The notes beneath the pieces are model-generated. The model did not search any database and was not told the origin of the DNA. It was given only the letters and a program-made list of their open reading frames with translations. Shown here piece after piece: positions 1 through 64,000 of a stretch of DNA of 64,000 nt (its first letter is position 1; each line of letters begins with the position of its first letter). Source of the DNA: Gracilaria domingensis (Eukaryota > Rhodophyta > Florideophyceae > Gracilariales > Gracilariaceae); contig VCMS01000086.1 of assembly GCA_022539475.1 (NCBI GenBank), forward strand, positions 62,001 to 126,000, written 5' to 3'. Made by a program: the position numbers and the translations under genes.

Positions 1-2250
1 AGGTCGCTGGTAACGACTCCCTGAATAGCGTACTGGAGGACCGCGAACGTGGGGACGGTCTGCGTACAGCAGCGCATCTTCCGTCTTCGACGAGGCTTTT
101 GAAGTAGAAGGCAACTCCGTAGTCGGGATAGACACAACGTCTGCCTGTGCGAGGTGTAAGTTATCCACATCGTGGCCAGAAAAGTCCTGCGGTAGCAGTG
201 AAGCTGATGACGACCCTCCTTCGAGGTGCATCGTTTTGGTTGAAACCCGGTATCCGGTGCGTGCGCGCAAGGCGTCTCCCTCCGCCTTCGCGTACTGCAC
301 TAACTCCAGATAGGTAGTCTTCTTCCGGTCCTCCCGTCGCTGGGCAACCAGAGTGCGAATAGCCGGATTCAATCCATTGATAAGGAGTGTACATTGCTTG
401 TTAGAGGAATAAACGTTGCCACAACGGTGGAATGCCTTATTCAGGCGTACCGAGTATTCGGTTTCCAATTCCTTCGGGCGTTGTTTCGTCTCCCGCAGCG
501 CGGTAATAGCTTCCTCGATAGAGATATTTGTCGCATACGAGCGCAACAAATACTGCACGGCTTCAGGCCAGCAGGTAACCCCTCCTTCGGAGCCCGGGGA
601 TGAACCTCTCACAGAGTTGAACTGATCTTCAGCGAGTCCACGTAGAAAATACGGTAGTGCGACATACGCGTGTCCCTCACTCATGCCAAGGATGTCAGCT
701 ACCACTACAAAGGGTGAAAGAAAGTCAAGCACCAGCATGGGATACTCTCCAGTGAACATCTGGTTGCGAAAAGTTAAGGACATGCGCTTGATGCAGTCCT
801 TCATCTTACGCGTTCCACGGGGCGTTCGATTCAAGCTTGAATCTTCCAAACGGTAATACCGGTAAGATAAAAACATTTTAAACAACGGATTCGTCGGTTC
901 CAATTCCCTCAGACTTGAGTGCTTCCTACACCGTTTACGGGTACTGACAACGCCATAGGTGGACGCGGAACTCTGCGAACGCGTAGAGCAAGCACGGCGC
1001 TCACCGTCACCTGACGAACTTGACGATGACGCACCCGCTGAGCGGTTTGAAACAAAAGACGACTGCGACAAATCCCAGTCATACTCGTCAACATCGCTCT
1101 TCTCAGAGCGATTCTTCCCGGACTTCCGGTCACGTGTACGACGAGAACCTCCCGCAAGTGGGGCAGCGCGCGATCATCGTCGCGGATGGTGGCTTCCAAC
1201 GTCTCAAGACGGCCAAGAATGCGAATGAATTTCGTGTCAAACTCCTCGGTGAAACAGGGATATCCTTGAAGAACCTCCAAGAGGGCTTTCACATCTTTCC
1301 GTAATATACGTAGATCTTCAGAAACACCTCCATTGAGGGCAGAGTCTACCTTCAAACGAAGTGTATCGACCTCAGTCGTGAGGGCAGCATGAGAACTTCT
1401 CATGACTGCCGTCTGGGTCTCAAGTGTACGTACTTGAGCCTCCAGTTCCACGACGAGTGCGTCTTTAGCCACAACAACGGGAGCATGGAACTCCAAAGGA
1501 GAAGATGAAGGTCCCCCTACTGGGGCATCATACGACTTCTTTGCTTGGTTCCGGCTTCCGGGTTTCTTTCCTTCTCCACCAAGGGATTCGGGACAGACCG
1601 CGGACGCGGGGGCAATTCTGCGCCAACCGAGGGAGCCTTCGAAGGGCTCGTTCGTTTGCCAGAGACCATCGTCCACGACGAAACAAAACCGGAAAACTGG
1701 GAACGAGCGAACGACCAATCAAATTATCATCGGATGAGTGTAACGTCCTCATCCCAAGGACATTAACCGACAGACCGGGCGAACAGACCGTACCAACGGG
1801 AACAGCCGTATGCGGAATTAGGGCAGTTCGACCAGATTGCTGGGAACAGTAAACAATACGGGGTGACAACGACCGTACCGACGGGAACCTCACACTACGG
1901 AAATAGGTAGTGCAACCAGTAGTGAACCGTTTTTCAAACAAGAACCCAAGATGGAGAAAACGAAGCCGACACGACGTCAGGTCTGTGTAGCTTTCCAAAA
2001 ACACTGTGTAGCGAATCCCCATGAGACAGGACAAAGGGGCAAACCAGGCATGTATCAGAAAACCAGCTTTCTGGATGGCACGACTTCTAAGTCGGGAGAC
2101 GAAATTGTTCTGCAAAGCCAAGCGATAGAAATGACACGCAAGAGGCGCTTTAGACCTCCATTTCATAGAGCTGCAGAGCAGCAGAGAGTTCTTACGGGAA
2201 AACAAGGCTACGCTGGCCGTAACTTCGAGGTCAACTTTTTCTGACAAGGA
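1..2250 (-). mobile_element. Ty3/gypsy retroelement fossil, gag end
   Basis: This is the gag-side end of an old Ty3/gypsy element running off the left edge on the minus strand. The stretch from about 1 to 900 reads on the minus strand as the same gag body seen at 47,529-48,212, and the reading frame at 909-1,718 carries the same gag amino-terminal coiled region as 48,432-49,082 (shared pattern of Leu-Arg-Lys, then Glu-x-Leu-x-x-Leu heptads). Beyond 1,718 lies a leader-like stretch with two imperfect ~90-bp repeats around 1,780-1,925. The copy is broken with several breaks, and pol is not in the window. The right limit is uncertain because no LTR could be recognised. Family assignment rests on similarity to the second copy in this window. 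Confidence 0.6.
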
Positions 2251-4478
2251 AGAGAGCGAAGAGAGGGAAGCGCGTCCAGCGGTAGAAATAACGAAAATGT
2301 CGGTAATAACGTTGGATCGGTGATTGAAGTACTCTTACAATAATGGCGACACTAGGCAGTAGCAGTAAAGAGCCACGCCGGTGATCGTGTTAAAAAAAGT
2401 GGGCAACAGTATGTAGCTTAGCAATTTGTGTATAAAAGGTTCGGAAAATAACAAATGCGGACACAAAATGAACAGGCAATAGCTGCAGTTGTGTTAGAGA
2501 TTCGGCGGGTAACAGTTCATTCACAAGGTGCGAGCTCTTTGTGAAGAGTTAACTACCTACCTAGGATAGAAAGTTAGAGCCGAATACTCGGTTGTTCCGT
2601 TTACTTTCCCACACTGCGCAGCTCATCCTACCAAGTAGTAAAGAGTGCCACTGTCAAGTGGCCAACATGGCTAACTAAATTAAATAATAAATATGTAAAA
2701 CATCCAAAAGGTGGGTACCAACCGTCTATACACGTGTGTCACCATCCAGAAATGCTGTGCCAACGCGTCCAACGTCACTGACCTCCACTTCACAGCAGGC
2801 GCAGTGACATCACCGCAAAAGCGAGCATATGCCGCAAATTGGGTTGCACTACAGGGAGCGTACTAAGTGTGCGGAAAGGCCGAAAAGTGCTTGTGCTTAG
2901 TTCTAACATATTATATAGAGAAAAGTTTTTCTATTTCCATAACATAATCAGCATAATATTTTGTATCTCAAACATGCGGAAGGAGATAGTTACTGCCTTC
3001 TGAAACAGAGTTGTTTTAATGCAAAACATACGAGCTAAATGATGCCACGTTTCCTCGACTTTGCATACTGTTAAGGCAGTAAATAACATATCGAAACAGG
3101 AAGTAGAAGACTTTTTTTCTAGCCATATTCTTCCTACCGCGGGCTTAAAAATTTTCCGAACGATTGTACAAGTACTAAAGCTGAAGTCTGTTCAAATAGG
3201 TCATCCGGATTAATGCTTGTGCACTATCAAGTTTAAAAAATGTGTCAGAGATGAGGTGTTCTGATCCATTATCTTCGTCAGATTGCTCGAACGGTTTAGA
3301 TGAAAACGTTTCTAGTTCCGATTGTGGGGATTTTTCCACATAGTTGACGTATTCCAAAACTTTTCTGGGGTGCTCTTCGTCGATTTACATGGCTAAAAGT
3401 CGTGAAAAAAGAGTATGGATATGGTCAAGGATAGAGCTGCCGTCTTGGGATCTATAAATTGATCGATTACCGATATATCTACTAATATGTACTTTATTTC
3501 CCAAAGTCCGACTATTACACTATTTTGCAACGTAAGGTCAATAGCAAAACTGTATTTGATATAATTGATCACTATCGTTTCGATTTTTTGTAGATCTCTA
3601 ATGTTTCGGTAGTTCGGAGACACATAGCAGGCATTTGCCCATAAGGTTTTGCTACACCGTCTGGTAAGACGGGATGCGTTCAGAGAGTTTCAGGCGGACG
3701 ACACTGCTCTACGGGTGGGAGCAAAGGGAAAACTAAATCCATAAAGGGCACCGCAGAAACCTGCATCGCGAGAGAAGAACAACGCAGGTTCTGCGGCGCA
3801 GCGACGGCAATGGCGATCGCCGGCCATGACGATCGCCAAAAACGCTGGTTGTATACCACAAACGCTGCCGGCGCTCTTTAGATCTCGACTTTACTTAATC
3901 CCGTTCAAAATAAATCATCTTCTTCGTGCTTCAAAGTTCTATCTATATTGAATTGACAATTCAGAACGTCTTACATAAAGATGTTTATATCTCCTGATGT
4001 GTGAGTTGTATTAGAATGGTGTGATGTATTTCGTAATATTGGTGTATCTAACAAGAATTCGATGAATAGCAGTCTAGGTCTATTGTTTCACACGTCTTAA
4101 AGCCTCTTTAAAGCTATTCAAAACAATGTAAAGTTTATAGTACATGAACCTTTGAAGCCATGCTTCTTTGGAATTTAGATATTCTATTGTAGAATCAATG
4201 TTTTCTTATGGTTTTCGTGACTACTGCGTCTCCAGAGCGCAAATTCTACAAACGATACCACTTCGTACCATGGTTTTTGCAATTTTCGTACATAGAAACG
4301 TCCATTCTTGAATTTAAAGCCTTCTAGGTTATATGGCGCGGCCATGTAAATTATCTGTAGTAATAGCTGTTAGTGAAGTTTTACTCACTCGAGCGATAAT
4401 GCTAGTCTTTCTTTTTATCCGTCGGACTGAGAATTGTTCTACCAGGCTGGCTCGACGCTCATTCAATCATGCCTCCAA
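2251..4478. other. Gene-free stretch
   Basis: No convincing coding region was seen on either strand; the few short open frames lack composition or motifs to support them. A TATA-like TATAAAAG lies near 2,430 on the plus strand and could belong to the LTR of the adjacent gypsy fossil. The section from about 2,880 to 4,400 is AT-rich and looks like ordinary spacer. Confidence 0.5.
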
Positions 4479-5947
4479 TCATTCATAAGTGTGCATTACA
4501 GAAACAGGAGCTGGCTGAATGGGGTCAACCCATCGTTCATCTTCGTATTCAGATTCAAAGCGATCCTCAATCGGTGCAGGTGATGTAATGACTTCCGCCC
4601 AAGATTCAGCTTCGCCTGTGACCTCCGCAAGCGGTTCGGGGGAAACAATAAGCTCCTCAAATGGCTCGGGTTGTGGTGATTCGTAGTAGTAGTCGCTCGA
4701 GTAACAGCGTGCGTCATAGGAGTCATAGTACTCATCAGGCGGACATTCTCCACACTCATCTGCCTCAGAAAGGTATACCTGTCCCCGTGGACAAGTGAAG
4801 CACGTCGTCGATCCGGGTGGTGCAAAGCTTCCTTCCATGCAATACTGGCAATAACGCTGATGGCCATGCGCCCTAAAATGATTAAGAGGGCATTCAGATG
4901 CTAGAATTTCCCTGAAGGACATTCGATGCATTCCGAAGAGCCTGGAGCGGTAAACGAGTTCCCACCGCATGGATAGCACGAGTCCAAAACATTCGGCGAG
5001 TCCGTGTATGATCCGGAATAACAATCGATGCATTCGGATGAGTAACTTTCATAGAATTTTCCAGGTGGGCATGTGCCGCAGGTGCCGTCGTTCATCAGCG
5101 CTTCCCCAGCAGTACACTGAACACACTCCGAAGCGCCATAAGCGGAAAATGCGTTCCGACCACACGGATAGCACGAATGTAATACATTCGGCGAGTCCGT
5201 GTATGTTCCAGAATAACAATCGAAGCATTCGGATGCGTAACTTTCATAGTACTTCCCAGGTGGGCATGTGCCGCAACTACCGTCGTTCATCATCGCCTCT
5301 CCAGCAGGACACTGGACACACTCCGTTGAGCCTTCAGTGGAAAATGCGTCTCGGCCGCACTGGTAGCACGACCCCATGACATTTGGAGTGTCAGTGTACG
5401 TTCCTGGGGGACATTGTGTGCATTGGAGAGGGTAGGTGTCATAGTAGGTTCCTGGTGGGCACGTTGCACATGAACCATCCTCCATCAACATCTGTCCCTC
5501 AGGACAGGAAGTGCATTCAGAAGAGCCGATTACGGAGTACGAACCTCTCGCGCATGGCAAACACGGACCTAGTCCGTGTTCCGCTTTGAAGAATCCATAA
5601 TCACATTGCGAGCAGTAACTACCGCTGAGGTATTTCCCAGGTGGACAGGTTCCACACTCTGTTTCATCTATAAGAGCTTGTCCCTCTGGACAGTAGATGC
5701 ATTCAGTTGCTTCTGTGCCAGAATATGTGCTTGGAGGACAGATAAGGCATTCGGTTTGACCGGCTTGCGGCTGATATGTGCCAGAGTAACATGAATCACA
5801 ATATCCGTATCCTTCATCACGCGTCCCTGGTGGACAGATGGTGCAGGTTCCGTTGGAAGCCTCAGTAAATCCGGGTTCGCAAGGGGGGCTGGCTAGCGCA
5901 CCACAGAGGAAAAGGACACAAAGGAGAGAAATGCGGGAAAAGGACAT
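4479..5947 (-). CDS. Secreted Cys-rich GCC2/GCC3-repeat protein (frame broken once)
   Basis: The protein starts with a signal peptide (MSFSRISLLCVLFLCGALA); I chose this ATG at 5,947 because the frame extends 27 codons further upstream without signal character. It then holds about eight repeats of roughly 45-50 residues with the pattern CPPGxxx...CxxC...CxxCPxGxxL...G.CGTCPPG, typical of GCC2/GCC3 (ephrin-receptor-like) Cys-rich modules, and ends in an acidic Pro/Glu-rich tail. The reading frame changes once near 4,900: upstream reads ...CPSGKF, downstream resumes with ASECPLNHF, which matches the corresponding repeat of its neighbours. A small out-of-frame deletion or a sequence error explains this better than an intron, since none gives a good fit. 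Two paralogs follow on the same strand (7,214-8,158 and 8,875-9,839). Likely an extracellular or cell-wall protein; ligand unknown. Confidence 0.75.
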
Positions 5948-7213
5948 GTTGAGATGCGCTGATTGTAGGGACGAGCAGAAGGTTGGGATGGAACTGTCCA
6001 CGAAAAGGGTGTTCATTATTAAATACATGAGCTGCTTGGGAAAGATGAAAAAGTGGGCGCCATGGTGTTCAAGGTGTAGAGCTGCATCGGAAGGTGGTCA
6101 AGGACAAAGCGAGCACATCGTTGGCAATGCTATCAGAAAGCACCGTGGCTGTGGAAGATGCATTGATGGCTCGGTGTTGACAGGGAAAAGGGAACAATTA
6201 TATGGAACAATATGGCATATAGAGATCTGTATGTCTCTAATAGATTTGCAGAGAGAAGAGCGGGAGGAGGGTCGCTGCAGAAAAATGCACGGAAGCCAAC
6301 GAGGTTTACAGGTAATCGCTGCGCACGTGTGTGACAGCTGTAACCTTCTTGCTGCAAGATGCGACATAGTAGTTCAAAGTTTTGAATTCGAATCTATGTG
6401 TAGTCCGGACTCCGAACTTCAGAGTGCACAAGATGCTGGCGCACAATGGTAAACGGAAAAGCTGGGCTTCCACCTCACTTGTCCCTCTCTGGGAAGGGTA
6501 GGCAGTTGCAAGAACTCCCCGACAAATCTCTTTCTCAGTTGTGCACTCACTCTCCCTCCGCGTTACACACGACTTGAAAGCAGCCGACCAGTTTAATGGT
6601 CGCGACGGTCTGTTCACGTTCATGACGGGAACCTCACACTCAGCTGAAGAGTCATCTGTCGCGTTGCAGGAATCCAACGCCTGCGTAGACCACCAGAGAT
6701 GGAGGGCGTCCACTGTTGAAGGACGCAATGAGCCTTCTGACGTCGCACGCCACGCGTTCCACCGTGATACTCACCAAGCGACCGAGTTCGCAGGACAGGT
6801 GGCTCGGCGGAGACATCCAGCAGAAAGCACTCTTTGATGCTTCGTCTGCTCTCCGAAAGAACAGCCCGATTCAGCTCCCTTGAAATGGAGCTGTAAGCGC
6901 TACAGAGCAGTCAACGTCATGATGGCCGAGAATCGAAGGCTGGAAGCACACGGGGCATCGTTGGAAATTGTGGCACACGTGTACTATGCTATATCAATCC
7001 CGATGCATACGAAAGCGCCGTTGTGTTTTTGAAAAAGCACAAACTTTTATTGACTTTTGATCTTTAAAGTCCTGGTCGATGATACAAAACTTAAAAATTT
7101 TTCACTCCCACAGCTTATCGCTACGATTGATATGATGGACGCATCATCATCGCAGACAACCTGTACATATGTACACATAATGCTTTACAGAGACTCTAAA
7201 TGCCGAGCGGCTT
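5948..7213. other. Spacer between Cys-rich paralogs
   Basis: This stretch separates the first and second Cys-rich genes. Open frames of 70-200 codons exist on both strands, but they overlap one another and show no motif, signal peptide or compositional support. I see nothing functional beyond presumable promoter sequence for the minus-strand gene ending at 5,947. Confidence 0.45.
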
Positions 7214-8158
7214 CTACTCTTCCGATCCACATCTGGCGGAAAAGAAGTCGTACGGACAGTCATCTGGGCACACCCCACATGCATCAATAGCTGCAATAAA
7301 TCTCTGCCCCAACGGGCATAAGAAACATGTCGAGGATCCCATTCGAGCGAAGCTGCGTCTAGAACAAGAATCGCAGCGGCGCAGTCCGCCTCTGCTGAAC
7401 CGGTTGTAGCCGCATGGCTCACATTCTAAAGCGGATTCATTGTAGAAGAAACCTGGCGTACATTGAGGCTCACAGTTCTGCGAGCTCTTCGAATATACCT
7501 GCCCAATTGGGCACGTGAAACACGCCGCGGCTCCTCCAGATGCAAATGAGTGTGCTCCGCATGAGAAACATCTGCGCATCACGTTTGGAACGTTTGTAAA
7601 AGTACCAACGGGGCAATCTTCACAACTGAAGCGGGAGCCACTGAAGAACGTGCCCGGTGCGCATCGTCCGCAGCTCCCATCTGCCATGACCGGTGCCTCT
7701 CCCTCAGGGCAAATGGTACAGCTTACGGAACCAAACATAGAGAATCCGCGCAATGGACAAGGTAGACACGGACCTGGGCCCTCCTCCGCTTTGAAAAATC
7801 CTGAGGCACAGCTGATACACGCGGAGCCAGAGTCAGAACCCAAAAGCTCCTTCCCAGCAGGGCAGACTTGACAGGTTCCGTTCGGAAGAAGGGCTTGTCC
7901 GTCTGGGCATGATCCGCAATTCGTTGCGCCAAAAGTGGAATCTGTTCCTGTTGGACATGGGAGACAGGAGCTTTGACCGCCAACAGGCTGAAACGTTCCA
8001 AGACGGCAGGACTCAAAAGAATCCGAAATTCCGGTAAAAGTGCCGGGCTGACATAGTTCGCATGATTGGTTTCTTCCCGATTGTGAGCCAGGAGGGCAAA
8101 TTTCTTGAGCTAACACAAAAACAAAACACAAAATCAGAGCAACCAGCGAAATCTTCAT
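7214..8158 (-). CDS. Secreted Cys-rich GCC2/GCC3-repeat protein, intact
   Basis: A 314-residue protein with a signal peptide of about 18 residues (MKISLVALILCFVFVLAQ) followed by Cys-rich modules through to the C-terminus. The repeated pattern is CxPGxFxP...CLPCPxG...CGxCPxGQALxxNGTC, matching GCC2/GCC3 ephrin-receptor-like repeats. It is the only one of the three local paralogs with an unbroken frame, and it is closest to the 8,875-9,839 copy: shared blocks include SGFFKAEEGP, CLPCPL and STCFLCPxGQ near the C-terminus. All three copies lie on the same strand, so tandem duplication is the simplest origin. The role is probably extracellular; no catalytic residues are visible. Confidence 0.85.
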   Translation of the reverse strand: MKISLVALILCFVFVLAQEICPPGSQSGRNQSCELCQPGTFTGISDSFESCRLGTFQPVGGQSSCLPCPTGTDSTFGATNCGSCPDGQALLPNGTCQVCPAGKELLGSDSGSACISCASGFFKAEEGPGPCLPCPLRGFSMFGSVSCTICPEGEAPVMADGSCGRCAPGTFFSGSRFSCEDCPVGTFTNVPNVMRRCFSCGAHSFASGGAAACFTCPIGQVYSKSSQNCEPQCTPGFFYNESALECEPCGYNRFSRGGLRRCDSCSRRSFARMGSSTCFLCPLGQRFIAAIDACGVCPDDCPYDFFSARCGSEE

Positions 8159-8874
8159 CGCAAAGTACAGCTAGAAAGCATCCGAGATCAGAACCTCTGA
8201 CGCCTCTTGGAGGTGAGAAAGCGGAAGAAGGTTGTATTAGACTGAAGCGTTAGTCAGAAATCTGTTCTATGGTGACCCTAAACAGTCTTTGGTTCTATCT
8301 CAACGAATGAGAAGTGGGCAACAGGTCACTAGGTGTCGGAATCCGACACTCGATATGTTTTTGCTTGGTTAAAACCCAGATTCCTTCGATCGAGTGCTTC
8401 AGACATGGGATAAAGAACGTAACTCCGGTTTTTCTTCCGAATATAAATTCGTAACTTTGGATACACCAATAATGTAGGTCCCAGGCTCCGGCAGGTCCCT
8501 GTCGGGGGCCTTCGAGAACTGTTCACCGTTCATGAAAGTTACGAGTGATTTTCATCGCGCCGAGGTTGACCTTGACCAATTTCTACGGTGCTCAGATCTC
8601 ATTTATTGATGCTCATCATCAACTCGCCCCTTCGCATGCAGTCAGGCCGTACAGTTGCTTCAGCAGCAGTCTGACGTACAAGGGTATTCGTCTTTCACTT
8701 TCAACAAATGGGGAAATCTGATTCGTACGTTGCTCGTGCGATTCGTAGAAACAACATCAAAATATCAATCAGCACAGCGATCCGTGAAGCTGGTAATAGG
8801 TCTCTGTTTGGAACATTTAGGTCAGGATATAATCTTGGTGAAACTGGTAGCATGCCTTTAGTGCGAGGGATCTG
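8159..8874. other. Spacer between Cys-rich paralogs
   Basis: No supported gene. The short open frames (60-70 codons) have no recognisable features. It probably carries the promoter for the gene ending at 8,158 and the 3' end of the next copy. Confidence 0.45.
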
Positions 8875-9839
8875 TTAGAATCCAAATCCACATGTGGCCG
8901 AACAGAATTGGTAAGGTAAATTTTCTGGACACTCTCCACAACCATCAATATCAGGAATATAGTTCTGTCCAGGAGGACATAAGAAACAAGTAGAAGAACC
9001 TATTCTGGCAAAACTACCTTCCGAACAAGGTATGCATGTAGTCGCTCCACCCTGACTGAACTTGTTGACTTCGCACGGCTCGCACTCCAGTCGATCGTAA
9101 AAAAAACCAGGCCCACACTCAGGCTCACAGCTCTGTGTACTGTTAATATAGACCTGCCCAATGGGACATGTGATGCATTGGGTGCCGCCACCCGTCGAAA
9201 ATGAATTTCCTCCACATGAAAAACACTCGCTCATAACGTTTCTTAAGTTTGTAAAGCTTCCAGCCGGACATGGAGAGCAAGCCGTGCTGAATCCCACGAT
9301 GTCTAACAAAGGGACAAGGCTTTCATCGAAAAACGAACCAGGTGGGCATTCCCCACAGCTTCCGTCTGCCATAATCGGAACCTGCTTCTCTGGGCAAAAG
9401 ATGCACTCGGTAGCAGCAAACTCTACGGGGAAGGAACCTAGTGGACAAGGCAGGCAAGGGTCTGGACCCTCCTCTGCTTTGAAGAAACCACTTCTGCATG
9501 GCCAACACTCCAATCTGTCATGTTGACTTCCTCGCCTGCCGGGCAGAAATGACACGTTCCGTTCGGGGAGAGAGCTTGCCCCTCTGGGCATGTTCCGCAC
9601 ATGGAGGCGCCTCTCACCGATTTCGTCCCTGGCGGACATGGGAGGCAAATATCCTGACCCGGTAGGGGCTGAAACGTGCCAGGTTCGCAGGACAAACAGA
9701 AAGTAAAGCTTCCCGTAGCACTGCCTGGTTCACAAGCTCTGCACGTATTATTAAAGAACGGTTCAGAGCCTGGAGAGCAGTTACTCTGAGCGGCGATACA
9801 AGATATAGATGCGAAGAGAGCAAGCACGAAGATGTTCAT
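8875..9839 (-). CDS. Secreted Cys-rich GCC2/GCC3-repeat protein (frame broken once)
   Basis: This is the third paralog. It opens with a signal peptide (MNIFVLALFASISCIAAQ) and the same module order as the intact neighbour at 7,214-8,158. The first ~108 residues read in one frame up to CPAGEEVNMTD, and the remainder reads in another frame from LECWPCRSGFFKAEEGP onward; the intact paralog has the continuous equivalent CPAGKELL...CISCASGFFKAEEGP. The break is near 9,515-9,525 and looks like loss of a very few bases. Corrected length would be about 320 residues against 314 for the intact copy. Either a recent pseudogene or a base-call error. A TATAAATC on the minus strand at 9,976-9,983 lies about 140 bp before the ATG. 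Confidence 0.75.
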
Positions 9840-11120
9840 CGTCGAAGCCCAAAATTGAAAATGGAGACCGGAATAGAATGAGGAGATCTCGCGCTCGTAG
9901 AGTCGAGGAAGCGTAAGAAGTCCGTCATAAGCTGCTTACGAAACAGACCACTTCAGTGCGGTACTGGCTGCAGGTGATTTATATCGCAGCGAATAAGAGG
10001 CAAGCAACAAGGTTCGAGGTGTTTGTTGCTTTTAGTCCTCAAAGCATCTTTTTGAGCTCAAAGTTACATAAATCATTGCTCTTGTGTTTTTCTGCAGTTC
10101 AAATCAAATACCCTTGTAGAGCGGAAACACAATGAACACATTGGGCAAATTTTGTCGTACAAGGCATTCGGAAACGTTTGTACCGTTGGTACCAGGACAT
10201 GATCACATTCGAATGTAGGTGACCTTGCATCTATGCCGTAAAGTTCGGCATAGATCGAAGCTTGCATGAATAGTATTCTTCGACGTCCTACGTTTAATTC
10301 TCTTGCGGAGCATACCAGGGGTAGTGCTATTGTGCTCAACTGGGGACAGGTCGCTGTAATTCAGCGCCGGAGAATAACGGCGTGGACAAGTAAGCGCGGT
10401 GCACACGTACAATACAAAGTGAACGTGTTGCCAAAAATATCGAAGATGTCAGTCAGTCAGTTTGGCATTGGATTTGAGCCGCTACGACATCATGCCGTGT
10501 TGATGTCGACATGACGTCGCAGTGTTTCTAGGACTGTTGCAGCCTTTTGCCGTTCTGTTCCCACCGGTACTACAAAGATACACGTCGCAGCGCTTTGAGG
10601 CGCTGCAGACGCTGCTCTAGCTCCGCAGCTTTTTGAGTCGTACAAGTAGATCCGTTAAGATGTGTGGCGATCAGCAGCTATCAGCACCACACAAGATGAT
10701 TCGTTCGCCGCCTTGCTGCGCAAGCCGCTGTACCGTGTTGTGCCAGCGCATTCTCGGAAATACGAGAGGTCCCATGGCCGCAGTTTCCATGTTGAACGAT
10801 ATCAGCTGTTTCCATCTGCAGCTGAGTGCACCAAGTGAAAGGATTCGCTCATGCACACTCGAGAGACGATGCGTCATGTTCATGGATGGATTCGTGAGCG
10901 TTGTTTCCGCATCAAAATCTGTCATCTACATCGGATCCAAAATCAATTTGCCGATCTCTTTCGAGTTTGATGTGTCATATGTGGCACTTTGTCATATGTG
11001 GCAGAGTTGTAAACCGGGGCGAACCTTCTGGAGCCTTGCCGGCTGCAGCGAGTAAGAGCCTCGGCGCGATCTCTGCGATCCTCTATCTGGCAGAATCTGA
11101 GCATGCTTCCGTCCTATAAG
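9840..11120. other. Intergenic; one doubtful plus-strand open frame
   Basis: No firm gene. A frame with an ATG at 10,660 runs to 11,055 (about 130 codons) and contains an internal echo, QLSAPHKMIRS and QLSAPSERIRS, about 55 codons apart, which could mean a small duplicated protein or just a DNA repeat. A 15-bp direct repeat (TGTCATATGTGGCA plus one base) occurs twice at 10,976-11,003. I do not recognise the translated product. Confidence 0.3.
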
Positions 11121-11124
11121 CGAG

Positions 11125-11154
11125 GTACCAAAGGTAGAAGGATACCTTTGGTAC
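11125..11154. repeat. Perfect 12-bp inverted repeat (hairpin)
   Basis: GTACCAAAGGTA, six bases, then its exact complement TACCTTTGGTAC. It lies at the left edge of the dispersed repeat copy that starts near 11,155. It could be a transposon end, a footprint or a cruciform-forming site. Related GGTACCAAAGG strings occur singly at about 16,042. Confidence 0.7.
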
Positions 11155-11440
11155 ATCTGCCAACTTGCTAGGGCTCTAACAACGTAAATTCGTTACAAAG
11201 AATGTTAATGTCAAACTTCAGGGATCTTAAAAAGTTTTTAAGAATGAGCAGAAATTGGAAAACAAAGACAAAATTAATCGAACAAAGGGGCATTTAACAA
11301 ATCAATAGCTATACATACTATTTATGGCGAAGATAAAACTTGAGACTTAATTTGAAAACCATTTAACCCTATAGTACTACAGAAGTGTGGGAATAGTAGT
11401 GGATGTTAAGGTGCCCAGTGTGTTTTTACTGTAAATGACT
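11155..11440 (+). repeat. Dispersed noncoding repeat, copy A
   Basis: This AT-rich segment aligns along its length with 40,100-40,399: both share CTAACAAYGYAAATTCGTT, AAAGTTTTTAA, the run AACAAAGGG-CAT-TTAACAAAT, ATAAAACTTGAGACTT and the end ACTGTAAATGACTA. Identity by eye is perhaps 70-75 per cent. It has no coding capacity. Just outside copy A's right end and copy B's left end lie AGTCA-rich sequences in opposite orientation, which suggests a MITE-like element with inverted ends. Confidence 0.6.
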
Positions 11441-11516
11441 ACCTTCGGTAAATGTGACTAGCATTTTATTCCATGTGCTAGTCAGTCAGTCATTAGTCAT
11501 TGATTTTTCTATCCAG

Positions 11517-12443
11517 TTAATCAGTCAAAAATACGGGCCTGGTACTAGGACAGCAGGCAGCATCGTTCTTGGTCTCCATGGTGGCATCGGAGATCATCTT
11601 GACGGTTAGCTCACAATCCAAACCATCCAATCTGGGAGCAACGAGACTCAAAAGCGACCTTGCCCACTTGTTTGCCTGAGATCTGGTGACAGCTTTGACC
11701 TTCCGTTTGGCGCGGCCATCCACTCCAATGATGCCATTTTGGTAGAAGATGTTGTATCTCGCTTGGATAGTTATATCACTTCCTTGCTTGGAGACGAGAA
11801 GACGAACCCGACTCAGCCTTCCGCCGTTGCAATCTCCAGTTCCGACTCGCCTGTCCTCGACAAAGTCTTCCACGCCCTACGCACATGTAGTGCCGGTGCG
11901 GAGTGCAAGACTGTAAGGAAGGAAGCGAGAGTATTGCATCGGAGAAGTTCGCTTCGCGGATGATGAGACTGCGTGGGCATCGATGGCGGCCCATGACGAA
12001 AGAAAATATGGATTAGTCCTTTCGAAGGATCCAAATGAATGCGGAAACGAACGCAATGCATACGAATGATGGAAGGTGGCTGGTCTGAATGAGACGAATG
12101 CGAAGAATGCCAGCACGTTGAGAACGAGCGCTGCACGAGACACGTTCTGAACCTGATGGTGGCAACTCGCAGGCGCGCAACGAGAACAGCAGCGCCGAGC
12201 TGGTCGACCTGCTCGACCGCGAAGCGCAGTGGAGCAGCAGCGGGAACACAGGAGTGGTCTTATATGGAGGCATATGTTGAAGCAGATGATCGATGAATTG
12301 CATAGTGAGTTGTTTCCAAAGCCAGTCGCGAGCACGCTATGAAGAGCTTCTAGGAACAAAAATCGGAAGGGACTACGAACACCAGAACGTCTTCGATAGG
12401 ACGCGTTGAGCGAGCTGTCGATGTCGTTGGCTGGCGCAATCAT
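11517..12443 (-). pseudogene. Doubtful long open frame with one in-frame stop
   Basis: On the minus strand the frame is open from 12,443 to 11,517 except for a single TAG at about 11,877. The downstream 118 codons (11,517-11,873) have balanced composition and end in a Cys-containing segment (DAACCPSTRPVFLTD), so may be a real protein end. The upstream part is Arg/Cys/Ser-rich and reads less like protein. It could be a broken gene, a two-exon gene with its intron around 11,880-12,100, or chance. I do not recognise it. Confidence 0.25.
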
Positions 12444-13495
12444 CCCGGGCGTCAGAGAAAAAAACCTTATAACTGGTCAAAGAGCAATGAAAAAATAAAT
12501 GAAAAACAGTTTGTAAAAGAGCACACATTTTAAAACATAGAAATTAATATTTAGTTTTCCAAAAGACGTTGACATCTCCTGGAGACGTACATATTGCACA
12601 AATCATTACATATTTTGCAGTTCGATGCTCTCATGGGGTGTGTGCGAGATGTAGACCAAAGCCGGAGATCATGATTTTGCTCTTATACAGAGCCATCTCC
12701 TACAAGATTTATATTTCTACTAATTAAATACGTCTTAGCATTTCTACTTGCTTCTCATTTTTATGCTACGTCTGTTGTATTGGTCTATTGTAGTGTGCTT
12801 AATATTCTTTTCTTAGGTCTGCGTTTTTGGGAGGTGGTATATTCTTGTATATACCCTATTTCTTGGAGGAAATGGTAATAAACTAGGAGGTACATTTATT
12901 GCGCAAAAATCATGTGTTTGCTTGTATGTCTATGCCGCTTGCTTGAGCAAGTCCTCCATCTTATCCTTACAGAAGAGAACGGCCCGCCACACGTATTACG
13001 CGCACTGCTGTACTGTCAGAAGGTCCGGTGGAATTTCCGCAGCTGTATGGTTACAAGAAACATCGTGTACGTGTAGGATACGTGTAGGACACGTGTGCAG
13101 CTGCGCCGTCATTCACTTGTTCCAGTGTTACACACCGCTGCCGAGTCAGGTACAGGCTGAGGTGACCTCAGCAGTGAGGTCACAGTTGAGGTCACGTCAG
13201 GCGCTGAGTCAAGGCCTAGAAGTGATCCACGAGGAGAAACAGCCGAGAAACAGGCACGACGATATGACAACAGATATTGACCGGAATCTGCGCGCCACGA
13301 AAACTCATCAACGCCAAGAATTTGCCGTTGCGACGCCGTCGCTGCGAACGCGCGCCTACAGCAGCACCGCCGAGACAGCCATCAGCATGACAGCAGCTCG
13401 CCCGCCCGTACTCGCCAGGCACACATAAGGCGCGCCGCCCGCGCCCCCCCACCGGCCGCGAGCGTCGCTCGCCCCCGTTTGCCGCCGCCGTCACC
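12444..13495. other. Upstream region of the sulfotransferase gene
   Basis: The left half is AT-rich spacer with nothing recognisable. From about 13,060 composition becomes GC-rich, with repeated ACGTGTAGGA-type strings (13,067-13,092) and a cluster of TGAGGTCAC sites. The plus-strand frame at 12,922-13,428 begins with a non-ATG codon and is not supported. Confidence 0.45.
13158..13195. promoter_or_regulatory. TGAGGTCAC cluster upstream of sulfotransferase
   Basis: A near-perfect palindrome TGAGGTGACCTCA (13,158-13,170) is followed by two direct TGAGGTCAC copies (13,175-13,183 and 13,187-13,195). The 12-bp spacing of the two copies and their position about 300 bp before the ATG suggest a transcription-factor site cluster, of the general bZIP or nuclear-receptor half-site look. 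Function is inference. Confidence 0.35.
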
Positions 13496-14488
13496 ATGTT
13501 CCGCGGCACGTCGCAGCCGCCATCCCGCATGCAGACGCTCGTCGCGCTGCTCGTCGCGCTGCTCGTCGCGCTGCTCGTCGCGCTGGTGCTTTTCTCCGCC
13601 CCACTCACCGCCTACCTCCCGCTCAACTCGCGTCGCGCCGCGCCGCGCGCACACGCGCAGGAATTGGCCGCCTTGCTGACGGATGACGCGCTGCTGGACG
13701 AAATCACGCGCAGCAATCACTTTGCGTACTTCCCGTCGGCCGACATAGTGCTGGCGACCATTGCGAAGGGCGGTAGCACCACGCTGTTCCAGTTCTTTTT
13801 CCGCGGCGTGGTCGGCGAGCCGGAGCACTCCACAACAGAGTGCGGCACCAACGTGCACGACCTGCGTTCGCCGTGCTGGCAGTCCAAGGCGCTGAATCTG
13901 AAACAACTCAGCGTGGAGGAACGCCGGCGCGTGCTCACGTCGCCGGACACGTTGAGAGTGGCCGTGCAGAGGGATCCGTTTGATCGACTCATCTCCGCGT
14001 TCAACGACAAGGTGGCCTGCGTCACCGACGACTTCAACCGCGGCTTGGCCTACAGTCGCATCGTGCCGAACCTTCGCGAGCTGGCTGCCCTGCCAGAGTC
14101 GCCCAGGATGTGCATGAGCATCAGCGAGTTTGCCGACGCGCTCGATCGTATCCGGGAGAGGCGCCCAATTCCGATGCAGAGACTGGACGTGCATATACGT
14201 CCGCAGCAGCTTTACTTCGGCTACATTCCATACGATATCGTGTTGGATGTTAGCGAGCTTTCGAACAGTAGCTTGCTGGCTCCGCTTGTGGAAAGAATGC
14301 CCTTTGGAAACATGGTTGAGCAGCAGCCTGTCGGACATCTTCATGCTGTCGAGAGGGAACATTTGGTCATTCCGGAGCAAGCTGCGAAGAAGTTGTTTCG
14401 CTTTGCGAGCGAGTCAGTTCTTGGAGAGCGCCGCTATTTGTCTTCTTCTGTTTCTTCTTCTTCCTCTGAAAACGCTCCCTTGCCGTGA
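13496..14488 (+). CDS. Membrane-anchored carbohydrate sulfotransferase (sulfotransferase family 2)
   Basis: A 330-residue type II membrane protein that should transfer sulfate from PAPS to a carbohydrate in the Golgi lumen. A short N-terminal tail is followed by a hydrophobic anchor (residues about 14-38) made almost wholly of VALL repeats. The 5'-phosphosulfate loop is visible as AKGGSTT at residues 90-96, and the 3'-phosphate site as VAVQRDPFDRLISAF at 155-169, with the expected Arg159 and Ser167. These are the two signature PAPS motifs of the family 2 group (HNK-1/chondroitin/dermatan sulfotransferase type). The length fits. The ATG sits in a good context (GTCACCATG). In a red alga a role in sulfating wall galactan would be natural, but the acceptor cannot be read from sequence. 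The gene is markedly GC-rich compared with its flanks. Confidence 0.88.
   Translation: MFRGTSQPPSRMQTLVALLVALLVALLVALVLFSAPLTAYLPLNSRRAAPRAHAQELAALLTDDALLDEITRSNHFAYFPSADIVLATIAKGGSTTLFQFFFRGVVGEPEHSTTECGTNVHDLRSPCWQSKALNLKQLSVEERRRVLTSPDTLRVAVQRDPFDRLISAFNDKVACVTDDFNRGLAYSRIVPNLRELAALPESPRMCMSISEFADALDRIRERRPIPMQRLDVHIRPQQLYFGYIPYDIVLDVSELSNSSLLAPLVERMPFGNMVEQQPVGHLHAVEREHLVIPEQAAKKLFRFASESVLGERRYLSSSVSSSSSENAPLP
13538..13585 (+). repeat. Four tandem 12-bp units encoding the membrane anchor
   Basis: CTCGTCGCGCTG is repeated four times without a mismatch, giving the LVAL repeats of the sulfotransferase signal anchor. Copy number change by slippage would lengthen or shorten the transmembrane helix by four residues. 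Confidence 0.9.
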
Positions 14489-17117
14489 AGTGCTTTGCAG
14501 CCTTCTTTCTTCTTAGAAAGTATTTTTCGTCTGGCTGTCGTGTTGTACATCCAAACTGTTCCTCACTCTTCCAACAGTTCCAACTTGTCTCGTTTATATG
14601 CCGATAGCTCGCCGCCTTACTTTGCTGTTTGCAAGGAGCATGTGTCCAGGCCCCCATTTTCGACCTGCATCTTTTGCTCTGCAGCCTTGGGGTTCCCGCA
14701 CAAGAAGACCTATGATGCTCTTGTGCTTTCAACAAGAGTCGGGAGATTTTGAGCCTTCGGCAGGTCGTGCCAAATTTCAGCCATAGACTAGTTTTTCAAA
14801 AATTTGAATATTCCCCAAAATATTGTCAGTCCTTTCGTGAGGACTTGACAAGTGGGGTCAACATTTGATAATTTAATGCCGAATCATTCACTTTACCGGA
14901 GAACTCATTTATTCGCCGTCGCATGGGTAACCAGGGTAACAGATTGCAAGGCTTGCCATCCTTGCACTCTGAACTTCAGGATCTAGCCTTCATCAATAAA
15001 CGCACGTTTCACTGAAGGCCAGTTGCACAAGAAAATTAGCCACAATATGTTTGTCATACATTCTCACTATCTACTGTGAAGAAGAAGGGGCTCCAACCTA
15101 GCAAATCAAATCTCAGGACGAGGAGTAAGGATAGAATGGAATCATACAGGGGATGATTTGCAAATGATGGAGTACTAAAATACAACAATCAACGTCATTT
15201 CGAAGCAAATAACGAGAAATTTAACTGTTTCGGAGTTGATTGGAGAAACACAAGTGTACTGGACAGCTCAGAATGCGAACGCACCACGAAAATGAGGCAA
15301 TTATAACGCTTTCCATATTTAACTGACCTTGTCTGACGACGCTACACTCAGTGACTGCTGCATCTCCACGCGATCAACAATTACGAATTGGCCATGGGTG
15401 GGAACGAAATCAGGGTCGCCACGCGATCTAGATGTGTAAGACATCTTGTAGTCTTCAAAGAATGCGTTCGAAAAAGCCGCAGCCCGCCGTTGCCTCACGA
15501 CGACATTCACACGCAACCAGAAATGCCCGGGATAGAATGTCATAAATAAATTCTATTCTTCGTTCCTCGACAATCAATTTTGTTCGCTCATTTGACGAGC
15601 TTTCGCCCACCAGATCTTTAGTGTTTGGAGGAAAGAAGGGAGTGCGGGGATCCGACATCGATCTCGTCGTCAAGTAAAGACCTTCCATTGCAAGAAGGAT
15701 CTCCTGAAAATAGACATATTGCTCCCCAAGGGTTTTAGGGTTCGGAGAAGACAAAACCTAGACCTGTCTAGAGACAGAGCGATAACACTGCTCCCATCTA
15801 TGTGATCGCGACGACAACCAAGTTTTCAACGTAGTGCGAAGGACACCAGGCGCTCACGATGGGATAAAAGGCCTACACACGCAGAAGAGTTCAAAGTTAT
15901 CGGTGCTGTGTGTGACGCAGGCGAAGAGCTACAAGTCGATTTCACGCTTGATAGGCTTGTAGCTCGCGCTCTAGGAGACAGTAGGTCACTCTGTGATGAT
16001 ATGGCCACCAGCCTGTACACGGTAGTTTATTCGGACAGATAGGTACCAAAGGTCGACAGCTACAACTACTCGGAAGAGAGAGCATCAGCCGGCCTTCCAC
16101 TCTAACAGGGAAGGCCAGACTTCAATGAATATCCAGTGGACATTGTCCACCTTACAATTTTGAGGATGCGGATCATACACGATTCCATTGCCACGTGTGC
16201 ACTTGCACAAAAGGCAACGTTTCGCAGATGAACTGAATAAACTGTAAGCTATGCTTCGCTTACAAAAAGTCCTCAGTTTGCTTACTCTATCGTGCACACG
16301 TGGTATATGAAAAATGTGTGATCCGTTTTTACGGTCTGTAAGCACATTAAGCCAAACAAGTTGAATGATTCGTTTCTCAACTGGTTTCTAGTACCGGTTT
16401 CTAGTACAAGGGTAACGGGGATGTCATGAAACGCATACCCCTCACTTTTTTAATTAATGTTGCGAGTGGCAATGCGATCTGTTGCTTTCTGACGTTGGTC
16501 AAGATCCGACATGGACTGAAAAATGCTATACATTGCGTTCATCAGCACTCACAGCTTATGTGTACATAACCGCGAAGTGTTATACGTTGCCGCTTTGTAC
16601 AACAGCATCGCATCCTGAACATTGGTTTTATGAAAGATGCACCATACCAGTATCGATACGGTCTCTTTAGCCACCTCATTGGCGCAAAGGCCGGTCACGT
16701 CACAGCAGAAAAACGGACTCGCGAGATTTGCTTACTGGACATGAGAGTAGGTCATCAGCTGTGAAGGAATTATGTATATTGTATATTGTTTAATGTTATC
16801 CACAGCACCCTTGACACGTGCTTCTCAAGCACTTGGCAAGGGCTTAAAGAGCAGCGGCAGGGATATGTGCTCTCACGCGAGCTGTTATGAGAGCTCGTGT
16901 GCCTTTTTGCTGTCCAAGGAGCCCAACAACATGGCATTTTGTTTACGTAGTCTACCTTCGTCTCACAGGCCAAGTACCGCTGCCGGCACCTCACCACCAT
17001 CGTCAATTGCCCGATGAACAGTATGGAACATATGCACACGAAGACAAAGGTGTTGGGCTTACCGAGCTTCTCTCGCTCTAGTCGAGCTTCTTTCGATCTG
17101 GTCTCCTGAATGCGCAG
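14489..17117. other. Long intergenic stretch with a doubtful minus-strand open frame
   Basis: No firm gene. On the minus strand 15,455-15,754 holds a 99-codon frame of plausible protein composition (for example RRIEFIYDILSRAFLVACE), preceded by a possible 3' splice site (TATTTTCAG at about 15,715), and 15,319-15,543 continues in another frame with equally plausible composition. This may be a decayed gene. I do not recognise it. The rest, including 15,760-17,100, shows nothing. Confidence 0.3.
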
Positions 17118-17125
17118 TATAAAAG
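17118..17125 (+). promoter_or_regulatory. TATA box for the small Gly/Ala-rich protein gene
   Basis: TATAAAAG lies 114-121 bp before the ATG at 17,239. The pyrimidine-rich stretch that follows (CCTTTCCCTCC...) would suit a transcription start around 17,150. Confidence 0.6.
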
Positions 17126-17238
17126 AGTGAAACTTGAACGACACCTTTCCCTCCATCACCTGCACTCATCAAACTGCTCTCGCCAACAGCCGCAACCGCA
17201 TTCTCTAACGTCTTTCAAACTTTCCGATCCTGCCAAAA

Positions 17239-17670
17239 ATGGTCCTCAACCTCATTCTATTCGTTTTCGCTGTCATTGCAGCTGTTTTACAAGCAGCACC
17301 TCTTTCCACACAGCCATCTACGGCTCGTCAGTTTGTCGTACCGGTGATACCCCGACTACCAGTTTTTCAACCATTTCCCGCATTCGACTTTTCCACGTTG
17401 GTAGGGGGCACCGGTGGAGCCGGTGGTGCCGCGTCTGCTGTGGGAGCCAACGTGCAAGGCGGGTTTGGCGCACCCGGCGTGACTTCTTCCGGATCAGCGT
17501 TTAACGCTGGAAGTATATTCGGCGGTAATGGCATCTTCAGCGGAGCCGTGGCAAATGGCGCTTCTGGCACTGTGAATGGCGATGGAACAATCCAGGGCTC
17601 TTTCCAAAACGGCGCTGCCGGCGGTGTGGGCGGCAATGGTGGCTCTGCGCAGAGAAGTTCTGAAAATTGA
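17239..17670 (+). CDS. Small secreted Gly/Ala-rich protein
   Basis: A 143-residue protein with an N-terminal signal peptide (MVLNLILFVFAVIAAVLQAA), then a Pro/Phe-rich segment (about residues 30-50) and a C-terminal two-thirds dominated by Gly, Ala, Ser and Asn in GGxGG and NG blocks. Such low-complexity glycine-rich exports are often wall or matrix proteins. No domain is recognisable and there are no Cys residues for cross-linking. A TATA box about 115 bp upstream supports expression. The antisense frame over the same bases is a composition artefact. Confidence 0.7.
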   Translation: MVLNLILFVFAVIAAVLQAAPLSTQPSTARQFVVPVIPRLPVFQPFPAFDFSTLVGGTGGAGGAASAVGANVQGGFGAPGVTSSGSAFNAGSIFGGNGIFSGAVANGASGTVNGDGTIQGSFQNGAAGGVGGNGGSAQRSSEN

Positions 17671-18862
17671 GCAACTGGTACCCTTGGTATCTTAGCAGAA
17701 TGTGGGTAATGCTCGTGCAGCATGAAATACGAAAGTTTCGCATTTAGAATGCCGTTCTTGCAGCTTTGGCAATTACAGTAAATTGAAAGTGTCAAAAAAT
17801 TGTCATACTCTCAAATGAGAAAAAAATCTGTCTTTCAACTAGTAAAAGTCACGAATGATTTCATCTCGAATCGAAAAAGTAATCCCTTCTTTCTTTGGCG
17901 GCAAGTCAATGGATGAAAGCAAAAAGTGGAAAGTTGATGATCATCATCTTTGTAGGAAAGTCACGTGTAACCTTCGTCGACAACGGTGGAACTCCAAAAA
18001 AAATCTCAATCAAGAACGTCCCTTCTAAAAGTTTTTGAAAATGTTGGATTGCCACGAAAATGATTTTTGCATTTCTACGAATCCTAGAAGGAAGCAATCA
18101 GGTCCCCATCAAATGAATGCCTGTCCTATTATAATTCGAACAGTTATGGCAAAGGTCCTACATGTGGAAAAGTCTGCCAATCCAAACATTAAATGCAATA
18201 GTAGGGTAACTATCCTAGGAAAATGTGCAAATCCCTCGGGTATTTAGAACTGTTTGGCAAACTATGCTTTTGGTTTGGCTTCCTGGTTGGCTTTTTTTTG
18301 TTTAAAGAGCGCACAGCTCGAACATGCTTAACAGCGATGGAAGGACATAATATCTCAACTACTCCATTGACAGTTTTGAAAATATAGAGGTCCGCAATCA
18401 AAGCACATCTGTACTTCCATCCATTCTTCAAAGAGACAGAATATCTTCCATCACACGATTCTCTTGCTAAAAGTTTTTCTGCTCGAGTTAATCCTCCTCC
18501 CCGTAAGGAACCATTTGCATATATTACGAAACGAGAAGCCAAATGCGAGGTCGCCAAGCTTCGAGCCCCTTTCGAAGCCTCCTTGGAGTTAAGTCGTCTT
18601 CGCACATTCAATTCGGACATCTCGTTCTACTTTCCCCAATACGTATATTTCCGTCTGTTACAATTCGTGCATACAAACGGCGCTCATCCGTTTTGGTTCT
18701 AATAGGAATGAGGGAGATACTCCTCTTGTACAGATGATCAACTGAATTAATAGCAGAAAACTGGTTGATGTATTCCTCTGTATTTCACGTTGTGACATCA
18801 AGGCTTCAAAGCTATGTACTTCAAATTTACAACTCCAGAGATTCATTTACAATGAGGAACGA
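17671..18862. other. Gene-free stretch
   Basis: Only short, unsupported open frames. The minus-strand frame at 18,210-18,620 (136 codons) has a basic, lysine/arginine-rich product with no motif and overlaps poly-T runs. The last part serves as the promoter region for the next gene. Confidence 0.45.
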
Positions 18863-18870
18863 TATAAAAG
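18863..18870 (+). promoter_or_regulatory. TATA box for Cys-rich secreted protein gene
   Basis: TATAAAAG 87-94 bp before the ATG at 18,957, followed by a long CT-rich leader. Confidence 0.6.
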
Positions 18871-18956
18871 AACCTCTTTCTCTAAGTTCGTCTCCTTTAT
18901 CTCGTCCACATCTTTCTTCTCCCTTTTCTTCTCGCAATCTTAAGAAGGCCCCAAAG

Positions 18957-19655
18957 ATGAAGCCTGGAAAGTTGCTCGTTCTGTCAGCTCTTCTGCTTCT
19001 TGCTTCACTCTCTTCAGCCCGTTATATGTATCTTCTCCATCATCTGTATGTTAATGAAGGTGAAGTTCCTGGTACGCCCAGGTGTCAGAACATGAGAACC
19101 TTTCCGTTCGTGTCCTGCGAGCCGCAATGCACCACTTACTCCTTAGATGTGCACAAACAATGTCAGAGCAAAGAGCAATTTGGATGTTTGTATAGAAGAT
19201 GCTCAGCGCATAACTTTCAATGTGGCTTGACTCCTCAGGCTTCTTCCACCAACGACTGTTTCGATGACGAAGTTCAAGTCCGGCAGGTCATCCTCAGAAC
19301 TAACTTTCCTGTCGAATTCAGTGTTGCTGTGAACCTCAGTACTGGCTCAGCGGGGATTTACTTGTCCACCGCAAGCGTGGATCCATCCAATCTACATGAC
19401 CGTGTGACTTATGTACCAGAGGAGCCTATTAACGGATGTGGCGACAAAGTGATTGTGAGCATGACCGGGATTCCAAGATTTATTAGCGCGCCAGCTCAAA
19501 TTACAGGAAAGGTGAAACTTGATCTTCCGGCAGGAATTTGTCAGAGTGGTCCGTTCAGTTGCGCGATCCGTCTCATGGATCAAGCTCGTCGCCATAATTC
19601 TACGAATTACCATACTCTCACGTACTACAAGAAGATCTCTGTACGAGCCTGCTAG
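18957..19655 (+). CDS. Secreted Cys-containing protein, unknown family
   Basis: The frame is open from 18,765, but the ATG at 18,957 opens a clear signal peptide (MKPGKLLVLSALLLLASLSSA) and lies downstream of a TATA box at 18,863, so I start it there, giving 232 residues. About twelve Cys residues lie in the mature part, most in the first half (for example CEPQCTTYSLDVHKQC and CLYRRCSAHNFQC), followed by a beta-rich C-terminal half with VTYVPEEP, KVIVSMTG and KVKLDLPAG segments. One N-glycosylation site (NLS) is visible in the middle and another (NST) near the end. I do not recognise the family. A likely poly(A) signal AATAAA occurs near 19,717. Confidence 0.75.
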   Translation: MKPGKLLVLSALLLLASLSSARYMYLLHHLYVNEGEVPGTPRCQNMRTFPFVSCEPQCTTYSLDVHKQCQSKEQFGCLYRRCSAHNFQCGLTPQASSTNDCFDDEVQVRQVILRTNFPVEFSVAVNLSTGSAGIYLSTASVDPSNLHDRVTYVPEEPINGCGDKVIVSMTGIPRFISAPAQITGKVKLDLPAGICQSGPFSCAIRLMDQARRHNSTNYHTLTYYKKISVRAC

Positions 19656-21776
19656 AAAACCTAGTCCCCTTTTTTGCGAAGGGATAGAAGAACTACCGAC
19701 ACGATACTCACAAGTGAAATAAAGGTGAAAATTTGAACTTCATTCGGTGTAGAAGGGTTGCCGTACACCCACCTCATTTATGCTCATATCTGTGTTAACG
19801 CATCCGTGAGCTGGTTGCACTCACAATAATCAGAATCTAGTTATTCAAGAGTACCAAGTAAGAGGTTTTCTGTGACGTCTACATGAAACATTTGAATATT
19901 AAAGAATAACCGAATATTAGTATTTCGATTTTTTTCCAGTTGCGTTTACATTTCATGTTTACCAAGCGTAAATAAAAAAATAAGAGGTTTTAGCAAAGTG
20001 TGCTGTAATGAATCTAAACAGAACTTCGTTTTAAAACCGAGAGCATCCATTCCTCAAGTACATATTTCAAATAAGTTGAAAGTGCTTCACTTTCAACAAT
20101 TTCATCTTTAAATCACGAATTTAGGTTTCGCCCTCACTCGCCTGCGCCCGCCTGACAGACACTCAGATTTTCTGACCCAGTGGCTGATGCTCACCGGTTC
20201 AGAAAAACTCAGAAGATAGGAATCTACACGTACGTCACATGCAATTCTGGATTTGGCGTATAAGATCTCAAATGCGTTGGCATACAGCACAAACACCAGA
20301 TTCAACGAGAGGGTAAGAATAAGTAAAGGTACAAAGGTAACATAAGCACATCGGCGCTTGGGGAACGCCAGATGCTACAGAAAAGGATGCCAATTGGCTG
20401 TGTATGTCCGATAATCTTTGTCAACATATGCTGATTCCGTGAAATTTTTGTCGATCAACCACGAATGCTTGTCTGTGATAAAGGATTTGAAGTGTTTGGA
20501 CCGTTCAAAACATTATTCAAACCCAAATTTCTTGTTCGAAAATTTGTTAGATGCCTTACAATCGTTACTGGAGAGGTGCGACCAACAAAATAACAGCGTC
20601 CAGTTGTACGGAAACTCATGGGTTTTAGGTGCCTGATGCTTGGGAGTGGAAGCGTTTCAGAAGTCATAGACTTCCAACAGATATGTCGTCATTTACGGTT
20701 TGAAGCGATCCTATTTGTTCATGATGCCATTGTGGACTGGAAACCATCGTACTGCCTTTATCTTTCAAGAACAAAAAGAACGAAAGGGACGAGTGGAGAA
20801 TTCATACAGAAACAGCTCATGCGAGCATGGTAAAGTCACCAGTGGAACGTCCTTGTCGTCAGCAATACAACTTCTGATGTCTTACTCGTTCGTCTAACGA
20901 CGAGCTTGCCGCTCATGAGTGGCAACGGCAAGCTCGGTTGTTCCAACTGACATCGACAGCTAGCCATGGTGCCTGGAGGCAACAAGGATTCTAGGATTCT
21001 AGATCTTGAGAGGACCAAGCCTTACACTCGTCCACGCATTTGATTTGAAACTGCTCCACACATTGTGTGTACCGCGTTCGTTATTGCGCGTAATGTTCGG
21101 CAAGCGACATCAATATTATGCACTCACTATGGGACATGAGGCAACCATATTTGCTTTCACGTCAAAGATGCTCATCTAGGATTCTCCCATGTCCCCTCTT
21201 CATGAGCATCTATCACACTTCAAAGATGTCAATACCTTCATCATTGTGCATTGTCGTTTTTTTTTCTTTCGATAGAAGACCCATTCTTGTGTCATGATTG
21301 CGGATAACGGCACTTCGCTGAGCTAGTGTTGAAGCTCAACTCGATTCAGAACTCTATTGCAGACGGTGGTGCCTCTCATCTGCGTGCACATTTCATGCAT
21401 CAAAAGCAGCAATTCGCGACATATTTTTAGGGTCTCTACAGCCAACCGGTGAGTTGTCTCAAATTCAGTGGATACAATCACGTGACCAACTATGCGCAAA
21501 TGCAGCACTTGTTTGATATGGCGCATGATTCGAATCTTGCTCACATTCACTCCGTGAGATACCCTCAAACCAGCGCCGTTCTCGACGACTGACGAGAGGA
21601 TCAACTGCAGAACTACCCAAAACCTCAGTGCTGCCGCATAGCTGCATTCACCTCGCGAGACTCGGACATCCTAAACATGTTTGTGAGCGCACGACTCACT
21701 GACGAGCAGATTCCTCAAGTACTCCCCGGCCGTGTCATCCTTGCCCTCATCTTCATTCATCCCGCTCAAGGCCACA
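19656..21776. other. Gene-free stretch
   Basis: Two kilobases without a supported gene. Short open frames on both strands show no signal peptide or motif. The section 20,340-20,830 has several overlapping 60-70 codon frames typical of noncoding DNA. Confidence 0.45.
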
Positions 21777-23783
21777 ATGAAGCTCATCTACGCTGGCCGG
21801 ACGGCCGTTTTGGCTGTCGTGCTTCTCACTCTCGTTCTACACAACGCACTAGCTGTGTCACTCAACCGGTATAACAGCTGCCCAGATCTCGTAAGTTACT
21901 TCAAAACTAACGCTCGTTCCCGGGTTGGCGCATACGGGCTAAGCGACTCTCGAAACTTCGGAGGCTTCCGCCCCTTCTTTCCGTGTGGCCCGCTCAAATC
22001 TGGACCGGGACCGCAACCCGTATTCCTCGAAAGTGCTGCGTTCGGTGGCGACGGTGGGAACCAAGCCAGAGGTCTTTCTGCCACCACTTCGAGCAGCGCC
22101 GCTCCTCAATCTGCACCGCAGCCGACCGAGCAGGTCGCCGGGGTTGACTTTTCGGAGACTAATGTGCAGGTTGAAGGAGTTGATGAGCCGGATATCATTA
22201 AAACCGATGGCAGTCGAGTATTTGTGGTTCGTGGAAGAAACTTCTTCGTTCTTAGCGTCGGTTCTGGAGGGAAGAATGGTAGGGTGACCGGAAAGTTGAC
22301 GCTACCTTCGCATGCGAGGGAGATGCTTATCGAGGGCAATCATCTACTTGTGATCGCGCAGACGCACGGTAATATATACCCTACTCCTCGCGTAGCCAGT
22401 AGCGGCTTCTTCATTGATCAGAGCTTGACCACTGTCTACCAAATCAAGGTGACTCATGGCATCCCCAAGTTGGTCGCCACACTTCGCATGGAAGGCCGAT
22501 ATTTGAACTCACGTGAAGTTAATGGTGTGGCTCGAATCGTTATGCTATACAGGCCTCGTCTCAGGTTTTTATATCCAACATGCGTTATTCCTTATGCTGA
22601 AGCGGAAGCCCAAAATCAAGAGATTATCCAGAGTTCTAATGAAAGAGATTGGTACCCGAGCTACTCGCTCAAGGTCGAAGGTCAGAGTGGCGAGACGTCT
22701 GATTTGATATCTTCTTGCTCGAACGTGTACATCCCAGGAATCTTCCCAGGATTCGACTTGCTCACAGTTGTTACTCTGCCTGTCTCAGGAAGTCTGAGAC
22801 CAACAGGAAGCGTTTCGATAGTGTCCGAAGGCGATGAAGTGTACGCAACAGCCACTTCTTTGTACGTCACTACCACAGAATATCGTTGGGACTTCTTTGG
22901 ATTTGAGAATAGCATAAGATCTGGCAGGGACTTTGAGACATCCATCCACAAGTTCTCGTTGAACAACTATGGAGCAAACTATGTCGCAAGCGGAGAAGTT
23001 TCGGGAAGCGTACTCAACCAGTTCTCCATGCACGAGTACGACGGCTACTTCTTCATTGCCACCACCGATGGAGCCCCGTGGTGGGGTGCTCGCGACGAGA
23101 GTTCAAGCAAGGTCACATCATTCAAAACAAGCGGAAGAAGGCTGCAGAAGGTGGGCGAAGTGGGCAATTTGGGCCTGGGCGAGCGCATATTCGCTGTGCG
23201 ATATGTGAAGGACACGGCGTACGTAGTGACGTTCAGACAGATTGATCCGTTGTACATCATCGATTTGTCGCGTCCATGGTTGCTGAGAGTGACCGGAGAA
23301 TTGAAGATCCCTGGATTCAGTTCGTACCTTCATCCGATATCTCCCGGCCGCATTCTTGGTGTTGGTCAGGATGCCACTCCTGAAGGAAGAACCACGGGAG
23401 CGAAGGTAACTCTATTCGACGTGTCAGATAAGACAAACCCAACTGAGCTTTCCTCATGGACGTTGCCTGGAAGCAGCACTTCTGCACAATGGGATCATCG
23501 CGCGTTCTTGTACTGGGAACCCGAGTCCGTTGCGGTGCTTCCTGTTTCGGCATACTTGAGCTCGAATCGGTTTATCGGGTCGGTGGTGTTGGACGTTTCG
23601 GAAAGCGATATCCGAGAACGGGGTCGAGTAACGCATGAACCCCCATCGTCGAGCAGGTATTCACCGTCGATTGAACGAAATGTCGTGCTGGGTGGTGAAC
23701 ATCTGTGGTCGTTGTCGTCCAAGCAGATTCAAGTGAACAACATTAGGGACTTGTCGAAGGAGTCCGTTACTACGCTAAACTGA
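21777..23783 (+). CDS. Secreted beta-propeller domain protein (bacterial/archaeal type)
   Basis: A 668-residue protein beginning at the ATG that opens the signal peptide (MKLIYAGRTAVLAVVLLTLVLHNALA, residues 1-26). After a Ser/Gln-rich linker comes the hallmark of the secreted beta-propeller family usually found in archaea and bacteria (PF09826 type): ETNVQVEGVDEPDIIKTDG at residues about 127-145, followed by repeated blade-like segments such as FVVRGRNFFVLSV, TSLYVTTTEYRW, QFSMHEYDGYFFIATTDG, ERIFAVRYVKDTAYVVTF, PLYIIDLSRPWLLRVTGELKIPG and LWSLSSKQIQ, which fit a propeller that runs to the C-terminus. It is expected to be extracellular; the ligand is unknown. The family's distribution makes an ancient transfer from prokaryotes likely. 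The gene shows no intron. Confidence 0.88.
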   Translation: MKLIYAGRTAVLAVVLLTLVLHNALAVSLNRYNSCPDLVSYFKTNARSRVGAYGLSDSRNFGGFRPFFPCGPLKSGPGPQPVFLESAAFGGDGGNQARGLSATTSSSAAPQSAPQPTEQVAGVDFSETNVQVEGVDEPDIIKTDGSRVFVVRGRNFFVLSVGSGGKNGRVTGKLTLPSHAREMLIEGNHLLVIAQTHGNIYPTPRVASSGFFIDQSLTTVYQIKVTHGIPKLVATLRMEGRYLNSREVNGVARIVMLYRPRLRFLYPTCVIPYAEAEAQNQEIIQSSNERDWYPSYSLKVEGQSGETSDLISSCSNVYIPGIFPGFDLLTVVTLPVSGSLRPTGSVSIVSEGDEVYATATSLYVTTTEYRWDFFGFENSIRSGRDFETSIHKFSLNNYGANYVASGEVSGSVLNQFSMHEYDGYFFIATTDGAPWWGARDESSSKVTSFKTSGRRLQKVGEVGNLGLGERIFAVRYVKDTAYVVTFRQIDPLYIIDLSRPWLLRVTGELKIPGFSSYLHPISPGRILGVGQDATPEGRTTGAKVTLFDVSDKTNPTELSSWTLPGSSTSAQWDHRAFLYWEPESVAVLPVSAYLSSNRFIGSVVLDVSESDIRERGRVTHEPPSSSRYSPSIERNVVLGGEHLWSLSSKQIQVNNIRDLSKESVTTLN

Positions 23784-24032
23784 GCATGATGTGAAGTTAT
23801 TGTGAATCACGTTTCTCAGCTCTTGTCGGTAAAAATGTATCATTGAGTATCGTGCAGAGTTTGGGCGGAGTAGGCCCTTCTCTTCGTCATGGCCGTCAAG
23901 AGGAGAGAAGGCGCGGGAGCGAGGAAGAGCGAGAAAGAGCGAGGTAGGGTAGGATTGCGCGGTGTAATTACATTTTCATTACACTAATTAATTAAGCATC
24001 AGGCCGCATGAATTTGCAACGGGCACTTGTCC
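23784..24032. other. Convergent intergenic spacer
   Basis: The beta-propeller gene and the next, minus-strand gene end toward each other. The spacer has an AG-rich segment with GAGCGAGAAAGAGCGAG repeats at 23,900-23,950; otherwise nothing. Confidence 0.5.
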
Positions 24033-24869
24033 CTACACGAGCACGCAAACACCAACGGTCTCCAGCAGCGGCGGAATGTTTGTCGGGCTCTGGAACAGCG
24101 GCTGCAGCTGCAAGCTGGGCGTCGTCTGCGGGCAGTCGCCCACATCTTCGGCCAGCGCCGTGCAGCACCGCAGCGAGCTGCCGTCGTCGCAGAAGCGCGG
24201 CGGCAGACGCGTCCGCACCACGCACAGCAGGCCCTGTTGACACTGCGAAGTCTGCACGCACGACGCGCCCAGCAGGCCGAGCGGCCCCACCTGCTGCACG
24301 CACGAGAAGCGCATGTCCGGGCTGCCCGAGTCCGCCGAGCAGAACGTGCCTGCCTCTTGGCACTGGTTGATGCTGCCGGTCGGCACGCACGGCCGCTCGC
24401 ACAGCCGCATGCCGCCGCCGTACACATGACACAGGTCGGTGATTGTCGGGCACGTGGGGCCCGTCGGCTGGCAGAGCGGCCTGCAGAAGCTGTTCACGCA
24501 GATGCCATCCGTGTCGCACGAGTCGCCGCTCCCCTCCGTGGAGCAATCCTCGCCCACCTGGTCCGGGTTGTCGGACAGACGCCGACAGCGGGGCTCTCCG
24601 TTCAGAGTTTCGCTGATGCACTTGAAGCCGGACGGGCAGTCCTGCTCGCGCGCGCTGCAGAACGCGCCGTCAGGGCCATCAGGGTCCGGCACCTGAACGA
24701 ACCTTGGAAATGTGACGGCTGGTCTCGGTTTCGCCAGGATGAATGGCAAGTTCGGCAGGTCTCTCAAAGGGAGGGACGACGCACGCGAGCCAGTGCCCTG
24801 TCCTGAGCCCTGGGTAAGGAGCGCCAAGCAGACGGTGAGAAGAAGTGCAGTTGGGCAAGTGGTGAACAT
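24033..24869 (-). CDS. Secreted Cys-rich protein (dickkopf/colipase-like Cys spacing)
   Basis: A 278-residue protein. The frame begins 12 codons earlier, but the ATG at 24,869 directly opens a signal peptide (MFTTCPTALLLTVCLALLTQ). The mature protein has about 30 Cys in short-spaced motifs such as CSAREQDCPSGFKC, CDTDGICVNSFCRPLC, CVQTSQCQQGLLCV and CC near the end. Runs of the form C(6)C(5)C are seen in dickkopf and disintegrin-like extracellular modules, and a similar pattern appears in the 27,776-29,227 protein nearby, so the two may be distant relatives. The gene is very GC-rich, which produces long open frames on the opposite strand; I treat those as shadows. Extracellular; function unknown. 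Confidence 0.75.
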   Translation of the reverse strand: MFTTCPTALLLTVCLALLTQGSGQGTGSRASSLPLRDLPNLPFILAKPRPAVTFPRFVQVPDPDGPDGAFCSAREQDCPSGFKCISETLNGEPRCRRLSDNPDQVGEDCSTEGSGDSCDTDGICVNSFCRPLCQPTGPTCPTITDLCHVYGGGMRLCERPCVPTGSINQCQEAGTFCSADSGSPDMRFSCVQQVGPLGLLGASCVQTSQCQQGLLCVVRTRLPPRFCDDGSSLRCCTALAEDVGDCPQTTPSLQLQPLFQSPTNIPPLLETVGVCVLV

Positions 24870-26124
24870 TTTCGAGGGCTCGAATTGGCTTCTCCGGAGT
24901 GGCACTCTTCACTGGAGATGCGTTCGTACTTGTAGTCGCACGAGGCTTGGATTCTCCACAGAAAGGAAGGGCAAGAAACTTGGGCGTTGTACTTTCAATC
25001 TTCGCGAGGGAGAGCCGCACGGAACAAGTTTTGAATTCCGTCCCGAGCTGTGGTCTACGACACCGCCAGAAGGGTATGGTGCGTCTCCATATAACTCGTC
25101 ATTTCGATCCCACTGCAGTTTGGGATCATTGATGACCCACGTAATGAATGAGGTTCACTACCTTTGATGACATACGCGGGCGGAGAATGAGGTCATTCAG
25201 CTCGCAGCATGTCAGGTCATAAGATCAAAGGATCAGGCGTGCTAGTCAAGCTGCCTGTACAAGACAGAATTCACTCGCAAGGAACATCTTTGGAGGGAGG
25301 TCGAGTCATTCAGTTTGGCATTCTTCGTCTGAAGGTCAATTTAGATCAATTGATCAATTTTAACACTCCAAAGATCCATTTGATTCTTTGGTCAAAAGTT
25401 TTGAAGATTGAATTTTCATTCATATGATGTGGCCACGTTGTGACCACGTTTCTCGACGTGGCCACGACGTGCAGCGTGGAAATGTGGAAATATGGCCATA
25501 TGTGTTTCAACTATTCTTTGCACCGATATATAATATTAAATGATTTTAGAAGTTTCAATTTTGGTCTTACATGTGTACACGGTTGCATAGTGTTACACTC
25601 ACAACTTAAATTGCATTGACTCAACACTTTCAAAACTATTTGGGAGGAAAAAGAACAAATCATCGACGCGAATTAAGTGCGAGACAAGGTGTTGGTACCA
25701 AAAGGTGCATGATCAAATGGCAAGCCTCGTATAATATGTGATGGTCTGCGGGCGAGGGTTTTCGAGAGCATTGTCGAAGGCTGTCCATCCGAAAAGTAAC
25801 TGCCCAAGCAGAACGACACAAAAAGAAAGTTACTGCAGGTGCACCCGCAAATTCACAGGACTCGTACATGGAGCAATTCTTTGACGCCATCACGGACAAA
25901 CCCCTCGTGTTTGTTCAAGTCATCATAGCGGCTTTCCCGTCCCCAAGCTCGTCATTCGCGCATCTCTTTGCACTTCTTTCAACACAAACGCCGCTCACAA
26001 CTGTCCGTTTGGCCTTCAGTTACACACGCTCTGCACCCGCGGTCGAGTTAAAAAGCCGGCATCACTCCGCACGAGATGCACTTTCCCGAGTCTGGTCACA
26101 ACTCCAACTTCAACATCGCTCATC
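24870..26124. other. Divergent intergenic region
   Basis: Lies between the divergent Cys-rich gene and the RidA-like gene. No supported gene. A 20-bp string, GGTACCAAAAGGTGCATGAT (25,694-25,713), recurs with two changes at 36,141-36,160. A TTAAAAAG at 26,048-26,055 may act as a weak TATA element for the RidA-like gene. Confidence 0.45.
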
Positions 26125-26643
26125 ATGCACATTCGCGGCGTCTACATCGTTCTCTCAATCCTTCTCGCCGTCCAAAATGCGCAAGCAGGCTTCTTCTGCC
26201 GTGGACGTAAAGGTCGTCGCCTGGTGATCATCAACCCACCCACCCTGCTGGACCCCACGCCGTTCGGCTTTTCGCAAATCGTGGTTGATACAAGGAACGC
26301 TGTCGCGCACGTGGCCGGGCTGAACGCCATGAACAGGACCGGCGCCATCATTGGCGATACTCTAGCCGAACAGCTTGAACAAACCATAATGAACGTTGGA
26401 TTTGCATTGGAAGCGGTTGAAGCGGATAGAAGCGATCTTCTGAAATCCACAGTTATATTTGCTGATATTGATTCAGGCAATGCCGAGGATTTGTTGGTGG
26501 CAAGTGTGATGAATGGGGCACCGAGCCCGCCGGGCGTGGTATTTTCCGCCAAGTCTCTGTTGGAGGAGGGTGTCCTAGTTGAGATTCAAGTTGACGTGGC
26601 TGTCTCCGAATCGTTTGTGAGGCGTTTGGTTTGTTTGCACTAG
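26125..26643 (+). CDS. RidA (YjgF/YER057c/UK114) fold protein with signal peptide
   Basis: A 172-residue protein. The first ~22 residues (MHIRGVYIVLSILLAVQNAQA) form a signal peptide, after which a RidA domain is recognisable: FSQIVVDTRNAVAHVAGL, DTLAEQLEQTIMNVGFALEA, DLLKSTVIFADI, APSPPGVVFSAKSL and VLVEIQVDVAV correspond in order to the family's strands and helices. Canonical RidA enzymes hydrolyse reactive enamine/imine intermediates in cytosol, mitochondria or plastids, using an Arg in the PxR segment before the last strands. Here that segment reads PSPPGVVF and the Arg appears to be replaced, so imine deaminase activity is doubtful. Export plus loss of this residue suggest a different role, perhaps ligand binding. 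The antisense frame over it is a shadow. Confidence 0.82.
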   Translation: MHIRGVYIVLSILLAVQNAQAGFFCRGRKGRRLVIINPPTLLDPTPFGFSQIVVDTRNAVAHVAGLNAMNRTGAIIGDTLAEQLEQTIMNVGFALEAVEADRSDLLKSTVIFADIDSGNAEDLLVASVMNGAPSPPGVVFSAKSLLEEGVLVEIQVDVAVSESFVRRLVCLH

Positions 26644-27703
26644 ATACTTCCGTGTCATCGTGTACTGGTCCTTGATCAATGTCTCTTTAGATGTGAAATG
26701 TGGAGTTCGGTCGCGGTGAAAGGAAGAAGGCTGCAGCAGATAATTGTTCTGGTACCGGGGAACAAAAACAAAATGAAACTATTTGTACAATTATTTCAAA
26801 ATCACTGTTTTTAGAGAGTTGAACCAAGTTTGAAATGAAAGTAGAGCATTACAGTTATACTGTCATTTCCAATGAAGGCAGACACGAACGCTCCTTCTCG
26901 CTCCCACTCCTCCACTCGCCCACTCCTCCCACTCGCCCCACTCGCCCCACTCCTCCCACTCCTCCCACTCCCTTTGCATCGCCCGCATTAGCCCACACGC
27001 GCATACCAATTCAAACGCGCAACTCACAGCTCTATGAGTAGCGCTTAGAAGCGTCGTCACGTATTCCGTAGTCGCAGGAACAGGCCGCAGGGCTCAAACT
27101 GCTGCCTTCACGCTTTCCACTCACAAGCTTGGGTCACAGCACCGTGAGCGGCCATATCTCAATCGGTAGCCGCCCTCGGGCGCTTCTTGCTTGCACCCGG
27201 GTCTTAGGGTCAGGTCGCGGCTCTGTCTCTTCCCTCACTCCCGACTACAGCGTGACATCAACGGCCGCACTATTGCATTTCTAACTTTACCGCGAAGGCG
27301 GTCCGATCCTTTGCACCAGTCTCGTGCTCACCACTCAGCGCTTGGGGCGAGCTGGTCCTGAACGCTCTCAGCGCACAACAAAAAGCAGTCTCATGATCCA
27401 AGAGTAGAGTTGCACATTGTTGCTTCGCCTGTCGTGCATTGCTGCTGCCGCCGTCGTCCGTTTGACAAATGTTCATAGGAAGTGCAAGATGGACGTGGTG
27501 GAGGCAGAAAGCATTTTTGCGTCTCACTGACGGATCCCAACGAGCTGTAGGGGCACGTCACTTTCACGTTGACCATGACCAACAAATGATACACTCCCGG
27601 CGCCTTCCACGTAGATTAAAGCTGTAATGCTCATAAAGCTTTGTTACCTTCGTCTGCTCGGAATGATTTCGTAAGAAAACGTGCCACCGAAAAAGCTCAG
27701 TCG
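26644..27703. other. Intergenic region with minisatellite
   Basis: No supported gene. It contains the 9-bp minisatellite at 26,901-26,971 and a short tRNA-like stretch at about 27,147-27,230 (see rejected items). Both strands show only unsupported frames of 60-90 codons. Confidence 0.45.
26901..26971 (+). repeat. 9-bp minisatellite, (CCCACTCSC)n type
   Basis: About seven to eight units of CCCACTCCT or CCCACTCGC in tandem. On the opposite strand it would read as repeated Trp-Glu-Glu, which explains an apparent open frame there. Confidence 0.85.
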
Positions 27704-27711
27704 TATAAGAG
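27704..27711 (+). promoter_or_regulatory. TATA-like element for Cys-rich stalk protein gene
   Basis: TATAAGAG 65-72 bp before the ATG at 27,776. Weaker than the TATAAAAG boxes of other genes here. Confidence 0.35.
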
Positions 27712-27775
27712 CAGTCACTCAGTAACTATGCCGATGAAACACAATTGTCAGGACGAGGATCGCACGCGTTCCAAA

Positions 27776-29227
27776 ATGCATGTTCTCACTGTTATTGTGA
27801 CTACGTTCCTCATTTTCGTCGCCACCACAAGTGCTCATCCCGTAGTCGAACGACCGATCAATTCCAGAACAAGGCATTTTCGCCGCATTCCGCATGAATT
27901 TCTTCGTCACGACGCCAAACGGCCGCATCTTGTCCGCCAATCTGAACAAATGCTAAAAAAATGCACATCTCAATCTGACTGTACGGCGGAGCAAGGCTGC
28001 GTTCTTGACCCCATTCTTGGTTGCGAATCGGGATTCTGTACGGGTTGCACCACCAGCGCGGACTGTTTCGATGGAGAGGTATGTTTTGAGACCTTTATTA
28101 ACTTCTGTGTTGAAGAGGAACTTGTCTGCAGTACCTCGTCCGATTGCACAGAGGATCAACTTTGTTCGAAATCAGCGTTCGATTCACTCGGCATATGCGA
28201 AGAAAAGGGCTTCTTCTGCGAGTCGGATGATGATTGTACATTGCCAGACACATGTGTCCCTTTTACGGATGAAGAAAGTCTTGGAGCTTGCCAACATGTA
28301 TGCGACAACGACTCCGATTGCGGAGAAGATGGGATATGTAAGACTTCATTTTGCGGAAAACCCGATTGTAAATCAGATGCTGATTGTGTCGACGGCGAGA
28401 TATGCTCATTTGGATTATGTTCCTCGACAGAGATAGAAACATCTGAAGCCTGTACCTCCAATGATGATTGCGAACCTGGATTCGCGTGCAGCAGATTTAG
28501 ACCTGGATCACAGCTTGTTTGCGTCCCACAAGGCTGTGAAGCTCTGAACGAGCCAAGTCCAACTGGAATCCCGACAGAACAAGGGTCTCCAGCTGAAACA
28601 GCTCCACCGGCAACAACTCTGCCGGCAACAACTCCCGCCGCAACAGCCCCAGCCGCAACAACCCCAGCCGCAACAACCCCAGCCGCAACAACCCCAGCTG
28701 CAACAACTCCTGTTGCTTCCCCATCTATCGAGCCGTCGCCAACTACGGCAGCGTCAATGGAGATAAACGCAAATCTTACTCTCAAGCCGTCACCAGAAAT
28801 ATTCCCAGAATCTTTGGGCGACCTATCGGAGCAATCGAGCATGGACTCGACGCCCGAACCATCGCTACCACCCGACGACGATTTGCCCTCCGCTGTGTGT
28901 GTAGATGTCCGAGCACTGTCAGGTTTCGAGACGCACGAGCTGGTATTCGACAAGCATGCACTTTCATGGGTGTTGTGCGACCCCAATGAGAGTTGCGCCA
29001 CTCCTGGACACATGGTTTTGTTCAATGGCAACGCAATGATGATGAACACATACTGCGACATGGTCGGCTGTGTGAAGCGAAGCATGCGCGTGAATAGCCC
29101 GCGTTACAAGAGAGGGTTGCGAGTGCAGTCGAGGACGGAAGGTCTGCAGTACACGGCGTTCGCGGCGAGGCACGGCACGAGGATGGAAGAGGGTGCGTTG
29201 CGCGTGGCTGTTCGAGTGGGATTCTGA
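27776..29227 (+). CDS. Secreted Cys-rich protein with Pro/Thr-rich stalk
   Basis: The frame opens at 27,641, but the ATG at 27,776 begins a typical signal peptide (MHVLTVIVTTFLIFVATTSA), giving 483 residues. Residues about 63-254 hold five to six Cys-rich units of the form CxSxxDCxxxxxC, many with acidic DDDC or SDADC before the second Cys, reminiscent of EGF/dickkopf-type or calcium-binding Cys-rich repeats. Residues about 272-325 are a Pro/Ala/Thr stalk of PAATT units, likely O-glycosylated. The C-terminal ~110 residues (from CVDVRALSGFETHELVF) form a separate domain with five Cys and a conserved-looking GHMVLFNGNAMMMNTYC segment that I do not recognise. Likely a wall or matrix protein. The long antisense frame is a shadow. 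Confidence 0.78.
   Translation: MHVLTVIVTTFLIFVATTSAHPVVERPINSRTRHFRRIPHEFLRHDAKRPHLVRQSEQMLKKCTSQSDCTAEQGCVLDPILGCESGFCTGCTTSADCFDGEVCFETFINFCVEEELVCSTSSDCTEDQLCSKSAFDSLGICEEKGFFCESDDDCTLPDTCVPFTDEESLGACQHVCDNDSDCGEDGICKTSFCGKPDCKSDADCVDGEICSFGLCSSTEIETSEACTSNDDCEPGFACSRFRPGSQLVCVPQGCEALNEPSPTGIPTEQGSPAETAPPATTLPATTPAATAPAATTPAATTPAATTPAATTPVASPSIEPSPTTAASMEINANLTLKPSPEIFPESLGDLSEQSSMDSTPEPSLPPDDDLPSAVCVDVRALSGFETHELVFDKHALSWVLCDPNESCATPGHMVLFNGNAMMMNTYCDMVGCVKRSMRVNSPRYKRGLRVQSRTEGLQYTAFAARHGTRMEEGALRVAVRVGF
28614..28712 (+). repeat. 15-bp tandem repeat encoding PAATT stalk
   Basis: Units close to CCAGCCGCAACAACC repeat about six times. Slippage would change the stalk length in steps of five residues. 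Confidence 0.85.
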
Positions 29228-29792
29228 ACAAGTTGTGTTCACACACCGCAAGTTCCTTCTAAGACGTAGTTAGATGCATAAAGTTTCGGCACAACCAAGG
29301 GAGTGGCAGGCAGCATGCCGGAAGACGCCGCGGTGATTTCGAAGACGAGGTCACGGTGCGCACCGATTTCCGTCGAGCAGCAAATGTCTAGCGCCGGCGT
29401 TCTCCCGGACAACTAACCGCGGCACTTCACCTCGACCGCCTTTACGGACAGCCCGCTGCTTCCTAACGCGCTCGCGGCACAACCCGTCCTCTTATGTCTT
29501 CGGCGCCGCTCAGCCGCCACCCCGATACCGACGGAAGGCGACGGGGGTACCGGGTACCTCTCGGCCGCGAGCCACGCCTTGCCTCCGAACCACCTGTGAA
29601 AGACCGCTACAAGTGCAGCTGTCCACGTGCCTCAAATGTCTAGCGACACTTGTACAGCATCACGAGCTACTTTCGAGATCTTCGTGTACGTGTGGTACAT
29701 ATATGATACGTTGAACACGCGAGTCAATAAAAATTTTGAATACTTGATTCAAATCAAAAAAGACTCCTGTCAAGACCGATACCGCGTACTAT
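29228..29792. other. Gene-free stretch
   Basis: GC-rich spacer after the stalk protein gene. No open frame of note; nothing recognised apart from AATAAA near 29,726 on the plus strand. Confidence 0.5.
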
Positions 29793-30681
29793 CCCCATGA
29801 CAGTTGGGTGAGGATTTTTCCTCACCCAATTTTCAGGGTGATGCTGGGTGAAATAGTCCCATTTCACCCGGCCTCGGTGCGTTGGTCCCAACGCAGGGTG
29901 AGGCTCACCCTAGAAAGGTGAGCTCACCCTGCTTTTCATCCCATTCACCCATACTTTCACCTTCTGGGACCTGGATCCTCACCCGAACCATTGCAAAGCC
30001 ACCAACCTTAAAGTGCCTACATTGCGCCGTTCCTGTGCAATGTCACTCAACATCTCACCCAGCGTAGCCCCTCATTTGTCACCAACAAAAGATACCTTTG
30101 TCCCTAGTCCCCTTCACGCAGATCTTGACCAACAACAATCCTCCATTTCCTCTCACAGTCAGCACAGCAACTTTTAATCCGGACATGATACTAATTCTCA
30201 ACAAATCTCCCCAATGCCATTCAATCTCGATGAAAACGGCAAAACTGGAGGCGACAGTGACACAAATCTTCAACAGCAGCAAATATTGGACGAATATATG
30301 GATAACACCAATACCCTTATCTCTGCAGACGAAAGCAAAGATGGGCCTTCATTTGTTTTTTTTGAGCTAAAGAGAAAGAAGCCTACCGCTGGTGACAGAG
30401 AAGGGGCTACACTGGTTGAGATGTTGAGTGACATTGCACAGGAACGGCGCAATGTAGGCACTTTAAGGTTGGTGGCTTTGCAATGGTTCGGGTGATGATC
30501 CAGGTCCCAGAAGGTGAAAGTATGGGAGAATGGGATGAAAAGCAGGGTGAGCTCACCTTTCTAGGGTGAGCCTCACCCTGCGTTGGGACCAACGCACCGA
30601 GGCCGGGTGAAATGGGACTATTTCACCCAGCATCACCCTGAAAATTGGGTGAGGAAAAATCCTCACCCAACTGTCATGGGG
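29793..30681. mobile_element. Foldback-like DNA element with ~290-bp terminal inverted repeats
   Basis: The element begins CCCCATGACAGTTGGGTGAGG and ends with the exact complement; the arms run 29,793 to about 30,082 and about 30,391 to 30,681 and match nearly base for base. The flanks carry CTAT on both sides (29,789-29,792 and 30,682-30,685), a likely 4-bp target duplication. Within each arm are further palindromes (GGTGAGG/CCTCACC, GGGTGAAA/TTTCACCC, AGGGTGAGGCTCACCCT, AGGTGAGCTCACC), so each arm can fold on its own. The unique centre is about 310 bp. The near identity of the arms implies recent insertion or gene conversion. It is non-autonomous; the superfamily is not certain. Confidence 0.88.
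30214..30495 (+). pseudogene. Leftover coding piece inside the foldback element
   Basis: A 93-codon frame starting at an ATG in the unique centre and running into the right arm. The product is acidic and Asn/Gln-rich, then has a charged helix (RKKPTAGDREGATLVEMLSDIAQERRN). This is the composition expected of the end of a DNA-binding accessory protein from the parent transposon, left behind after internal deletion. No domain is recognisable, so the call is weak. Confidence 0.3.
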
Positions 30682-30987
30682 CTATATCTAACCTTACCCA
30701 AGGGTGACTTGCCGCTACCCAGGGTACTTGGAGAGACCCCAAATCTTTGGTCCCGTAAACTTGGATGTCCCGGCTACGGTGTTAGACGTGGCAGCGCTGG
30801 ATCATGTGGCCACGCCGCCAACATGTTCTCAATATCAGTATAGCAAACCAATGAAGTAATACTATTTTTCTAATTCCAGAACTAGATACATTTTTCATCC
30901 GAATTGAAGCCACTGCTGTCGTCCCGCGGGGACCGTCGTAAAGTTGGATTGAGCAGCGAACTCAAAAGCATCCACCGGATGCACAAT
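30682..30987. other. Spacer
   Basis: Short stretch between the foldback element and the broken membrane-protein gene. Nothing recognised. Confidence 0.5.
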
Positions 30988-31549
30988 CTAATTGATATTT
31001 TCGACGCTTATCGAAGGGCGGCATGTGGCACCAAACTCACTAAGTTCTGCTGCAATCCTCTCTGTTACAGAAGCAATCGAGTCTGGAGGAAAACGTACAA
31101 CTGTGCGGGAAACATCCAAATCCTTTCCCACCTCTTCCTTCAAAAATAAAAAAAGCAGGAGGGCTGCCCCTATCCCGAATCGCCAAGGGATCAACTGCCC
31201 CAAACTCCGAAACGGCGTTCAAATCGCTCAATTTAGGTCGTTTACCGTTCTGTGAGATGTCAATTCGGCGACACAAGCTCTGCTTCAGCTCATCCACTGA
31301 CAACTGCTTCAATTCCGCTTCGCCTCCAGTTTCTGATGCTCCTTCGATCCATATCCTTTTGATGGAGAACAGAGAATCACTCTGGGGATCCAGAAACAAC
31401 AATTGTCTTGCTCCGTGGTGAAGCCCATCGCAAGCCAGAGCGTGTCCGCTGTCCATCACACATAATCCCCTTTCACCGCAGACTGCGACCTCTGATTTTG
31501 CGGCGCTCATAGAGCTGGCAAATACGAAGAACAAGTAACAAAGAAACAT
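30988..31549 (-). CDS. Partial membrane/secreted protein, frame broken once
   Basis: It begins with a signal-like segment (MFLCYLFFVFASSMSA) at the ATG at 31,549. The first frame continues to 31,040, but a second minus-strand frame ending at 30,988 provides a convincing membrane helix (FGIGAALLLFLFL) and an amphipathic tail (VTERIAAELSEFG) over the same bases, so the reading frame probably shifts once between about 31,150 and 31,230; a run of seven A (31,148-31,154) is one candidate. The helix resembles AIGAALLLASV of the gene at 32,330-33,400, and both proteins have a Cys-x-x-Leu...LFL stretch before it. I read it as a shortened, damaged paralog of that gene. Function unknown. Confidence 0.5.
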
Positions 31550-31638
31550 ATCTCTGGGTGCTCGATCGAACAGAGCTGTCTACGTACTGAATTCGACACA
31601 AGAACATAGAGGAGAATTCGATGCTACCTGTCGTCCTT

Positions 31639-31646
31639 CTTATATA
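31639..31646 (-). promoter_or_regulatory. TATA box for the 30,988-31,549 gene
   Basis: On the minus strand the bases read TATATAAG, 90-97 bp before the ATG, matching the spacing seen at other genes in the window. Confidence 0.45.
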
Positions 31647-31659
31647 CATGGTCCGCAGG

Positions 31660-32329
31660 TGTAGACCTTTGTTGCTTACTATTCCTACACTAACATTCTT
31701 TGGGGGAAAAATTCTTCGGCTCACGAGAGTTGGAATCAGCCTTTCTCTCTGCGTTCTTTTTTGCGAGTCCAAAGATGAATCTGTATTGATTTCTCCACAG
31801 CTCTCCTCAAACTCGTGACCCCTTTGTTGTTGCATGCAGTTCTGCACCATGACAACTGTCCTCTTGCTTTTTGTCTAGCCTCCGAGTTGTGCGTGGCATT
31901 GCAGGCTTCCGTAATTCTAGTACAGCTTTTCACCTTACAAATGCAACGAATGGAAGGAAATGCAGGAGGATTGCTAAAGCTTCAGACAGACAAAGTCTCC
32001 TGGTCCACACGCAGGACGATGTTCGTACAGTTCACCACCACGAATGGAAGTTGAGGGGTAGGTTGGATATTTGAATGCCAATAGATTCGGTGAGGTGCAC
32101 GGCAATTACATCTGCACATCGTCATCATAATTATAATGATCGCAACATGTTTAGAGAAAGAAGGAACAAGGCAATTAGAGCTCTACTGCCAGAGAAGCAG
32201 ATAGTTTATTCGTCATCACACATATGCACATACCTACTTAATAAAAAGAGTTTCCGCAACATGAACAGATATTAAACGAAACCAATTCCTTATTTGAATG
32301 AACAAAGAGAGTTAATGGATCTCATTCCT
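31660..32329. other. Spacer between the two membrane-protein genes
   Basis: No supported gene; overlapping short frames only. Confidence 0.45.
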
Positions 32330-33400
32330 TCAGCAATGTCCCGATGTATGGTAAACTAAGCCTGAAAGGCACAGTTTGCCATCCTCTTCACTCAGTTGAA
32401 CTTGAACGTTCTGCGAATGAAAATTATCCTCATAGTTTTCTATCCAAATAAAGGGGTCACTTAAATCAATAAACCTGCGTTTTCTAGACACTAAAACGAT
32501 CCCCACAGAAGCAAGAAGCAGGGCGGCTCCGATTGCTACGAAAATGACAATTACATACACAGGAACTTTCGTGCCTTCTTTTGAACCGACTTCAAAATTA
32601 CACTCTCGGCGGACGGCTGTGGTGAAGGATACCCTTCTCACAGTCAAAGCATCAGTAACGACCACTTCGGGACGATATAGTTGTAATACATTTCTAGCGA
32701 CTCCGCGAATGAATGACATAGATGCATTAAAGTTCAGTTTCGTTGGCAGAAATTCTTGCTCCACCTCTGAGCCTTCAGCAGAACCGCTAGGATGCCGACT
32801 CGTGCTCAGAAATAAGATGCCATCCACAAAATCATAGAAAATACAACTCAAGACAGTTTCTGAACTTCCAACAATTGTTAGCTCCATACATTCTTTCTTT
32901 TCATCTAATAGAACTCTCATCACGCGTTCGGAAGCATTGAAACTGTATAATGACGTGTCAGCGCAAGAGACATTAGATGACACCAGACTAAAATTTCCGA
33001 GAGCCTGAGTGAACGTAGTTCCATTCAATGTCCGACACTTCGACAAAATTACATCGGCCTCCTGATTGCTAATATCTACATCCCCTTCTTGACTCGCATT
33101 CTCCGAACGTGGAACCAAAGACGTGCACGTTTGTCCCCGGGAAATTTTCTCGAACGCTGTTTCTGAAGATAATGAGAAGAGGACTTCAAGTCCAACAAAA
33201 GCAAGCGTCAATACGATTGTAAGATATTTCAGTCGTCTTTGGTGGTGAGATAGCGAAACTGAGCCCCCTTTTTGAAGTACACCTGTCTCAAAAACGCCAA
33301 GAATCGTAAAAAGAACGGAAACGGTTATCAGCTCACTCACTACGACAAGAAATGTAACAATCAGAGCTAGCTGCAGGGCCGTGAGTGGGATGAATACCAT
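32330..33400 (-). CDS. Three-helix membrane glycoprotein, unknown family
   Basis: A 356-residue protein with a long hydrophobic stretch at residues 5-37, a second helix at about 58-77, an extracytoplasmic loop of about 200 residues, a third helix at about 280-305 (VYVIVIFVAIGAALLLASVGIVLV), a basic stop-transfer RKRR and a short acidic cytosolic tail of ~50 residues. The large loop has six N-glycosylation sequons (Asn101, 126, 136, 143, 155 and 225) and several Cys, so it should face the lumen or outside. I do not recognise a family. The gene upstream on the same strand side at 30,988-31,549 looks like a truncated relative, suggesting a small local family. Confidence 0.75.
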   Translation of the reverse strand: MVFIPLTALQLALIVTFLVVVSELITVSVLFTILGVFETGVLQKGGSVSLSHHQRRLKYLTIVLTLAFVGLEVLFSLSSETAFEKISRGQTCTSLVPRSENASQEGDVDISNQEADVILSKCRTLNGTTFTQALGNFSLVSSNVSCADTSLYSFNASERVMRVLLDEKKECMELTIVGSSETVLSCIFYDFVDGILFLSTSRHPSGSAEGSEVEQEFLPTKLNFNASMSFIRGVARNVLQLYRPEVVVTDALTVRRVSFTTAVRRECNFEVGSKEGTKVPVYVIVIFVAIGAALLLASVGIVLVSRKRRFIDLSDPFIWIENYEDNFHSQNVQVQLSEEDGKLCLSGLVYHTSGHC

Positions 33401-33496
33401 GCTGGGAGACGATGAATGAGGGTAGCCGGGGTGTACGTGGAGAAAGAACGGACAGATTCTTAGAAGATGCTCGGAGGTAGATTGCGGACTATCAAC

Positions 33497-33802
33497 TTAG
33501 CGGACGTCAGCATGAGGTATCTTCTCATTTGGTTGAGGAGTTTCTGGACTGATCTCATGGATACTAGTAGTTGTCTCCAATCTGATACGATCATACGAGG
33601 AGTCAGGGAAGGTGACCCATCGCTGGCTATCATGAGGCACGAATTCAGGGTGATATCCCTCGTTCTTCCCATGTAGAAACTGCAGAGTCTCTCGTCCTTG
33701 TTGCTTCGTATAGCGGATGTGACGAACATCATCGGTCAAACATGTAACGTGAAAGTAAAGGAAACCGTTTTCTGCTCTGGGGTAGCCTAACGTTAGCCCC
33801 AT
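33497..33802 (-). CDS. Possible small protein
   Basis: From the ATG at 33,802 the frame gives 101 residues with balanced composition, mostly hydrophilic, ending in a Pro/Glu-rich tail (SPETPQPNEK). A TATATAG on the minus strand at about 33,840 precedes it by some 40 bp. No domain is recognised and nothing else supports it. It may be a real small gene or chance. Confidence 0.3.
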   Translation of the reverse strand: MGLTLGYPRAENGFLYFHVTCLTDDVRHIRYTKQQGRETLQFLHGKNEGYHPEFVPHDSQRWVTFPDSSYDRIRLETTTSIHEISPETPQPNEKIPHADVR

Positions 33803-34905
33803 AATTAGTCTTCTCAGGGGTTCGTTACACAAAGCAGCACTATATACCGCGATACAGCAATAGAAGTGCGCGAGATTTGGAAGACGAAGAGAATACTAAC
33901 TCCGCGAAGGTGCCATCGAAAGTGTTGAGGCGAGTTTGAACATGAAAGGTGAGCTTCCGCTCACCTTAGCACTACTGCGCTCACCTCATTTCTCGTCCCG
34001 CTTACCTTCGGCGTACAATTGTGCGTTGTCCACGCTCTGCAGTTTGTCAGTCGAACAGCTCATCGGGCGAGGGGCTTGTCATAACGTGGTAGCAAACTTC
34101 CTCCATCCATGCAAAACTGGCCAATATAAAACTTCATGAAGTTGTCACCAAATGAAAAGTTCTCACGAATAAAGGCATGACGTTGACGACTTGTATAGAC
34201 ACGCGTAGTCTCATGTTTGACGATGCCGCAACGTCACGGTCTGGTCATGTACGGGACAAAACATGCTCTTCCGTACACGACGCATTGGTTGTGCGTGGCG
34301 CACGCAGCCGGCGTCGCGAGGCGGACAGGCGAGCGTGGAGGCCAAGGCTGTGCCACCCGGTCGCATCGCTATGTGCGACGACAAGCGTCTTTCGAGATTT
34401 TTTGCGAGCGCACCAGACCAAGCCTTCAGTTCGAGGGCGACGTGCTGATTCGCACCGGCTCGTATCCGAAAGCGCCACTATTGCCGTCGCCTTTAGTGGG
34501 CAGTCCTCGGTGGCAACCGTCATTTGGGCTCCACGTTCGGGGATGGGTACAGAATCGAATGAATGGGAACAAATCGTGTTGAAGCTGGGGCTGTCGCGAC
34601 GTTGCCTCTGCTATCATCGTTCGTGACTTGGACACATGCACTTCTAATTCAAGGTTTCCAGAACTTTGGCCCTTCGTTTGTTCTTCATCTCCCCCAATGA
34701 TAACGCTCGCCAAACAACGTACCTTCCACAAGCGCGTTTTGCATCCGTAGCGCCAAACGCCTGTCACTTCGACGGAAAGAACCAAATAGCTAGAAGGCTA
34801 CCCCCGAGCTGTATCGCCACACTACCAAAGGCAAAGCACCTCCTCTCCGCGCACATGGTTGCTGCCGACGTGCCTCAAGCTTCACAGCAGGATCTTCCTC
34901 CCGCA
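33803..34905. other. Intergenic, GC-rich in the middle
   Basis: Overlapping frames on both strands at 34,177-34,626 come from local GC richness; none has a signal peptide or motif, and I cannot support any as a gene. Confidence 0.4.
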
Positions 34906-34913
34906 TATAAAAG
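34906..34913 (+). promoter_or_regulatory. TATA box for small secreted protein gene
   Basis: TATAAAAG 79-86 bp before the ATG at 34,992. Confidence 0.6.
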
Positions 34914-34991
34914 CAGCCCACCCTCATTCGCATCCCGTCGACGGTCATTTCGTCAGGCTCCACGAACCGAAAGTTCAAACTTCACCACATC

Positions 34992-35498
34992 ATGCGACTC
35001 GCTCCGTTCGTTCTTATTCTCGCCGCCGTCTGCACGGCAAGCGTCGCGATTCCCATCACCGACTTCTGCGAACGCGCCGCGTCCAGCTGCAAGTTTCGCT
35101 TTGACGCGACATGTGGCATTCCGTCGTACTCGATAGACGGCGAGCCCGATGCGCCGTTCACGCCGCGCATCGTGTCGAAGGGCGCGACCGAATTGATCGG
35201 TGTCATGCAGTCGAGCGGCATCTCGCCGCAGTTTCTATACAGCTACTACTATATACCGGTTTTTGCGAACGGCTTCTCGCGTTCTCAGTTCCGGACGACG
35301 ACGGTTTCGAGTAATGACGGGTCTGCTCTGACGTTTGAATCGTTTGGGAGCGATAAGGAGCGCGCCCGTGGGCAGTGTGTTCGAGTCTATTTTACGGCCT
35401 TTCAGAAACAGTTGTTTAATTCCGGCGTGGAGAACGTCAGTGTGTCGCCCGAGCAGGCCATAAGTGATGATTTGTGCGTCGTTTTCCGCACTGTATGA
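34992..35498 (+). CDS. Small secreted protein, unknown family
   Basis: A 168-residue protein with a signal peptide (MRLAPFVLILAAVCTASVA). The mature part is rich in Ser, Phe, Tyr and Arg with five Cys (two near the start, one near residue 41, two toward the end) and has the look of a compact beta-rich extracellular domain (QFLYSYYYIPVFANGF, ARGQCVRVYFTAF). One N-glycosylation sequon (NVS) lies near the end. A TATA box about 80 bp upstream supports it. No family recognised. Confidence 0.72.
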   Translation: MRLAPFVLILAAVCTASVAIPITDFCERAASSCKFRFDATCGIPSYSIDGEPDAPFTPRIVSKGATELIGVMQSSGISPQFLYSYYYIPVFANGFSRSQFRTTTVSSNDGSALTFESFGSDKERARGQCVRVYFTAFQKQLFNSGVENVSVSPEQAISDDLCVVFRTV

Positions 35499-36717
35499 TT
35501 GCAGGTCTTACACGGGATGAGAACTTGGGCAAATTTGGACGCAGAGATGTAGCTTTTCACTACATGTAGCTACCGGTAGTAACGTGAAGGACCATTTTCG
35601 CTTCGATGGAACTTGTGCTTCTCTCGTTGGTTTTTGCAACAACAAGAAAACAAGAGAGAGGCAGAGGAGCCTATCGTGCACGACGAGATAGATAAAGAGG
35701 AGTTCCAAAGGACAAAATTCATCCAGTAACCTTCATTATCTACCCTTGGTACCGGTTGTCCTCCTATTCGAACCTTGCCTTTTGCGTAAACTGTGGTTGC
35801 TCTCCCATCGATATGCTCAGTTGCTGTCGTTCCAGGACATTCTAGAAACTAGCTCCTTGATCCAGTAAAATTAGAGTATTTGGACATTCCAGAAGAAATT
35901 AGAAAAGTTTGTAATTTCTTTTGGAAAGTTTTACAAGATCGGGGAGCTAATAGCCGGCAGACAACTGTTTTTCAAAGTTTTAAAATTCTCAAAATAGTTT
36001 TTACTATATAAACAAGAATTGTTTCTACCTTTACAAATTGAAATTGCACACGTGTGAGCTATGAAAATTCATCACGTCGGCCCAGGCTTTTCGGCTTGCT
36101 CGGGATGAGTGCACGCATGCATCTCGGGACCTGTACCTTAGGCACCAAAAGGCGCATGATACGACGGGGGGTGCTTCGGGTCCGTCCCGCAGTATCTTAT
36201 TAGACTAGCCGGCCACAGTTGAGCACTCTTATTTTCAAAAAGAGGCTGAGGAAAGCTCCTCACTCAGAGCATGTGCTTACAGGTTCTCCCCGTTAAAACA
36301 CGGCTGTCTCAACTATATCTGAATGCACCACATCGCCAAAATGAGGTCCATAATCGTACTCTCGTATTCCAACGTGAAATCCAACGGGAACGAATCGGAA
36401 GCTTTGGTTTTCCAATATTTCACGGTACGTGCCAAATGAATCTACGGGTGTGTTGTGCTTCAAAAAAGGTTCACTCGTGTGAGGGTAGGTTCCATTTGGA
36501 ATAGTAGAAGATTACTCTTGGGTAGAACGAAGCATCCTTCAAGCAAGTCATCGCTTCCATTCTATTATGCAGAGATTTGTCTCATAAATATTATACGGGC
36601 AACGAAGACTGATTATTGGCACTTGGAGCGTGAAGTTCACAAATACTCATACGTCAAGTATGGTTCTGTCCGATCGAAACTATCATTGTTCTCATCAATC
36701 TAAACATCAAGATCGCC
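35499..36717. other. Gene-free stretch
   Basis: AT-rich spacer before the racemase gene. The string GGCACCAAAAGGCGCATGAT (36,141-36,160) echoes one at 25,694. A TATATAAAC near 36,005 has no gene behind it. No supported frame. Confidence 0.45.
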
Positions 36718-37563
36718 ATGCCGTCGTCAACAACAACAGCCCTGGGAGAAAAGGCGGCAACCTCACCGCTCAAACTTCTGTGGCTTAATCCGGTCAACAC
36801 GCCTGACTATGACCAAGCTTTCGCGAGCATGATTGCACGAGTGAAGCTTCCAAATGTGGAGGTGCATGTCATGTCCCTTAAGCTTTCGCAGCACATAAAG
36901 CTGGACAATCTCGAATGGAGAGTCTTCGAGAGCTGCATTTGGAATTCTGTCACACGCATAGCCCACTTTGCAGCGACCAACAATTTCGATGGGTACGCAA
37001 TCGGGTGCTTCTACGACACTGCTCTCGAAGAAGCTCGGGAGGTCTCCGGAGAAGCTATAGTTGCGGCTCCTTGCGACGCCTCGCTCAAGGTCATTTCCAA
37101 CCTCTGTAATCGCTTTTCTGTGATCATCGGCGTCGAGAAATGGAAGGTGCAGATGGAAGACCGCATTCGTCATTATGGCTACCATAAAAAGCTTGTATCG
37201 TTCCGTGCTATTGGCATGCATGTCGAAGAGTTACAGACCGACCGCAAAAAGACGGAGCAGGCGATGCGGGACGCTTTGAGGAAGGCAAGGGACGAGGATG
37301 GCGCAGAGGGTGTTATTCTTGGATGCACAATTGAGTTTGGCTTCTATGCCGTGCTTCAGAAGGAGTTCGATATGCCTGTGATTGACGCTGCCCTCGCCTG
37401 CTACAAGGAGATGGAGCATGCGGCCATGAATAAGGTACAATTCGGGTGGAAGCCAAGCCGACTCAACAGCATGGAGCCTCCGAGCAAAGAGCGAATCATA
37501 AAGAGCGGTGTGTTCGCTGAGCATGCCCCAATTGGTAATCTTATTGTAGTGACGAAAACTTGA
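36718..37563 (+). CDS. Asp/Glu/hydantoin racemase family enzyme
   Basis: A 281-residue cytosolic protein without a signal peptide. Both catalytic cysteines of the superfamily are visible in their usual settings: Cys97 in DGYAIGCFYDTALEEAR and Cys203 in GAEGVILGCTIEFGF, with the N-terminal LLWLNPVNTPDYD segment typical of the hydantoin racemase branch. These enzymes invert a carbon next to a carbonyl by two-base proton transfer between the cysteines; hydantoin racemases act on a cyclic amide. Length is slightly above the usual ~240. It precedes the cyclodipeptide synthase-like gene by 1.3 kb on the same strand, which raises the possibility that its substrate is a diketopiperazine. That link is inference; amino-acid or hydantoin racemisation remains possible. 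Distribution of the family is mainly bacterial and fungal. Confidence 0.85.
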   Translation: MPSSTTTALGEKAATSPLKLLWLNPVNTPDYDQAFASMIARVKLPNVEVHVMSLKLSQHIKLDNLEWRVFESCIWNSVTRIAHFAATNNFDGYAIGCFYDTALEEAREVSGEAIVAAPCDASLKVISNLCNRFSVIIGVEKWKVQMEDRIRHYGYHKKLVSFRAIGMHVEELQTDRKKTEQAMRDALRKARDEDGAEGVILGCTIEFGFYAVLQKEFDMPVIDAALACYKEMEHAAMNKVQFGWKPSRLNSMEPPSKERIIKSGVFAEHAPIGNLIVVTKT

Positions 37564-38882
37564 GTCATCGTTTGTCTCAGAATGACGCTGTGCAACAGAT
37601 TGCGCGTGTCTTTCTCCTCACATAAAAAATACAAAACCGTCCCAGAGTATACCAACACCGCCGTGCATGGATTCGTAGTCAGTGTTTCCCTTCTGCAGCA
37701 TGATTGCTCACTTCTCAGGCTTTTCTCCGTGCCAATTTTTGGGAGGAGTTTTCGCAGGCGGCCCTAAGATGCGACGCAACTGACAAACAGCATTGGTGCT
37801 GTGGGACAGTTTGCCACAATAATGATGGCTACTGGGCGCAATGTATGGTACTTGTAGTGATGCCGGATGAGGAGCTGTGCCTCAGAAACGAGACTTGGGG
37901 AAACATTTTGCGCACCTTTCGTATGCCTCTTTCGATCAACACCTTTAGCCCTCGTCGGATAGACATATAATACCTGTGATACATAGATATGTAGTTCTTG
38001 CACGATTCTCTACTGCTTAGGTAGTTGACGTGCCTTTATTGAAGTACGTGCATCTCAAAGATATAAATTTAGGCGTCCAACCGAGATATCGTTGTCGCAA
38101 CATAATTGAGGATCCGTAGAGATATCTGCAGCTCTGTTCTTATCTCGAACAACAACCGAACACAAGATTCTGGAAGAATTCGTCTTCCACTCTTTTTCTG
38201 AAGATGAAATACATGACGACGTCTGTCATCCATGTATTCCATAGAACTTCGAAATTGGAAGAGATATCTTCCATATCCTGAGGTGAATTGAGCACTCTTG
38301 GCAGTTTGTCTTCGTCCTATCACTTCCTTTTTGGAAATAGCAGAGAAGGCTCTGGAAACCACTCTTTTCCGAAAATGATAGCCTTTTAAGATTTCGAGAT
38401 GGAAGAGCTGCACCCGCAGTTTTTCCAATCAGGTACTATGTGACATTCCAATTATTAGTTTGAATGGTGCCAAGAGAATTGACAGTAAAGCGTCTCCAGG
38501 CTAATATTTGTTGAAGAAAGATGTGTGCGTAGCTCAAATTGAGAGACACAAACATATACTCCTAACCGGATCGGAGCCCCAAGTGCGCATGCCGGACTAC
38601 AATAGTCGATTTTGTTCCTTTTTAGTTACCTCTCTGGATGTAATTGGCTGTTAACATTACACGACAATGACGTATATTGGAAGAGTAACAGGAGTTGTGT
38701 GATAAGAAACTTAGTACGTCTACTGTTGCTTCTTGCCTAGAGCTGTCTAAGGCCGGCGGTCCACGCAGAAGATTCGGAGTGCGATCCCCTGCACCGAGTT
38801 CGTGTCGCTTCAGAAGCAGAAGAGCGAAGGATAGAATTGTAAAGACGACAAAAAAGCCGAGACATCTTTGGTTGAGCTAATT
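37564..38882. other. Spacer between racemase and CDPS-like genes
   Basis: 1.3 kb without a supported gene. The minus-strand frame at 38,069-38,428 has no usable ATG near its start and a basic, featureless product. No TATA box is obvious in the 120 bp before the CDPS-like ATG. The gap means the two genes are not an operon in any bacterial sense. Confidence 0.45.
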
Positions 38883-39710
38883 ATGAATGAAGTTAGCTGT
38901 GAGGAAGAGAAAGGCGGTCTCCATTTTCTGTTTGATTCCGAGAAGGAGATGTTACACCAACCCGGAGTGTTCGTTCCAATTAGTTTGCAAGTGCATTCGC
39001 CCTTAAAGCAGCCACATGGATCAAGACAGCTAGTGTGCTTTTTACATTCGTTACCGTATCCTTCTGTGGTTGTTGTGGCGGACTCGCTCAATCGGCATAA
39101 TGTCATGGCCTGTCATCGTCGCGGGCCGAAATGTAACATTAATAGAGAGGAAGCTCAAAGAAGAGCTATGGAACTCGGAAACTTGTACGTGGAGGCAATC
39201 TCTAACGCGATTGAAGAAAGTAAGAGTATCACCAACACCGGGAAGATCACTGTGGTTCGATGGGGAGACATAAAGGACGAAAATAAGCAGAAACAAGAAG
39301 ACACTTTGCACAAACATTATGCTGCCAACATTTTCTTCCGAGAACGTGTTGACGAGCTGACGATAGACTTCCTCAATCAGAGGAAACCGAATACGCGATA
39401 CCTTTCGTATCGAAAGATCCACGCAAGGAACTACATTCTTGGCGAACTCGCGATATTTATCACTGGGGTGTTGTACAAGGAGCAGCGTTATCGGACACTT
39501 GTTTACGCAACGAGCTCGATTGCAATGGCTAAGATAAAAGCCAACCAGGGTACAACGCTGTGGCACTTGGCGTATGATATTCTGACAAACCCTTTATTTC
39601 TCGATCTGAAGGAAGAATTGGTTGCAGCGGATGGGGGGGTTCAGGCACAACATGGATGGCCCATTCTCTCAATTCTGTCCAAACCGGCAGGCCAAACAAA
39701 TTTGTGCTAA
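38883..39710 (+). CDS. tRNA-dependent cyclodipeptide synthase (CDPS) homolog
   Basis: A 275-residue protein, starting at the ATG at 38,883 (the frame is open five codons earlier from a non-ATG codon). CDPSs take two aminoacyl-tRNAs and form a cyclodipeptide through a covalent aminoacyl-serine. The catalytic Ser is Ser34 in VFVPISLQVHSP, aligning with the GIS-x-x-N stretch of bacterial AlbC; a strand follows (SVVVVADSLNRHNVMA, like VVYVDTHIDEMLIA). Then comes an Arg-bearing helix (EEAQRRAMELGNLY). The decisive segment is RNYILGELAIF: Tyr184 and Glu188 match AlbC Tyr178 and Glu182, and Tyr208 matches Tyr202 at identical spacing. Residues at the AlbC 40 and 203 positions are Val37 and Ala209, so it is neither a standard NYQ nor XYP type. 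AlbC was recalled, not searched. No signal peptide; single exon. Confidence 0.8.
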   Translation: MNEVSCEEEKGGLHFLFDSEKEMLHQPGVFVPISLQVHSPLKQPHGSRQLVCFLHSLPYPSVVVVADSLNRHNVMACHRRGPKCNINREEAQRRAMELGNLYVEAISNAIEESKSITNTGKITVVRWGDIKDENKQKQEDTLHKHYAANIFFRERVDELTIDFLNQRKPNTRYLSYRKIHARNYILGELAIFITGVLYKEQRYRTLVYATSSIAMAKIKANQGTTLWHLAYDILTNPLFLDLKEELVAADGGVQAQHGWPILSILSKPAGQTNLC

Positions 39711-40099
39711 ATTGCAATGCTTGCTCTTTTGAGCTAAGCGCACATCTGTGAGCCCAGGACCTCGTATTGGAGTTTATCCGTGAGGTTTGATGGTGCGAGC
39801 AAACAGTAAAAGGCGTTCCAATGGCGTCATTTAGCATAGGCCAGGCTGGTACGTCAAATGAGGATGGACTAGGGTCTCTATACGATATGAAGATAAATCG
39901 TCAAACTCAATACAGAATCAATAGAGTCGTAATCTTGACCATGGCCGTTTTAGGACCGAATATTTTTCAGGTCCGTATTTGTGACTAGATTTTTGAGAAC
40001 TTGTAAAAGTCACAGTCACTCATAAAAATTTATTGTCAGTCACATTTAGTCATATCTCCTTAGAAATTAAACAATGCTGCTCTTGCTTTTTGATATATA
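39711..40099. other. Spacer with AGTCA-rich segment
   Basis: No gene. From about 39,984 to 40,055 the sequence is rich in GTCA/AGTCAC words and may be the outer left end of the dispersed repeat copy B. Confidence 0.4.
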
Positions 40100-40399
40100 A
40101 GTATATATGTCAATTTCTAATGCTGTAACAATGCAAATTCGTTTTGAAGAATGGAAATATCAAACTCTAAAGTTTTTAAAAAATTTTGACAAAATAGCAG
40201 AAAACTGAAAGCAAAGGTACAGTTAACCAAACAAAGGGACATCTTAACAAATTATTACCTGTGTATACTATTTATAATGAAAATAAAACTTGAGACTTCA
40301 TTTGAAAGTCATTGAAGCTATCATATTACACAAGTGTAGGAATATAGGTGGTTGTTAAGATTCCACGTGTGTTTGTGGCCACTTGTACTGTAAATGACT
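40100..40399 (+). repeat. Dispersed noncoding repeat, copy B
   Basis: Second copy of the repeat at 11,155-11,440, same orientation, alignable over its full length and ending in the same ACTGTAAATGACT. It sits 390 bp after the CDPS-like gene. Confidence 0.6.
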
Positions 40400-40690
40400 A
40401 AGGGGCGTTCCACGAGTTTACGAAATGAAGAAGTGGAAAGTAGGAAACGATGCCCGCGAAGCCAATCATCAACACACAAAAATAGAAAGGCATCGGTTGA
40501 GTGGTTTGGCAAACGTTGCGTGCGGTGTAAAAACACAGCTTACAAGTATCTGTTATTGTACTCGGTAGATCACAAGACAGTTGAAGCTTGTATAGTTTGT
40601 GCAGAAAAGGCAAGGACCGCGTCCTTCAAGCCAAGGGTATATCTTTGCAAGATAAACCATTCCAGCCATAAAATTGCAGAAATGCAATGA
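40394..40690 (+). CDS. Possible small two-CxxC protein
   Basis: A 98-residue frame from an ATG that lies in the last bases of repeat copy B. It has a basic N-terminal third and then CVRCKNTAYKYLLLYS...EACIVCAEKA, that is two CxxC pairs 28 residues apart, as in small zinc ribbons. The ATG inside a repeat end argues against an old gene. It could be chance or a fragment captured with the repeat. Confidence 0.25.
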   Translation: MTKGRSTSLRNEEVESRKRCPRSQSSTHKNRKASVEWFGKRCVRCKNTAYKYLLLYSVDHKTVEACIVCAEKARTASFKPRVYLCKINHSSHKIAEMQ

Positions 40691-40795
40691 GAGTTCTGCG
40701 CAGCGAATAAATATAGGTAGCGTAAGTGTAGTGGCCGTTACTCAGCCACTTGGTAGACACACTACGCAGATAGTCATTTAGGAGTTTAGATTGAG
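40691..40795. other. Spacer
   Basis: Nothing recognised; borders the retroelement fossil on its right. Confidence 0.4.
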
Positions 40796-41056
40796 TGCCA
40801 CCCACGCACAGCGCGAGGCATGCATCACCCTCGTGCGTCCACGTCACTCAGAGACGCATCTCTGGGTGGCACTGTAGATTTGCGTGGAGCTCAAGCTGTG
40901 CTCGTTCTCGAGCTGCGGCGTACTTAAATCCTCGCTGCAACGCCTCCCGAGTAAACCGGAGGCATCAAACTCCACACTTTTCACTCCACCATCTTGCGCT
41001 TACGACCGAAGCGCACAGTAAGCCTTGACATATCACAAGAACAGAGACATGGATTT

Positions 41057-41836
41057 TCAGAAGTCTCTGCTGGGGGCGTCCGCAGAGTTCATATCACTAG
41101 ATAAGTGAATCAGCAAAGCATGATTGTTATGCGCCAAAACAAGCGCTGCAAACTTTCGAAAACGAATCAAGACTGGGATCGAAGACGATCGCCCCTTACA
41201 AAGCGCACCACTCACAACGGAAGAGTCTGTAAACATCAGAATTCGCTTCGAAGAGCATCCCGATCGGATTATCCACTGCAATGCTTGAACTGCTGCCGAT
41301 GCTTCCAATCTGTTGACGTGTTCAGTGTTTCTCCACTGGTGCGTAAACGCTGTTTTCCACTGCAGCGAGTGAAATATTTCCTGGGCTTCAGCCGACATGC
41401 TTCGCACAGTGACAAATGATTTGGAGAGCATCAAATGATTTGCTTCCTTCCACAGCTTTTCAGCAGCGAGCGGCAGTATAGGAGCGTACACCACGGCACC
41501 ACCAAGTTTAGATGCATCAAACGCCACTGCAATATCGTACAAAGGAAGATGCGTACATATTCTGGATAGCGGTAGAAGATGATTGAAATTGATGAGCTCC
41601 CGCCGAGCAGAGGACGATATTTCAACTGGATGAGTACCGTTGCTGCTTCGAATCTGATGGAATACGGAGTTGAATACTGAAAGAAGGGGGCGCTGTACTA
41701 TTGCATACCAGACACAACGACCAAGCACGTGACGCCAATCTGGTTCCGAAACAAATTCCGATCGGAAAAGAGAAGATGAATGGCTGTTCAGAGCTGAAAG
41801 CTTCTTCGGATCAGGGAAAACGATTCCGGTGCGCAA
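41057..41836 (-). pseudogene. RNase H part of the DIRS-like fossil
   Basis: The four acidic positions expected of RNase H are recognisable in AFDASKLGG, LEASAAVQALQW, FTDSSVVSGAL and NSADAPSR. Part of the fossil above; no host role. Confidence 0.6.
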
Positions 41837-41923
41837 GTCCCAGACGTGCCCAATAAAACTAATTTCTCTGCGCTCGAGTTTTCCGAAGGGGCATGACTTT
41901 GACGGATTGACTGGAAACCCTGC

Positions 41924-42796
41924 TTAGCTGAAGTGTGTGCGAATGATTTCATATAGCAGGAGGGCTTCGTGTGACTCCCAGAACTTCAGAATAAGTGAAA
42001 CGTCATCTATAATATGCATAACCAGCGGGCGGGAGGGTTGCAGCTGGAACGGAGCTTCGTGTTTATCGAAGAACTGCGGCTCGACAGGCTGCCGAGATGC
42101 ATCGCGAGCCTCGTTGAACTCCAAAAATGCTCCCGAGATACAGTGATGGGCCAATGTATGCGCGATGTAAACAGACCACTTGAACCCCATCGGCATGGTT
42201 AGCCAACAAGGACGCAGTTTGGTCGAAGAAGTAATGTGGCTTCCAAGAGAGGTCTGCAAGATTTGCTGCAGATTAGGTGGCAAGCAACCAAGGGTAATGA
42301 TTGGAAGAGGAAAGAGCTTTGCCATTCTACGCGGAAGGCGGATGTTGTGAAACATATTTGCCACATCAAAGAATATTGCACTTGAGGCGCTAAGCGGCAT
42401 ATCATCCATAACGGCAGCAAACATGGAAGGATCTGGGAGAACTTCGTTCTGTATCCGAGGCCAACATATGAGTCTGTTCTGAGACTCAGACTTGGTTACA
42501 GCGAAGAGGGAGAGTTGAATAGTGTCCGCAAGGGTTGTGTAGTCCGGGTCCCCCAAAGAGACCAAATGCCATCCAATCATACCTGCTGAGTTTGCTCGTG
42601 CTAAAAGGTTGGAGTACTTCGATGGTGAGGCGTGAAGTTTTGGCCGAGGCGCAGCGGCTCGATTCTGACTTGCATGAGGACCAGACACGAAGTGCTTCAT
42701 GAGGATGGTTCTCGAACGACGCGGCAGAAGTGGGCTGAACAAAAGGAACGCGCACATCGACAGGTAATATATCAGTCCAGAACTTGGAGGGATCAC
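41924..42796 (-). pseudogene. Reverse transcriptase part of the DIRS-like fossil
   Basis: Carries recognisable polymerase landmarks: a DVANMFHNIRLP stretch, PMGFKWSVYIAH, and the Ile-Asp-Asp catalytic motif followed by VSLIL. Part of the fossil above. Confidence 0.6.
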
Positions 42797-44072
42797 GCAC
42801 TCCCAAGTGTTCGGACTTGGGAGGGAGAGCTAGGCGCGATGCTTCGATGCGCTTAAAGATTCCTCTTCGGAACGAGGTTTCTGGGATGCGAAAAAGAGTA
42901 TGCATCACACCGGGTAGCTCGAATGGAGACAATGAGAGAAATGATTCTGTATACGCATTCGATTGGGGACTCTGGGTTGCGTTGTTTTGCTGAACAAGGC
43001 GGTTCTGACAAACTTCGGAGAGGTTGGGTATAATGGCGTGTGGCCTGGAGAGAGGTCTGAGAATGTCTTGGAGCGAAGGAAGGGGATATAGTGGGACAGA
43101 TGGGTGTTCTGGTCCGGCAAAAAGAAACCTCAATGACAAGGAAAGGCGCTGAAGAATCAGAGATGACGAGGGGATCGAAGGGGAGATGGACAATGTCGGT
43201 AGCGAACGATCAGCGGGGGATTGATTGGGCGTGCGCCTATGAGCCTCTCCTTTTTGAAACCGACGGTTGTCCATGTCATTTTGAGAGCCGTTAGGGTTGT
43301 TACTGCGCTTGGTTGGTTTTCGCTGCGACTTCCTCGTTGACATCGATCGGAGGGCGGCTTGCCTTTTGCTTTGAAGGATTACTCTTCTTGAAGTTTCCGA
43401 AGATATATCGTCACAAGGAACGCGGGCGGATGTGGAGACTTCTAGCATGTGCTCTACGCTACTCCAAGCATCAGCCCGGTCTTCATCTCCGTTGAAGACA
43501 GACTTTTCAACATACAGAATAGCATAAAGCCTTCTTAGCGCAACCTCTAGACCCGGCTGATTCTGTAAGGCTTCTAGGGGCGACTCATGCATGACGATGG
43601 TGAGGTGAATTATGCGCACTAGTGTGGTAGCTTCGGCTTCAGCATGAATCGCGGGGCTTTTCCCATTGCGGTGCCATTTCTGGAATGACTTGGCAACATG
43701 CTGAGGAGCGTCATCACCGGCCGAAATCATCGAGGACAGAATATGACCACCAAGAAGCTGATTGACAGCAAGAGTGCGTGACGCTGGCGACAATCCAGGA
43801 TAAGATTTTAGCGTAGCATGCTCCCTATTATGGGATCCAAAGGTAAACCCTTTTGATTTCACTACAGATTGAGAGATTTTTGCCTTCTTGCTGGGCTGGA
43901 TTGTGATGCCTGGGGGGTCTTCCAAAACTTCAGCACACTCCGTGAGGTCAGTGGGCGGAGGTGGTGGAGGAGCGTCATCAATTCTGGCAAGCCTAGTATT
44001 ATTCGCCGCTTGTGGTGTGGGGCTTTCGGAAGCATTTCCCTTGGCTTCAGAAGAAATAGCGACAGCTTGCAT
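42486..44072 (-). pseudogene. Gag-like part of the DIRS-like fossil
   Basis: A long frame (528 codons) with a Pro-rich N-terminal part, a helical middle and a basic, Ser/Asn-rich segment (STRKSQRKPTKRSNN), consistent with a nucleic-acid-binding gag. Its last part overlaps the start of the polymerase region in another frame. More gag-like sequence lies at 44,085-44,582. Confidence 0.45.
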
Positions 44073-46113
44073 GCCCTGAAGCTTCTAGTTCAGTACGATT
44101 CCTGGGAGCGCTTCGTTTGGTTTGCTGGAAATCGCTCGAGGGGAGAGGTTAGGATCCGCTTGGAGAGCTTTCTCCATGTCTTCACGAAGCTTCAGAGGAT
44201 TCCCTTGAGCCATTCCAGACACTTGCTCGAAGCTCAGAGCAAGTAGCTCCCGTAGGTGAGTACGAGCATTCTCAATGGGGGTATTGCTAGCGGTTTGAAG
44301 GTCACGCAGGCGAAGAACAGCGGCAATCAAGACGCCTGAAGAGCTTTCTGGGGGACGAGAGGACGAACATTTTCGGGGGCTTGCGAAATTATCCGGTTCA
44401 GGTCGACTGGAGAAAGATCGCACACTTCTGGAACTGTAAGGCTGGCCAGTCCCGAGAAGGAGGGCGATTGAGCTGGTGTCGTTTCGGTGCTGGCTGGATG
44501 TGCGGTACCTGCTGCGAGAGCACCATGGTCTCTGTTGGCCAAGATTGAATACCAACGCAGAGATGCAGACTCGGTAGTCCACGCAGAAAACTCAGAGAGC
44601 AGGCACGAAAACCAAGTCCTGTCCGAGTATGCCTCCAGACCTCAGCGCCTTCGGCTGAAGTCTGGGTATTTATTCACCCAATTCGGGCGCATGTAGAATG
44701 TCGGAGTATCTCTTTCTGGCTACAGACATTTTGATTTTCTACTGGCTACGCAGTAAAGCGTTGCTAACTTCTACTTCGCGGTAGGCAACTTGTGCAGTTC
44801 CAAGCGTCAGACATTTTGCATTCTGCGAGAGTGTATTGAAAGGAGCTGCGGTATCAGCAAAGTTTGGCACAAAGCGACGGTAAACATTACACAGTCCGAG
44901 AAATGAGCGGAGTTCCGTTTGAGTCGTCGGGTGTTTCGCGTCTTTCAAGGACTTCACTAGTACCTCGACGATCGAGAGCTGTCCGGACCGGATAATATGA
45001 CCAAGATATTTCACCGAGTCGGTAAAGAACTCACATTTCTCGCGTTTCAGGGTAACGCCTGCGTCCTGCATAACCTGCATTACTTGCCTCACATGAACGA
45101 TATGATCCTCCAGGTTGCTGTAAAAAGACGATGATATCGTCAAAGTATACAAAACACGTTTTGCACTTGAATCTGGCTAGCAGAATGTCAATTGCACCCT
45201 GAGACGTAGCAGGGGCATTTGTCAATCCGAGAAGCATCCGTTTAAAGTGGTATAAGCCTTTATGGGATACAAACGCGGTTTTATCGCGTTCTTTCTTCTT
45301 GATTGGAACTTTTCAGTAACTACAATTAACATCGAGGGCTTCAAACACTCTTACGCTGCAAAAGGAGTCGATGAACTCATCCATCCGGGGTATCGCATAT
45401 ACGTCTTTGACGGTAACGGCGTTGAGTCTCCTTTAATCGATACAAAATCAAAACGATCCATCCAAGTTCGGAACAAGTACGACAGGCGATGCCCATGGTG
45501 ACTGAGCGGGCTCGATTACTTCAGCACGTAGCATGTTCTCGACTTGAGACTTCTCCTCTTCTCGAGCCTTCAGACCGGCCCGATAAGGGTGTTGCGCAAT
45601 AGAGCGAGTATCTGAGAGCAGACCAATACGGTGTTTTGTAATTCCAATCGTTCCAAGGAAACCATCCCACATGGGAGTAAAGTCTCGGAGCATATCCCTT
45701 AACTTCTCTCGATGAGACGCTGGGACGTGATCCAGATTCAGCTTCTCTAACTCCTCGACAGGTTCTATTTGGCTTGTACCAGGCGGTAGCGCTTTCTTAA
45801 CCGAGGTGACTGGTTGTTCGTGACCCAAATTAACCATGTGCACTTCGGCGGTTACAGCATCATCTGGCGCGGCGGAAGTTTCCGTTACCCTCTCTCCCTT
45901 CTTACGGTCAGGTACACCGAGAACCTCGGACATGAGTATTCTCGGTTGTACGAGCGCCTTCGGGTGTGGGAGGACTGAGCCCAGTACTTGATTTTTGACG
46001 AGCCAGTGAGTGGATTTGCCAAAGTTCGCGACAAGTACCTTAAAGGGTTTACCGGGCTAGATAGAGACAACGCCATTCGCCAAACCGAGTTGTCGCTGAT
46101 CGTATAACGATGA

Positions 46114-46881
46114 TTATGGTTGAACCACATGACTTCCATGTTGCTGGGATGTACATTGCACCCAGACCTGGGATTCCAGTTGAATGGAAATTGATTTCGC
46201 GACGCGAAGCTTCGTAGATTTAGGATCCATGTCTCGAACGTCCTGAGCCACAGGTAATGGTACACGCTTCCGGATTGCGCGTTTGAGCGGCTTCCGAACT
46301 ATCAGAATAGTGTTTCCGTCTTCTAATTCCACTGTCTTCGCCCTGGGGCGTATCGCCTCAACAACGCGGTCACAAAAATCACAACCGAGAATAACCGGTG
46401 CTGCAAGAGAGTCGCAAACAACGAATTCAAGTTTCACCACGTAGGTGCCCAATCTCACAGTGAGAGTTATAAAGCCGGACGTACGCAACGGGCGATTGTT
46501 CGCGTCAGCGATATCCAATCCTGGACCGTAGGGGACAAATTCCCGAAGTGCCGGGGGCACTAACGAAGAGTGAATTAAGTTCGGCGCAGCGCTTGTGTCT
46601 AGAACAGACAGTTGTCGAACCATAAACTGGTGTGATAGGCCGAGGACGGCGTAAACCTTATAGTTTCTCTTGGCCATCACAAGGATTCTATCTGGAGTAC
46701 GGAAATTGCGGGACCGCACCCACGGGCGACGTAGAACCATCAATGGTTCTGAGTCCGCGTCGTTCTGAGCCATCTTCCTAGTGAGGATTATCCTACTAAG
46801 GAATTGGGCCGGGGAGCGAAGCGGCGGCGCCTCGGGCGTCTCCAACTCAAGAGACGCCCCTCCCGTAGAGGAAACTCCCAA
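46114..46881 (-). pseudogene. Aspartic protease region of the gypsy fossil
   Basis: A retropepsin-like domain: the catalytic-loop region LDTSAAPNLIHSS and the second-half VILGCDF segment in the expected order. Part of the fossil above. Confidence 0.6.
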
Positions 46882-47528
46882 GATCAGTTTTTCTGGGCTG
46901 GGTGAGCCGGTAGCGGCGCTCCCTGTCCAGGTTGGGGAACTGGGTTTCCAGGTTCGGGATCAATCACGGTTGCCTGTGGTGCCGGGTTCCGAGGTTCCTC
47001 GTTTCGAACGTTCAGTCCTGTAATAGGAATGCCATACCTGGCCTTCTGCTCTTCATATCATTGACTCGGAACTCGAGCTTTGTCAGCTGGCGACAGCGAT
47101 TCATAAAACCCGATAACTTTCGACAACTCCCGAGCGGGAAGCATACACACCGGGGAGATGTGCTCGTGTCGGTAACATAGATGACAGATGGTCGTTGTCA
47201 ACTTATCGATATATCGATTACCGTCTGTCCGACGTTGCGGTCTCGTATCAATCCATCCCGGACGGTAGTTTCGGGATCCACCTGACCCATAAGCGAGTGG
47301 TGCTGCTGGCACCCTTGTTCCTCCCACGTAAAGTGTTGGGTCACCTTGCGAGGTTGGAGTCCGGGTCGACGGTAGATCCGAGGAGCCGTACGAATCGGGA
47401 ATACTTGCAATGAAGTGCACATTATCCTGATCCGGGTTTACGGAGTTTCCACGATGAAGGGAGTGTGAATGAGACGACTCATCGACGAGTAGAGCCCTCG
47501 AGCGGCGGGGTTTCACCGGATGGCGCGC

Positions 47529-48212
47529 TCAAAGAGCATCGCCTTCCGCCTGGGCGTACTGGACCAATTCCAGATAGGTTAGCTGTCGCTTCTCTTCGCG
47601 ATATCGCGCCACCAGGGTACTGATCGTCGGATCCAATCCATCCACGAACATCGTGCATCTTTCCTGAGCGGAATAAACGTTACCACAGCGATGAAATGCT
47701 TTATTCAAACGGATTGAAAAAGCCGTTTCTGCCTCTTCAAACTTCTGTTTCGTGTCTCGTAGAGCGACAGTCGCGTTGTGAATCGCGTTACCAGCTGCAT
47801 ACGACTTGAAAAGGTATTGGACCGCTTCCGGCCAGCATGAAACACCTTCCTCGGACGCACGAGATGAACCTCGGACCGAGTTGAACTGGTCTTCGGCCAT
47901 CCCTGTAAGAAAGTAGGGTAAAGCGAGAAACGCTTGAGCCTCGTTCATACCGAGTACATCGGCTTCCTGCACAAAGCGGGCAAAGAAATCGAGAACTATG
48001 ATTGGGTCTTCGCCACCGAATTTCTTCGTGAACACGATGTTGAGTCGCTTAATATGGTCTCTCACCTTACCGGTGCTCCGTGAATCACGGTCAGATGACG
48101 AGTCGTCCATTCGATAATACCGATACGATAACAGCTTCCTGTAGAGAAGATTCGTTGGTTCCAGCTCCTTGAGTCCCAAGTGACGTCTGCCCTTTTCGCG
48201 GGAGCGAATCAC
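47529..48212 (-). pseudogene. Gag capsid-like region of the gypsy fossil
   Basis: Retrotransposon gag domain: hydrophobic helical region with ALPYFLTGMAEDQFNSV and RLNKAFHRCGNVYSAQERC, typical of the gag capsid helices in Ty3/gypsy. Matches the sequence at about 1-900. Confidence 0.65.
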
Positions 48213-49800
48213 TCCTTGAGTGGCGTATGTCGCTTTCGACTTCGTTCCACGAGATCGACCTCGATACCGGTTACGGCCCTCCTCGCTTCCCGACGAGATG
48301 GAAGCGGACGAATTCGCCGAGCGAACACTAGAATTAGAACTAGACGAATCCGAGTCATAACGGAGCTCCTTTTTAGACTTCCGATTCCGGCGAACCGGGG
48401 ACCGTTGAGTCGAGCGCTTCGAGCCTTCGCCTTAGGCCTGTCGCGTACCGTTCGCGTTATCCATCCGGAAGATATCTTCCAGAGTGGACAAACGAACCGT
48501 TAGACGGTCAACCTCCGTTCGTAACTCCCGAATGGAGAATTGATAAGCTTCAACAAAGGCAGCTGGGACACCCAGACTTTCCAAAATGGAATTCACGTCC
48601 TGAAGTAAGACACGAATGTCATTAGAAGCATCTCTGAATTCGGCTTCATCAAGCTTCTTTCTGAGATACTGCAGATCCTCAAACAACGAGTTTTGCGCGA
48701 GCTGACTGACACGCAGTTGAGCCTCGAGGTACGAGTATCCAGGGGTTTCAACTCCATCTTCTGGTCTCTCCAGTGCCGGAGTACCCGTAACGGGCGGAGC
48801 TCCCGCCGTAGAAGCCGCCATAGGTCCCGACGTGACTGAGGAAGCTCTCCGGGGTTCCGGGACCTGTTCATTGTCAGTTGACCTTGCGGGTACGGAAGCG
48901 CGAGAACGCGGAGGCCTAGGCGGAGGCACCCCAGCATCCCTGGTCAAACCGTTCCGAGAGTTCGGCGCAGGTGGCACCATACCGGACCACGGTGTACCGA
49001 ACAATGGTAAGGTCAAATGTACAAAGAAAGATTTCGATACTCCAAAGAGTAAGCAACCAACCAACACAACTGGAGCTCTCACTGACCAACCAGTGTGTTC
49101 TCACCACTGAGATCCCTTACAAGGATCAATTTAAACCCGTTCTAGGTCGGGGGACCACTTGTAGTGCAAACCTGGGGACGGGAGAGACACGGGGGACGGG
49201 AGAGACACTCAAGGCGTTCGAGTCCTTGCTCCCTAGGGGAGGTAGACTCAGGGAATGAGCCCTCCGTGCACGGAGAATGGCCGGTGTAAGACCGCCTGTG
49301 CCTCGGGATATACCTCGGAGGTTGACGGGGAACAGGCTAGGTAAAGATCTGGAAACGGAGACCACAGTAGTGGGAAGCACCAGAGCACCGTGGAAACCCT
49401 AAGCAAAAAGGGGGAAAAAGAGGGAAAAACCAAAGGAAACCCCCGGCGGGGCGTGCGGAAAGCGGCAACAGACCCGGCGGCCGGTGAAAGCGACGTGTAT
49501 TAAGCCCACGCGGCAAAGATCTCTATACAGAGTTGCTAGTTCTACCACTTGTGGGTAAGCAGGTATCTGCACAATGTAAGGTGTCCGAAGACGGAATTAG
49601 CCCGAGGGTAATGGGCACAAATGATCAGAATTGCCTGAATGATCCCGGCGGATGGAGCTAGAACGTACCGTACGCGGTGACTCTCCAGGAGGAGTGGTGC
49701 ACGTCGCGCAGGCGAAACTAGTCCAGAGCCGAACCCGGTTCCCCTTTATTGAAGGTGGAGGTGGCCGCGAGGTCACCTCCTATACCGTAACCGGTAAATT

Positions 49801-50544
49801 AGTTAAACAAAAATAAATAATCTAATTCACACTTGTGCAGAGCCACACACGTAATGTACGTGACTGTCCCGCGTCAGCGACCAGTAAATAATTCGACTAT
49901 CGAAACAATTCCTCTGTGAATAGAACCAAATCAAACCACGTGTACCCACGACCACTCAATACCACGTGCCACACCATGGCCAGTTCAGTGGACATTCCGA
50001 CACCCAACCACCTCGAAATATCCCAGTTTTGGGCCAAGTTTCATACTTTCCTTTCCTAGGATCAAACCTTGGTGCACGAGTTATGAGTATCAACTTCGAC
50101 GATACCGCGTTTTCGCGTTTTCTCTCCCCAAAGATCTATTTCTGACCGCCATCTCGCCAGCAACGACACTTCTCACAACGTCGCACCGCTTCCTGAACTG
50201 CCGGCCATACGTATTGCACGTGTTGCGACGCAAGTTGACAAGTACAGAGCCAAACGAGCAAAAAAACAAAAATTTTTACTTTGCGACAAAAGTTTGGCAG
50301 GCAGGGTTATTTAGAAGTACATCTAAGAGGGGTGCCACACAAGCGTGTTGCACGCAGAGCAGAGTATCAGAAGAAGGACGTGTACTGTAAGATCTGCAAC
50401 CCCACCTTCACTGAGCCACAAGATCTACAGGTGCATTATAGCAGTAAAGCGCACTTTAATGAAAAGAAGCGTCTCAGTAAGAAGTTTGTTTAGAAAACCA
50501 ATTTGAATAATCGACATAGTTTAAGTTTACCGCAACAAAAGGCA
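49801..50544. other. Stretch between two retroelement fossils, with a zinc-finger frame
   Basis: Mostly spacer. A 70-codon frame at 50,281-50,493 (no ATG at its start) ends in a C2H2 finger, CKICNPTFTEPQDLQVHYSSKAH split as C-x2-C-x12-H-x5-H, the layout of U1/matrin-type fingers. It may be the end of an exon of a host gene or part of the neighbouring element. Confidence 0.4.
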
Positions 50545-52930
50545 ATGAATTACAGTATGAACCCTGAAGGACTAGTACCATCATTACTGGTATTTGGAGT
50601 ATTACCAAGATTTTCTGGCATTCATACAAAGTTATCCGACTGAGAAGATAAAATGCAAGCCCTACGCACCGCAGGTTCTGAAATGGAAATTATTGCAAAC
50701 GAAATTCGATTGAAGAGAGCACTTGACGCACGACTACCAGAGACAGTACACTATGACCTCGAACCAAGACAAAAAGTCTTAATTTATAAAGAAAAACAAT
50801 TTCCAAACTGGACTTGACTTTTTGAAGTAACAAAAGTAGACGGAAAACAGATCTTTGCGAGGAACAAAGGAGGCGAAGTACAACATATTATAACACAAGC
50901 AAAGCCATACATCTCAGAAGAGAAACCAAAGAAGACTGGTATTCCAAATAATTTTGACCACTTGTTAAATTTCATGTTGAACAAGTATCCTTCAAAAGAA
51001 GAAAAGAAGGAAGACGAAAGCACTAACGAACATGACATATATGTAACAGAATTTTTGGCACCAAGAGACCAAAGGAAGGATTCACCAGAATTCATGAGGG
51101 CGAAGGAGAAAGAAATCGCTGGACTTATCCGAAGGGGAACATGGAAAATCGTATCATAAAACGAACGTCCTCAAAGTGCGAACATTATTGGATCACGATT
51201 TGTCTGCTGCATCAAGAGCCCAGAAACGTCTGATGAAGTATACAAAGCTCGCCTAGTAGCTCAAGGATTTTCGGACAAGGATCAGAACTATCTCGTTCAT
51301 AACGCGACAACTGTTCGACATACTTCCATAAGACTAATTATGTCACCAGCGGCAATATTAGGATGGAAAGTATGGAGCCACGACGTAACTCAGTCATACA
51401 TTCAAAGCAGCCAAAACCGAGCTAGAAACGTTTACATGAAACCTCCCAAAAAAATGAACCTAAACTCAGACAAAGTTCTCAAATTAATCAAACCACTCAA
51501 TGGATTACCAGACGCAAGCGATTATTGGAATAAGACGATGATATTGCATCTTAAGGATGACTTAAAGATGAAATCCCTAAAAAGCGATATCTCTTGTTTT
51601 TCCAAAATGAAAGGAGATAAGCTCTTGGGAGTTCTTGGATCATATGCGGATGACCCGATTAATTCAGGAAATAACGAATTTTTGCGTTTGACAGATACAA
51701 CAATGCAACAATTTGAGTCACGAGAACGAGTCTTGAATAACTTGAAACTCTCAGGCATGGATATTAGCGCATCCAAAGCAAACTACGAAATTAGCCAGAA
51801 TAACTTCCTAAACAAAAAAGCAGTTATGAAAGATATTCACGAGTATAAGGAGTGTCGCTGAAAAAGAGCTCAACTAGCTTGGTTGGTGTATTCCTATCCC
51901 CAAATATCATACTTTGCAAACCGAACAGCGCAAGTAACTGAAAAGAATTTTGACGCGAATCTAAGCAGGAAGATGAACAAACTTGTTCAGCATTTGAAAA
52001 CTGAAAAACTTTGCAGGCTCAAATACAAACTTATTGATATGGATTCGGCACACATTGGAGTATACAGTGACGCTTCGTTTGCAAATATTCAGGATATGAA
52101 AGCTCAATTGGGATACATGGTACTTTTATGAGACAAACATAATCGATGCAATATTACTCATTACAAAAGTTACAAAAGCCGGCGTGTGGTTTGCTCAGTA
52201 CTTGGAGAAGTTTACGCATTTGCAGATGCCTTTGACTACGCATACACCCTGAAACATGATCTCAAAGAATTACTAGGAAGAAACATACCCATCAAAATGT
52301 TCACCGATTCCAAAATCTCTTCGATGTTATCACAAAATCATCCGCAACTGCAGAAAAGATATTGCTAATTGATATATGTGCTGTTAGAGAAGCTTATGAT
52401 GATAACCAAAATTCGGACGTGGGATATATTCGTTCAGAACATAACCCCGCAGATGTGTTTACAAAGGAAATAAAAACCCAATTATTCAATCAAATTCTTC
52501 ATAAAATCATCAAACATCCAGTTGAGCAATGGTTTATTCGAGATTGAAATTGTAGATAATATTTTACGATGAATAATAGCTTTAGATAGAAAGCAAGTGT
52601 GGTTTGCCCTATACAATGACATGCCAAATAATTACTTGCATTTTACCACAATAGATAGAAGTGGTAGATGGCTATCATAGAAGGAGAGTTGAGAGTTTTC
52701 CTAGCCAATGCGAGGAAACCACGAAGCAATGGTTAAAAGAAGCGGACATAGAATAAACAACGTTTACTTAGGAGAGGGCGCTAGTGAAAGCCTATAAAAG
52801 CCACAGCTCAGGCTCCTCGGTACTAACGATTGTTTACGATCAACAGTAAAGAAAAAAGGTACACAACCTTCAACTGCTTCTACATCAGCTTCTACAGACA
52901 CTACATATTGCGAAAAAATTCCCAAAGCCC
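50545..52930 (+). mobile_element. Ty1/copia retroelement fossil
   Basis: Reads on the plus strand from the C-terminal part of integrase (with a GLVPSLLVFG segment characteristic of copia elements) through reverse transcriptase (Tyr-Ala-Asp-Asp at about 51,640) to RNase H, ending near 52,547 with the usual HNPADVFTK motif. About 380 bp after it may be a 3' LTR. Gag, protease and most of integrase are absent. It is broken, with several breaks, and is old. Its AT-rich composition differs from the gypsy elements nearby. Confidence 0.7.
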
Positions 52931-52979
52931 ATGCGTCGAAACATGAGCGGTTTCTGCTTTCCCATCTGTTCTGTGCTCT

Positions 52980-54110
52980 TCAGAATGAGTCTCACTCTTC
53001 TCAACTTTTCCAAACTGGGCTTCCACGGCCCATAATTAACGTAGAGAATCATATGGAGAGTATTTCATGTGAACAATTTTGCCGCATGTACCGCATGACA
53101 AAGACACAGTTTCGTCTTCTGGCAGACACGATACGACCTTCTCTAAAACGCTCACAGCGAAATCATACCCAGGCTGCGACGGCACTCAACGTCGAGATGA
53201 TGTTGTTTGTTACACTTCGTATATGGCTTGAGCTAGCTATTTGGACATAGGGTGGCCCTATGGAATAAGTTCCAGTACAGTATACACCTCATTCCAGGAA
53301 ACGCTGTGCGCATTAGATATGTTGCCACCCGAGGTTCGGTTCCCTAGGACTCAGGCAGAATTCACGCAAAGAGCTAATATGTTTTGTGAGCTGCGCCGAT
53401 CTCCGATCTTCGGTACAGTCGCTGCACTAAATGCAATCGAGATCCAGATAACAAAGCCGAAACGAAGCGATGTGAACGATCCTAAGAAGTACTTTGAACG
53501 AAAACGTCCTTTGCTGTGTGCGTTCTAGCCGCAGCACAGGTGGAATACAAGTTCTGCTTTGTGTCTGCTACGCATTCTGGGAGAACACAGGATTCTACGG
53601 CGTTCGCATCCGACAAAATTGTATGATCTCCTCAAAGGACCAGAGGTCCCTAATTGGGCTGTTGTTGCTTTTGACGACGGTTACTCAAATGAGTGCAGAG
53701 TGTTGGCAACGTATCCGGGGAAACATTTGAGTGGTTTGGAAGATTTTATTAACGCATATTTTTCTTCCTGTAGAACTGTGGTGGAACAGGCATTCGGTAT
53801 ATTGGTCTGTCGGTTTGGCATCTTTTGGTCGGCAATGCGCTACCCTCTGCACAAAGTTATGCTTATCACCATGGTAGCATGCACACTGCATAAATGTATA
53901 TTAGATGTGGACGATGGAACCTCATTCGAAACAATTTTAAGCCATGTAGACAATTGGGTACATGGGTCACCGATCATCCATTTGCAGAACAACTTGCACA
54001 TGGAGTCAGACAACATATGCTCCCTAAACCGAAGTCGAGAAACATCAGTGATGCGAGACAACATTGCTGTTCAGCTACAGCAATTCGGATACGTGAGACG
54101 CCGATAGTGG
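52980..54110 (+). mobile_element. PIF/Harbinger DNA transposase relic
   Basis: A DDE_Tnp_4-type transposase in pieces. Landmarks in order: an N-terminal helix-turn-helix-like region (53,053-53,250), TVAALNAIEIQI...DPKKYFERK (53,400-53,520), a stretch equivalent to HDSTAF near 53,600, AFDDGYSNE at about 53,665, and SSCRTVVEQAFGILVCRFG at about 53,765-53,830. The first catalytic Asp is Asn here (LNAIEI against the usual LDGI), an in-frame stop follows the helix-turn-helix part, and the frame shifts near 53,490 and again near 53,620, so it is dead. No terminal inverted repeats or 3-bp target duplication were found. It may have supplied transposition functions for the 3-bp-duplicating MITE at 59,491. 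Confidence 0.8.
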
Positions 54111-54801
54111 ATAGTTTGCTCGCGCTTGCCCAATCCCGTGTCGCCGTCCCCGTCGCGGTCGCCGTCGTATAGTGATTCATCGAGTAACATGCTGTGTCCG
54201 GCCTACATTGCAATCCCACAGCCGATTAATGTATAACATGCTCCACCTTCTTCAAACAGCCCTCATGTAATGAGCCCAGCGCCATATGACCCCTATTCAC
54301 GACGGACACCAGTTCACGACCCGACGTTCAGTCCTCAGCAGTGTGTCACGCCACGTCTGCGAAAGGCTTTGCATCCCTTGCACAGCAGCGCATGGGTCAT
54401 GCTACATTTTCGCATACATTTTGGACGGCTTGAACCGGTTCGAACTCGTATGCCCAACCACTATGAGCGTCGTATTGCGCGTCTGCTAGACAGCGTCGAT
54501 TCAGCTGCTGATAACAGCGTCACGACTAGTGAGCGACGAGGGCTTGACTGGCTGGCTGACACTGTTGTCCATCGTGCTGGGAGTTGAGGAAGATGCCATC
54601 TTCTTCAGTGCGAAGAAGCAAATGTACAATATTTCTAGCAGCGCTCGTGCTGTTCATTGCGTCCGATTTTCAATGTTTGTTTGCGTGGTCCGCAGCAAAG
54701 ATTGCTCTTCTTCACCTCCATGATATGCTCCCTTCTTCTCTGAATTAGGATCGCTAACTCTCTCGAACAAGCAGCGATATGCCGCGCGACACGAATAGGA
54801 G
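54111..54801. other. Spacer after the Harbinger relic
   Basis: No supported gene. The frame at 54,270-54,587 is not recognisable. A second Harbinger gene (Myb/SANT-like) would be expected near the transposase, but I cannot see one. Confidence 0.4.
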
Positions 54802-57450
54802 ATGGTCTTGCACACTCCGTCCAGCACGCACGGACTGTATCGACGCGCGAAATGTTCCGATCACGGCGTGGTCAGGAGAGATAATGTGTGCTATGTGGAA
54901 GACAAGTCATTACAAATCGATCAGAGAGCGCCGACGTTTGCAAAGATTAAACTAGCGTTGTCCGCATGCGTTCGGAGAAAGAGGTACTAGTTGCTGTGGT
55001 CAGACGTAGATGCGATGATTGTGAATCGGACTCTACTTTTGACTCACCTGATCGACAACTGATACGATCTAGCAATCACTGCGGACTGGCTCATGATAAA
55101 TGCGGGCGTCATTCGTTTCAAACGTCCCACGTCCACTGTTGGATTTCTCAGGGGCGTTTATGCGGCAAAAGAGTTTAATGCTATCGCTGACTTGATCAAA
55201 GCGCGTTTGAACACTTTTTCAACTCTGAACCGGATGTATAACAGCATGTCGGATACATTACGAAGTGGACGATGAACGTGTGTACGGAGCAGTACAGACC
55301 TAGTGATTTCCTCCTTCACATGGCCAGAAAGCTGTACGAGGCGACAGTCCCAGGAGCGATAGCGGTTGCGCATCTGTTAGACATTCTATCCTCCATGGAT
55401 GACAGGGACGACATTGAAGCGTTCTTTGGAACTCAGTGATTTCTGGGCACGTACAGCTGTCAATGCATACAAGACACGAATGAAGCAAGGGATTCGGATT
55501 ACAAACCACAGCATAACCGACGTCGCAGACTGAAGGAGGCATTGATTCTGATGTCTTCGCCATCGCGATATCGACATGTGAAGTTTAGATAGTACAGGAT
55601 GCCCCACTGGAAGGATACGTACGACAAGGAAGACTTGAATCGAAAGCGTCATTCGAGACGCCCATTAAAACGTTCAGCGACAAAACACCGCCTCCCTATC
55701 CCGCCGATCATAGAAACGGCAGAATAGCACAACGGAGCCCTCCGCCGGTTTGTTCCAGAAACTGATCTGAGTATGGCAAAGATCTGATGAAGAAAGCCGT
55801 GATCAGGGTTTGTTTCGCTCCAACATATTGGGTGGCGCACTCAGTCCGAAGTCTGCAGTACTGCAACCATCTAGATCACAGTCGCAGGAATCAACTCTAC
55901 CATCCGGTGATACTGAGCTGTCTCTTGGGCGTAGGTCTGCGTCTGTAGACAGTTCGAGGAGTCGCAGACCTCAAGGGGTCAGGTTTCCTCACAAAACCCT
56001 TCAACTTGTTTCAGAGGGCTTATTGTGACGGGATGGGGAAGTTCATTCAAGGGCTGTTGAGGTTCCTGAAGGGCCATCGGTGTCGTCTTACGGTGATTTG
56101 TTCCCAGGTGAAAAGGACAGGATACTGGTGAGTGGAACTAGTGTTAGCAAACAGGTTGACGGTCGGGGAGAAGCTTTCAGAGGTGATACATTTGGGGAGC
56201 CTTAGGCTGATGAGTCAGGTGCCATGAATGCTATTTCAACCAGTGGCACTGACTCGGAGAAGTTTAAGCAACAAGCGAAGGCACTAACATCTGAAGACTT
56301 AGAAGTGACATCAAGCCAGCTTTAATATGGGGCAACGGCGATGGATACAGATGGGAAGCATGTTAGACAGAACAAGCGCGGTTTGGACTGGTTGACATCG
56401 GAGTTACTTGCAGCTCGCGATGCCATCTCGAGGAAAGAATTACGAATGATTTTCGCGGAGACTCACCGGCCCGAGCAGCAAGAGATTCCGCTTCTAGAAA
56501 GACAAGATTCAGAATCTGTTGTTCAGGCCGTGAAAAGGATCCTTGCTGAACGCGAGCAGAAGCTCAAAGAAGCTCGAAGCAAGCTTAGCGCTACTATTAA
56601 GAATGTGCCAATGCAAGATCGTTCATCTCAGGCCTCGAAGCTATCAATGGGACGGTACGGAGAGAATCTAGACCAGCTCATTTAGGAAGGAGATGCAAAG
56701 CTGCACTCTCGAATAGACGAAGCCGAGCCAAATCGGGACAAGAAAACTACCATGATATCCAGTCATATGCAAGATCTGTGAGCTGAAGTGCATCGAGCAA
56801 TGATAGAGAAGATGGTCGAAATGACAGGGAAGGGAGATATGGAGTTTGAGCTTCTCCGAAAGGAACTTGAGAGGAGGAAACAACAAGTTCAGAGCTTGGA
56901 GGTAACCAGATCTCAACTCGTCGAAAGAAATAGAGATTGTGAGGCTGAGGCTTCGGAAATGAGGCTCGAGACGTTGGAGGCCACTCATCGCTATGAGCTT
57001 GAGATGTCCCATACTATTGCAAAAATCGAGCCTGGTAATGACTTCTCTAAGAAGCTTCACGACAACTTTAGAGAGACTGAGAATCTTTGTCAGCAGGTGT
57101 TACACTACCAGGATAAGCTATCCCATATCACTAGTACTACTGGAGTCAGTCAACGGCAAATCAAGGAATTGCGTGAGGCAGTGACCGGGGCCAATGACGA
57201 GTGGTCCCGACTACGACGAGAGACCGACTTGGCGAAGAAGAAGGGATGGTAGTCAGTTCGCCGTTTAGAAGAACTTGAAGATACGAAAATCAAGATGAAG
57301 CTGCCCACGGAGCCGGTAGATAACCTGAAAGACGTGACGGCTTTGAATCTGGCTCGTATAGAAATCTTGAACATGCTCGTTCACCTCGACACCGTTGAGG
57401 TGGTCCTGGAGGTCTCTATGGAACTACCCGAACAAGGGGCGTAGCAGGTA
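54802..57450 (+). pseudogene. Unidentified degraded coding block, possibly an old virus-like or mobile element
   Basis: On the plus strand, long stretches of protein-like sequence can be followed through this region. The first part (about 54,800-55,600) encodes globular, helix-rich sequence (for example GFLRGVYAAKEFNAIADLIK and DFLLHMARKLYEATVPGAIA); the second (about 55,800-57,440) encodes a hydrophilic, coiled-coil protein with long Glu/Lys/Arg heptads (ELLRKELERRKQQVQSLE). It is broken by roughly ten interruptions, mainly stop codons in the second part rather than frame changes. I do not recognise either protein. The position among transposon fossils suggests a gag-like or viral origin, so I treat it as a fossil. 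A dead host gene is the alternative. Confidence 0.4.
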
Positions 57451-58321
57451 GTCTTACGCCAGTGCAGAAGGCACGGCAGGTCGTCAAGGATACGATCGGA
57501 GGCATAGTTGCGAGCAAGGAGATGGGACCGTCAAGGCGATGTGCATACCCATACCCTACTCGCAGGGATCTGTCTAGAACTGGGACGGTGAGTTAAACAT
57601 CTCAGACACGTTCCACGAATTCTAACCGGGATGGCGATATTATTTCTAGGTCGTCGAGGTCCAGATCCTCAAATGGTTCTGGTGGTACTTTGAGATCCAA
57701 CATGAGAAGAATGTCACCGTCAGCATCAGCTGGTTCAAACCAGAACATGCACTGTTCCCCGCACAATATAGGAGAGGGTCAAAGTATCCGTGCTTCCGAC
57801 TTTTGATGTGGGAATCGTTGTATGTTTTTTCGGGCACAGGAGTGTGTTGCCCATTTGATTATTGAGTCTTATATGTGTGCATTTTGCCGATGCTACTAAA
57901 GTCTTCCTTCCTTATTAGAGAACTCATTTTGAAGAAGACTTGAGTTTGACTTGACTTAGAGAGAGCGATATCGTAGCACTGTCCCGGTATTTGGGGAATT
58001 CAATGTACTGTGTGGTATTACGGATGGTTCTAAACGGAGGCAGGGTGTTTGTCTAAACTTCGGAAGAAAACAACTTTTATTAGGGCGCTTAAGAGTGTGA
58101 GTATAACCTTGTTTTTCTACTAGGTCTATCGAGAATGAGTTTGCAATCTAGTCGTTCAGCATACTGCCGTCTCCCTTCCGTTTGAGTCGGTCCTCTTCTT
58201 TCGCCTCGGGATCCTACAAACGGCGTCAACTCTGAGGAATGACAGAGGCAGACTATCTACACCATATTGGGCAGATCTTGGGCAATGATACAGAGAACGA
58301 GGTCTGTTTATATCCGTCATG
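57451..58321. other. Gene-free stretch
   Basis: No supported frame on either strand. Nothing recognised. Confidence 0.45.
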
Positions 58322-58700
58322 TTACTTGTTACCTAGTTTGTCAAGGAAACACCGCAAACTTATCTCTGAAACACTTCGTTCCTCATCGTCTTCTGTCCTT
58401 TCCATTTGTGCTTGTAAAGCCGCAATGGCTTCTTCAGTTGCTTTTGTAAATCGCGAGTCTGCTTCATAGGCCTCAAAGCGCATTTTATCTCGCTCCGCCT
58501 CTTCAAACTCTTTAGCCGCCTCAGGGTTATGAGGCTTCAGTGCAGTTATAAACTGTCCACTCCAGAATGGCTCGGTTCCATTCCGGAAACTTTTTGCCGT
58601 TTTGCTCGCGGATGCAAAGTATCCCTTCCCCCAAAGCCATATCTACGAAGAGAAGCTCCCTAACCTTCTTCACTTCGTGCATCTGAATCTAACGCACGTG
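58322..58700 (-). pseudogene. Degraded coding fragment of unknown family
   Basis: Minus-strand translation shows protein-like sequence in two adjoining frames: VKKVRELLFVDMALGEG near 58,660 and a charged helical end, EAAKEFEEAERDKMRFEAYE, followed by more helix to a stop at 58,322. Heptad-like Glu/Ala/Leu spacing suggests a coiled coil. It is broken about once. It has no obvious family; it could be from an accessory protein of a mobile element. Too short for a start to be assigned. Confidence 0.35.
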
Positions 58701-59110
58701 TCGCAGGGGGTTCTAGAGCTGGATATACCTTCAAAAAGCAGAAGGCATACATAATATAGCTCCTTTTTTTGCTAATTCTTAAACGCGTGTGGATCCCCTT
58801 GCCCGAAAGCTTCGTAACGGGTCAACGCAGTTCCGTATTCACTTTTAAATGCGCTGTACTTACGTTTCAGCGTCCCTGCATCTCGAATATGGGGTATTCA
58901 TGCGGATTTGGACTGCTTATATCACTCTTTATGACACCCCCAGCTAGAACGCTAACTGTAATGGAACGTTTGGTTAGTCTCAATGTTAGCGCTAACGTTA
59001 TACAATTGATTCAAGAGGCTATCGTCTTTTTATCTGTACGGACCGTTTGGTGTCAACTTTTGCTTTGTGGTAGTTTTTTTTCAGCTACATAATGAATAGT
59101 AGCGGAGGAT
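58701..59110. other. Spacer before the chromovirus fossil
   Basis: Nothing recognised; overlapping short frames only. Confidence 0.4.
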
Positions 59111-59490
59111 CTGGCAGAAACCAGCGAGATCCAAGCCACAACCATGACCACGTTTTCGATCTCACTCTATCGTAATATACTTGGTAGCATCTTTGTCGAT
59201 TCGGACCGCCTGGAATTGGCCCTTTCGAAAAGGACAACCAGTCAAACTGGAACCCTTTGGCGATGCGGAAGCATCTGCCTTTTCGTCGTTAGTCGACGCT
59301 GTTACGTCTCCGCCTATCTTGGCAATACCCACTCCTGGGCTTCCTTATGAAGTGGATACTGATGCCAGTAAGTACCAAATTGGTTGTGCATTGTTTGAAG
59401 TCTCGTAAGAAGGCGAGCGCCGTCCAATCGGATACCGGTCTCGTTCTCTGAACGTGCACGAACGCAACTACTCAGTCTCTGAGAAAGAGT

Positions 59491-59923
59491 CCCAGAGAAA
59501 CACGTGGATATCCGCTTGATATTCCTTAGACATGCCTTGGATATCCGAGTGATTCTTCGGATATCCATCTGATTTTCGAAGTTGGATATACGACTTAAGT
59601 ACATAGGATACACGCTAATGCTTACAATATCCATACCAATGATATTTGTCTGATTTCTGGATGTCCGAATGATGTCCGAGCAATCCCAAGAGAAGCAAAT
59701 TTGGTTTTTGAAATCATTCGTCATATCTACTGTTATATCTTTCAAAGTAGTTGATGCATGTCTCAAGGGCATCAAAAGAGTATCATTTCGTACATCATCT
59801 TTCATATCTACTGGATGTCAAAGGGATATCATGGATATACGTAAGATATCCAGATGATATCCAAAAGACATCCGGATTTCAAATCTACGGGGTATCATTC
59901 GAGCATCTCTATACTTCTCTGGG
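59491..59923. mobile_element. MITE inserted in the chromovirus RNase H region
   Basis: The 433-bp insert begins CCCAGAGAA and ends TTCTCTGGG and is flanked by AGT on both sides (59,488-59,490 and 59,924-59,926). The interior is AT-rich and dominated by GGATATCC and related palindromic words (about a dozen GATATCC or GGATAT occurrences) and lacks coding capacity. A 3-bp target duplication and short inverted ends suit a PIF/Harbinger-type non-autonomous element. It must have inserted after the chromovirus arrived. Confidence 0.8.
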
Positions 59924-60195
59924 AGTGTCTCGCCGTTGTCTGGGCGTTAACCACGCTAAGACCCTATCTCATGGGGACCCATTTTCGGGTGCATACCGAC
60001 CATTCGGCCCTCTGGTGGCTCATGGAGATCTCCGAGCCCTCGGGTCGTCTTATGAGGTGGCGCCTCCGTCTATCGGAATTTGACTTCGATGTCAGGAACA
60101 AGAAGGGAACCCTGAACTTGCAGGCCGACTCACCCTCGCGTTTGGGAACTTCTGGTGAAACAGAGTCAGTCATCGACGATGAAATAGCATGATTC

Positions 60196-61461
60196 ATGAT
60201 GGAAGACCTGGAAGAGGAGACCGAGATTTTGGAAGACGTTTGCGAAGATATTCTCACCGCAGAACCGGCTGAACCACCGCCTGGTTCATTTGAGCCCATT
60301 ACGGCTGAAGAGCTTATACGGGAACAACACGAGGATCCTTTCTGTACGCAGATAAGGGCCCGCCTCAACAGGGGTTTTAAGCTACCCTTTGCCACCAATG
60401 ATCAGGGATTCCTTGTCAGGATTGTCGAAAAACGACCCCGAATTGTCGTTCCTCACTCCTTACAACGGAGAGTCCTCCACATCTCGCATTATGTGAAAAT
60501 AGGAGCTCACTGTGGTGGCAGTAAGTTGTACCTAACCCTCCGTAGGGATTTTTATTGGCCCGCTATGGCTTTCGAATGGTACGCAGTACGCCGCTCGTGC
60601 ACGGATTGCGCCAAGAACAACGTCAAACTGCGACGAGTTTCAAAGAAACTGAGGCTGTTTCCAGCTTCCGCTCCTCTAGATTTTGTCGCTATCGACTTTC
60701 TTGGTGAACTAATTCGGACTGCCCGAGGTAACCGATATCTCCTGGTTATTACCGACAGGTTTTCGAAACTCGTACGAACTGTTCCATTGAAACGGATTAC
60801 TGCGGCCGCGGTCGCTGAACCGTTTGTAACGCATTGGGTCTTTGTATACGGACCGCCCGTTCATCTGTTATCAGACAATGGCTCGCAATTTGCTGCGAAG
60901 TTCTTTCAGGACGTTTGTCGCATCTTGGATATCAAGAATTTGTTTACTACAACCTATCATCCCCAGTGTAATATGCAGGTAGAACGATTTAATCGTACTA
61001 TGCTTAACGCATTAAGATCCTACGTAGCGGATCACTCAAAGGATTGGGACCTGTACACTGACGCAATTACATATGCGTATAATACCCAGGTACATCGGGT
61101 CACGTCGTTATCGCCGTTTGAGCTCGTTCTTTCGAGAATACCGCCTCCGGTAGCAATTGAAGCTCAACCGACGTTATCGTCTACTCCTTCACCTCGGACG
61201 TACAGGGACACCTGTAAAAACTGGTTAAAGAACATTGTACCGGTTGCCCGGAAAGCCATGGAGAAGGCTCAACTTGCTTTCAAGAAGAATTTTGATCGCC
61301 GACTCCGCGGTAAGCGCCTGTGGTCACGGCTAACGACTTCGTCTTCGTACGAAAGGAATATTATAATCCTGAGAAGGAACGTCGACATAAGCTGTCTCCC
61401 ATCGCGGATGGACCGTATCGTGTTATCTCTGTCGCGCCCGACAGCGTCGTTCTCGACATAG
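60196..61461 (+). pseudogene. Integrase region of the chromovirus fossil
   Basis: Contains the HHCC zinc-binding region (HISHYVKIGAHCGG...CTDCAKNN), the DDE-type catalytic core (FVAIDFLGEL, LLSDNGSQFAAKFF and the QVERFNRTMLNALRSY helix) and the start of the C-terminal domain. Part of the fossil above. Confidence 0.75.
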
Positions 61462-62759
61462 ACGACCAGCACGAACGCATCTCGCGAGACTGCGTGGTTC
61501 TAGCTCCGACTTCAGACGACGCACAACCGTCGGCTACCCGTACCCAATCAGGGGATCCTACGCTACAGGACGAGCTGCAATCAGCCGACGCTCCGTCGCG
61601 CCCTGCAATTCTTCCGCACCCGGATCGAGGTTTATCGGATTGACCTCAGAGATTCATCTACTTTAACTTGGAATAACCCAAATAACTCTACACGAGTGTA
61701 TACACGGGTTACCCCGCCCCCCCATCTCCTAATGGAGCCCGTACTGTCACCTAAGTAGGGGGAGGGAAATGCAGTAACTTCAAACGCTTCTGTTGACACC
61801 CCGGTGCCGTCCGGTTTTCCACTTCCTGGAACCCCTGCGCCAACTGCTAGCACAGTGACTCCTACTGGAGATTCGCGAAATCTAGTTGCCAACGCTGGCG
61901 AGGTCCGCAACGGAAACGCAACCACTGCTGTGGAGATACGAGAAAGTGTTAACACTCGTTCCCGAGAAATTCAGAGACTCGCAGATACTGTACCCCAATC
62001 TGGGAAGTCGCACACGACGTCGCGCCATCGCGTTTTGAAGGAGAAACGTACTGTGAAAACAGTATCCGCCGATCCGGATCAACAGTCTTACGCGGATAAT
62101 TGACGCTGTGAAGCGAACCAGACTTGGCCTGGGTCAACTCATGTGTGAGTGGGTTTGAGAGAGTACCATTTCAATGGTTTCTCTTACAGGACTTGAAGTT
62201 TTTGTGAAGTAACACTCCGAGGAGTACAACCACATCGCGTGGAGAGTTGGCGCTTGGTTTTGAGGTTGCGCCGCCGCCGCAAATGTGCGGGAACGCATCT
62301 CTCCGATTTTTTGGGAAATAATCGTGTCAAACGCGCGCAGCGCGGGGACACAGCAATTTGTGGTTACTCTTAATGAGTGGCTGTCAGCCGCATCCACGTG
62401 GACGGCCGGACACGGCGTACTGTCGTCAGATGTGCCAGATCGTGGCGCCCCACCAATGGGAAACGATGGCAGATGGCCCGTGGCCGGGCGAACCGCCGCC
62501 CTGCATAGGAAGTGCGATTGGCATGCCTCTTCAGCAGAACGGTCACCAGGGTGAAGTCGAAAGACCCGTCAATCGGGAGCGCTACAACTCGAAGGTCTCC
62601 CTAGCGAGGGCCGTCAACGTTCAACCGTTGGACTCGACTGTTCGAGAGCTTTCAGGAGACCCTCTCACCTTGGAAAGAGAGCGCGTGATTCGCGAGTTAT
62701 AGTATCGCCGCAACGGGCGACCCCCGCGAAGCTCGCAGATAGAGGACAAACTCCATCGC

Positions 62760-63074
62760 TTGGAAAGCATCTCCGAGGGAGCTCCTAAATCTTTATTAGG
62801 CCCCTCGAGGCTGCCAATTTCAATGGGAATGGCTCAGCAGCCCACAAAGGCCCGCAACCGGGAATTGTATTCACAGGAATTTGTGATAGACCGCATAGTG
62901 CGCCATGCCGTGAACGATGGAGAAGTGCTTTATCAGGCCCGTTGGTACGGATACGCTCTTGATGAGGATACTTGGGAACCAATTGAACACCTACCGCGGT
63001 CCAAGGTCCTCGCCTATTATCGGCGCAAGCACTTAGCTTACCCTCCAGACTTGGATTCTGCCCAGGTAAGCTAG
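62760..63074 (+). pseudogene. Chromodomain end of the chromovirus fossil
   Basis: A typical chromodomain: FVIDRIVRHAVNDGEVLYQ, the aromatic RWYGYALDEDTWEP core and a C-terminal helix (SKVLAYYRRKHLAY). Part of the fossil above. Confidence 0.8.
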
Positions 63075-63501
63075 CCCCAAGGCTTCCTTGCCGTTGTCAA
63101 CCGACTGGCCTGCTCGCAGGATGAATTGATATCTGGTTAAAGATAGAAGAATCTCTGTGGGGAGGAACTCCAAGGGATGAAGAAAAAGATGTACTGCGGG
63201 TCACGGACGCCGATTTATCGGACTTGGCGAACTACCGTATTACGGGCCAACGCGAATTAACGCGGATATAATGTGAATGGATGCGAAGACGCACAGTTAC
63301 TCAGGGAGAAGGAACTCTGGAAGAAGAGTAATCGGAATCGATGAAAAAGGAAGAACAAGGATACCAGAACCCGGTTAAGAAGCAAGAAGTTACCGACTTT
63401 CGGGTTATTCTATGACAGAAGTTATACCACTAGTTGGGTTGTTGGTCCTCCAACGTTGCGTCGTCCGCACTCACTCAAGCGAGGTCGTCCCATTCTTGGG
63501 C

Positions 63502-64000
63502 TCACGGTAAACCCGTCGAGGGTCCCGCACCTCCCGTGTTCGACGGACCACCTTGAGAAGGACTCGCAAACGTTTGCGCACCCAGAATCATCAACTGGCC
63601 TAAGTCATACATGTCCGGTGGGACCGGTACTCCGAAGTTCAGGAGCTGATTACGCATCGCGATGGCACGCGGATCGATGTTTTCGTGGGAAGGGCCTACG
63701 CCCCAACCCGTGGGGGCCACTGGCAAGTTGCCTGCCCCAGCTTCTGGATTCGCTACCGTCCCAGGCGGCTGACCGACCAGCGCCTGGTTTTCTACCGTAT
63801 CATCCACCATTAGATCGTCCTCGTTGGCTGAGGGATTGTAATCATCGGAGAACATGAACCCAACCAGGTGACCCTCCGGGACAGCCCGGGGAATTTGTCG
63901 CAGAGCATGCGCTTGATCGCGTGACACTACGACACCCTCCCACGGGTCGTAATAGACAAAATCCACGGCTCCCGGATGCCTGCGCCCAGGTGAACGATCA
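63502..64000 (-). CDS. Open frame running off the right edge, unknown
   Basis: The minus-strand frame is open from the window edge to a stop at 63,502, so the start is outside. The product is acidic and Pro/Gly/Asn-rich, with a YDPWEGVVVSRDQAHALRQIP segment that looks protein-like, then a low-complexity tail (GGPSNTGGAGPSTG). It lies just past the chromovirus chromodomain in opposite orientation. It may be the gag start of another retroelement, an antisense ORF belonging to the chromovirus 3' region, or a host gene. I do not recognise it. Confidence 0.4.
   Translation of the reverse strand, partial: DRSPGRRHPGAVDFVYYDPWEGVVVSRDQAHALRQIPRAVPEGHLVGFMFSDDYNPSANEDDLMVDDTVENQALVGQPPGTVANPEAGAGNLPVAPTGWGVGPSHENIDPRAIAMRNQLLNFGVPVPPDMYDLGQLMILGAQTFASPSQGGPSNTGGAGPSTGLP

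Follow-up and report, generated by a model that had tools for sequence, protein, structure and literature searches.

Cyclodipeptide synthases (CDPSs) are divided into two subfamilies, NYH and XYP, in the cited sections of PMC5816076 and PMC7566563. In the catalytic cycle of AlbC, as outlined in PMC5816076 in part, the first aminoacyl group is transferred to a serine, a second aminoacyl-tRNA gives rise to a dipeptidyl-enzyme, and ring closure follows. The eukaryotic CDPSs covered in the sections cited (PMC5816076, PMC2922099) have so far come from fungi and marine invertebrates. In the diatom Seminavis robusta the cyclodipeptide diproline acts as a mating attractant, and the relevant section of PMC8027222 lists only candidate CDPS genes of low conservation, none of which was regulated as expected. 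No description of a red-algal CDPS was found in the titles and abstracts of the open-licence literature searched. Citrullinylarginine serves as a nitrogen store in red algae (PMC12516527, cited in part), and a link between this dipeptide and the CDPS described below would be a bare guess that is not claimed here.

Racemases have been connected with CDPS products in at least one described system. NozR, a homolog of the Asp/Glu racemases, interconverts the stereoisomers of CDPS-made cyclo-Trp-Trp and requires Cys75 and Cys179 for this activity (PMC10156859, cited in part). Genes of the Asp/Glu/hydantoin racemase superfamily (PF01177) are also reported, in the section cited, to be enriched in cyclodipeptide-oxidase clusters without a CDPS (PMC11055893). 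The HyuAB-type enzymes use ATP to open lactam rings and are suspected to include hydrolases of cyclic dipeptides (PMC6061476, cited in part).

A divergent CDPS homolog in Gracilaria domingensis

The stretch analysed, hereafter the window, comprises 64,000 nucleotides of a 175,718-base contig (C86) in the 77.9-Mb, 680-contig assembly of Gracilaria domingensis, a florideophyte red alga; a red-algal source had been proposed in the original prediction, which was made from the letters of the sequence. A single open reading frame of 275 amino acids on the forward strand (38883..39710), with its ATG at 38883 and its stop codon ending at 39710, encodes a CDPS homolog. Reading of the codons places Ser34 (38982..38984), Tyr184 (39432-39434), Glu188 (39444-39446) and Tyr208 (39504-39506) where the original prediction had put them, and the S37/Y178/E182/Y202 residues of AlbC are thus matched by S34/Y184/E188/Y208, with the last three spaced as in AlbC 178/182/202. 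The equivalence of Ser34 with the nucleophile Ser37 rests on position, as the loop carrying it is poorly modelled.

The earlier suggestion that this protein lies outside the standard types was based on Val37 and Ala209, both of which are present. The Asn40/Tyr202/His203 trio of the NYH enzymes is replaced by Val37/Tyr208/Ala209, and at the codons corresponding to Y202-H203 of the NYH type and Y202-P203 of the XYP type (39504..39509) Tyr208 is retained while Ala209 takes the place of the proline, which occurs in none of the eight aligned family members. The suggestion therefore stands in substance, although the name it gave to one of the standard types, NYQ, was wrong, the published type being NYH. 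The red-algal CDPS family departs from both known residue types and is already partly visible in automatic annotation.

The CDPS assignment itself, which the original prediction had proposed to check with the PF16715 profile and a predicted structure, draws on two profiles, sequence similarity to CDPSs of solved structure and a comparison of folds. The window protein is matched by TIGR04539 (E=1.5e-7, 31.2 bits against a curated cut-off of 45) and PF16715 (E=9.7e-6, 25.9 bits against a cut-off of 27), both with significant E-values but below the respective cut-offs. As these are curation thresholds rather than structural criteria, the protein is filed as a divergent CDPS homolog and not as a proven CDPS. 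At E<=0.01, TIGR04539 matches all eight family members and PF16715 seven of them. In a six-frame search of the genome with PF16715 three of the six copies were listed, among them a copy on contig C234 that clears the cut-off with 30.5 bits; the window copy was absent from this list and is thus a weak member when taken alone.

When a profile of the whole family was compared with solved structures, all 12 distinct matches were CDPSs, the best being FoCDPS (31ee/31eg; E=1.3e-10, profile positions 36-206), where 'Fo' presumably stands for Fusarium oxysporum. FoCDPS nevertheless shares low identity with the algal protein and differs at the residue aligned with Tyr208. Fungal CDPSs include arginine-using enzymes. 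The CDPS of Parcubacteria bacterium RAAC4_OD1_1 (7qat, 7qb8) is 14% identical and has Tyr-Pro where the alga has Tyr-Ala, and the NYH enzyme AlbC of Streptomyces noursei (3oqv; 4q24) is 8% identical, the algal protein having no equivalents of N40 and H203. The predicted model of the window protein, of modest confidence (pLDDT 63.5, pTM 0.65, with residues 34-39, including Ser34, below 50), has the class-I aminoacyl-tRNA synthetase-like Rossmann fold of CDPSs. Foldseek gave seven matches at E<=0.001, all of them to chains of CDPSs, and on re-alignment of the 1000 top chains CDPSs occupied rows 1-26 of the best 50 (seven of these entries being one Parcubacteria protein), followed by Trp- and Tyr-tRNA synthetases. 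That the open reading frame is a CDPS homolog is hence practically certain. As judged from its sequence, the protein probably makes cyclodipeptides, and it would be a working enzyme that is probably cytosolic.

A multiplied CDPS family under purifying selection

The genome encodes at least six CDPS copies, that of the window included, on six contigs and without internal stop codons in any of the six. The five other copies share 49-60% identity with the window copy, whose closest public record returned is 60% identical. Three copies are publicly annotated as 'Cyclodipeptide synthase' and one as 'hypothetical protein', so that the family is not wholly unknown; the window copy and the copy on contig C50 appear to be without public annotation. 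Only two members beyond G. domingensis were found among the matches returned (P0003 and P0004), both on assembled contigs. Neither this paralog family nor the racemase gene described below featured in the original prediction.

In 13 of the 15 paralog pairs, those for which dS could be estimated, dN/dS values of 0.09-0.27 (NG86) indicate purifying selection, the values being rough as 11 of the 13 dS estimates exceed 1. Ser34, Glu188 and Tyr208 are invariant in all eight family members, while residue 184 in the Y-x3-E motif (39432..39446) is Tyr in five and Phe in three, and position 209 is Ala in seven and Trp in one. The positions that match AlbC P1-pocket residues 35, 185, 186 and 200 by a fixed offset vary between members, the pocket definitions used being those of NYH enzymes, to which the algal family does not belong. 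This variation suggests, as a lead from sequence comparison, that the copies may use different substrates, and copies differing at the putative pocket positions may broaden the range of products. If the family is a real algal CDPS family, it would offer a starting point, at sequence level, for studying the cyclodipeptide chemistry of algae.

Searches for relatives elsewhere returned little. None was found among 243 pattern matches in one scan of viral contigs for a viral source, and tblastn against plasmid records gave no match. The family profile yielded one weak match (17.7 bits, residues 60-116 of a 519-residue frame) in 299 genomes of one phylum, and PF16715 one match in 398 genomes of the same phylum, already known from close racemase-bearing genomes.

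A racemase gene upstream of the CDPS

On the same strand as the CDPS, and 1.3 kb upstream of it, lies a gene for a 281-amino acid protein of the Asp/Glu/hydantoin racemase superfamily (PF01177; 36718..37563), a candidate cyclodipeptide epimerase which scores 79.6 bits against a cut-off of 31. This is the only PF01177 match above the cut-off in the whole 77.9-Mb genome, two further matches falling below it (18.4 and 17.8 bits). The 1319 bases between the racemase stop codon and the CDPS start (37564..38882) hold only short open reading frames, the longest of 119 amino acids on the reverse strand. Superfamily membership is evident from the profile match and from both cysteines of the catalytic dyad, Cys97 (37006..37008) and Cys203 (37324..37326), each of which is Cys in all 15 aligned relatives.

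Among the best 120 of 569 matches, the closest relatives are P0007 and a 'Hydantoin racemase' of Gracilariopsis chorda (P0008), each 81% identical, followed by records at 77%, 72% (a lichen metagenome, Phylliscum) and 71%; the bacterial relatives among the matches listed include those of Sphingomonas (68%) and Novosphingobium (67%). Racemase relatives also occur in metagenome-assembled records of Phylliscum and Polycauliona (P0010, P0067), which may represent bacterial or algal sequence in those records. In a midpoint-rooted tree of 61 rows, comprising P0006-P0059 of 255-299 residues and nine more distant sequences, the four racemases labelled as algal (the label being assumed for two) form one group with 99/88 support, nested in a set in which the close members that carry a name are for the most part Alphaproteobacteria. 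The gene is, on this sequence comparison, probably of bacterial origin, and its place in the tree leads us to infer transfer from an alphaproteobacterium.

Diagnostic positions published in the cited section of PMC12661438 divide OpaE-like epimerases, with the consensus Val/Ile/Leu20, Tyr/Phe/Trp25, Val/Ile/Leu131 and Gly/Pro132, from allantoin-hydantoin racemases, with Asn/Asp12, Met17, Thr/Ser118 and Thr119 (KpAllR numbering), the latter group retaining its four residues at 100, 67.7, 84.2 and 55.6%, respectively. When these positions are transferred through the alignment with OpaE, the V26/Y31/I137/G138 residues of the algal racemase agree with the OpaE-like consensus at four of four positions and with the allantoin-hydantoin consensus at none. 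By these residues alone, and with reference to the positions in that section, the algal protein groups with the OpaE-like enzymes and not with the allantoin-hydantoin racemases. The same four residues are common to 14 of the 15 aligned relatives, bacterial ones included, and thus mark a wider group rather than single out the algal enzyme. The fungal epimerase OpaE (9qbx) aligns with the algal racemase over residues 17-256 (E=5.5e-11) and shares the four substrate-pocket positions of its group; according to the section cited, however, it acts on a nonribosomal peptide derivative (PMC12661438), and in the alignment its Phe163 stands opposite algal Val169, the common Val of loop B. NozR belongs to the same superfamily, likewise has two catalytic cysteines and works on a CDPS product, but in the part of its description cited its gene lies at a different locus from its CDPS whereas the algal racemase gene adjoins one, the two enzymes being likened here by these features.

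A possible two-enzyme pathway

The arrangement is consistent with a pathway in which the first aminoacyl group would move from aminoacyl-tRNA onto Ser34 of the algal CDPS and a second aminoacyl-tRNA would be joined with the help of Glu188 and Tyr184, a cyclic dipeptide (diketopiperazine) being released. The PF01177 racemase would then remove and return a ring alpha-proton by means of Cys97 and Cys203, giving a D-containing cyclodipeptide in which one or both alpha-carbons are epimerised, as NozR does with cyclo-Trp-Trp. The homology, the fold match, the conserved residues, the paralogs, the purifying selection, the physical pairing and the OpaE-like residues are observed; activity of the two enzymes, their product, the donor of the racemase and its action on what the CDPS makes are inferred. 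We consider it more likely than not that the racemase acts on the cyclodipeptide of the window CDPS or of a paralogous one, and the full explanation, a working algal CDPS with an acquired adjacent racemase yielding a D-containing cyclodipeptide, is somewhat favoured. The pairing with a racemase is new, the CDPS family having been partly named already, and it forms the testable part of the proposal, namely whether the gene pair could yield D-containing cyclodipeptides.

If genes are taken to be placed at random, a lone PF01177 gene would fall within this distance of one of the six CDPS genes with a probability of 2e-4 to 3e-4, a crude and post hoc figure. The longest contig is 6181 bases for both P0003, a CDPS, and P0007, the racemase 81% identical to that of the window, and both come from the same source type; the shared figure indicates that the gene pair probably occurs together on a second contig. 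The genome has one Hydantoinase_A match, which falls on a different contig in one frame of 1292 residues that is read as an ordinary 5-oxoprolinase, and no hydantoin operon thus seems to accompany the racemase. Among 21 comparisons of 600-base upstream regions, each against 20 shuffles, only that of the racemase with the window CDPS exceeded all shuffles (a shared word of 12 bases against a shuffle maximum of 11); one such excess is about what chance would give, and none of the shared words is convincing. The number of TATA boxes in the window is at chance level.

The racemase could instead be a bystander of a functional CDPS, with hydantoins, allantoin, amino acids or some other cyclic amide as its substrate. 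Its bacterial relatives argue for this. Of 99 racemase loci found, 80 were kept (L023-L102), and relatives of both HyuA and HyuB are present in 73 of these and joined by an M24 peptidase in 58, the assignments having been confirmed with Pfam in a few loci. The closest loci (L023-L029), whose racemases are 63-66% identical to the algal one, have HyuA and HyuB, mostly an M24 peptidase, and no detected CDPS. A single bacterial CDPS query, a weak test, detected none in the 80 loci, and a CDPS was present in one of the six genomes searched for the seven closest loci, away from the racemase locus. In addition, the racemase is found in Gracilariopsis chorda, with no CDPS of that species among the relatives returned, and the five other CDPS copies of G. 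domingensis have no racemase neighbour, since only one PF01177 match exceeds the cut-off. Against this, that sole match in 77.9 Mb stands 1.3 kb from a CDPS, the genes are probably linked on a second contig, and the pocket residues are unlike those given for allantoin and hydantoin racemases in the section of PMC12661438 cited. A bystander role is accordingly rather unlikely.

The conserved bacterial racemase-HyuA-HyuB-peptidase set is, by its gene content, a candidate catabolic system for cyclic dipeptides or hydantoins that would epimerise, open and cleave them. A tentative but quite possible extension is that the Gracilariaceae have a two-enzyme D-cyclodipeptide pathway, combining multiplied CDPSs outside the NYH and XYP types with a ring-epimerase drawn from such a bacterial set, which in bacteria may break cyclodipeptides down. 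If true, this would be, within the open-licence literature searched, the first description of such a pathway from the lineage of red algae and plants. Two further observations were made at the bacterial loci. One locus (L026), filed under Bacillus subtilis strain SK6B4, has the racemase locus layout of Pseudochrobactrum and is possibly mislabelled or contaminated, while the CDPS of Pseudochrobactrum asaccharolyticum (L103, 1465-2115, reverse strand) adjoins a 393-amino acid open reading frame that is P450-like by eye.

It is less probable still that the algal proteins have kept the CDPS fold for another use of aminoacyl-tRNA, such as aminoacyl transfer, deacylation or the formation of a linear dipeptide. 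The departure of the family from both the NYH and XYP trios, the replacement of Tyr by Phe at position 184 in three of eight members and the sub-threshold profile scores of the window protein would agree with such a function, as would the failure of fungal CDPSs in E. coli mentioned in the cited section of PMC5816076. Ser34, Glu188 and Tyr208 are, however, present in all eight members, and their AlbC equivalents are reportedly almost strictly conserved in active CDPSs, which renders this alternative improbable. A stretch of bacterial contamination or a decayed pseudogene can be dismissed as highly implausible: the named members of the racemase group are mostly bacterial, but the 175,718-base contig carries reverse transcriptase, integrase and sulfotransferase genes, the six CDPS matches on six contigs are free of stop codons and under purifying selection, and an 81% identical racemase occurs in a Gracilariopsis chorda record.

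Genomic surroundings of the CDPS genes

Elsewhere in the window, mobile element genes code for an RVT_2 reverse transcriptase (51160-51861), a DDE_Tnp_4 transposase-like protein just below the cut-off (53529-54107) and an LTR-retrotransposon integrase (60193-61461). The forward strand further encodes a sulfotransferase family protein (PF03567; 13391-14488) and a RidA-like protein extended at its N-terminus (PF01042; 25885-26643). Near the other five CDPS copies, a scan for tailoring genes applied Pfam to 16 of 59 frames, a set that includes CDPS fragments and in which introns were ignored. The 16 frames encode an EamA transporter, two alpha/beta hydrolases, a carbonic anhydrase, a beta-propeller protein and a kinase, as well as zinc-finger and cysteine-rich proteins, a DDE endonuclease and a gag protein; none of them codes for a P450, a methyltransferase or an oxidase. 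Several cysteine-rich open reading frames occur on the reverse strand of the window (4479-9935), of which the one scanned (4904-6097) has ephrin-receptor-like/TNFR-like repeats, and a similar frame is found near the CDPS copy on contig C50. Five PF09826 beta-propeller genes are present in the genome, and three of them occur on contigs with a CDPS copy. That at 21687-23783 in the window is separated from the CDPS by about 15 kb and that at C234:57733-59307 from the C234 copy by 3.3 kb, while that at C50:338660-340267 shares its contig with the C50 copy, a co-occurrence that possibly reflects an old segmental duplication.
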